Source: a virus. From it: a stretch of 28,124 nucleotides of DNA. The position numbers and the translations under genes were made by a program. The stretch is taken from positions 1-28,124 of the IMG/VR virus record IMGVR_UViG_3300018025_000016; one strand, written 5' to 3'. How positions within the stretch are numbered: position 1 is the stretch's first letter; each line of letters begins with the position of its first letter. Of this stretch, positions 1 to 28,124 are shown one piece after another. Below the pieces are notes generated by a model, which saw nothing but the letters and a program-made list of their open reading frames with translations, was not told the DNA's origin and made no database searches.

Positions 1-90
1 AAAGACGGCGGACTCAAAGCAGTCACTCTTGAAGGCTCAGGCCGTGCTTGTTATCCCAAGCTTAAAAAGATGAATAACAAGCCGTACTGA
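1..90 (+). CDS. C-terminal end of an upstream gene, possibly small terminase subunit (partial)
   Basis: An open frame enters from the left edge and ends at TGA 88-90, giving the last 29 residues of a protein with a basic, Lys-rich end (PKLKKMNNKPY). Its stop overlaps the terminase start as TGATG, so the two are translationally coupled. In P22-like phages the gene just before the large terminase is normally the small terminase subunit, which recognises the packaging site. That role is inferred from position only; 29 residues are too few to recognise a family. Confidence 0.55.
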   Translation, partial: KDGGLKAVTLEGSGRACYPKLKKMNNKPY

Positions 91-1658
91 TGACAATACA
101 AGACCACGGACACTTACCCGTCCCGACTCTTGCAGAATATGACTACACGAGCGCAGACCTGAAGGGTTCCTTCTTGCTTTTCGTTCGTGTTTTCTATGAA
201 CTCAAGAACGGGCGACCCTTCAGTATTTCTTGCCCACCCGGCAAGGAGCCGCACGTTATTACAATGGCGCGTGAACTAAAGGCTGTCTTCAATATGGAGA
301 CAACGCGATTGGTAATCAATGTTCCGCCTGGTTATGGTAAATCAACGTTGCTAGTCTACTGGGTGGCCTGGTGTTATGCTAATTATCCTGATTGCAATTT
401 TCTCTATATTTCTGTTGGGTACGACTTGGCCGTAAAGCACACATCCACGATTAAAGAAATCATGGAAATGAGCGAGTATAAGCGCTTGTTCAATGTGCAT
501 CTCAGACAAGACAGCAAGAGCAAGGGAAACTTCAAAACTGAGGCTGGTGGCATCTGTACGGCCTTTGGTGCTGAAATGACCATCGTGGGTGCCGATGCGG
601 GATTGCCCAATTGCGACCGCTTTTCCGGTTGCGTCCTGATGGATGACATGCACAAGTACACTGATACATTCTCAGAGCTATTGCGTAACAAGGTGATTGA
701 TAACTACAAGGGCACGATCACAATGCGCCCTCGCTCGCACAATGTGGCGCGTATATTCATCGGTCAGCGTCTCCATGAGGATGACTTACCGGCTTTCTTT
801 CTTGATGGCAAAGAGGGCTACGAGTGGAAAAAAGTCATCTTAACAGCACTGGATGAGCACGATAACGCACTGTACCCCGAGGAGCACCCCAGGTCCGAAT
901 TGCTGATAATGCGCGACAAAGACCCATACAACTTCTGGGCGCAACAGATGCAGCAACCCCAACCCCCTGGGGGCGGCATATTTCAGCGCGATTGGTTCCA
1001 TTTGACGGACATTGACCCTCCTATTCTGTCTACATTCTTGACAATTGACAGCGCAGAAACTGATAAGACCTGGAACGACGCGACCGCCATGTCATTCTGG
1101 GGCATATATAAGATAGAGCATCGAGGCATTGACTTTGGTGTCTATGGCCTGCATTGGCTGGGTTGTCGAGAAGTTCGCATCGAGCCTAAAGACCTAGAGG
1201 CTGAGTTCTATGACTTCTACCAAGAATGTATGCGCTATCCCATTAGACCTGATTGGGTCTTGATTGAAAAGAAATCAACAGGCGTCACGTTGACCTCGAT
1301 ACTTAAGACAGTGCCCGGGCTTCGTATAATGGACGTTGAGCGTAACGCTGGCGGAGGCAATAAGACAGCCCGCTTCTTTGAATGCCAAAAGTTTGTGGCA
1401 TCCAAGCAGATATCAATACCACGTACTGGCAAACATACTGAGCGATGTTTGGAGCATATGCGCAAAATCACAGGCAACCAATCACACGCCCATGATGATA
1501 TAGCTGACTCACTTGAAATGGCCTGCCGAGCCACCCTCATTGATGGAACTATCTTACCTCATGAAGACAAACAGTCTGAAGTCTTAAAAGCCTTTGTAGG
1601 CTCAGCAAACAGACTAGACGCACTTAGACAACAAAACCTTAATTCGATGCACTTATAA
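90..1658 (+). CDS. Terminase large subunit (ATPase and nuclease of DNA packaging)
   Basis: This 522-aa protein is the packaging motor: an ATPase that drives DNA through the portal plus a nuclease that cuts the concatemer. The N-terminal ATPase shows a Walker A at residues 79-86 (PPGYGKST) and a Walker B at about 181-187 (CVLMDDM), where the second Asp stands in the usual acidic position. The RNase H-like nuclease follows: an acidic strand near 318 (FLTIDSAETD), a strand DWVLIEKKSTG around residue 390, and HAHDDIADSLEMA near 473-485, the conserved late Asp motif of terminase nucleases. The length is usual for the family. The start at 90 overlaps the previous stop (TGATG); no strong Shine-Dalgarno is visible, so coupling probably drives initiation. 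The portal gene follows 11 bases downstream. Confidence 0.95.
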   Translation: MTIQDHGHLPVPTLAEYDYTSADLKGSFLLFVRVFYELKNGRPFSISCPPGKEPHVITMARELKAVFNMETTRLVINVPPGYGKSTLLVYWVAWCYANYPDCNFLYISVGYDLAVKHTSTIKEIMEMSEYKRLFNVHLRQDSKSKGNFKTEAGGICTAFGAEMTIVGADAGLPNCDRFSGCVLMDDMHKYTDTFSELLRNKVIDNYKGTITMRPRSHNVARIFIGQRLHEDDLPAFFLDGKEGYEWKKVILTALDEHDNALYPEEHPRSELLIMRDKDPYNFWAQQMQQPQPPGGGIFQRDWFHLTDIDPPILSTFLTIDSAETDKTWNDATAMSFWGIYKIEHRGIDFGVYGLHWLGCREVRIEPKDLEAEFYDFYQECMRYPIRPDWVLIEKKSTGVTLTSILKTVPGLRIMDVERNAGGGNKTARFFECQKFVASKQISIPRTGKHTERCLEHMRKITGNQSHAHDDIADSLEMACRATLIDGTILPHEDKQSEVLKAFVGSANRLDALRQQNLNSMHL

Positions 1659-1669
1659 GCAGGTAACCC

Positions 1670-3922
1670 ATGGACGATATACAAAAAGGTATACAGCTCA
1701 AAAGAATCAAAAAGAATATTGAGAATAGTTACCAGGGCTTCAAAGGTAACTATGAGCGATACACTCGCTTCCGTAATTTCATCTTTGTCACAACCATGGG
1801 CGACTCAGGCAAGAACGTCAACAATGAACTGTTAAGAAACAGTTTAGAGTTCAATATTCTTGAAGCTTACTTGTCGCGCTTAATCGGTGAGTTTGCTAAG
1901 CACGAGCCGTCTATCGAAATCCACACATCTGATGACTATATGCCGGGGGATATGCAGCAAAAGAAACTGCAAGCTGAGCAAATACGTGTGCTTGAGGGCT
2001 TCATGCGCTATACCCTGCAAGAGTCTAACAAGCGCGGAATGGAGAAGGAAGTCTATCGAGACAGTCTATCAGGTGGTTATAGCTCGGTTAAAATCTTTAC
2101 TGATTATGTGGATTCCAAGTCATTCTTACAGCATATCAAGATGCAGCGCACATATGATCAAACGCTGGTTGGCTTTGATTCCTTGGCCGCTGCCCCGGAC
2201 AAATCAGATGGTGACTATTGTTTTGAGATTGTCCCCATGCGCAAAGAAGACTTTGAGCGTGAGTTCCCCGAGGTCGATATCTCTAAGTATAAGTTTCAGG
2301 ATAAATTCATCACTTCCAGTTCCGGTATGGGTTCTTTTGGCCCGTTTAACTGGTCATTCAAAGTAGGCCAAGACCATATCATCATGGTGGCTGATTACTA
2401 TGAGAAGGTTAAGAAGAAGGTCAAATTACATCGACTATCGAACGATGAAAACATGACCGACAAAGAATATAAGAATTTTGTCAAAGCATGGGAAGAAGCC
2501 GGAATATTGGCTCAAGTGCCAATGATAGTTGATACCCGTGAAACTGAAATCACCACGATTAAACGCTTCCAAATGGTGCGCAATGACATTTTGAACGAAG
2601 AAGACACAGATTATCCATGTTTGCCCATCAAGTTCTTTGATGGTAACTCAGTAGTATCCAAAGACGATACAACAGGCTCAAGCTATCAAATGACCAAGCC
2701 TATCTTTTATAATGCTGAAGGTGCTCAGCGGATGAAGAACTTTGCGGGTCAAGTATTGGTCAATGAGATTGAAAACATGCGCCCCGCGCAAATCATTGCC
2801 TCCTTGGAAAGTATCCCGCCTCAATATTTAGATTTGTATCGTAAGCCACAAAACACAACAACCCTTATTTATAATGCTTTCCACAATGGCAACCCTAATG
2901 TGCCCTTGCAGCCTCCCATAATTGCGCCTAGGCAAGGTTTGCCACAAGACGTGATGGAAGCTTTTATGGCTGCTGATACGGTCATCCAAAACGCTTTGGG
3001 TAACTTTGACACCAGCATGACTCAACTCACATCAGCCGAAATGTCAGGTAAGGCTGTGCAGGAAATCACAACGCTGAGTAACGCATCAGCAATGCCCTAT
3101 ATGAATAACTATCTTTTGGGTTTAGAATCATGCGCGCAGATGGTTATAGACATGATGCCAATGTACTACAAGACTCCGCGTTCTATACCTGTGATATCGC
3201 CAGAAGGTAAACGCTCATATGAGATGATTAACCAACCTGGCGGGGTGATGATAGATTTTGAGCCTGGTGCCTTTAAAATCAAAATATCTGCTGGTGTCAG
3301 CTTTGGTCTACAACAGTCTCGCGCACTTCAGCAAGTTATTGCACTCAGTAATGCCATACCTAGCCTTGGTCAATTTATCAATGATGCATGTGGTGACTTG
3401 GTTCTCGACAATGTAGAAATGCGCAATGCTGAAACTATGAAAGTACGCTGGGAAGAATATAGCCAGCAACAAGCTGAAATGAAGCAAAAAGCGATGGAAA
3501 TGCAATCACAACAGCCTAAGATAGACCAACAAATGGTTCAAATCGCTGCTCAGCAAGTCCAGTCAGAAAATCAAGTCGGAATGGCCAAGGTTCAGCAAGC
3601 TGCGCGCTCGGAAGAGATGAAATCAGCGGCTAAGATGGCTGAACTTGAGATGGATAACAAGAAGCTACAAGTCGAAATTGCTAAGATTTTGGCAGAATTG
3701 TCTATTGCGGAAACAAAAGTGGGCATTGAGCAGCAGAAAGCCGATGATGAGCGCATCAATAAGGTTATAGACGCTGCAATCAAAGAGAGTGAACATAAGC
3801 ATGGCTTGGCTGGTAAACAGGCTGACAGGGCCTTAGCTGCTTTGGCTGCTGATAGAGAGCACGAACGCGCAGAATCAGAGGCAGACAGGGCTATGGAGAA
3901 AATAGTGAAAGGTGAAAAATGA
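1670..3922 (+). CDS. Portal protein, P22 type
   Basis: This 750-aa protein is most likely the portal, the dodecameric ring at the vertex through which DNA enters and to which the tail attaches. P22 portal is 725 aa, and the place directly after the terminase is canonical. The first ~580 residues are a mixed alpha/beta body. From about residue 585 to the C-terminus the composition changes to a long Gln/Glu/Lys/Ala-rich helix (for example QQAEMKQKAMEMQSQQ), which matches the extended C-terminal barrel of P22-type portals that projects into the capsid. The start at 1670 is preceded by AGCAGG. The last four bases (ATGA, 3919-3922) overlap the next gene. Assignment rests on position, length and this coiled C-terminus. 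Confidence 0.88.
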   Translation: MDDIQKGIQLKRIKKNIENSYQGFKGNYERYTRFRNFIFVTTMGDSGKNVNNELLRNSLEFNILEAYLSRLIGEFAKHEPSIEIHTSDDYMPGDMQQKKLQAEQIRVLEGFMRYTLQESNKRGMEKEVYRDSLSGGYSSVKIFTDYVDSKSFLQHIKMQRTYDQTLVGFDSLAAAPDKSDGDYCFEIVPMRKEDFEREFPEVDISKYKFQDKFITSSSGMGSFGPFNWSFKVGQDHIIMVADYYEKVKKKVKLHRLSNDENMTDKEYKNFVKAWEEAGILAQVPMIVDTRETEITTIKRFQMVRNDILNEEDTDYPCLPIKFFDGNSVVSKDDTTGSSYQMTKPIFYNAEGAQRMKNFAGQVLVNEIENMRPAQIIASLESIPPQYLDLYRKPQNTTTLIYNAFHNGNPNVPLQPPIIAPRQGLPQDVMEAFMAADTVIQNALGNFDTSMTQLTSAEMSGKAVQEITTLSNASAMPYMNNYLLGLESCAQMVIDMMPMYYKTPRSIPVISPEGKRSYEMINQPGGVMIDFEPGAFKIKISAGVSFGLQQSRALQQVIALSNAIPSLGQFINDACGDLVLDNVEMRNAETMKVRWEEYSQQQAEMKQKAMEMQSQQPKIDQQMVQIAAQQVQSENQVGMAKVQQAARSEEMKSAAKMAELEMDNKKLQVEIAKILAELSIAETKVGIEQQKADDERINKVIDAAIKESEHKHGLAGKQADRALAALAADREHERAESEADRAMEKIVKGEK

Positions 3923-4110
3923 GTTTGGTTGACGAAAGAAACGAATGGTTTAGGCTTTATTCAGAAACAAGCGCTAGACCGTTCTATTTAATTCAGTATG
4001 AAACCAATCGAAACAGTGAGCTGTGGCGCGCGGCAAGAGAACATGAAAAGCTATGTGAGTATGCCAAGGCATTGGAAGGAAAGCTAAGGGCTATCCATGA
4101 CATTTTGTGA
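3919..4110 (+). CDS. Small hypothetical protein coupled to the portal gene
   Basis: This 63-aa charged, mostly helical protein (MSLVDERNEWFRLYSE at the N-terminus) starts in an ATGA overlap with the portal stop, so it is translated as part of the same operon. It has no membrane segment, cysteine pairs or recognisable motif. I do not recognise the family. It is the last plus-strand late gene before a reversed two-gene cassette, and its stop lies only 5 bases from the stop of the convergent gene. Confidence 0.7.
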   Translation: MSLVDERNEWFRLYSETSARPFYLIQYETNRNSELWRAAREHEKLCEYAKALEGKLRAIHDIL

Positions 4111-4201
4111 GCTTCTTATGATTTTGGGAGCAATTTTACTGCCTGTTCTAGTGGGGTGGGCTGTTGTTTGGTTGATTCGTTCTTTAATAAAGTTTGGTTG
4201 A
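4097..4201 (+). CDS. Possible 34-aa single-pass membrane peptide
   Basis: A short frame starts at ATG 4097 inside the end of the previous gene, with AAGGG (4086-4090) six bases upstream as a plausible ribosome binding site, and stops at TGA 4199-4201. The peptide is one hydrophobic stretch (LLMILGAILLPVLVGWAVVW) followed by a basic end (IRSLIKFG), a normal pattern for a membrane mini-protein. Against it: the frame lies antisense to the end of the reversed gene at 4116-4382, and the antisense of polar coding sequence tends to look hydrophobic. One of the two overlapping frames may not be used. Confidence 0.33.
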   Translation: MTFCELLMILGAILLPVLVGWAVVWLIRSLIKFG

Positions 4202-4382
4202 AATCAAAACTTGCTTTGTCGTTCCATCCATCGCCCAAATCAACAGATATCCGGCGACCAATGAAAGCCTGGGGCTTTGTTTTCATGCATAGATGTCCAA
4301 TCTCAGCCCAGAAGTTGTCTGGGCGTTCTTTGGTAGGCTTTACTGGGCCAATGGCTGACTTAAGAGTGTCTAAAAACTTCAT
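4116..4382 (-). CDS. Hypothetical protein of the reversed cassette (second gene)
   Basis: This 88-aa protein is the distal gene of a two-gene minus-strand cassette that interrupts the late operon. Its start overlaps the stop of the upstream gene as ATGA (4379-4382). The protein is soluble-looking, with a basic N-terminal part (KSAIGPVKPTKERP), an aromatic/Asp-Gly middle (DLGDGWNDK) and a Gln/Lys-rich end. I do not recognise the family. The stop is 5 bases from the stop of the plus-strand gene ending at 4110, with no hairpin terminator between them, so late transcription probably reads through it in antisense. Confidence 0.65.
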   Translation of the reverse strand: MKFLDTLKSAIGPVKPTKERPDNFWAEIGHLCMKTKPQAFIGRRISVDLGDGWNDKASFDFNQTLLKNESTKQQPTPLEQAVKLLPKS

Positions 4383-4780
4383 TCTTCTTCGTGATTTGCC
4401 ATGTAATCGCTAAATTCTTCAACAACTGAAGTTAATGCAGTTGCTGCAACTGCACCTCCAATCGCTCCGCCAATGATATTGGTAAAATCAACTTTTTGTT
4501 GGTCTGAAAACAGTTTTGGCTCTTGGTCATCCATATTGGTAGGCTTGACTTTCATTCCCTCGCAAATCAAATCAATTGCTTTTTCTCTGTCTGCCTCTGC
4601 AATGTTAGAGAAAATGCAATAACGAAGATAGTTAGCTGCTGCTGTTACTTGGATTTCACCATATTCTTGGGGAGTGATTGCTTCTTCGGTCAGTGGCCTA
4701 AAAAACTTTTCATTTGCTGAGCTGAGAGCGTCAAACAAATGAAATATAGCTTTATCGATAACTTGCTTGCGATTTGACAT
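4379..4780 (-). CDS. Hypothetical helical protein of the reversed cassette (first gene)
   Basis: This 133-aa protein starts at ATG 4780, chosen because AGGAA lies at the right distance upstream; a longer frame reaching 4804 lacks this. The body is predicted helical and acidic. Near the C-terminus is a Gly/Ala-rich hydrophobic stretch (NIIGGAIGGAVAATALTSVV) followed by an acidic tail (ANHEEE), which could be a membrane or helix-packing segment. A TAGAAT -10 candidate and a palindrome sit just upstream, so this cassette probably has its own promoter. The function is unknown. The position, inserted between portal and scaffold on the opposite strand, is that of a moron gene. Confidence 0.72.
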   Translation of the reverse strand: MSNRKQVIDKAIFHLFDALSSANEKFFRPLTEEAITPQEYGEIQVTAAANYLRYCIFSNIAEADREKAIDLICEGMKVKPTNMDDQEPKLFSDQQKVDFTNIIGGAIGGAVAATALTSVVEEFSDYMANHEEE

Positions 4781-4804
4781 GAATAATTCCTGGTTAAAAA
4801 TCAA

Positions 4805-4840
4805 ATTCTATCACAGGGTGAACTATTCGATTAAATCGAA
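4805..4840 (-). promoter_or_regulatory. Putative promoter with palindromic operator for the reversed cassette
   Basis: On the minus strand a -10 candidate TAGAAT occupies 4805-4810. The place where a -35 box would sit with a 17-base spacer (4828-4833) falls inside a palindrome, TTCGATTAAATCGAA at 4826-4840, with 7-base perfect arms around one central base. The -35 itself is poor. An operator at that place would let a repressor block the promoter, or an activator replace the weak -35. This is inferred from sequence layout only. Confidence 0.4.
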
Positions 4841-4907
4841 GAGTTGAATTTTTCATGGTTATTTACTGATCAATTAATAGCTATTTGCACAAATCATACC
4901 AATACGG

Positions 4908-4936
4908 TTGATTTCCATAATATTTAACGCTATATT
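4908..4936 (+). promoter_or_regulatory. Sigma70-like promoter upstream of the scaffold gene
   Basis: TTGATT (4908-4913) and TATATT (4931-4936) are separated by exactly 17 bases, a good sigma70 match in an AT-rich stretch. The predicted start of transcription is around 4942-4944, which would give a leader of about 115 bases before the scaffold start at 5060. The promoter would restart plus-strand transcription after the reversed cassette. Confidence 0.6.
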
Positions 4937-4940
4937 ATTA

Positions 4941-5045
4941 GTGCCGCTAACGAGAGCGTAATCTTGGGACAACCTGGCTGAAGGGTTCTACAGTTGTGAC
5001 GGGCACAAATCTCCGGGTCTACCTGTGACACAGGGTTCAAATGTC
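4941..5045 (+). ncRNA. Structured leader RNA before scaffold (candidate cis-regulatory element)
   Basis: The untranslated stretch just after the predicted transcription start can fold. GTGCC (4941-4945) pairs with GGCAC (5002-5006) to close a multibranch loop. Inside are CGCT/AGCG (4945-4948 with 4955-4958) and ACAAC/GTTGT (4969-4973 with 4993-4997). The first two helices share base 4945, so they would compete for that base. A further hairpin CCTGT/ACAGG (5022-5026 with 5030-5034) follows before the GAGG ribosome binding site. The region is GC-richer than the flanking AT-rich promoter. In P22 the scaffold protein represses its own synthesis after transcription, so a control element here would make sense; that link is inference. 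I recognise no named RNA family. Confidence 0.4.
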
Positions 5046-5059
5046 GAAAGAGGTTTTTA

Positions 5060-5785
5060 ATGACGAATGAAGTTTTGGTTAATCAGAATCAGGCTAGTAC
5101 TGATGCTGGGCTTTCTAACGTCGGTACTTCGCAAGAGTACATGACACAGGATAAAGCGAATTACTTGATTACTAAGGCTAAGGAGTCTGCTTATGAGCGC
5201 GGACGCAATGAAGCCTTGGCGAGTCAGCAATCTGCTTCCCACGCACCGGTGAACATGGCAACACTGACTGAGGCTCAGATTATCGATTTAATCGATAAGC
5301 GAAGCGATGAAAAAGTGACTGCCAAGGTTCAGGCCCTTGCTCAAGAGCAATCTAACGCTAACGTAGCCAGACAAATTGTGTCTGAGTATGCAGCGAAGAT
5401 GGCAGAAGGACGCAAGGAATATGACGATTTTGATGAAGTTGTAGGCGCGTTTAATATCCAGAACAGCCCCCAAATGGTGGCCCTGGTTAACAGCGTACCT
5501 GGAACTGAGCATTGCATGTATGAGATGGGTCAACATCCTGAGAAATTCAGTGATATTGAAAACTTGCTAAGGAATGGTCATCGTGTCGCTGCTGAGCGAG
5601 CCATGAAAAAGTTAAGTGATTCGATACTGAAGAATAAGGAAAAGGCACAGACTGCACAAGCAACGAAAGAGCCAAAGCCATTGAGTCAGTTGAAATCCTC
5701 TACCGCGTCCGTTGACGGTAGTTCGACTGTTCCGATGACTCAAAAATCAATGAAAGATGCTATTAGGGCGCTTCGTAAATATTGA
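5060..5785 (+). CDS. Scaffolding protein
   Basis: This 241-aa protein is very likely the internal scaffold that directs coat assembly into a procapsid and then leaves. It is polar, Gln/Glu/Lys/Ala-rich and predicted mostly helical, and it lies directly before the coat gene as in P22 (scaffold 303 aa). The N-terminal ~35 residues are disordered. The C-terminus ends in a short basic amphipathic helix (QKSMKDAIRALRKY), which resembles the basic C-terminal coat-binding helix of P22 scaffold. The GAGG at 5050-5053 supports the ATG at 5060. The gene is preceded by its own promoter and a folded leader. Confidence 0.82.
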   Translation: MTNEVLVNQNQASTDAGLSNVGTSQEYMTQDKANYLITKAKESAYERGRNEALASQQSASHAPVNMATLTEAQIIDLIDKRSDEKVTAKVQALAQEQSNANVARQIVSEYAAKMAEGRKEYDDFDEVVGAFNIQNSPQMVALVNSVPGTEHCMYEMGQHPEKFSDIENLLRNGHRVAAERAMKKLSDSILKNKEKAQTAQATKEPKPLSQLKSSTASVDGSSTVPMTQKSMKDAIRALRKY

Positions 5786-5813
5786 GACAGGGTAACCGAC
5801 AGTAAGAGACCGG

Positions 5814-5832
5814 CAACGAAGTTTGATCGTTG
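5814..5832 (+). promoter_or_regulatory. Hairpin upstream of the coat ribosome binding site
   Basis: CAACGA (5814-5819) and TCGTTG (5827-5832) form a perfect 6-bp stem with a 7-base loop, ending just before the TGGAG that serves the coat start at 5847. It could stabilise the coat mRNA or set coat translation relative to scaffold. It lies in the 61-base gap between scaffold and coat, which has no other feature. Confidence 0.35.
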
Positions 5833-5846
5833 ATGGAGACTTTTAC

Positions 5847-7124
5847 ATGGTACCTGCAAATATTTTACAACAAGTTGTGACCTGGAACATGGCCGACTTG
5901 GAAATCTTCCAAAACAACTGTTGCGTCGTTTCTACGGCCAATACTCGTTTTCGTGACCCAGAAAACTTCCCGGGCAATTTAGGCTCCAGTGTCAGCTACG
6001 AAACCCCGCCTCGTTTTGTGTCTCAAGATTCCTTGGTTGTTAACTTCCAAGAAATCCAACAGAACTCACGTACATTGACCGTTAACAAACAAGAAAACGT
6101 GTCATATGCTGGTACTGCTGAACAAATCGTATTCAACAATCTTGAAGAATACACCACACGTCTTGGCGACGCCGCAATGGCAGAGCTGGCTTCTAAAGTC
6201 GAATCAGACGTTACAACCCTCTTTGAAACCATTCCTTATCGTTTCTTCGGTAACGGTACTAACCCAATCAACTCTGCCCAACAATTGGCTCAGATGATTG
6301 CTAATTTCCGTTCATACTCAAGTGCCCCAGGCATATTGAAAGTCTATCTTGACCTTCAATCCATTCCTGCGATTGTTTCTACCATGCAAAACCAATTCAC
6401 TCTTGAGCGAAACAATGAAAACGCTATGAGCTGGATGGTGGGTAACTGGGCTGGGGTCGAGTTTTATAGCTCCAACTTGCTGCCAATTCACTTCTCAGGT
6501 ACTGTTGGTAATGCAACTTATCCTTCAAGCGTATTGACTGTTCTTAGTACCAATGACCCTACAGGTAACAATATTACCCAAATAACTTGGTCTGGTGCGG
6601 GCACTAGTGATGTGAACGCTATTAAGGCATATGACCATTGCCAATTCGTTAACTATGGTGGGGCAACTGTTCCTTACTGGCTAACCTGGACTGGCCACAA
6701 CCAAACCAGCTTGCCTGTACAGTTACAAATCACTGCTGATGCGGCTTCAGATGGTTCAGGTCATGTGACAACCAGTATCTATCCTGCCCTTTGTGCTACT
6801 GATGGCAATATGAATCAGAACATCCCAATCAACATCGTTGCGGGCATGACTGCACAGTTTGTGCCTTCAGCTAAAGTGGGTTGTGCTGTGTCTGATAATG
6901 CTTTGTATGTGGCTATGCCTAAGCTGCCAAGTACTTATCCTTTCCCATCCTCTACGGCTACCGATGAAGATACCACTGTGTCAGTACGTTTGTATTATGG
7001 TGTTATTCCATTCCAAAACGTTTACGGCTGGACAAGGGACGTGATTTGGGGCAAAGACATGGTTCCACAAAACTCCATGGCAATGTTCTTCCCATTGACC
7101 CAAAACAACGGCATTGGTATGTAA
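5847..7124 (+). CDS. Major coat (capsid) protein, P22-like
   Basis: This 425-aa protein is the expected major capsid subunit (P22 coat is 430 aa). It follows the scaffold gene and precedes the gp4/gp10-like connector genes. The ATG at 5847 is chosen because GGAG lies about 9 bases upstream; an in-frame TTG at 5823 would put the start inside a hairpin. The N-terminal part contains a Gln/Asn-rich arm and the helix LEEYTTRLGDAAMAELASKV around residues 95-115, typical of the long spine helix of HK97-fold capsids. The centre (about 215-350) is rich in Gly/Ser/Thr and beta-prone, consistent with an inserted domain like that of P22 coat. I infer the HK97 fold from layout; no sequence identity can be computed here. 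Confidence 0.85.
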   Translation: MVPANILQQVVTWNMADLEIFQNNCCVVSTANTRFRDPENFPGNLGSSVSYETPPRFVSQDSLVVNFQEIQQNSRTLTVNKQENVSYAGTAEQIVFNNLEEYTTRLGDAAMAELASKVESDVTTLFETIPYRFFGNGTNPINSAQQLAQMIANFRSYSSAPGILKVYLDLQSIPAIVSTMQNQFTLERNNENAMSWMVGNWAGVEFYSSNLLPIHFSGTVGNATYPSSVLTVLSTNDPTGNNITQITWSGAGTSDVNAIKAYDHCQFVNYGGATVPYWLTWTGHNQTSLPVQLQITADAASDGSGHVTTSIYPALCATDGNMNQNIPINIVAGMTAQFVPSAKVGCAVSDNALYVAMPKLPSTYPFPSSTATDEDTTVSVRLYYGVIPFQNVYGWTRDVIWGKDMVPQNSMAMFFPLTQNNGIGM

Positions 7125-7138
7125 ACCAGGGCGCGAGA

Positions 7139-7166
7139 AGTGCACCGGCAATTGGGCTGGTGCACT
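7139..7166 (+). terminator. Strong hairpin after the coat gene (attenuator or mRNA-stabilising stem)
   Basis: Bases 7139-7149 pair with 7156-7166 (AGTGCACCGGC with GCTGGTGCACT) in an 11-bp stem with one G-U pair and a 6-base loop. Flanking CCAG (7126-7129) and CTGG (7167-7170) could extend it across an internal bulge. The downstream run is only GTTTAA, so this is a weak or partial terminator at best. Its place between coat and the minor connector gene suits lowering expression of downstream genes relative to coat. Confidence 0.5.
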
Positions 7167-7188
7167 CTGGGTTTAACGGAGGGAATTC

Positions 7189-7926
7189 ATGGCTGTTGCT
7201 TACACTACTCGTCAGTTAATTATTGACTCATATTATCTGAGCGGTATTGTAGGACGCAATTATGAGTTCACCACCGGTGATGAAATCAACGATGGGTTAG
7301 ACCGTCTTAATGATTTTTTGCAAATCAAAGGCGCAGAAACAAAGTTTATTCAATATTACACCAAGTTTGAAGACAATTTTGTCATTGGACAAGAAGTCTA
7401 TTTCATCCCAAACCTAGTTGAAATAGATACTTTCACTTTCTTTTTAACTAATCCATATCAAACGTCTACCACAACAGTACGTTTTCAAATGGAAAACCTT
7501 AGCAGAGAAGAATACTTTGCATATCCCAGGGCTGAAGGAGTGAAGTCGATTCCTTACACCTGGCATATGGAGCGATGCCTTGGTGGCTGTAACATTTATG
7601 TTTACTTTCTTCCTGTGCAGCCTTATTTATTTCAAATTACGGGTAAGTTTGCGCTGCTAAATACGGGCTTGAATCAAGATTTAAGTCAATTATTTGATGG
7701 ATGGTATTTGACCTATCTTAAATATGGCTTGGCAATATGGCTATGCGAATGGCGTTCTGTTACTCCTCCATTGAGTGTTGTTAAGACATTTGAGCAAATG
7801 GAACAATCTTTGAGTACATTGAGCCCTTTTGATTTTACTCTTAGGAAGTTGGAGTATTTTGCAACTGGGGGAGGATTGAATTGGGGCGATATAACATACG
7901 GCAAAGGGTGGCGCAAGCCCAGTTAA
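7189..7926 (+). CDS. P22 gp4-like tail accessory / head completion protein
   Basis: This 245-aa protein sits between coat and the gp10-like gene, the slot of P22 gp4, which binds the portal ring and begins the tail. The N-terminal ~50 residues have the expected helical pattern: TTRQLIIDSYYLSGIVGR, then EINDGLDRLNDFLQIKG, like the start of gp4-type connectors. A helical segment with Trp (FDGWYLTYLKYGLAIWLCEW) near 166-187 fits the later helices. Between them is an aromatic-rich beta region of about 110 residues, making it longer than P22 gp4 (166 aa). A good GGAGG precedes the ATG. Family assignment is by position and helix pattern. Confidence 0.7.
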   Translation: MAVAYTTRQLIIDSYYLSGIVGRNYEFTTGDEINDGLDRLNDFLQIKGAETKFIQYYTKFEDNFVIGQEVYFIPNLVEIDTFTFFLTNPYQTSTTTVRFQMENLSREEYFAYPRAEGVKSIPYTWHMERCLGGCNIYVYFLPVQPYLFQITGKFALLNTGLNQDLSQLFDGWYLTYLKYGLAIWLCEWRSVTPPLSVVKTFEQMEQSLSTLSPFDFTLRKLEYFATGGGLNWGDITYGKGWRKPS

Positions 7927-8060
7927 AGCCACCATTATATTATTATATCCTTTATTTGAAAGGGATGAAATAGGAGGTCTAAAAGTAATTGCAAGTTTAT
8001 GTTGATATAAATGGAGGACTAAATTATAATCCTGGTTATCAAAACTTAGGAGTATTTTCT

Positions 8061-8645
8061 ATGTCTGAAATTATCAAAACTTGCAAAGTCCATGGCCCAT
8101 TAACTATTGACCAGGTCTCAGTTAACCCACGGAAAGATAGACCTAATGGAAAGGGCGAAATTAGATGTTTGCAGTGCAAAAGTGCCATTGCTGCTAGAGC
8201 ATATGAAAAAAGAAAGACAATTTTTATTGAAACTGCGACTGACGAAGAAAAGAAAGGGGTCAGAGATGAGATTAATGCAAAGGTGAGAGCAGATAGACTG
8301 ATTGATCCAGAAAAATATCGTAATCAAGAAAATAAAAAGAGACAAAAGAATTTAGAGCGCTCAAGAAAGTTAGACATCTTAAAAAAGTACAATTTCACAG
8401 AAAAGCAATATGATGACATGCTTGAGACTCAGGGTCATAGATGCGCAATATGCAAAGAATATGAAACTCGAAAGAGCAGAACTCCTGGAGAAATATCTAG
8501 GCTTGCTGTAGATCACTGCCATAAAACGGGTAAAGTTAGAGCTTTTTTATGTCACAAATGCAATCAGTTCATTGGATTCTGCAATGAGGATGAAAATATA
8601 TTGATGGAAGGCATAATTTATCTTAGGAAACACAACACAGAATGA
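8061..8645 (+). CDS. HNH endonuclease, recombination endonuclease VII family
   Basis: This 194-aa protein carries the endonuclease VII signature: a CxxC zinc pair (C128, C131), the catalytic motif VDHCHKTGKVR (150-160; D151, H152, H154), and a second CxxC (C164, C167) followed by Asn. A further CxxC at C36/C39 with upstream C8/H11 suggests an N-terminal zinc knuckle. Between them is a long charged helix. T4 endonuclease VII resolves branched DNA, but free-standing members in late operons are often homing-type. ATG 8061 is chosen because AGGAG (8048-8052) is well placed; the open frame runs back to a TTG at 7989. The gene splits the gp4/gp10-like pair and looks AT-richer than its neighbours, both signs of insertion. 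Its stop overlaps the next start (ATGA). Confidence 0.9.
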   Translation: MSEIIKTCKVHGPLTIDQVSVNPRKDRPNGKGEIRCLQCKSAIAARAYEKRKTIFIETATDEEKKGVRDEINAKVRADRLIDPEKYRNQENKKRQKNLERSRKLDILKKYNFTEKQYDDMLETQGHRCAICKEYETRKSRTPGEISRLAVDHCHKTGKVRAFLCHKCNQFIGFCNEDENILMEGIIYLRKHNTE

Positions 8646-10273
8646 CTATGCGCCCCGCACCATCACCCCCAAAATCTGAAGTCCCTTTGAAAATTGTGGG
8701 AGGATGTACTTTTGGACGTAACCATAAAATCTCTTCTGAACGTACTTATAACATGTTCGTCTCAGATGACACACTCATTCAAACGCCTGGTTATCGTGTA
8801 GTCATTACCCCCAAAATTGGTGGTAAAGGTCGGGGTATATTTGCCTCATCTCGTGGTGGCTTCATGGTGACCGTGATAGACAATGTTGTCTCACGTGTCC
8901 AGGGGCCTGAGGGTGCGCTCGAAGAAACAACCTTGTTTGAGCTGGGAACATATTTTGGTGATGTCACCATTGAAGAAAACTCAAATTATCAGATAGCCAT
9001 TTGTGATGGCCTTGATTTGTGGATTTATAACTGGAAAACAGGGGTTCATGGCAAGGCAACACTCCCCGACAGCGAAATAACGGGCCAAGACATTATTCCT
9101 GGTTACGTCACATACCATGATGGCTACTTTATTGTGCCAGACACCTCAACTAACCAATGGTTTATTTCAAAGCCTAATGATGGATTGGTCTGGGATTGGG
9201 GTGCCGGCTCAACATCAGTGAATGGAGCCATTCAGACAAAGCCTGACTTTGCCGAGGCTGTCCTTCGTGCGCCAGGTAAAGGCTCATTAATTTATGTTTT
9301 CGGTCAAAACGTAACCGAACTGTTTAACGATATTGGCGCGCAATTGTTTCCTTACCAGAGACAAAGTTCTGTTTCCATCGATTATGGCTGCATCAGTTCA
9401 AATACTATCGCCACAATGGATGAGTACGTGGCTTTCCTTGGCGTGAATGAAAAAGCAGGCCCAGCCATTTTGGTGAGTGCTGGTGGCCCCTTTGAACGTA
9501 TATCAAACGATGGTATTGACTTCAAACTAGCTGAAGTTGTCGCACCGCAATCGTCTACAGCATTCTTTTATAAATTGGGTGGACATGTTTTTTATCAAAT
9601 CACATTCTTTGACCCACGTGATAACTTTTCACTGTTATATGATTTCAACACAAAAGATTTCTTTTATGTCACCGATGAAAATATGAATTATTCCATTATT
9701 CATTCTGTGGCTTTTTACAATAATGTTTATTATTTTGTTTCCCTAAATGATGGCAATATATATGAGTTTGATATATTGCTTACACAATATGATTATACTC
9801 CACCTGGGGCTATTCCGATGTCACAGGCGAAGATGATTCCGTGTATTCGCATATGCAACACGGCTGAGCAAGCGGATTCCAGTCAATTTATTGCCAATTC
9901 TCTTAGCTTTATCATGGAGCAGGGGATGGATCCGTATTGGAAGTCAATGCCTCAACGTTATATCACGACTGAGGGCGGTCAAGTTATTACTACTGAGGCC
10001 GAGCCAACCTATGTGGGAGTGTTCTTACAAACTGAACTGGTGCTGCCTGATTACGCTCCAAGAATAGATTTATCCATTTCTAAAGATGCGGGTGTGACAT
10101 TTGGTTCATTCTATGGAAAAGAGTTAAATACCTTAGGAAATCGCAAGAACAGAGTGGTATTCTGGGGATTGGGAATATCCAATAGCTTTACTGTGCAATT
10201 AAGATTTTGGAGCAAATTCCGTAAAACGATTAGCAATGGAGTTATATCTGCGAGAGAAAGAGAAACATTATGA
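8642..10273 (+). CDS. P22 gp10-like packaged-DNA stabilisation / tail hub protein
   Basis: This 543-aa protein resembles the gp10 family (P22 gp10 is 472 aa), which forms the hexameric tail hub below gp4 and seals packaged DNA. Early residues SSERTYNMFVSDD and LIQTPGYRVV fit the N-terminal pattern of gp10-like proteins (residues naming, then a PG turn). The middle shows repeating beta-propeller-like strands, with SKPNDGLVWDWGAG and the strand LIYVFGQNVTELFND. The C-terminal stretch LSISKDAGVTFGSFYGKE followed by RVVFWGLGISNSFTVQLRFW closely fits the end of gp10, where a SKDGG-like turn precedes a last strand. ATG 8642 overlaps the HNH stop; a second ATG lies at 8648 and no strong Shine-Dalgarno is seen. 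Confidence 0.82.
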   Translation: MTMRPAPSPPKSEVPLKIVGGCTFGRNHKISSERTYNMFVSDDTLIQTPGYRVVITPKIGGKGRGIFASSRGGFMVTVIDNVVSRVQGPEGALEETTLFELGTYFGDVTIEENSNYQIAICDGLDLWIYNWKTGVHGKATLPDSEITGQDIIPGYVTYHDGYFIVPDTSTNQWFISKPNDGLVWDWGAGSTSVNGAIQTKPDFAEAVLRAPGKGSLIYVFGQNVTELFNDIGAQLFPYQRQSSVSIDYGCISSNTIATMDEYVAFLGVNEKAGPAILVSAGGPFERISNDGIDFKLAEVVAPQSSTAFFYKLGGHVFYQITFFDPRDNFSLLYDFNTKDFFYVTDENMNYSIIHSVAFYNNVYYFVSLNDGNIYEFDILLTQYDYTPPGAIPMSQAKMIPCIRICNTAEQADSSQFIANSLSFIMEQGMDPYWKSMPQRYITTEGGQVITTEAEPTYVGVFLQTELVLPDYAPRIDLSISKDAGVTFGSFYGKELNTLGNRKNRVVFWGLGISNSFTVQLRFWSKFRKTISNGVISARERETL

Positions 10274-10536
10274 ATATACCTACTTTTACTAATAGTAAGG
10301 TTGTGGATGAGAATGGGTATTTTACCCCTGAATGGTCTAATCTTATGAATACTTTGATTAGCCAGGTTCAATTGAATCTTGGGAATGAGGGATATGTAGT
10401 TCCTCAACAGCCAGCGACTAATATTGCAGAATTGACCGATGCAAGTAAGTCTACTGGTGCCATTGTTTATAATTCGACTGACAACACCATGATGGGTAAT
10501 ATCGATGGTACTTGGAAGACGTTTACTTTAACTTAA
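10270..10536 (+). CDS. Small phage structural protein of unknown role
   Basis: This 88-aa protein is translated from an ATGA overlap with the gp10-like gene. An N-terminal helical part (TPEWSNLMNTLISQVQLN) is followed by a beta part with the pattern DASKSTGAIVYNSTDN and GTWKTF, a motif common in small phage virion proteins and tail fibre tips. In P22 the corresponding slot holds gp26, the coiled tail needle, but this protein is too short and lacks the long heptad coil. I regard it as a virion-associated protein of unassigned function. Confidence 0.65.
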   Translation: MNIPTFTNSKVVDENGYFTPEWSNLMNTLISQVQLNLGNEGYVVPQQPATNIAELTDASKSTGAIVYNSTDNTMMGNIDGTWKTFTLT

Positions 10537-10546
10537 GGACAATATT

Positions 10547-11194
10547 ATGTGGAATCCTTTTGCGGGAAATGAGGCTTCAGAATGGCTGGATAAAAGTGCA
10601 GACATGTACAAGCAATATTATTCGCCGTATGTTGAGGCTGGACAGCGTTCTATTCCTACGCTTGAGGAACAGTATCAAATTTTATTAAACAATCCTCAGG
10701 CGATGCAGGAATTGTTAGGTGGTGGATATGAGCAATCTCCTGGATATCAATATCAATATGATTCTGCCATGAATGGGGTCAATTCAGCAGCGGCTATGGG
10801 TGGTGCATTGGGAACGCAATCGCATCAGCAGCAAGCAGGTCGTACAGCTCAAGGATTGACTAATCAGGATTACTGGAATTATTACGACGCAAATTCGGAT
10901 TTATATAATAAAGGTTTAAGTGGAACTCGGGATTTATACACGGGTGGGTTGAATGCAACTAATTCGTTGACTTCAGGACTTGGTAATGTTTATGGTTCTC
11001 AAGCAGATTTGTCTAGCTCTCAATACGAATCGATGATGAAAGCGCTGGGTAAGTCTTTGGCGATGGGTAAGGAGCAAGGTGGCTGGCAAGGTGCTTTAAC
11101 GGCTGGTCTGGGGGGTGTAGGGGCAGTATTTGGTGGGCCTGCTGGTGCTCTTCTTGGTTCGTATGGTGGACAAACATTGGGCAATTGGATTTGA
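10547..11194 (+). CDS. DNA ejection / transfer protein (P22 gp7 slot)
   Basis: This 215-aa protein matches the usual look of podoviral DNA-transfer proteins. It has the pattern SPGYQYQYDSAMNGVNSAAA then GGALGTQSHQQQAGRTAQGL (about 64-105), then a Gly/Asn/Tyr-rich middle, and ends in a glycine-zipper hydrophobic stretch (LTAGLGGVGAVFGGPAGALL, about 184-205) that could insert into a membrane. Such proteins are packed in the capsid and leave with the DNA to build a channel across the cell envelope. AAGGAC precedes the start. The next two genes complete the usual set of three ejection proteins. Confidence 0.7.
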   Translation: MWNPFAGNEASEWLDKSADMYKQYYSPYVEAGQRSIPTLEEQYQILLNNPQAMQELLGGGYEQSPGYQYQYDSAMNGVNSAAAMGGALGTQSHQQQAGRTAQGLTNQDYWNYYDANSDLYNKGLSGTRDLYTGGLNATNSLTSGLGNVYGSQADLSSSQYESMMKALGKSLAMGKEQGGWQGALTAGLGGVGAVFGGPAGALLGSYGGQTLGNWI

Positions 11195-11209
11195 TTCGAG
11201 GATATTAAG

Positions 11210-12439
11210 ATGGCTCAAAGATTTGGAGTAGTAGACCCAATTGGAGATATGATATCTGCCGAATTAGGTTTGCGTCAAAATCGTGAAAAACAATTGGCTA
11301 ATGAGAAAACTGAGGCGGGAGCTCCTTATTGGGCTCAAAATGCCCAAAGTGAAGCTGATATCCATCAAACAAAGGCTATGTATGGCCCTCAAAAAGCAAT
11401 GATGGATTATCAACAATCTATAGTTGACCTAGAGAAAGCAAGACTTGAGCTTGAAATGTATCCTGAGAATCAGAATTCATTAAACAATTATCGAAATGCT
11501 TTAACCAATCAAAATATTATCAAGAACAATAATCCTGGTTTGCTTGGATCAGGACGTGGAAAAGATATTGCAACATTAGATGTCATTGAAGGAATAGGCG
11601 GAAGAGGCCAGCCAATGGCCGGTTATGCTTCATATGGTGGGCAGAATGGTCTGCCTCCTATTGCGCCTAAGGCAAATCCTAATATGGTAACTAATCCCAT
11701 GGAGAATGCTGGTGTAAATGCTCAGATAGCTGCAAATCCTGCATTAGACAATAATAATTACCCAGAAGTTTCACCTGTTCAAGCTGCTGGCGGAAGAGAT
11801 CCAATCGCTGTTGCACGCGAAGAACTTGGTAAATCAGGTGCTGAACTAGCTAGAGAAAAAGAATTTGGTATTCAAGATGCAAAAGTATACGCAGATAGGA
11901 TGGCAGCAATAAATTCAGAAGCTGGATTAGCAAGTGAAGAAAACGCAACAATTGATACAATTCTTGATATTTATAAAAAGGTTCCTGGGATACAAAAAGG
12001 TGCGCTACAAGGAGAACTGAAAGCATTAAATATGGATGCAAAGCTTGTTGACGCATTGGAGTCAGGTCTTGTTCTTAAAGAATTGCAAAAGCAAAAAGGA
12101 ACTCAATCAGAAGGCGATAGACAAGAAATTGTAAAAACATTGCAAGGAAGAACTCTTAATAATGATACAAAAGAAGAATTATTAACGCTTTATAAGATTA
12201 ATAATAATAGAGAAATTGAAAAGCAAGAATTTTTTGCGGATAGACGCGGTCAAGATCCGTATCAGATTGAAAAAGAGTGGAATCAAAAGATTCAAAAAAG
12301 TTCAATATTCAAAGAACCTGAATATCAACTTATGAAATGGAATCAAAAGATCCGAAAGATGACGCCTGAGCAAAGAAAACAAGCGATTGCAGAGCAAAAT
12401 CTAAAGATACAATTGATGGAACAAGGCGGTCTAAAATGA
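11210..12439 (+). CDS. Putative ejection / internal virion protein (P22 gp20 slot)
   Basis: This 409-aa protein is rich in Gln, Asn, Lys and Glu and predicted largely helical, with a low-complexity Gly/Asn/Pro linker around residues 115-200. The C-terminal half is charged coiled-coil-like sequence, including a repeated phrase near its end (EKEWNQKIQKS and LMKWNQKIRKM). GAGGAT supports the ATG. Its place in a triplet between a glycine-zipper protein and a 543-aa protein matches gp20 of the P22 ejection set gp7-gp20-gp16. The sequence itself carries no motif I can name, so the role is positional. Confidence 0.6.
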   Translation: MAQRFGVVDPIGDMISAELGLRQNREKQLANEKTEAGAPYWAQNAQSEADIHQTKAMYGPQKAMMDYQQSIVDLEKARLELEMYPENQNSLNNYRNALTNQNIIKNNNPGLLGSGRGKDIATLDVIEGIGGRGQPMAGYASYGGQNGLPPIAPKANPNMVTNPMENAGVNAQIAANPALDNNNYPEVSPVQAAGGRDPIAVAREELGKSGAELAREKEFGIQDAKVYADRMAAINSEAGLASEENATIDTILDIYKKVPGIQKGALQGELKALNMDAKLVDALESGLVLKELQKQKGTQSEGDRQEIVKTLQGRTLNNDTKEELLTLYKINNNREIEKQEFFADRRGQDPYQIEKEWNQKIQKSSIFKEPEYQLMKWNQKIRKMTPEQRKQAIAEQNLKIQLMEQGGLK

Positions 12440-14067
12440 CTGAATATGAACTTGAGAGGCAAAAACTTAATTCTTTGCAAGAATATGACCAGGATGCTCC
12501 CAATCAATATATACAATCTGCAAAAACCTTCCCTCCAATTGCGGCAGGTATTGGGGCAGCAGACTCATTGGCAAACACTTTATACAATGGCGCAGTAGGA
12601 ATTGATAGACAGGTTGCTGGATTAATGGGAAATACGCCACTGCTTGAGCCTAAAGATTTTAGAAGCAGTGAGGGAATACCTTACGAGCTAGGAAGAGGTG
12701 CTTCTTCTATGGCTCAATATCTAGGAACAAGAGGAATAAGCGCACTTGGACAAGGAGCCGCAGTTGGTGCCGCAAATGCCCCATATAATCCTGAAAGAGG
12801 AGCAATTGAGGGCGCTGGATATGCCGCACTCGGCGAATCTGTTGGCCCATTAACTGGAAAAGTAATAAAAGGCGCAGGAAATCAAATATCCAAGCTAAAA
12901 GACACTATTGGTCTCGATTCTGCAACTCAAAAATATGTCGACATGATTTCACAAGCTTACAATGTTTCAAAAGACGAGGCATGGGGATTGATGGAAAAGC
13001 TCGTTGGGAAAACTGAAAAGGGTGGACTTGGTTCTACCCCATTAATCAAAGAGGTCAAATCTCCTGGTCTTGGTCTTGAAGAAGCCGCAGAACAATATAC
13101 TAAATCTAAACAATTTCAAAAAGATTATGGGAAAGATGCCCAAGAAGAAATGAAAGAAATGATCGCCGATATGCTGTCAAATCCAAACCCTATAAAGGGG
13201 AAAACTCCTGAGAAACAATTCCAAAATTATCTTAACAGCAAAGATTTTAAAAAGAAGCATGGGTCAGAAACTCCATCAGTAAAGGAAGAGTATTCAGAAA
13301 TGTTCGACTCCATGGTTGAATATTTGGGTGGCAAAATGAATCCCCCTAAGAATGTGGCAGCTCCTGGAATAGATAACTTTTTAAAAATGGCAGAAGAAAA
13401 GAAAGCAATTGTCCCCCCCAAGGCAAAAGAATGGATAAGAGACTTTAAAAAAGAACCTACCATTGAGAATGCTTATCACATTACACGAGAGCTCAATAAA
13501 GCTAAATCGAGACTAGGGCCAAGTGATATAGAGCTATCAAATCAGTATGATGAAATGATTAAAAATCTACAAAAAGGGTTTAAAACTGCTGGAGAAGAAA
13601 TATCTCCTGGAGTAAAGAAATCTTTCGAACTAGGAAATCAAAAGTATGCTGAGAATGTAGCACCTTTTTATTCCAGCCCAATTATAGAGAGTGCAGCTGG
13701 TGGAAATGCTTTGCCCACCGTAGAGTTGCGCCCATTGACTCAGTCAATTGCTCAAGGAATGGAATCTCCTGCGAGAGGAGTCTATCCAGAAATATCTGAT
13801 ACTCACATGCTCGCAGCCATCAGAAGTCAGGCTGAGAAAGATATTGCCAAATCTGATTTGCTTCAAAATCAATTTAAAATTAAAGCATTGCTTGGATTGG
13901 TTGGCGGTGTTGGAACTCCATTAAGTAGAGCCAAAGAAAAAGAAGTTGCTCGAAAATGGTATGGAAGAGCTGAAAAAGTTGCAGCAAAGCCAACAGAATT
14001 GTTCTTAAAGCAATTGGGCAAAGGCAATCCTGAAGAAGCAACAGAAATACAGACATACGGAGAATAA
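12436..14067 (+). CDS. Putative ejection / internal virion protein (P22 gp16 slot)
   Basis: This 543-aa protein begins in an ATGA overlap with the previous gene. Residues ~30-145 are Gly/Ala-rich with amphipathic stretches (AAGIGAADSLANTLYNG; ALGQGAAVGAANAPYN), like the membrane-active part of ejection proteins. Residues ~150-300 are charged, and residues 218-247 and 262-297 look like a diverged internal duplication (Y..SK.F.K..G....EE...M). The C-terminal 200 residues are helical, with a Lys-rich end. P22 gp16 is of similar size and helps DNA enter the cell. I see no transglycosylase catalytic motif. Function is inferred from position and composition. Confidence 0.6.
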   Translation: MTEYELERQKLNSLQEYDQDAPNQYIQSAKTFPPIAAGIGAADSLANTLYNGAVGIDRQVAGLMGNTPLLEPKDFRSSEGIPYELGRGASSMAQYLGTRGISALGQGAAVGAANAPYNPERGAIEGAGYAALGESVGPLTGKVIKGAGNQISKLKDTIGLDSATQKYVDMISQAYNVSKDEAWGLMEKLVGKTEKGGLGSTPLIKEVKSPGLGLEEAAEQYTKSKQFQKDYGKDAQEEMKEMIADMLSNPNPIKGKTPEKQFQNYLNSKDFKKKHGSETPSVKEEYSEMFDSMVEYLGGKMNPPKNVAAPGIDNFLKMAEEKKAIVPPKAKEWIRDFKKEPTIENAYHITRELNKAKSRLGPSDIELSNQYDEMIKNLQKGFKTAGEEISPGVKKSFELGNQKYAENVAPFYSSPIIESAAGGNALPTVELRPLTQSIAQGMESPARGVYPEISDTHMLAAIRSQAEKDIAKSDLLQNQFKIKALLGLVGGVGTPLSRAKEKEVARKWYGRAEKVAAKPTELFLKQLGKGNPEEATEIQTYGE

Positions 14068-14068
14068 A

Positions 14069-16483
14069 ATGTCCACAAACCCACTATACATCGCATCTCC
14101 ACCATTACAATATTTTTTCGTCGACCGAGATACTGGGGAACCTCTCTCAGGAGGGCGGATATTCACATACAGCGACATCAATCGCGCTACCCCCAAAAAT
14201 ACCTATCAACTACAAGGCAATCAAGCAAACTACACTTATGTTCCTTTGCCCAATCCAATCATACTAAGCGCAGAAGGCACCATAGTCGATAATAACGGCA
14301 ATAACGTTGTCCCCCTCTGGTACCCGTACAATGCTGAAGGTGAGCCAGAACTATATTACGTGGTTGTTCAAAGTGCAACAGGTGTCCCACAATTCACCTT
14401 GCAAGCATGGCCCTATCCTTCTGCAACAAACTCAAATACCAATAATGAAAATGGTATTTTTAACTATATCCCGAATGGCCAATTCTTAGCACATACTGAT
14501 TTGCCTGACAATGTCTTATTGCCTGGAACCAATGTCATCGCTCAAGGTGGGTGGACAATTGAACTTGATTCTGGAGCAACGTCAACAAATACGCTGACTT
14601 TTATTGAGAATGCGTATACTCAAAATCCTCCGGAATCCCCGCGTTATTCAATTAACTTTGCGTGTACTGTTCCTGTTGGAAATGAAGTTCTGAAAGACAT
14701 TCGGATTAAATTTCCAGACGTGAATAAGTTTAGCGACCAAGGTCTTTATACTTATGGGTTCTGGATGAAATCCACATTTACAGTTCCCTTTGTCGTGGAA
14801 GTCGTGGCCTATTATGGTACTGGAGGAACCCCACGTCCTGCGTATGATCAACAAATTGGACAAGTTACCACAGAAGGAACCTTCTTCAGCTTCCCAATCA
14901 ACTTTGGGTCGGGCTCAGGCTATAACGTAGGGCCTGACGGTGATGACTTCATCGCGATAGATATATCGTTCCCAACCGATACAGCTTTCAATATTACATT
15001 TACCGATGCTGTCCTCGCTTATGGTTTGACTACTGCTCTAGTGGCATTCCCTACGCAAACCAATGCGGATATGCTGACTAGGGGTGTAGCAGGATGGATG
15101 CCAACGCCTAATCCCGATGGGTCGGATTTGTATCTACCGTTGGTCTTGACTAAGTCAGGGATGATTTTTGACCCAAGTTCTATTGGTCAAATAATCACAT
15201 TGCCTGCTGCCATACCGGCTCCATCAGATCCATTAGCCACTACTAATCTAATGACCTTTGATGCTTCTAGCTATATTAATTCTGAATATAGTGCTCTTGG
15301 TATTCCTTACTCAAGACTGGGCACTTTCCTGCTGGATAATTCACCAATAGCCAATATTCCTCTTTTTGGAACGGGTGCAGATTTTGCTACATGCTATGCC
15401 TATGCCGGAAGTCCGATAACTTTAAGATTGCCATTCAATGCTTTTGGAACGGGTTCTACGGCAGCATTTGATGGTAATACAGTCTGGGCATTTACCACTA
15501 TTCCGACATTCAATGGATCTACGACAGGTTCGGCTAGTATGGGTATTTTAGCCGTCTCTAATGTTGCAAATACTTTACTTGCTTATTACGCTACATCTTT
15601 TGGTGCAACTACTGCTCCTGATCCAGGTACATCTGGATTTACGATTAATATTCTAAACCCATACACTGGATCGGTTATCAATCAAAATCTTTCTCAAACA
15701 CTTTCCACCTATACTATCCTGGCCGTGGGAGGGTCTACATTTGTGACTGGCTCAGCAGGAAAATATTTTACATTTCCCAATTCAGTAACATCAGTTATAA
15801 ATGGAATGTGGTTTAACACAGGAACTGAAACAGTTCCAACAGTTTCAGGAAGTCCTCCATTGATTGAAGTCTTTATTGCTGCAACTGCAACTGCTCAAGA
15901 TGTTGCTAACATTGTTAGAGAAACACTGAATGCTTTGCAAAGTACTCAATTTGTTGTGTCAACAGTTCCAAGTTTTGCTTCTCAAGCTACATGGTATTGG
16001 GAATTTTATACTAATCCTGCATCACCAACACATTTCTATGTTTGGTATAAATTGGGAACATTAGGAACAGATCCGAATATCCCCAATGCAACAGGAATAT
16101 TGGTTCAGTTAAACGGTTCAGGTGAAACAACCACAACAGTTGCCACCAAAACATTGCAAGCCATTAATGCTTATCAATATGCAGTCCCTGGCCCAGGTAT
16201 GTTCCTCAGGTCTTATGATCCAACCGGTGTCTGGGATTTTGATGTTGCACAACGCTGGTCAAGCATTTCCGGTCTGTCGGGCGCTAACTATGGTACGTTT
16301 GAGTTCGATCAGTTCCAGCAACATGGCCATCCGAATGATGTTTCTACAAGCTATTCTGTGACATCTAATCGACGCTTTTCTCAGACTAACACTAATACCT
16401 CGTCTACACTTGCCACAGCATCCTCTGGCGGTAGTGAAACAAGACCCGTCAACATGTTCGTCAATTACGCAATCAGATATTAA
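14069..16483 (+). CDS. Large tail fibre / receptor-binding tail protein
   Basis: This 804-aa protein joins a particle-binding head to a receptor-binding tip. The N-terminal ~120 residues have the pattern FFVDRDTGEPLSGGRIFTY, then PNPIILSAEGTIVDNNGN, then a Tyr/Val strand, which is the capsid- or tail-attachment domain shared by many phage tail fibres. The middle is beta-rich, Ser/Thr/Gly/Asn-dominated repeat-like sequence without coiled coil. The C-terminus (GTFEFDQFQQHGHPN, then a Ser/Thr linker, then ETRPVNMFVNYAIRY) is the classic tail-collar-type fibre tip: a His-rich metal-binding turn and a TRPxN...Y ending. GGAG from the end of the previous gene serves its start. It should determine host recognition together with the small adhesin-type genes that follow. 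Confidence 0.85.
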   Translation: MSTNPLYIASPPLQYFFVDRDTGEPLSGGRIFTYSDINRATPKNTYQLQGNQANYTYVPLPNPIILSAEGTIVDNNGNNVVPLWYPYNAEGEPELYYVVVQSATGVPQFTLQAWPYPSATNSNTNNENGIFNYIPNGQFLAHTDLPDNVLLPGTNVIAQGGWTIELDSGATSTNTLTFIENAYTQNPPESPRYSINFACTVPVGNEVLKDIRIKFPDVNKFSDQGLYTYGFWMKSTFTVPFVVEVVAYYGTGGTPRPAYDQQIGQVTTEGTFFSFPINFGSGSGYNVGPDGDDFIAIDISFPTDTAFNITFTDAVLAYGLTTALVAFPTQTNADMLTRGVAGWMPTPNPDGSDLYLPLVLTKSGMIFDPSSIGQIITLPAAIPAPSDPLATTNLMTFDASSYINSEYSALGIPYSRLGTFLLDNSPIANIPLFGTGADFATCYAYAGSPITLRLPFNAFGTGSTAAFDGNTVWAFTTIPTFNGSTTGSASMGILAVSNVANTLLAYYATSFGATTAPDPGTSGFTINILNPYTGSVINQNLSQTLSTYTILAVGGSTFVTGSAGKYFTFPNSVTSVINGMWFNTGTETVPTVSGSPPLIEVFIAATATAQDVANIVRETLNALQSTQFVVSTVPSFASQATWYWEFYTNPASPTHFYVWYKLGTLGTDPNIPNATGILVQLNGSGETTTTVATKTLQAINAYQYAVPGPGMFLRSYDPTGVWDFDVAQRWSSISGLSGANYGTFEFDQFQQHGHPNDVSTSYSVTSNRRFSQTNTNTSSTLATASSGGSETRPVNMFVNYAIRY

Positions 16484-16492
16484 GGAAAACCC

Positions 16493-16864
16493 ATGTCAAC
16501 TCCATTACACATCATGCGCGATATCAATGGCCAGCTTACCTCAGGTACTTTGACCGGCCTCGATTTCCCAACCTATACCCAAACTGCACTTTTGACTACT
16601 AATACTGTCAAAACATTCACCGTTCCAACCTCTGCAAACGGCAAAATGATTGCCTATTTTGGGGTGTCAAAAGCAGCCGATTTATTTGTTAAATCAGGCT
16701 CTGCAACTACCCTTGTAGTTCCCACAGGGACTGTTACACTTGATACATCAGAACTTAATCCAAGCCCAAGGATTGTCTACGCAGGGCAAACAATTCAGTT
16801 CTTAAGTCCTCAAGCAGACACCTATCTGACTGTGACTTATTATGATGTTCCGACGAATAACTAA
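16493..16864 (+). CDS. Small beta-rich tail or decoration protein
   Basis: This 123-aa protein is Thr/Ser/Val/Pro-rich and beta-prone (TVKTFTVPTSANGKMIAYFG), has no cysteine or membrane segment and ends in TYYDVPTNN. It has its own AAGGA ribosome binding site and starts the run of small tail-type genes. The size and composition suit a small Ig-like or jelly-roll virion protein. I do not recognise a specific family. Confidence 0.65.
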   Translation: MSTPLHIMRDINGQLTSGTLTGLDFPTYTQTALLTTNTVKTFTVPTSANGKMIAYFGVSKAADLFVKSGSATTLVVPTGTVTLDTSELNPSPRIVYAGQTIQFLSPQADTYLTVTYYDVPTNN

Positions 16865-16875
16865 GGACGGTAGCC

Positions 16876-17784
16876 ATGAGCGCAGCTGGATACGATTCAA
16901 TACCCATTAGCCAGCTCCCACTCGGAGCAGCAGTGCTATCGACAGATGTCTATCCGGCAACAAATACTGTCGATTACACGGAAAGTCCTAGCGGAACAAC
17001 TTATAAATATACAGTCGCACAACTATCCCAATATATCCTTGGTATAAGTTCAGGTAGCAATATCCAGTCTGCCTATGTGGCCACCACGGCGCCCCTAACC
17101 GCAACTTATGATAACGGCATAGCCAATAACGGAATCGGCGCAACCTTAACCAATGCCGGAACTATCCAAGCCCTGGTCATAGATGGCGTAACCCTCGCAG
17201 TTGGTGAACGAGTCTTGGTTAACAATCAAGTGGCACCTCTTCAAAACGGTGTATATGTGGTTACAGTCGCCGGAGATGTCGCCACGGCTTGGGTTCTTAC
17301 TCGGGCGACCGATTATGACAGCTCAGTCAGAAATCCTATGCAAGGCGATTTTATTGCGATTATTGCTGGAGATCAGAATGCGCTGACATTTTGGATTGAG
17401 ACAGATCCAAATCCCATCGTCATCGGCACCAGTCCCATTCAATTCTCCCTATACTCAAACACAAACTGGGTCTCAGTCACTGGAACATCACAATTAGTCC
17501 AAAACAATGTGAACTATATCCCTTTAAATGGCTCGCTAACCACGTTCACACTTCCCGCTACATGCCCCGTAGGCTTTCGATTTAATATTGAAGGTCTAGG
17601 CGCAGGCGGATGGACAATCCAAGCAGGCGGTGGGCAATATCTGAGATTTTTATCAACGTCCTCTAGCGCAGGCGGAACAGTTAGCTCCAAACTTCAATAT
17701 GACAACTGTGCAGTCGTCTGTGTCACCGCAAATGTCGAATTCAAATTAATGACCGCTGGCTCATCCAGCATACAATTCACTTAA
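16876..17784 (+). CDS. Three-module tail adhesin-type protein
   Basis: This 302-aa protein has three visible modules. Residues ~1-58 (SIPISQLPLGAAVLSTDVYP) are a short phage virion module. Residues ~62-195 contain VATTAPLTATYDNG, VIDGVTLAVGERVLVNNQ and WVLTRATDYDSS, a well-known domain of phage tail and prophage proteins. Residues ~200-302 contain GLGAGGWTIQAGGGQ followed by GTVSSKLQYDN and a final strand; this same module ends the next three proteins. The good AAGGA site and a spacing of 11 bases from the previous gene mark a co-transcribed row. It is probably a tail or fibre component facing the host; the enzymatic role, if any, is unknown. Confidence 0.75.
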   Translation: MSAAGYDSIPISQLPLGAAVLSTDVYPATNTVDYTESPSGTTYKYTVAQLSQYILGISSGSNIQSAYVATTAPLTATYDNGIANNGIGATLTNAGTIQALVIDGVTLAVGERVLVNNQVAPLQNGVYVVTVAGDVATAWVLTRATDYDSSVRNPMQGDFIAIIAGDQNALTFWIETDPNPIVIGTSPIQFSLYSNTNWVSVTGTSQLVQNNVNYIPLNGSLTTFTLPATCPVGFRFNIEGLGAGGWTIQAGGGQYLRFLSTSSSAGGTVSSKLQYDNCAVVCVTANVEFKLMTAGSSSIQFT

Positions 17785-17801
17785 CATAAGGATATAGTCA
17801 G

Positions 17802-18347
17802 ATGGCTGTCGGAACTAACACAATGCTTGATACTGGGACAGTCCCAGTTAACGTCTCTGAAGGCGGCACAGGATTAGCAACCCTAACTACTTATGAACTC
17901 ATGGCAGCGGGTACAACCGCAACCGGTGCTATGCAACAAGTCTCAGGTGTCGGCACAGCAGGCCAGGTTCTTACCTCAGCCGGTGCCGGTGCTTTGCCAG
18001 TCTGGTCTAATCCAACCGGTGGCGCATATGTCAGCATCGCTGGCACAACCCAAGCGGCTGCTGTTAACACCGTTTATCTGGTCGCTAATGCTGGTCAAAC
18101 CACAATCACACTGCCAGCCACTGCGGCTATTGGGCAAATTGTGGGCGTTGACGGATTAGGCGCTGGTGGTTGGATATTGACTGCTAACACTGGGCAGACG
18201 ATCCATGTGGGCCAAACCAACTCATCTGTAGCCGGCACCGTTACTTCAGCTGGTAACTATAACTCTGCGACTTTCCGTTGCATCATAGCCAATACAGCCT
18301 GGTCAATGGTAGCTGGCGGGCCTAGCAGTGGTCTTGTTTGTGCTTAA
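17802..18347 (+). CDS. Tail adhesin-type paralogue 1 (GGTG head + GGW tail module)
   Basis: This 181-aa protein has an N-terminal GGTG module (residues 1-70: LDTGTVPVNVSEGGTGLATL, then VGTAGQVLTSAGAGALPVW) and a C-terminal module (about 95-181: LPATAAIGQIVGVDGLGAGG, then GTVTSAGNYN and a Cys-containing last strand). Both modules recur in the neighbouring genes. The GGTG module is frequent in phage tail fibre proteins as a connecting domain. AAGGA precedes the start. No signal peptide is present, as expected for a virion protein. I place it in the receptor-recognition layer of the tail by context. Confidence 0.75.
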   Translation: MAVGTNTMLDTGTVPVNVSEGGTGLATLTTYELMAAGTTATGAMQQVSGVGTAGQVLTSAGAGALPVWSNPTGGAYVSIAGTTQAAAVNTVYLVANAGQTTITLPATAAIGQIVGVDGLGAGGWILTANTGQTIHVGQTNSSVAGTVTSAGNYNSATFRCIIANTAWSMVAGGPSSGLVCA

Positions 18348-18358
18348 GGGGTAGTTGA

Positions 18359-18916
18359 ATGGCTACGGGTACGAATACTTTACTCGATACTGGAACGGTA
18401 GCGCTACCCGTTCCAGACGGTGGCACAGGTGTAGCCTCGACCACGGCTTATGCTGTGGTGTGTGGTGGTACCAGCTCCACTGCTGCGCTGCAACCTGTTG
18501 CCAGTGTTGGAACGTCTGGGCAAGTGCTAACCAGTAATGGTGCGGGTGCTTTGCCCACGTTTCAGGCAGCGGGCGGTGGAGGTGGGCTAACTTTTGTTGA
18601 TGTTGGTTCGACTCCTCAGGCTATTTCTGTCAATAATTTATATTTTACTGATAATGGGTCTACACAGGTTATTTACACACTGCCCACAACTGTCACAAAA
18701 GGATCTATATTCCAAATTGTTGGGAGTTCTTCGGGCGGATGGCAAATAACACAAGCATCAGGTCAGCGAATATTTGGTGGAAACCTGGCTACTACTTTAG
18801 GAGCTACTGGAACATTAACATCAAGTCAGGCACTTGATAGTGTCATGTTGATCTGTACTGTGGCTAATACAACATTCCAAGTAATTGCCTATAGCGGCAA
18901 TCCAATTGCAGCATAG
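18359..18916 (+). CDS. Tail adhesin-type paralogue 2 (GGTG head + GGW tail module)
   Basis: This 185-aa protein is a clear paralogue of the one ending at 18347. The head reads GTNTLLDTGTVALPVPDGGT, and VGTSGQVLTSNGAGALPTFQ follows, nearly identical in layout. A Gly linker (AAGGGGGL) leads to the C-terminal module, with LPTTVTKGSIFQIVG, SSSGGWQITQASGQRI and a diverged last third. The start has TAAGGGG seven bases upstream. It probably assembles with its paralogues at the tail; copy-to-copy differences are concentrated in the exposed-looking turn regions. Confidence 0.75.
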   Translation: MATGTNTLLDTGTVALPVPDGGTGVASTTAYAVVCGGTSSTAALQPVASVGTSGQVLTSNGAGALPTFQAAGGGGGLTFVDVGSTPQAISVNNLYFTDNGSTQVIYTLPTTVTKGSIFQIVGSSSGGWQITQASGQRIFGGNLATTLGATGTLTSSQALDSVMLICTVANTTFQVIAYSGNPIAA

Positions 18917-18924
18917 GAGATGAA

Positions 18925-19458
18925 ATGACCGTAGGTATTTTTAATTCCCTTAATGCAAACGCTACTACTCCTTTGCCAGCTAATCAGGGCGGGACAGGTC
19001 AATCAAATTTATCAGGGCCAGCAGTAGTAACCGTAAATAATTCGGGTGTATTTGGGACTTCTTCGGGCACGACAAATAGTCTGTTGACAGGGGCTTCGTC
19101 GGGGAATGTTTCTTTTTCCTCACAAGCATTTCCTGTTTTTTCGGCATCAAGCGCATCGAGCTCAATTACAGGGGCAATTTCGACTGGCTATGTTTTAACT
19201 GGCGGAAGTCTGCAAACCCTAACGCTACCCACTACATTTGCTGCAGGAAACATGATTGCCATCCAGGGACAAGGCGCGGGCTTATGGAAATTGGGAGCGG
19301 GCGCAAGTAGAACAATCGTTTATTTAGGAAGCACAACATCTTCTGGTGGTTCTTTAAGTGCTGCAAGCAGGTATGACAATATCCTTGTTGTGGGGATTGT
19401 GGCCAATTCAACATGGGCTGTTTTCAGTTCGTCTTCATCCGGCCTCGTAGTCGCATAA
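18925..19458 (+). CDS. Tail adhesin-type paralogue 3 (diverged head + GGW-like tail module)
   Basis: This 177-aa protein keeps the GGTG turn (PLPANQGGTGQSNLSG, residues 16-31), but the rest of its head differs: NNSGVFGTSSGTTNSLLTGA replaces the VGTSGQ phrase of the others. The C-terminal module is conserved (LPTTFAAGNMIAIQGQGAGL, then SSGGSLSAASRYDN and ANSTWAVFSSSSSGLVVA). It therefore looks like a hybrid in which the tail module was kept and the head replaced. AGGAG lies close to the ATG. The role is as for its neighbours. Confidence 0.73.
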   Translation: MTVGIFNSLNANATTPLPANQGGTGQSNLSGPAVVTVNNSGVFGTSSGTTNSLLTGASSGNVSFSSQAFPVFSASSASSSITGAISTGYVLTGGSLQTLTLPTTFAAGNMIAIQGQGAGLWKLGAGASRTIVYLGSTTSSGGSLSAASRYDNILVVGIVANSTWAVFSSSSSGLVVA

Positions 19459-19467
19459 GGAAATAAA

Positions 19468-20346
19468 ATGGTAGCTCAAACAAGTTTAGATACAGCAAAT
19501 ACACCCATCCCCGTTGCATCTGGCGGTACTGGGGATGCCTCTCTTACCGCCTATGCTGTGATATGTGGCGGGACAACCAGCACAGGTGCAGTGCAAAGCA
19601 TTGCATCGGTCGGAACCTCTGGACAATATCTCAAGTCCAATGGTGCGGGCGCATTGCCAACCTTTCAGACTGCAAGCCCAGGCTCTGGGACTGTGCTTAG
19701 CCAACAAATTTTTACTTCTGGCTCTGGCACATATACGCCAACATCAGGCGCAAACTGGATTTGGGTTAGGGCTGTCGGGGGCGGTGGTGGTGGTGGTGGC
19801 TGTACTTCAGGTACAGCATCAGGAGGAATGGGGCAATCTGGGGGCTCTGGAGCTTATGGCGAATATTGGGGAGCAGCAGCTACATTAAGCTATGCTGTGG
19901 GAGCGGCTGGAAGCGCAGGAACAGCAGGAAACACTGGTGGGACGGGAGGCGCAACGACTTTCGGAACTGCTGGGGCTCAGCTAAATTTGGGTGGGGGAGT
20001 TGGTGGAACGGCTACAAATTCATCGTCGACATTTACAGGATTTAGTGTAGTTGGGGCAGCGGGAGGCGCTGCAACCACCGCTGATTTAGGTATAGCCGGA
20101 GCCCCAGGGCGCTCAGGAGTAATGTTCCAAGCTTCAGTCGCTTTTTCAGGTGCGGGCGGTGACTGTGCATTTGGTTCAGGTGGCTCATCTTCTACGGTCT
20201 TTGGGAATTCAGCCGCCAGCGTTGCTGGAACTGATGGCTCGGGATATGGTTCGGGGGGTTCCGGTGGCATATGCGTCAGTACGGCTGGGAGTGCAGCAGG
20301 CGGAGCAGGTACTTCAGGCGTCATCATCATCACAGAATACGCTTAA
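19468..20346 (+). CDS. Tail adhesin with GGTG head and glycine-rich tip
   Basis: This 292-aa protein has the GGTG head of its neighbours (PIPVASGGTGDASLTAYAVI, VGTSGQYLKSNGAGALPTFQ; residues ~1-72), but the C-terminal module is swapped for a glycine-rich domain. That domain starts with SGSGTYTPTSGANWIWVRAV, continues through Gly/Ala/Ser/Thr-rich repeats with GGATTFG, and closes with AGTSGVIIITEYA. This start and end pattern marks the glycine-rich phage tail adhesin domain, whose stacked polyglycine helices carry variable loops as in T4-type gp38 adhesins. It is a strong candidate for direct receptor contact. AAGGAAAT precedes the start. Confidence 0.8.
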   Translation: MVAQTSLDTANTPIPVASGGTGDASLTAYAVICGGTTSTGAVQSIASVGTSGQYLKSNGAGALPTFQTASPGSGTVLSQQIFTSGSGTYTPTSGANWIWVRAVGGGGGGGGCTSGTASGGMGQSGGSGAYGEYWGAAATLSYAVGAAGSAGTAGNTGGTGGATTFGTAGAQLNLGGGVGGTATNSSSTFTGFSVVGAAGGAATTADLGIAGAPGRSGVMFQASVAFSGAGGDCAFGSGGSSSTVFGNSAASVAGTDGSGYGSGGSGGICVSTAGSAAGGAGTSGVIIITEYA

Positions 20347-20365
20347 CAATTTAGGAGATTAAAAA

Positions 20366-20635
20366 ATGTCATTAAACTTTTGTACCCCCATGTTTTATAT
20401 GGGAGCAGGCATACCGAGTTATTACGCCATGACTTGTGACGACGACTTGGCAACAATCACCACTGAAGGCTATGTTGACTCTAATGTCACTGGCCAAGGT
20501 CTAGTATTAAACAACGGCGACCTATTTCAAGCAATCTACGGCGATGGTACTAAATCATGTGTCTTCGCATCCAGTATTAATGCTGAAACAAGCGCGAGTA
20601 CATTGGTTCCAATTGCTGGAATTAACATGTCTTAA
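20366..20635 (+). CDS. Small single-domain tail protein, paralogous to the next gene's N-terminus
   Basis: This 89-aa protein aligns by eye with residues ~15-88 of the next protein: LATITTEGYVDSN here against LATITSAGYINPI, then a NNGD or QPGD turn, then CVFASS or AIFMAT strands and a final LVPIAG or LVAIAG. It is a one-domain, beta-rich protein of a type seen in phage tail regions. GGAG lies at good distance from the ATG. A small tail or fibre accessory role is inferred from its place. Confidence 0.68.
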   Translation: MSLNFCTPMFYMGAGIPSYYAMTCDDDLATITTEGYVDSNVTGQGLVLNNGDLFQAIYGDGTKSCVFASSINAETSASTLVPIAGINMS

Positions 20636-20668
20636 GACAAACAATTATTAATTTATGGAGAATTTAAA

Positions 20669-21607
20669 ATGTCAGGAACTTTAACTTTAGTAAGCATAGG
20701 CGCTGGTGGCGTTGCTCCCCAAGATTTTCGTTATGTAACTGCTGACTCTTTAGCAACTATTACATCAGCCGGTTATATCAATCCAATTGCAGCACAATCT
20801 GGTTATAGCATTCAACCTGGTGACTCCATTACTTGTTGCTATAATAACTTCACTCAGGGTGCTATTTTCATGGCAACCTACAGTGGCGCAATTATTACCC
20901 TAGTTGCGATTGCTGGAACAAATACTTCTGATGTCACTGGGGCAAATCTAGGCTCAGGTACAGGCGTTTATGCTCAAAATTCTGGTTCTGTGCTTCAGTT
21001 TAAATCACTTGATGCCGGAACTGGCATGACTATTAGCAATACCACAACCGACGTGACTATTACCAATAATGGAGTTTTAGGAGCAACTAATCTTGGGGGT
21101 ACTGGTCTTTATACTTCTGTTGCTTCTAATAATATCCAGCTCAAGGGATTAACAGCAGGCACCGGCATTCAAATCGCCTCCGCTGCTAGCGCTCTGACAA
21201 TCTCTGCTACTGGCTATCCAATCTATGCCGATGTCACGGCAACTCACACAACGCTGGCTACGGCAGGAAAGGTTAATTTGATTACTGCTGCTGATGGTAC
21301 CGCTCAATATAAAGTGCGTGAATTATGGCTTAATTTGGTGGGCACTAACTTTTCTGGTGGCAGCGGTGACAGACTATTGTCAATTACCGATGGCACTAAC
21401 GTTTATAGCGTTATTCCAGCTACTGATATTCAAACATTGGTCAATGCCGGATGGGGCGCTGTCGCATTGCCTTGGCCCGCATCTGTCAGCATCAATACCA
21501 GCACAGTGGCAGGCGCTAACCTGTACATGCAATATTCCGGTGGTACAACTGACTACACGGCAGGCAGCTTGACCGTAACTATAGGGTATGAACAAGTTAC
21601 AGCTTAA
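20669..21607 (+). CDS. Tail fibre-type protein, last plus-strand tail gene
   Basis: This 312-aa protein starts with the single domain shared with the 89-aa neighbour (DFRYVTADSLATITSAGYIN, residues ~18-90). A repeated middle follows: LGSGTGVYAQNSGSVLQFKS and LGGTGLYTSVASNNIQLKGL are two copies of one unit (about 92-160), each ending in a LxAGTGMxI or LxAGTGIQI strand. Such units are typical of phage fibre shafts. The C-terminal ~110 residues are a beta-rich tip (TATHTTLATAGKVNLITAAD, then YTAGSLTVTIGYEQVTA). TATGGAG precedes the start. A bidirectional terminator follows. Confidence 0.73.
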   Translation: MSGTLTLVSIGAGGVAPQDFRYVTADSLATITSAGYINPIAAQSGYSIQPGDSITCCYNNFTQGAIFMATYSGAIITLVAIAGTNTSDVTGANLGSGTGVYAQNSGSVLQFKSLDAGTGMTISNTTTDVTITNNGVLGATNLGGTGLYTSVASNNIQLKGLTAGTGIQIASAASALTISATGYPIYADVTATHTTLATAGKVNLITAADGTAQYKVRELWLNLVGTNFSGGSGDRLLSITDGTNVYSVIPATDIQTLVNAGWGAVALPWPASVSINTSTVAGANLYMQYSGGTTDYTAGSLTVTIGYEQVTA

Positions 21608-21623
21608 TTTCAAGCAACAGAAA

Positions 21624-21652
21624 ACAGGGTTAGCAATAATTGTTAACCCTGT
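21624..21652. terminator. Bidirectional Rho-independent terminator
   Basis: ACAGGGTTA (21624-21632) pairs perfectly with TAACCCTGT (21644-21652), and the inner bases can extend the stem. It is followed by ATTTTCTTTC on the plus strand and by TTTTC on the minus strand. It lies between two converging genes that end at 21607 and 21685, so it can end both transcripts. Confidence 0.82.
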
Positions 21653-21684
21653 ATTTTCTTTCGTCCAGAAAAACCAGACGAATA

Positions 21685-22542
21685 TTAAGCGAGATAGTTG
21701 CCAATTGAATCAGTGAAACCAGCAACCTGTATAGTCACTGCTGAACCACTATCAACCAGATATTTAATGGCTGCATCGCCTGTAGATGAATCTGTGCCCA
21801 CTACCATGTCAACCATTACGCCCAAAGCATGACTGGCCACTGGCGTCAGGATAGTTGTGCCTGTTGCTCCAGAAGCACTGAAGTTTTCAGGTTGCAAATA
21901 AACATAGCTAGAAGTGCTGGTGCCGGTTAATTGGACATTGAAGTTCACTTTTGAATTACGATTTGGAGGCACTATACCGGTTGTGGAGGTCAAATCAACC
22001 TCAGTTGCAGTCGTAGCAGTACCACCGCTTAACACAGTAATAGGCGCATTTAACAAGTATTCACGCTCGTTGCCATTACCAGATTGCTGCATTGGAAGAA
22101 TGTAGCTGGTAGATTCGGAAATCCAAACCCAACCGATACGACAGAATGAATTCATGCCTGCTGGTAGGAAGTTATTGCCGGTAGCCACGACAACATAAGG
22201 GCCATTGGCGGTAGTAGAGCCGGTTGCATAAGTTCCGGAGGTATCAGTCACTACATAAACTGGGAAAAGTTGATTGTAGGTTAGACCCAAGCTAGCAATT
22301 GAAACCGGATAGCAGCCATTTAAACCGACTGTGCTGACATCTACGGTGATGTTGCTGGGTAGACTGGCTGAGAATGATGGGTATTGAATTATAAAATCAT
22401 TTGTTAGGGCACGGGCACAGCCTGCTGATACAGTCATTGTGGTATTGCCTGTGGGTACAATATGGTAACCGGACACAAAATTGGGTGATGAAAAGCTTGG
22501 AACTGTTGCAAATGCGGTAGGTGAGGGGATAAATACTGACAT
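21685..22542 (-). CDS. Virion-type tail protein on the opposite strand
   Basis: This 285-aa protein is beta-rich, with Ser/Thr/Gly/Val and almost no Lys or Arg, like the adhesin genes beside it. It has the phrases GYHIVPTGNTTMTVSAGCAR and ALTNDFIIQYPSF near the N-terminus, a Thr/Gly-rich middle, and ends VTIQVAGFTDSIGNYLA. I recognise it as a phage tail or fibre-type protein but not a defined family. The minus-strand start at 22542 has AAGGA seven bases upstream. It has its own promoter (TTGATT, 17 bases, TATTCT) and shares a terminator with the converging tail genes. Its separate orientation suggests control independent of the late operon. Confidence 0.68.
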   Translation of the reverse strand: MSVFIPSPTAFATVPSFSSPNFVSGYHIVPTGNTTMTVSAGCARALTNDFIIQYPSFSASLPSNITVDVSTVGLNGCYPVSIASLGLTYNQLFPVYVVTDTSGTYATGSTTANGPYVVVATGNNFLPAGMNSFCRIGWVWISESTSYILPMQQSGNGNEREYLLNAPITVLSGGTATTATEVDLTSTTGIVPPNRNSKVNFNVQLTGTSTSSYVYLQPENFSASGATGTTILTPVASHALGVMVDMVVGTDSSTGDAAIKYLVDSGSAVTIQVAGFTDSIGNYLA

Positions 22543-22578
22543 GGCAAAATCCTTAGGTTGGGTTAAAAAGCTATAATC

Positions 22579-22607
22579 AGAATAGCTTAAACTTCGACAC
22601 TAATCAA
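22579..22607 (-). promoter_or_regulatory. Sigma70-like promoter for the reversed tail gene
   Basis: Read on the minus strand, TTGATT (22602-22607) and TATTCT (22579-22584) are spaced by exactly 17 bases. It uses the same -35 hexamer and spacing as the promoter at 4908-4936. It would start transcription about 30 bases before the gene at 22542. Confidence 0.55.
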
Positions 22608-22621
22608 TGCTATGTGAAATT

Positions 22622-22630
22622 TGCTATACT
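22622..22630 (+). promoter_or_regulatory. Extended -10 promoter, divergent from the reversed tail gene
   Basis: TGCTATACT is an extended -10 (TGn plus TATACT at 22625-22630); no good -35 is present. Predicted transcription from about 22637 would begin after an upstream in-frame ATG at 22614, which supports the start at 22662 for the next gene. Confidence 0.45.
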
Positions 22631-22661
22631 CAAAGCACCCTATTTTTTAAAGGACTATTTA

Positions 22662-22844
22662 ATGCGCACAATTGAGCCAAAATTTTATACGAAAAACAAT
22701 CTTTCTTGGGATGAAATCAACCAAATTAACAATAAAGGCTTTAAAGACTTTTGGTCAACCATTCTCTATTCAGTCGCCATCCTTGGAGGGATTTTTTCTA
22801 TAATAACTCTGTTTTTTATTGGATTTTCTAACATTTTAAATTAA
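22662..22844 (+). CDS. Small single-pass membrane protein
   Basis: This 60-aa protein has a polar N-terminal half (RTIEPKFYTKNNLSWDEINQ) and one hydrophobic C-terminal segment (STILYSVAILGGIFSIITLF), with a short tail. The start at ATG 22662 has AAAGGA upstream; the in-frame ATG at 22614 lies before the predicted transcription start. It is the first gene of a short forward unit that leads to the resolvase and lysis genes. A membrane role in lysis is possible, but nothing in the sequence proves it. Confidence 0.6.
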   Translation: MRTIEPKFYTKNNLSWDEINQINNKGFKDFWSTILYSVAILGGIFSIITLFFIGFSNILN

Positions 22845-22870
22845 TAAACATCACTGTTCCCCGTGGAACG

Positions 22871-22898
22871 ATTAAGGTACAATTCATAATACCTTAAT
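22871..22898. promoter_or_regulatory. Perfect 9-bp inverted repeat before the RusA gene, with a -10-like TACAAT
   Basis: ATTAAGGTA (22871-22879) and TACCTTAAT (22890-22898) are perfect inverted repeats around a 10-base spacer. A TACAAT -10 candidate (22878-22883) overlaps the left arm. Just upstream a second small hairpin, GTTCC/GGAAC (22856-22860 with 22865-22869), has a 4-base loop. The first repeat ends 6 bases before the ATG at 22905 and includes the poor ribosome binding region, so either operator binding or RNA folding could repress the gene. Confidence 0.45.
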
Positions 22899-22904
22899 GG
22901 GATT

Positions 22905-23321
22905 ATGAATATGCTGGATATGTTTTTGGACGTTTGTCCGACTCCAAAAGCCAGGCCACGGATGACCAAGTCAGGCAATGTTTACAATACTGCAAAGACG
23001 CGCAATGCAGAGCGTGATATTCGTCTTTTGATCCAAAATGAGATATGCAAAAAACAAATTCATATTACCGACAAGCCGGTCATTGTGAAAATCAGATTTA
23101 ATTACCAACTTCCCAATAAAATGTCTAAAAAGGATAAGTTATTGGCAGACTTGGATATGCTTTACAAAGTAAGTCGTCCAGATATAGACAATTTGGTTAA
23201 GTTGTGCATGGATTCGATGAACAATCTTATTTATTTTGATGATGGTCAAGTGGTGAAATTGGTGTGCGAGAAACGCTACAGTATGCGTGAGGGAATAGAG
23301 TTAAAAGTTATGGAGCTTTGA
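22905..23321 (+). CDS. rusA: RusA-family Holliday junction resolvase
   Basis: This 138-aa protein fits the RusA family, homodimeric resolvases that cut four-way DNA junctions. It shows the N-terminal phrase PTPKARPRMTKSGNVYNT (12-29), and the catalytic block RPDIDNLVKLCMDSMNN (91-107) with Asp93, Asp95 and Lys99 corresponding to D70, D72 and K76 of E. coli RusA. YFDDGQVVKL follows (110-119), carrying the third acidic site. The length is slightly above E. coli RusA (120 aa). In phages the enzyme trims branched DNA before packaging. The start at 22905 lacks a strong Shine-Dalgarno (GGGAT only) and sits behind an inverted repeat. The lysin gene begins directly after the stop. Confidence 0.9.
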   Translation: MNMLDMFLDVCPTPKARPRMTKSGNVYNTAKTRNAERDIRLLIQNEICKKQIHITDKPVIVKIRFNYQLPNKMSKKDKLLADLDMLYKVSRPDIDNLVKLCMDSMNNLIYFDDGQVVKLVCEKRYSMREGIELKVMEL

Positions 23322-23822
23322 ATGGGAATTTATGTAAAAGATGTTATAGACTTAATTATCCGGCCAGCTTTGAGTGGGATTTCACTAGGTGGCGAAGCAG
23401 CAGTTCAGCTGTTGGCCGGAACCTGTGCACAAGAAAGTGGAATGGGTAGTAATTTAAAACAGGTGTCTGGCCCTGCGCTTGGTTTATTTCAAATTGAGCC
23501 AGCCACGCACGCTGACATACATAATAATTATTTGCGATTTCATTCTGATTTGGCGTCAAAAATTTATTCTGTTTGCGGAATGGCTTGGCAGAATATTGGA
23601 ACGATTCCCTGGGATGAGCTTCTTGTTTATAATCTTAGATATGCTGCGTGCATGGCGAGAGTCAAATATTATCGAACATCAGCGCCTTTACCTGCCTTGA
23701 ATGATATTGAAGGGCAAGCAAATTATTGGAAAACCATTTATAACACGGCTGGGGGCGCGGGCGAGACAAATGATTATCTTGCATCTTATGTGAAATATGT
23801 TCAACCGTACTATAATAAATGA
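23322..23822 (+). CDS. Phage lysozyme-like endolysin (muramidase or transglycosylase type)
   Basis: This 166-aa protein matches a common phage and prophage lysozyme-like family. It has an N-terminal DLIIRPALSGISL, then AVQLLAGTCAQESGMG with the likely catalytic Glu38, then GPALGLFQIEPATHADI (about 50-66), which is the GLFQ motif of lysozyme-like folds, and YNLRYAACMARVKYYR near 105. The C-terminus has the family's Trp-Lys and YNTAGGAG phrase. It would cleave peptidoglycan glycan strands at lysis. It has no signal peptide, so it needs a holin to reach the wall. The holin-like gene overlaps or follows it by 26 bases. Confidence 0.8.
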   Translation: MGIYVKDVIDLIIRPALSGISLGGEAAVQLLAGTCAQESGMGSNLKQVSGPALGLFQIEPATHADIHNNYLRFHSDLASKIYSVCGMAWQNIGTIPWDELLVYNLRYAACMARVKYYRTSAPLPALNDIEGQANYWKTIYNTAGGAGETNDYLASYVKYVQPYYNK

Positions 23823-23848
23823 GAGTATTGAACATTCCAGGAGGAGAC

Positions 23849-24112
23849 ATGCTTAGTTTATTTCATGCCCATAGAATAATCGAAGCTATTTATATTGGCG
23901 CAAAGCTTGTATGTCATTATGCTCCTAAAATTGTTCAAGCCTTAACAATGGTGGTTACGTTTTCCAGCGCTACGGCTGCTCTTATTCCGAGATTGGATAG
24001 CAATGGTAATCCAAATGTTATACATAAATTCATTGATGTTTTGGCATTAAACATATTAAATTCGGCTCACAATGTTGGATTGGCGACGGACATTCAAGAA
24101 AAATCTGATTAA
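23849..24112 (+). CDS. Small membrane protein next to the lysin, probable holin or lysis protein
   Basis: This 87-aa protein has one clear hydrophobic segment (IVQALTMVVTFSSATAALIP) followed by a polar end with HKFIDVLALNILNSAHNVG, a pattern seen in small phage proteins beside endolysins (a Pro-rich turn, then LALNVxxAK). ATG 23849 is preceded by AGGAGGAG (23839-23846); an in-frame ATG at 23819 overlaps the lysin stop but lacks such a site. A holin role (timed membrane opening for the lysin) is inferred from position and the membrane segment. Its stop overlaps the end of the converging minus-strand operon by 4 bases, with no terminator. Confidence 0.6.
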   Translation: MLSLFHAHRIIEAIYIGAKLVCHYAPKIVQALTMVVTFSSATAALIPRLDSNGNPNVIHKFIDVLALNILNSAHNVGLATDIQEKSD

Positions 24113-24417
24113 TTTTTAATGGAAGCATTAATGGTTTCCTGTGACATAGATATCATTTGGATATGTTGTCTTGCAGATTTGTAGATTGATTCAAAATAAT
24201 CTAATCTGTTTTGTGTTCCTGGAACCAGATTAATTATTGCGCCGACCAAGGTGTTTGCGGCTCCGCTTATAACGGCTTGATGCCTGTCATCAATAGGAAG
24301 TGATATATTCTCATCATTATTTAAAAAATCATCTATGGCGGATTCTATGACTTTCATCAAATCACGCTCAAGTGATTTGGTGCTTTCTGGTATAACATTT
24401 TCTCTTGATTCTGACAT
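24109..24417 (-). CDS. Hypothetical helical protein, last gene of the minus-strand operon
   Basis: This 102-aa protein is helical and acidic. Its central stretch, IESAIDDFLNNDENISLPID followed by DRHQAVISG, resembles FANVLNKFMDDNVGFSVDDR in the 91-aa protein encoded at 26396-26671: a hydrophobic helix, an Asn/Asp turn, then a DDR triplet and another hydrophobic helix. The two are probably paralogues. GAGG lies five bases before the ATG. I do not recognise the family. Confidence 0.65.
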   Translation of the reverse strand: MSESRENVIPESTKSLERDLMKVIESAIDDFLNNDENISLPIDDRHQAVISGAANTLVGAIINLVPGTQNRLDYFESIYKSARQHIQMISMSQETINASIKN

Positions 24418-24424
24418 TTTAACC

Positions 24425-24676
24425 TCACAATAACATTAATAATGATGATCCGGTAAAGCATAGTATAATGAATTTAATCCAATATTGATATTTTAATGGC
24501 GCTGGATATGCCATACAATAAAGCGCCACCATAATCGGAATGAATGAAAGCATCGAATGAAAACGATAGTCAGTTAAAAAATCATATCCCATTATACAAA
24601 TAAAATAATATATTATAAAGTTAGCTAAAACTATTGTTGCATAGAAAACATTGTTAAAGCTCATCCGTGTTATCAT
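24425..24676 (-). CDS. Small multi-pass membrane protein
   Basis: This 83-aa protein has three hydrophobic segments: about 10-30 (VFYATIVLANFIIYYFICIM), 42-58 (MLSFIPIMVALYCMAYP) and 66-82 (WIKFIILCFTGSSLLML). The start at 24676 lies inside the end of the YopX-type gene (ATGATAAC) with GAGAGAG upstream; a second ATG at 24664 is possible. No motif points to a function. It is part of the overlapping early-type operon. Confidence 0.6.
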   Translation of the reverse strand: MITRMSFNNVFYATIVLANFIIYYFICIMGYDFLTDYRFHSMLSFIPIMVALYCMAYPAPLKYQYWIKFIILCFTGSSLLMLL

Positions 24677-25046
24677 TTTTTACTCTCTCTAAAAGTGCTG
24701 GACACTCATATATATTACCGTCATTTGATATTTTTTCTATATTGTAATAATCCTGTCCGTAAATAATCAGAAAATCTTTTATATTTTCCACAAGATAATA
24801 AATATTATTCCCTGTTTTCCTATATAAAAACAAAACGTCGCCTTCATAGATTGGTTTGTCTTGCCAGTCATATATTCCTGTGAATTGCATAGAGATAAAT
24901 CTATTTTCAAAAAATTCTCCCAAAGGATAGGGGCTTGAATAATCAGAGTCCGTATATTCTAATTCTCCCAAGTCAGTCATATAAAAATTAATTGGCCATT
25001 CAAATGTTTTGTTTAAATTATCCCAAACTCTAAATCCCAGCATCAT
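24654..25046 (-). CDS. YopX-family protein, copy 1
   Basis: This 130-aa protein shows the YopX hallmark order: LGFRVWDNLNKTFEW at the N-terminus, MQFTGIYDWQDKPIYEGDVL at about 53-72 (the TGxxDxxxxxIYEGD core), then a beta-rich C-terminal half. YopX proteins are frequent in phages; their function is not established. AAGGAAG precedes the ATG, which overlaps the previous stop. A second copy lies at 27548-27916. Confidence 0.85.
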   Translation of the reverse strand: MMLGFRVWDNLNKTFEWPINFYMTDLGELEYTDSDYSSPYPLGEFFENRFISMQFTGIYDWQDKPIYEGDVLFLYRKTGNNIYYLVENIKDFLIIYGQDYYNIEKISNDGNIYECPALLERVKNDNTDEL

Positions 25047-25255
25047 TCAACTTCCTTATTCTCGTAATCCTTCATCATATCAATACCTTTTTTAATTTTA
25101 TCCTCGCATTCCTGATATGTTTCACCAACTGCCTGCATAAAATATTTGGAAAATTCCGTCCATCCCTCGAACTGTGATAAACCCAGACACTCTGAATATA
25201 TTTTATTTGGTGTCACGTTATACCATACACCGCGATACCTCAATTCTTCTGGCAT
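25043..25255 (-). CDS. Small hypothetical protein of the accessory operon
   Basis: This 70-aa protein (MPEELRYRGVWYNVTPNKIY at the start) has an N-terminal beta-like part, a Trp-containing middle and a charged helical C-terminus (DKIKKGIDMMKDYENKEVE). Its stop overlaps the YopX start (ATGA), and GGGAG lies upstream of its own ATG. No family is recognised. Confidence 0.62.
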   Translation of the reverse strand: MPEELRYRGVWYNVTPNKIYSECLGLSQFEGWTEFSKYFMQAVGETYQECEDKIKKGIDMMKDYENKEVE

Positions 25256-25261
25256 AATTAA

Positions 25262-25444
25262 TCAATCTCCCTTCACATTAATAACATATCGCCCAATAGA
25301 TCCAATTGTTCCAAGAGCCCAGGAAGATACAAATGAAATTAAAATGTTATGCTCAACCTGATAAACACCCAGTAACCATGAAAGCGCAATCCAAAAAACT
25401 ATAAAATTGACAAAATCATTAATAAAAAGTTCGCGTCTAGTCAT
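25262..25444 (-). CDS. Small two-segment membrane protein
   Basis: This 60-aa protein starts with a charged MTRRELFINDF and then has two hydrophobic stretches, NFIVFWIALSWLLGVYQ (13-29) and ILISFVSSWALGTIGSIGRY (about 34-53), forming a likely helical hairpin in the membrane. Its start overlaps the stop of the 49-aa gene upstream by 8 bases. The function is unknown. Confidence 0.62.
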   Translation of the reverse strand: MTRRELFINDFVNFIVFWIALSWLLGVYQVEHNILISFVSSWALGTIGSIGRYVINVKGD

Positions 25445-25586
25445 GATTAATTTTCTCAGTTCTCTTTCCCATCAAATACATCAACATCATCTTCATTTCA
25501 TTCTTTCTATGATGAACAATCCATTTCTGTTCCTCATCGTCTTTCTCATAGAATGTGTAACATACTTTGCATATCTCAAGCTTCAT
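25437..25586 (-). CDS. 49-aa protein with a CxxC pair
   Basis: A short frame starts at ATG 25586 and ends at TAG 25437-25439. The protein begins MKLEICKVCYTFYEKDD, with a CKVC pair, and later has WIVHHRK, so a CxxC...HH metal site is possible. The rest is Met/Lys-rich helix. It overlaps its upstream neighbour by 11 bases and its downstream neighbour by 8, which is the pattern of this operon and fills what would otherwise be a 130-base hole between genes. No family is recognised. Confidence 0.6.
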   Translation of the reverse strand: MKLEICKVCYTFYEKDDEEQKWIVHHRKNEMKMMLMYLMGKRTEKINHD

Positions 25587-25872
25587 GCTTCACCCACATT
25601 TCTTTCTTTCCATCCGACAAAACTTTAACATCGGGATGGGCATAGCAATTCCCCATGAATTCAATGGCTGCAATGAATCCATCTTTCTCAAATTCTTCTT
25701 TTGTTGACAAGTTTATCCAATCCATAAAGAACTCACTATTTACAGGTCTTTTTGGATTGATGACCATTTTATATTTTTTGACAAAATATTTACCAGGTTG
25801 GCACATATCAAGCATGGTCATCCATTCGGTTATTTTTGGCAATGTAATGTATAAAATGACTTCGTGTTTCAT
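25576..25872 (-). CDS. Hypothetical protein of the accessory operon
   Basis: This 98-aa protein has a beta-like N-terminus (MKHEVILYITLPKITEW), a basic middle (YFVKKYKMVINPKRPV) and a C-terminal helix with acidic residues (STKEEFEKDGFIAAIEFMGN). No membrane segment or catalytic motif is seen. Its start overlaps the stop of the upstream frame as ATGA. The function is unknown. Confidence 0.62.
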   Translation of the reverse strand: MKHEVILYITLPKITEWMTMLDMCQPGKYFVKKYKMVINPKRPVNSEFFMDWINLSTKEEFEKDGFIAAIEFMGNCYAHPDVKVLSDGKKEMWVKHEA

Positions 25873-26021
25873 TCGGATTCCTTATTAGCTATTGCTTCAA
25901 GCAAGGTTTCATAACAAGAATGACGCGCAGCCAATAATCCACGATCTAATCCTTTTTTTCCCCAAAAACTATCATATACAAATGAAGTCACAGCACCGCG
26001 ACCCGTTTCAATGTCATACAT
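25869..26021 (-). CDS. Small hypothetical protein, probably shortened at its N-terminus by the IS remnant
   Basis: This 50-aa frame starts at ATG 26021, just 13 bases downstream of the right end of an IS200/IS605-type remnant, and reads MYDIETGRGAVTSFVYDSFW before a helical end (ARHSCYETLLEAIANKE). No good Shine-Dalgarno precedes it, and the frame stays open back through the IS end, so the original gene probably began further upstream and lost its start to the insertion. It may be expressed only by read-through coupling. No family is recognised. Confidence 0.5.
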   Translation of the reverse strand: MYDIETGRGAVTSFVYDSFWGKKGLDRGLLAARHSCYETLLEAIANKESE

Positions 26022-26215
26022 CCGTATAACATGTTGACATCCTCCCCGCCATGAATGACGAGGATTCCTCTGATGCCGCCCCAAAGGGCTGCACTGAGCT
26101 GGTTCCTGCTGCTGGCGCTCCTAGGGGCAGCACTCACTTCACAGGCTAACCGGGCGTGTCCCGCCCTTAATATATTTAATGCGGCGACCAAGTCTGCGTG
26201 TTCATTATTACTCAT
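25988..26215 (-). pseudogene. tnpB: C-terminal remnant of a TnpB (IS200/IS605 OrfB) gene
   Basis: The frame from ATG 26215 reads NNEHADLVAALNILRAGHAR and then LACEV. This is the end of the TnpB RuvC domain, where the pattern HADxxAAxNIL carries the last catalytic Asp, followed by the usual A/G-rich C-terminal end. The rest of TnpB (zinc finger, other RuvC parts, N-terminal domain) is missing. In-frame stop TGA lies just upstream, and the frame runs past the element's right end to 25988, so it cannot make a nuclease. The sequence is clearly GC-richer than its AT-rich surroundings, a sign of foreign origin. In ORF terms it starts in a TGATG overlap with the 57-aa gene. Confidence 0.75.
26034..26212 (-). 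mobile_element. Right-end remnant of an IS200/IS605-family element with candidate omega RNA
   Basis: On the minus strand the element ends GGAGGATGTCAA; the final TCAA is at 26034-26037. This is the right-end sequence typical of OrfB-carrying IS200/IS605 elements. A hairpin ATCCTC/GAGGAT at 26039-26065 precedes it. Further stems lie upstream: GCCC/GGGC (26078-26081 with 26086-26089), GCTGC/GCAGC (26108-26112 with 26127-26131) and GGGCG/CGCCC (26152-26156 with 26162-26166). In active elements this 3' part is transcribed as the omega (re) RNA scaffold, and the 16-20 bases after the end act as guide; here that would be 26014-26033. The left end, TnpA and most of TnpB are absent. Confidence 0.72.
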
Positions 26216-26388
26216 CAATACTCAACCGTCTCAATTCTTACGCATCTAGCCATATCAAAATACTTTTCATCATACATTTCTGAAATCAAATGTACTTGGC
26301 AATCTTCCAAAGTATTAAACTCTATGCTTCCAAGTAAATTAATATTGTTAAGCACAAGCGCATAAGTGATTAATGTGGTTGCTATCAT
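26215..26388 (-). CDS. 57-aa hypothetical protein, ends at the IS remnant
   Basis: ATG 26388 is preceded by TTGAGGTAGAC, a good ribosome binding site formed by the end of the upstream gene. The product starts with a mildly hydrophobic stretch (MIATTLITYALVLNNINLLG), then EDCQVHLISEMYDEKYFDMA and ends in RIETVEY. The stop TGA (26215-26217) lies at the left edge of the TnpB remnant, so the gene's original C-terminus may have been cut by the insertion. No family is recognised. Confidence 0.6.
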   Translation of the reverse strand: MIATTLITYALVLNNINLLGSIEFNTLEDCQVHLISEMYDEKYFDMARCVRIETVEY

Positions 26389-26395
26389 GTCTACC

Positions 26396-26671
26396 TCAAT
26401 TCATCATTTGACCTGCTGGTTTGCTATATAATTCTATAGCATCGGCCACGTCTTCGTATATATCATCCAAAACTTCTTTCTCATATCCTGACTCTGATGC
26501 GGCCATAATGAACGATAAAAGAATGTCACATAAAGAATGCTGAATCATGCAAGATCTGTCGTCAACACTAAACCCAACATTATCGTCCATAAACTTATTC
26601 AGAACATTCGCAAAGCCTTGCGTCAATTCTCTAATTAAAGACATTTCTTCATCGGTGTATAGTTCTGGCAT
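26396..26671 (-). CDS. Hypothetical helical protein with DDR motif
   Basis: This 91-aa acidic helical protein contains LIRELTQGFANVLNKFMDDN then VGFSVDDRSCMIQ, resembling the 102-aa protein at the other end of the operon (24109-24417). Its start overlaps the upstream stop (TAATG). No family is recognised. Confidence 0.65.
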   Translation of the reverse strand: MPELYTDEEMSLIRELTQGFANVLNKFMDDNVGFSVDDRSCMIQHSLCDILLSFIMAASESGYEKEVLDDIYEDVADAIELYSKPAGQMMN

Positions 26672-27075
26672 TAATCCACTTTTCCCGCCATCTTTTCTTC
26701 CATTTGTTGCTTAAACTTATCTTCTATCTTTTGCTTCAGCTCAATACCTGAATTAATTATCATCTGACAAATCATAAAATGTAGTCTATGATAACTATCA
26801 TATTCATTCAAATGAGGGCTTGTACATTCTACAACCAAGTCACTATAAGAATCTCTCAATGTAAATGTTAATGCACAAAATGGCTCATTTCCTCTTATAC
26901 TTCCATTAAATCTCTTCCCATCGTTATAATAACTTGGATTAAAAGAATCAAATATCTCGGGAAATTCCTTTATTATCCTATGATAAGCATCATTTCTATT
27001 TTTAAATCGGCCAGATTGATTAATCTCATGCGATTTAATTTTTTCACTATCTTTATTACAGCTAAAAAAACACAT
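26671..27075 (-). CDS. Hypothetical protein with basic N-terminus
   Basis: ATG 27075 is used because GAGG lies eight bases upstream; an in-frame TTG at 27081 would be too close. The 134-aa product has MCFFSCNKDSEKIKSHEINQ at its N-terminus, a central region with Asn/Tyr/Phe (FNPSYYNDGKRFNGSIRGNE), a beta part with Cys, and a charged helical C-terminus rich in Lys, Gln and Met (KIEDKFKQQMEEKMAGKVD). It lies next to the SSB-like gene. No known family is visible. Confidence 0.65.
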   Translation of the reverse strand: MCFFSCNKDSEKIKSHEINQSGRFKNRNDAYHRIIKEFPEIFDSFNPSYYNDGKRFNGSIRGNEPFCALTFTLRDSYSDLVVECTSPHLNEYDSYHRLHFMICQMIINSGIELKQKIEDKFKQQMEEKMAGKVD

Positions 27076-27095
27076 CTTCAATGCCTCACTAGAAA

Positions 27096-27551
27096 TTAAA
27101 AAGGAATATCGCTATCAAATTCTTCTTTCTTCTCTTGCCTTACATAAATATCAGGCACAGCTCCCACAGGCTTAACAATGTACTTCTTAACATTGTTCTT
27201 GTCGGGATAGGTTCCACCCTGTGGATTTGCTGAACCTTTTTGAACTTCAACTTCCACGTAACCTGATTTACCAATGCAATCTAAAGATTCTAAACTTCCA
27301 GAATGATACTTTTGTTCCATTCCTGTTGATACGCAGAAAGCAAATAGCTTTTGAGGAATCGCTTCTAAAAGATAATCAAAAATGTGGAATGCGCGACCCT
27401 CTTTGTCGAATACTTCTAGGTTTAATTCGATCATGTCATTGCCATTTTTGGATATTTTATCCTTGGCATTTGATACGGTGAAGGGGTAGGTGCCCGCTTT
27501 CATTAGGCCCATTGCGTCGATTTCTTCTTTTGTCTTTGGTTGAAAGTTCAT
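27096..27551 (-). CDS. DUF669-type, SSB-like protein
   Basis: This 151-aa protein fits the DUF669 group of phage single-strand DNA-binding-like proteins. The N-terminus LMKAGTYPFTVSNAKDKISK and GNDMIELNLEVFDKEGR form the expected OB-like strands, the middle has FDYLLEAIPQKLFAFCVSTG, and a Gly/Lys-rich turn (VEVQKGSANPQGGTYPDKNN) follows. The end, EEFDSDIPF, is a close match to the DDDIPF acidic tip by which bacterial SSB binds partner proteins. It probably coats single-stranded phage DNA during replication or recombination. The start overlaps the YopX stop (ATGA). Confidence 0.8.
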   Translation of the reverse strand: MNFQPKTKEEIDAMGLMKAGTYPFTVSNAKDKISKNGNDMIELNLEVFDKEGRAFHIFDYLLEAIPQKLFAFCVSTGMEQKYHSGSLESLDCIGKSGYVEVEVQKGSANPQGGTYPDKNNVKKYIVKPVGAVPDIYVRQEKKEEFDSDIPF

Positions 27552-27916
27552 TTTAATTTCTCCGGTAGTTCGTGATTTTGATATAAGTTTCCGATAATTT
27601 CCGTTTCAAAAAGATTTCCCATATAATCATAATGGCTATTGTCAGTAAGGAATTCTGTAACATTATTTACTTTTTTTGCGAAAAATCTGGGGCGAATTGT
27701 TGATTTTGTAATCTCACTTAGCATGATAATATCTCCCTCAAATATTTCTATCCCATTTTTATCTTTTAGACCTGTTGATTGCATGGGTATGTATTCCAGC
27801 GGGCTTAATCTTCCACCAGCGATCAATTCACCCGAATGGGTCATTGTTGCAAAGACAATCATATCATCCGGAATAAATTTTTTATTTTCAACGTCCCACA
27901 CTCTAAATCCTAGCAT
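27548..27916 (-). CDS. YopX-family protein, copy 2
   Basis: This 122-aa protein shares the YopX pattern with the copy at 24654-25046: LGFRVWDVENKKF, MQSTGLKDKNGIEIFEGDII (about 44-64) and a closing GNLYQNHEL. The two copies flank the operon with diverged C-terminal halves. It is the most upstream complete gene of the minus-strand operon seen here, and it begins 69 bases after the stop of the partial repeat-bearing frame. The function is unknown. Confidence 0.82.
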   Translation of the reverse strand: MLGFRVWDVENKKFIPDDMIVFATMTHSGELIAGGRLSPLEYIPMQSTGLKDKNGIEIFEGDIIMLSEITKSTIRPRFFAKKVNNVTEFLTDNSHYDYMGNLFETEIIGNLYQNHELPEKLK

Positions 27917-27985
27917 TATAAAGCACCCCGCTCTTCATTAATTTCAATATAGATTATTCCTTAGTTTGTTTTAAATTCTGGCTTG

Positions 27986-28124
<139 letters not shown>

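What the first reader, a model, noticed from the sequence alone, without database searches (positions are those of the whole stretch)
4941..5045. Structured leader RNA between a sigma70-like promoter and the scaffold gene
The predicted transcript starts with GTGCC, which pairs with GGCAC 60 bases later and encloses two further helices, followed by another hairpin before the ribosome binding site. The region is untranslated, GC-richer than its surroundings and about 100 bases long. P22 scaffold controls its own synthesis after transcription, so this could be a translational operator for scaffold. It matches no RNA family that I can name.
Basis: partly seen in the sequence, partly recalled or inferred. 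Interest (0 to 1): 0.62.

Follow-up and report, generated by a model that had tools for sequence, protein, structure and literature searches.

The report
Pseudoknot train before phage scaffold gene
The start of this phage's scaffold messenger RNA folds into a row of four tiny knotted structures ending at the ribosome landing site, a widespread RNA element in related viruses that probably sets how much capsid scaffold is made.

Summary
The GTGCC/GGCAC closing helix is no better than chance: one of five shuffles has such a pair, nested folding is no more stable than shuffles, and it does not covary. Positions 4945-5045 fit four consecutive H-type pseudoknots, the first starting at the predicted transcript start, the last ending 4 nt before the scaffold Shine-Dalgarno. 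In 7 leaders of the window's clade, 17 of 31 pairs change on both sides (0/500 shuffles). A second clade gives 13 of 29 pairs in 24 leaders. Pseudoknot-chain scores are raised in 113 unique scaffold leaders (mean z 2.86; five control sets -0.05 to 1.20). Sequence-only scans for the last pseudoknot put 64 of 70 sites upstream of a coat gene, 5 on contig ends, 1 elsewhere. No Rfam family matches. Best explanation: a cis-acting translational control element of scaffold synthesis, perhaps an autoregulatory operator. Structure is strongly supported; control of translation is inferred from position; the binding partner is unknown.

The parts
4908..4936 (+). sigma70-like promoter, -35 TTGATT and -10 TATATT, 17 nt apart; predicted transcript start about 4943
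   Evidence: TTG and CTAT.TT conserved in 7 of 7 clade leaders; start site inferred, not mapped
4945..4966 (+). pseudoknot 1: stem 4945-4948/4955-4958, loop-tail helix 4951-4954/4963-4966
   Evidence: helices 1 and 2 (82% and 96% of cells paired, 2 pairs with both-side changes in each); T4965C in L001, L002 and L004 turns G-U into G-C
4973..4994 (+). pseudoknot 2: stem 4973-4975/4982-4984, loop-tail helix 4977-4980/4991-4994
   Evidence: helices 3 and 4 (95% and 86% of cells paired; 2 of 3 and 4 of 4 pairs with both-side changes)
   Evidence: helices 5, 6 and 7 (86%, 64% and 68% of cells paired; the least certain of the four)
5022..5045 (+). pseudoknot 4 (last): stem 5022-5026/5030-5034, loop-tail helix 5027-5029/5043-5045
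   Evidence: helices 8 and 9 (89% and 86%); family-wide loop/tail contingency
5050..5053 (+). Shine-Dalgarno GAGG of scaffold, 4 nt after pseudoknot 4
5060..5785 (+). scaffold protein gene
   Evidence: phrog_8865, E 3.4e-09
5802..5846 (+). nested hairpin that pairs part of the coat Shine-Dalgarno (GGAG 5835-5838); possible scaffold-to-coat coupling element
   Evidence: (z -3.10 for 5786-5850)

Best explanation
The scaffold gene's 5' leader is a train of small H-type pseudoknots (four in the window) that fills the space from the predicted transcript start to the ribosome binding site. Shown by comparison: both helices of the pseudoknots covary, and the element is tied to scaffold genes. Inferred: it is a cis-acting translational control element. 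The last pseudoknot sits inside the expected ribosome footprint, and in some clades its 3' strand runs into the Shine-Dalgarno, so stabilising it should hinder initiation and melting it should allow it. The upstream pseudoknots are then extra binding or nucleation sites. The likeliest trans-factor is unassembled scaffold protein (or coat), giving feedback on the scaffold supply; coat output may be coupled, because the coat start region lies in a hairpin just after the scaffold stop. My estimates: tandem-pseudoknot structure 0.93; translational control of scaffold 0.6; scaffold or coat as the binder 0.35.
For: Covariation of the four-pseudoknot structure in 7 clade leaders: 84.3% of cells paired, 17 of 31 pairs changed on both sides, 0/500 shuffles, slid partners 29-47%. 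Second clade, 24 leaders: 95.6%, 13 of 29 pairs, 0/500, slid 17-43%. Chain score of the window leader 34.1 against 17.5 +/- 5.5, 0 of 300 shuffles; 113 leaders mean z 2.86 against -0.05 to 1.20 in five control sets. Last-pseudoknot loop and tail go together: CAC/GTG 53, GAC/GTC 19, AAC/GTT 3 of 93 anchored rows, never CAC/GTC or GAC/GTG. Tied to scaffold: 64 of 70 pattern sites upstream of a coat homologue; 39 of 39 covariance-model matches at scaffold leaders. Ends 5-20 nt before the start codon in 78 of 78.
Against: No experiment. Nested folding gives no signal, and by raw pseudoknot energy the leader ranks only about 11th of 5602 stretches of the window. 27 of 113 leaders have z of 2 or less, some with mis-picked starts, but also L020 (1.47) and L044 (1.02). 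Pseudoknot 3 pairs in only 64-86% of cells. In the window the Shine-Dalgarno itself lies outside the last pseudoknot. Few phylogenetically independent changes at the last loop-tail pair. A regulator is not identified. L230 and L145 break the loop-tail rule.
Confidence: 0.55

Rival explanations
1. Transcript protection: a row of compact pseudoknots at the extreme 5' end shields the structural-gene mRNA from 5'-end-dependent decay, like a stabilising 5' UTR or an exonuclease-resistant RNA.
For: In the window the first pseudoknot begins at the predicted transcript start (4945 against about 4943); tandem pseudoknots recur in viral protective RNAs (recalled).
Against: The position held constant in relatives is that of the last pseudoknot relative to the start codon (5-20 nt); protection alone would not need that.
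Confidence: 0.15
2. Ligand-sensing riboswitch: tandem pseudoknots bind a metabolite or ion and hide or free the ribosome binding site.
For: Last pseudoknot nearly invariant in 24 of 24 clade 2 leaders, loops included; A before the stem in 76 of 78 (partly fixed by the anchor) and A before the tail strand in 67 of 78.
Against: Tied to one structural phage gene rather than to metabolic or transport genes; loop-tail sequences differ between clades; no Rfam riboswitch match.
Confidence: 0.12
3. Antitermination: the leader acts on RNA polymerase like HK022 put RNA, helping it read through the long structural operon.
For: Lies at the 5' end of the transcript of the structural genes.
Against: Constant spacing of the last pseudoknot to the start codon; pseudoknots rather than two plain hairpins (recalled put architecture).
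Confidence: 0.06
4. One reading: a GTGCC/GGCAC closing helix enclosing further helices.
For: The pentamers are complementary, and the MFE of 4941-5062 contains the helix.
Against: 19.8% of shuffles have such a pair; 57% of cells paired and no both-side change in 7 leaders; it competes with pseudoknots 1 and 3, which covary.
Confidence: 0.02
5. Chance: no conserved structure; the complementarities are accidental.
For: Nested folding gives no signal (z +1.22 in the window, mean -0.34 over 113 leaders), and raw pseudoknot energy is not unique in the window.
Against: Two clades each beat 0/500 shuffles and all slid controls; 113 leaders against controls.
Confidence: 0.02

Closest known systems
T4/T2/RB69 gene 32 leader pseudoknot (autoregulatory operator of gp32)
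   Same: H-type pseudoknot in a phage 5' leader that serves translational control of the gene behind it (PMC3014915, passages read)
   Different: One pseudoknot 67 nt upstream with an unstructured A+U-rich run at the ribosome binding site there; here 3-4 in tandem up to the ribosome binding site, and a scaffold gene instead of a DNA-binding protein
Small pseudoknot riboswitches (preQ1, SAM-II)
   Same: Pseudoknot abutting the ribosome binding site (recalled)
   Different: No Rfam match; tandem array; phage scaffold gene
P22 scaffold (gene 8) post-transcriptional autoregulation
   Different: No such leader known to me in P22; four cultured P22-like relatives have portal-scaffold gaps of only 38-99 nt
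Tobamovirus upstream pseudoknot domain
   Same: Row of consecutive small pseudoknots in an untranslated region with a role in translation (abstract of PMC4683447 in listing; number of pseudoknots recalled)
   Different: 3' UTR of a plant RNA virus; no relation claimed

Membership tests
T4-type gene 32 pseudoknot operator | leader of the gene for the single-stranded DNA-binding protein | tested here: not met
   the gene is a scaffold protein
T4-type gene 32 pseudoknot operator | single pseudoknot far upstream (67 nt), unstructured A+U-rich run to the ribosome binding site | tested here: not met
   four pseudoknots reach to 4 nt before the Shine-Dalgarno; feature from PMC3014915
T4-type gene 32 pseudoknot operator | binds the protein it encodes | not testable with these tools
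   needs binding assays
any Rfam 15 family | match at the gathering score | tested here: not met
   (only a tRNA elsewhere in L012); permissive searches searches gave nothing relevant
pseudoknot riboswitch | ligand-dependent change | not testable with these tools
   no ligand known
translational operator | conserved structure at a fixed, short distance from the start codon | tested here: met
   5-20 nt in 78 of 78 leaders scored
translational operator | changes translation of the gene | not testable with these tools
   needs reporters
put antiterminator RNA | two-hairpin element acting on RNA polymerase | not tested
   only architecture and position compared, from recall

The most novel reading that the evidence does not exclude
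A previously undescribed phage RNA class: a cooperative train of three to four pseudoknots that senses unassembled scaffold (or coat) and tunes scaffold translation, and through a locked coat start region the coat supply too, so that one leader sets the whole capsid-assembly budget.
Probability: 0.33. Interest if true: 0.85.

Novelty: new variant of a known kind. Interest (0 to 1): 0.72.

Why it matters
[quoted passage not shown] If the functional reading holds, this would be a second, widespread and architecturally different case (113 unique leaders), tied to capsid assembly. It turns the question of how P22-like phages keep scaffold and coat in balance after transcription into a defined RNA that can be probed, mutated and offered to scaffold protein. 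It also shows that nested folding (z about +1) can miss a strongly conserved RNA made of pseudoknots.

Tried and rejected
Thermodynamic support for the leader: none with nested folding. tRNA-like reading of GGGTTCAAAT: no tRNA or tmRNA. Known RNA families: none. Scaffold-protein search in cultured phages: no match; coat searches reached only distant Vibrio, Shewanella and Thalassomonas phages with short portal-scaffold gaps. A first MAFFT alignment of 30 last pseudoknots (A7) shifted several rows, the window's among them, and was not used for pair counts. The tree-based count of independent changes was too weak alone. The clade 2 covariance model did not reach the window, L021, L032, L034 or L035: 39 of 72 sources matched, 33 did not. 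The claim that the coat Shine-Dalgarno is specifically locked is only moderately above shuffles (0.81 against 0.67), so it is kept as a side observation. Host inference from the contig flanks of L066 was left unfinished. Not in print as far as searched: (open-licence PMC only); of the papers listed, passages of PMC3014915, PMC8022706 and PMC6316719 were read, and only the listings with abstract starts of the rest.

Rows dropped before counts: near-identical leaders were counted once. L036, L022, L038 and L039 were left out of A8 as duplicate or truncated. In one search, 12 loci without a scaffold ORF and 9 with too little upstream sequence were dropped. At least 17 starts that I judge mis-picked (by eye) were kept. 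In one search, 20 of 113 leaders did not match the anchor (the window among them); of the 93 that matched, 14 were not a listed complementary type (mostly false anchors; L230 TAC/GTT and L145 AAC/GTA are real exceptions, L133 and L136 fit another register), and L153 was dropped as a false anchor, leaving 78. The seven rows of A8 and the 24 of A9 were chosen by clade from 113 unique leaders, so pair counts were made on 31 of 113.

Full report
WHAT WAS CHECKED. The window is a 28,124-base virus record with a P22-like head module: terminase 90-1658, portal 1670-3922, scaffold 5060-5785 and coat 5847-7124 (PHROG matches). A sigma70-like promoter (4908-4936) leads into an untranslated scaffold leader of about 117 nt (transcript start inferred). 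The leader is GC-richer than its surroundings (53% against 28.5% upstream). The complementary pentamers GTGCC and GGCAC exist, but 19.8% of shuffles contain such a pair, and the nested fold is no more stable than shuffles (z +1.07 and +1.22).

FINDING RELATIVES. The scaffold as query found near-copies only. Coat alignments reached 461, 342 and 520 relatives in viral contigs, of which the best 80 each were kept, plus one contig binned as Desulfosporosinus. From 231 sequences the coat was located in 223 and the scaffold ORF in 211, giving 113 unique leaders.

THE STRUCTURE. Reading the leaders side by side showed a recurring module: a short stem, a loop whose 3-5 nt pair with bases a few nucleotides after the stem, and A-rich spacing, that is, an H-type pseudoknot. 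The window leader parses as four such modules: 4945-4966, 4973-4994, 4995-5015 and 5022-5045. An energy-based chain score gives 34.1 for the leader against 17.5 +/- 5.5 for shuffles (0 of 300 as high). Over 113 leaders the mean z is 2.86, and 69.9% beat at least 99 of 100 shuffles. Controls: upstream of coat 0.24 (2.7%), inside scaffold -0.05 (0.9%), inside coat 0.44 (7.1%), 281-400 nt upstream 0.15 (0.9%), reverse complement of the leader 1.20 (14.2%). In the 86 leaders with z above 2 the best chain has four pseudoknots in 61, three in 24 and two in 1, a count that can include chance modules. Against this, by raw score the leader ranks only about 11th of 5602 overlapping stretches of the window, behind GC-rich coding sequence.

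COVARIATION. On an alignment of seven distinct leaders of the window's clade the four-pseudoknot structure pairs in 84.3% of cells, with 17 of 31 pairs changed on both sides; no shuffle of 500 reaches any measure, and sliding the partners drops pairing to 29-47%. Both kinds of helix, stem and loop-tail, contribute. Pseudoknot 3 is the weakest (64-86%). In a second clade of 24 leaders 13 of 29 pairs change on both sides and 95.6% of cells pair; there three pseudoknots and one plain hairpin are modelled, and the last pseudoknot is almost invariant, so it says little by itself. Family-wide, the loop triplet of the last pseudoknot and its tail partner go together: CAC/GTG 53, GAC/GTC 19, AAC/GTT 3, GAC/GTT 3 (one of them a false anchor), GAT/GTC 1, with no CAC/GTC or GAC/GTG. 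The tree shows few independent changes at that one pair (6 and 5; one independent pair on well-supported branches), so the case rests on many pairs rather than on this one.

WHERE IT OCCURS. Two exact-pattern scans of 2.9 million viral contigs, based only on the last pseudoknot, hit 38 and 31 contigs. Of 70 sites, 64 lie 500-1400 nt upstream of a coat homologue, 5 are on contigs that end too soon, and 1 is at an unrelated gene. A covariance model of clade 2 searched 72 sources (551 kb, both strands): 39 matches at E up to 1, all on the + strand at scaffold leaders; 33 sources, the window included, had no match. Four cultured P22-like relatives have no room for the element (portal-scaffold gaps 38-99 nt).

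HOW IT LIKELY WORKS. The distance from the end of the last pseudoknot to the start codon is 5-20 nt in 78 of 78 leaders scored, inside a ribosome's footprint (established knowledge); in several clades the 3' strand runs into the Shine-Dalgarno (GTGAGG, GTGG). In the window it ends 4 nt before GAGG. This constant position, with more variation further upstream, points to control of translation initiation. A protective 5' structure, a ligand sensor and antitermination remain possible.

COAT START REGION. Between the scaffold stop and the coat start, nested hairpins are strong (mean z -3.14 in 101 loci; 71% below -2), against -0.05 for the scaffold start region (81 loci) and -1.84 for the next gene (84 loci). 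The coat Shine-Dalgarno is paired with mean probability 0.81, against 0.67 when the upstream part is shuffled. This is compatible with translational coupling of coat to scaffold but does not prove it.

KNOWN OR NEW. No Rfam family matches. Literature searches found no report of such an element (open-licence papers only). The nearest functional precedent is the T4 gene 32 pseudoknot, which a review calls possibly the only viral example of a pseudoknot in translational autoregulation (PMC3014915, passages). I rate it a new variant of a known kind: pseudoknot leaders are known; a train of three to four that ends at a scaffold gene's ribosome binding site is not, as far as I could find.

Noticed in passing
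window 5786-5849: The region between scaffold and coat folds into a strong nested hairpin that pairs part of the coat Shine-Dalgarno; the same holds in most of 101 relatives (mean z -3.14), which suggests that coat translation is coupled to scaffold translation.
   Followed up: partly
window 4521-5121 against L006: L006 is identical to the window for 599 nt across the scaffold leader, with dense changes just before 4521 and in the scaffold N-terminal part after 5121, which looks like mosaic exchange around a fixed leader.
   Followed up: no
L265 7133-7200 (reverse strand): The last pseudoknot is present twice in a row in one leader, and L025 has two module pairs, so the train seems to grow and shrink by duplication.
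   Followed up: no
L297, L298 (record of L066): A related phage lies in a 51.5 kb record whose ends carry bacterial-type genes (dehydrogenase, topoisomerase IB, transposase, integrase, by reading only), so it may be an integrated prophage and could name a host.
   Followed up: partly
window 4116-4768, minus strand: Two small minus-strand genes without PHROG match sit between portal and the scaffold promoter; L021 has none there and L012 has others, while the leader stays with scaffold.
   Followed up: no

Follow-up and report, generated by a model that had tools for sequence, protein, structure and literature searches.

Among the small genes of a phage, an IS200/IS605-type tnpB element has left its 3′ end, a short insert that carries what is, judged by its sequence and predicted fold, a complete omega-RNA (reRNA) scaffold. 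It is likely the relic of a recent deletion in an active element, with the guide RNA scaffold kept intact and possibly usable. The DNA analysed, called the window throughout, is virus record IMGVR_UViG_3300018025_000016 (28,124 bp), whose genes include a P22-like portal gene and a terminase gene, and the insert sits on its minus strand.

Identity and Borders of the Remnant

The remnant occupies positions 26034-26206 (minus strand) and consists of the last ~30 TnpB codons and the right end of the element. The codons at 26117-26206 (minus strand; NEHADLVAALNILRAGHARLACEVSAAP) correspond to residues 358-387 of a 401-residue Shewanella TnpB with 67% identity (tblastn with P0001, E 6.8e-9). At the DNA level, tnpB 3′ ends on Shewanella plasmids are 75% identical over 185 bp, or 86% of the query (blastn, E 1e-22), and plasmids of Proteus and Providencia give similar blastn matches; annotated phage records gave no DNA match to the remnant. 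With a GC content of 57% against 30-38% around it, the remnant forms a GC island. The right end, GGAGGATGTCAA, stops precisely at 26034 and has the subterminal hairpin and TCAA closure of IS200/IS605 right ends, together with the TnpB C-terminal sequence that belongs to this part of such elements. The terminal hairpin and transposon right end (CGTCATTCATGGCGGGGAGGATGTCAA) can be read directly at 26034-26060 (minus strand). The initial annotation of this DNA had noticed a C-terminal TnpB phrase, a hairpin-dense GC-rich stretch and a right end, all of which are borne out by tblastn, blastn, the GC island and a covariance model.

The interval proposed for the element, 26034-26215, holds as far as 26206. 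The remaining bases, 26207-26215 (ATGAGTAAT), are phage sequence and form the start of a small phage ORF, with the TnpB homology starting at about 26206-26203. That the rest of the element is gone was confirmed, since no left end, tnpA or remaining part of tnpB was found in the window, and tblastn with the full Shewanella TnpB detected no other TnpB there. Of the intact tnpB that a whole IS200/IS605 element contains, ~30 codons remain.

Joining the flanks suggests that the insert is positioned within the small phage ORF. The start of this interrupted ORF (ATGAGTAATAAT, 26204-26215, minus strand) overlaps the stop of the upstream gene, and its downstream part (HVIRMYDIETGRGAVTSFVYDSFWGKKGLDRGLL..., 25869-26033, minus strand) has no Pfam or PHROG match. 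Flanks joined at cut 9, 12, 15 or 18 read MSN(N)(E)HVIRMYDIETGRGAV... in frame, and joining behind ATGAGTAAT(AAT)(GAA) gives the in-frame small ORF MSNNEHVIRMYDIETGRGAV..., an outcome with a one in three chance of being in frame. As it stands, the insert puts the small ORF out of frame. The TnpB codons are fused in frame to the phage ATG at 26215, and the fused ORF of phage start and TnpB codons spans 25988-26218.

The remnant runs in the same direction as the minus-strand genes, as had been pointed out, and phage DNA follows directly after the TCAA. According to the reRNA rule of IS200/IS605 elements (PMC8612924), this DNA (CATGTTATACGGATGTATGA, 26014-26033, minus strand) would be the guide, if the RNA is transcribed and processed as in the family.

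On the other side, the element has no recognizable end. Left ends of this clade begin GTGCGCG(A/G)CAAGCCCC a few bases behind YTGAC; in a tally of left ends the motif place is mostly TTGAC or CTGAC, and the rest are mostly close variants. Both the left-end hairpin and YTGAC are absent beside the window remnant, which is therefore not a whole element; the phage gene is followed by TnpB codons without an intervening left-end hairpin, and the left-end motif is missing from the window and from its relatives. A TTGAT word at 26214-26218 (minus strand), one base off YTGAC, lies ~10 nt before the TnpB homology and 185 nt before the right end. It is probably there by chance, and its presence is not significant because YTGAN words are frequent in this region (six in 420 nt). 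Lacking a left end, the stub is unable to move on its own.

Sequence and Fold of the Scaffold

Relatives of the remnant were gathered from bacteria and viruses via a conserved 34-base hairpin pattern, and 28 of them, with the window excluded, were aligned to build covariance model R1. The model matches 26034-26168 (minus strand) over its full length (positions 1-149 of 149) with 104.8 bits. The tnpB-linked copies in the same search range from 79 (L046) to 181 bits (L087), which includes this score; for L122, the Shewanella copy and one of the 28 training sequences, the value is 151 bits. The earlier remark that what is left is close to an omega RNA in size is upheld by this full-length match, the remnant having the size and shape of a complete scaffold. 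The scaffold is composed of hairpin 1 (GGGCG/CGCCC), a nested stem GGTT..AACC with an inner stem GTGCT/AGCGC, a middle hairpin that is remodelled, and the terminal hairpin.

The model built from relatives supports the fold. Free-energy folding of the remnant is unremarkable and uninformative (z -1.1), and an Rfam search returned only HgcC (RF00062) at 20.9 bits, below its gathering threshold of 50, which places the remnant outside that family. The sub-threshold match to HgcC spans window positions 26024-26140. HgcC itself may be the right-end RNA of an IS200/IS605-type element.

A separate pair test used a structure of 40 pairs predicted from 37 relatives alone. In the window, 32 of the 40 pairs can be aligned, and all 32 are standard pairs at 22-25% divergence. 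The window differs from each of six near relatives by 28-34 substitutions, and two to three pairs have changed on both sides in a compensatory manner; examples are a C-G pair in the inner stem where relatives have G-C or A-T, and an A-T pair in the terminal hairpin where they have G-C or C-G. When substitutions are placed at random, a mean of 20-22 pairs is kept and none of 5000 trials reaches 32; when random bases are put at the same positions, the mean is 27-28 pairs (P at most 0.0036). The eight pairs that cannot be aligned belong to the middle hairpin. Relatives vary in this hairpin too, and its remodelling in the window may be a sign of partial degradation of the scaffold. Apart from this hairpin, the conserved scaffold sequence and fold of an omega RNA are present. 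The pair test suggests that the scaffold was functional until recently; with the nearest relative collected at only ~78% identity, it is silent on whether selection went on once the element had been truncated.

Comparison with Known Systems

In this family, TnpB is able to process its own message and so free the omega RNA (PMC10278001). The RNA ends in ~16 nt read from flanking DNA, which direct cleavage to sites beside a target motif (PMC8612924). The remnant resembles the ISDra2 TnpB reRNA and other IS200/IS605 omega RNAs in that the scaffold is formed by the tnpB 3′ end and the right end, the guide lies in the flanking DNA and the scaffold has a terminal hairpin (PMC8612924; PMC10278001). 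Its length of 135 nt compares with ~150 nt, including the guide, for the ISDra2 reRNA and 106 nt for the AmaTnpB scaffold (PMC8612924; PMC10278001). Unlike ISDra2-type systems, the window has no tnpB in cis, no catalytic domain, no left end and no left-flank motif, and its RNA is predicted from the sequence.

In the PATE-like element of Halanaerobium hydrogeniformans, 28 nt of left end with a hairpin are followed by the 3′-terminal 58 nt of tnpB and a complete right end of 160 nt (PMC7290912). The window remnant has the same right-side deletion architecture, but the Halanaerobium element kept its left end and is potentially movable, whereas the window copy has none (PMC7290912). Short elements of the same or sister clades in the bacterium BMS3Bbin13 (L157, L175, L188, L194, L222) and in virus contigs (L035, L072, L012) also carry the scaffold without TnpB, but unlike the window copy they have the left-end hairpin, which in BMS3Bbin13 follows YTGAC. 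The terminal GGGGAGGA.GTCA hairpin of the window is like that of HgcC RNA (RF00062), while several consensus pairs of HgcC are not formed in the window. A further parallel is found in the TldR proteins, TnpB-derived repressors borne by phages, which are likewise a case of a phage-carried TnpB-family guide RNA outside the normal transposon cycle; in TldR the protein is kept, while the window has the RNA part only (PMC13418256).

Stand-Alone Scaffolds in Other Genomes

Stand-alone right ends are not unusual, and the window stub is one of many. A degenerate right-end pattern occurs in at least 119 stretches of virus contigs. The matches listed represent 113 distinct sites, 23 of which lie too near a contig end, leaving 90 that are testable. 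Among these listed matches, a TnpB of at least 250 residues is adjacent at 64 of the 90 sites, a C-terminal TnpB fragment at 12 and none at 14, so that 26 of the 90 (29%) have only a fragment or no TnpB beside them. The fragments are short: 11 of the 12 among the matches listed have 85 residues or fewer, whereas breakage spread evenly over the scored range would put 28% in that class (P about 7e-6). In bacterial genomes, breakpoints concentrate at TnpB residues 353-370, immediately ahead of the scaffold, although five of these copies belong to a single genome, that of BMS3Bbin13. The 5′ border of the window remnant coincides with the region where other truncated copies are broken.

Short elements made of a left end and a scaffold are amplified in at least one bacterium. 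The draft genome of BMS3Bbin13 has 23 model matches, and its five elements named above have YTGAC, the left-end hairpin, the scaffold and the right end, with no TnpB, at different sites. This genome has two scaffold versions with compensated differences and nearly the same left end, as if the scaffolds had been swapped through recombination. The three virus contigs mentioned with it share the plan of left end plus scaffold. L087 contains both a full and a scaffold-only copy, with identical scaffolds, and another copy (L132) is truncated and has a damaged right end. Two copies of a ~120-bp hairpin element with stand-alone right ends are present in L016, and one stand-alone right-end site is common to five virus contigs (L027, L038, L060, L066, L078). 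As a group, the stand-alone copies are no better preserved than tnpB-linked copies, with a mean of 0.82 broken pairs of 40 against 0.35 (P 0.055).

Phage Relatives and a Second Site

A terminase search recovered seven related contigs: six, with 94-100% DNA identity where they align, come from nearly the same phage, and the seventh is distant. An empty site is not visible in these relatives because none of the seven covers the window from 21.4 to 28.1 kb; no TnpB was found in them. Of the follow-up searches suggested in the initial annotation, the one for an empty site yielded no empty-site phage, and the one guide-side 20-mer tested is in no other virus contig. The one for matching host copies gave, in 369 genomes of the class, best matches of 77-88% identity over part of the query only. 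The exact right-end 27-mer is absent from virus contigs. Kin were also sought through other genes: the single-stranded-DNA-binding-like gene led to one contig with an unrelated context, which was rejected, as were two chance matches to the downstream ORF on checking, and the 98-aa gene led to none.

Contig G002 (L262) shares 9.1 kb with the window at 99.4% identity. It terminates in CATGGCGGGGAGGATGTCAA and then a different flank (L262:14952-14971), 5.8 kb past the terminase end of the window. The TGGCGGGGAGG right-end variant (TGGCG) is found in the window only, among 243 distinct right ends collected, a count from which the G002 right end was left out for its shortness. Because the contig breaks off within this end, the parent element is not in view. 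This is likely a second insertion of the same element in the phage lineage, with the contig broken there as contigs are at repeats. Since the same right-end variant stands at another place in a near-identical phage, the parent element is probably mobile in this lineage and a copy of it probably still circulates. The G002 end is the best evidence for a mobile parent copy that could supply TnpB, and it rests on 20 bases.

Origin of the Remnant and Its Possible Role

The following history appears likely. An IS200/IS605-type element of the proteobacterial TnpB clade, with a right end closing in GGAGGANGTCAA and YTGAC at its left flank, would have landed in a small gene of a podovirus-like phage, where a deletion would later have removed the left end, any tnpA and ~90% of tnpB. 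In a minus-strand transcript, the scaffold would run from ~26168 to 26034 and the guide from 26033 to ~26014, with transcription and processing following the rules of the family. The fold would be intact mainly because the deletion was recent, and a mobile parent copy would probably still be circulating in the phage lineage. The word recent rests on 20 bases at one contig end, because the nearest relative is only ~78% identical. The RNA would be inert without a cognate TnpB; if TnpB came from the parent copy, carried either by the same phage or by a co-infecting one, the RNA could load it and direct the cutting of phage genomes with the uninterrupted gene, for which a suitable motif is required. 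We infer both this supply of TnpB and the target in phages with the uninterrupted gene. The history overlaps with several readings of the present role, of which plain inertness is the commonest present state, at about an even chance, and use in trans is unlikely.

A decay remnant with no present or potential role, whose fold was inherited and will erode, would have the same history and differs in denying any use in trans; we give it roughly one chance in two. It is the simplest account, and it agrees with the missing left end and protein, with the small ORF thrown out of frame and with the existence of truncated copies with damaged right ends such as L132, though sequence cannot separate it from a recent relic with a usable scaffold. 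A further reading, which extends a possibility raised in the initial annotation, is a stand-alone guide RNA that is retained, transcribed with the phage operon and used in trans by a TnpB of the host or of the parent copy, either cutting empty-site phages or spreading the stub via repair. The complete scaffold without a broken pair speaks for such retention, as do the frequency of stand-alone scaffolds (26 of 90 virus sites among the matches listed), the clustering of truncation points just 5′ of the scaffold in viruses and also in genomes, and the second copy in the lineage, which could supply TnpB; the intact fold is equally expected under selection on a stand-alone RNA. However, no TnpB was found in the window or the seven contigs, nor was an empty site or another virus contig with the tested 20-mer, and YTGAC is lacking at the left border. 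In addition, the slight excess of broken pairs in stand-alone copies (P 0.055) is the reverse of special preservation, and truncations would cluster in this way as well if selection kept short elements only for their movable ends. Retention for use in trans is unlikely on this balance, and the earlier interpretation as a whole is partly supported.

Two readings give the insert another function. As a non-autonomous mobile element of the PATE/MITE type, it would comprise left end, scaffold and right end and be moved by TnpA in trans. Same-clade examples exist in BMS3Bbin13 and alike in L035, L072 and L012, and G002 provides a second site in the phage lineage, but the window copy has one end only, without the left-end hairpin, so that this reading is largely refuted for it and very improbable. 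The insert could also be a domesticated leader that gives a hairpin or ribosome-binding site to the downstream phage ORF, as GGAGG stands 8 nt upstream of an ATG at 26032. However, this ATG opens 14 codons only, the ATG of MYDIETGRG is ~19 nt from GGAGG, and GGAGG is part of the right end and fixed in the family. The ribosome-binding-site role was rejected on the short ORF and the family-fixed GGAGG, and a leader function of any kind has hardly any likelihood.

For the preferred reading, a deletion relic with a possibly usable scaffold, a dedicated function of the window stub is speculative. Should stand-alone omega RNAs prove usable in trans, relics of transposons would be a guide-RNA reservoir aimed at transposon-free sites rather than junk, and phages could turn such guide RNAs on each other. 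In a stronger and quite doubtful form of this idea, phages keep tnpB-less omega RNAs as trans guides, the parent IS605-type copy supplies TnpB and rivals with the uninterrupted site are cut, making a split minimal homing or exclusion system. The survey, with 29% of testable virus right-end sites among the matches listed lacking an adjacent TnpB and with truncations at the 5′ edge of the scaffold, provides many ready examples for testing.

Other Features of the Phage Lineage

An endonuclease VII/HNH-type gene at 7989-8645 is present in G002 and G003 and absent from the otherwise collinear G006, which has ~52 bp instead (window 7927-8641). This locus in the structural gene cluster looks like a presence/absence polymorphism of the homing-endonuclease type. 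At the contig end, the window has ~20.7 copies of the hexanucleotide repeat GCCAGA (28001-28124), which is probably the reason that the assembly stops there.
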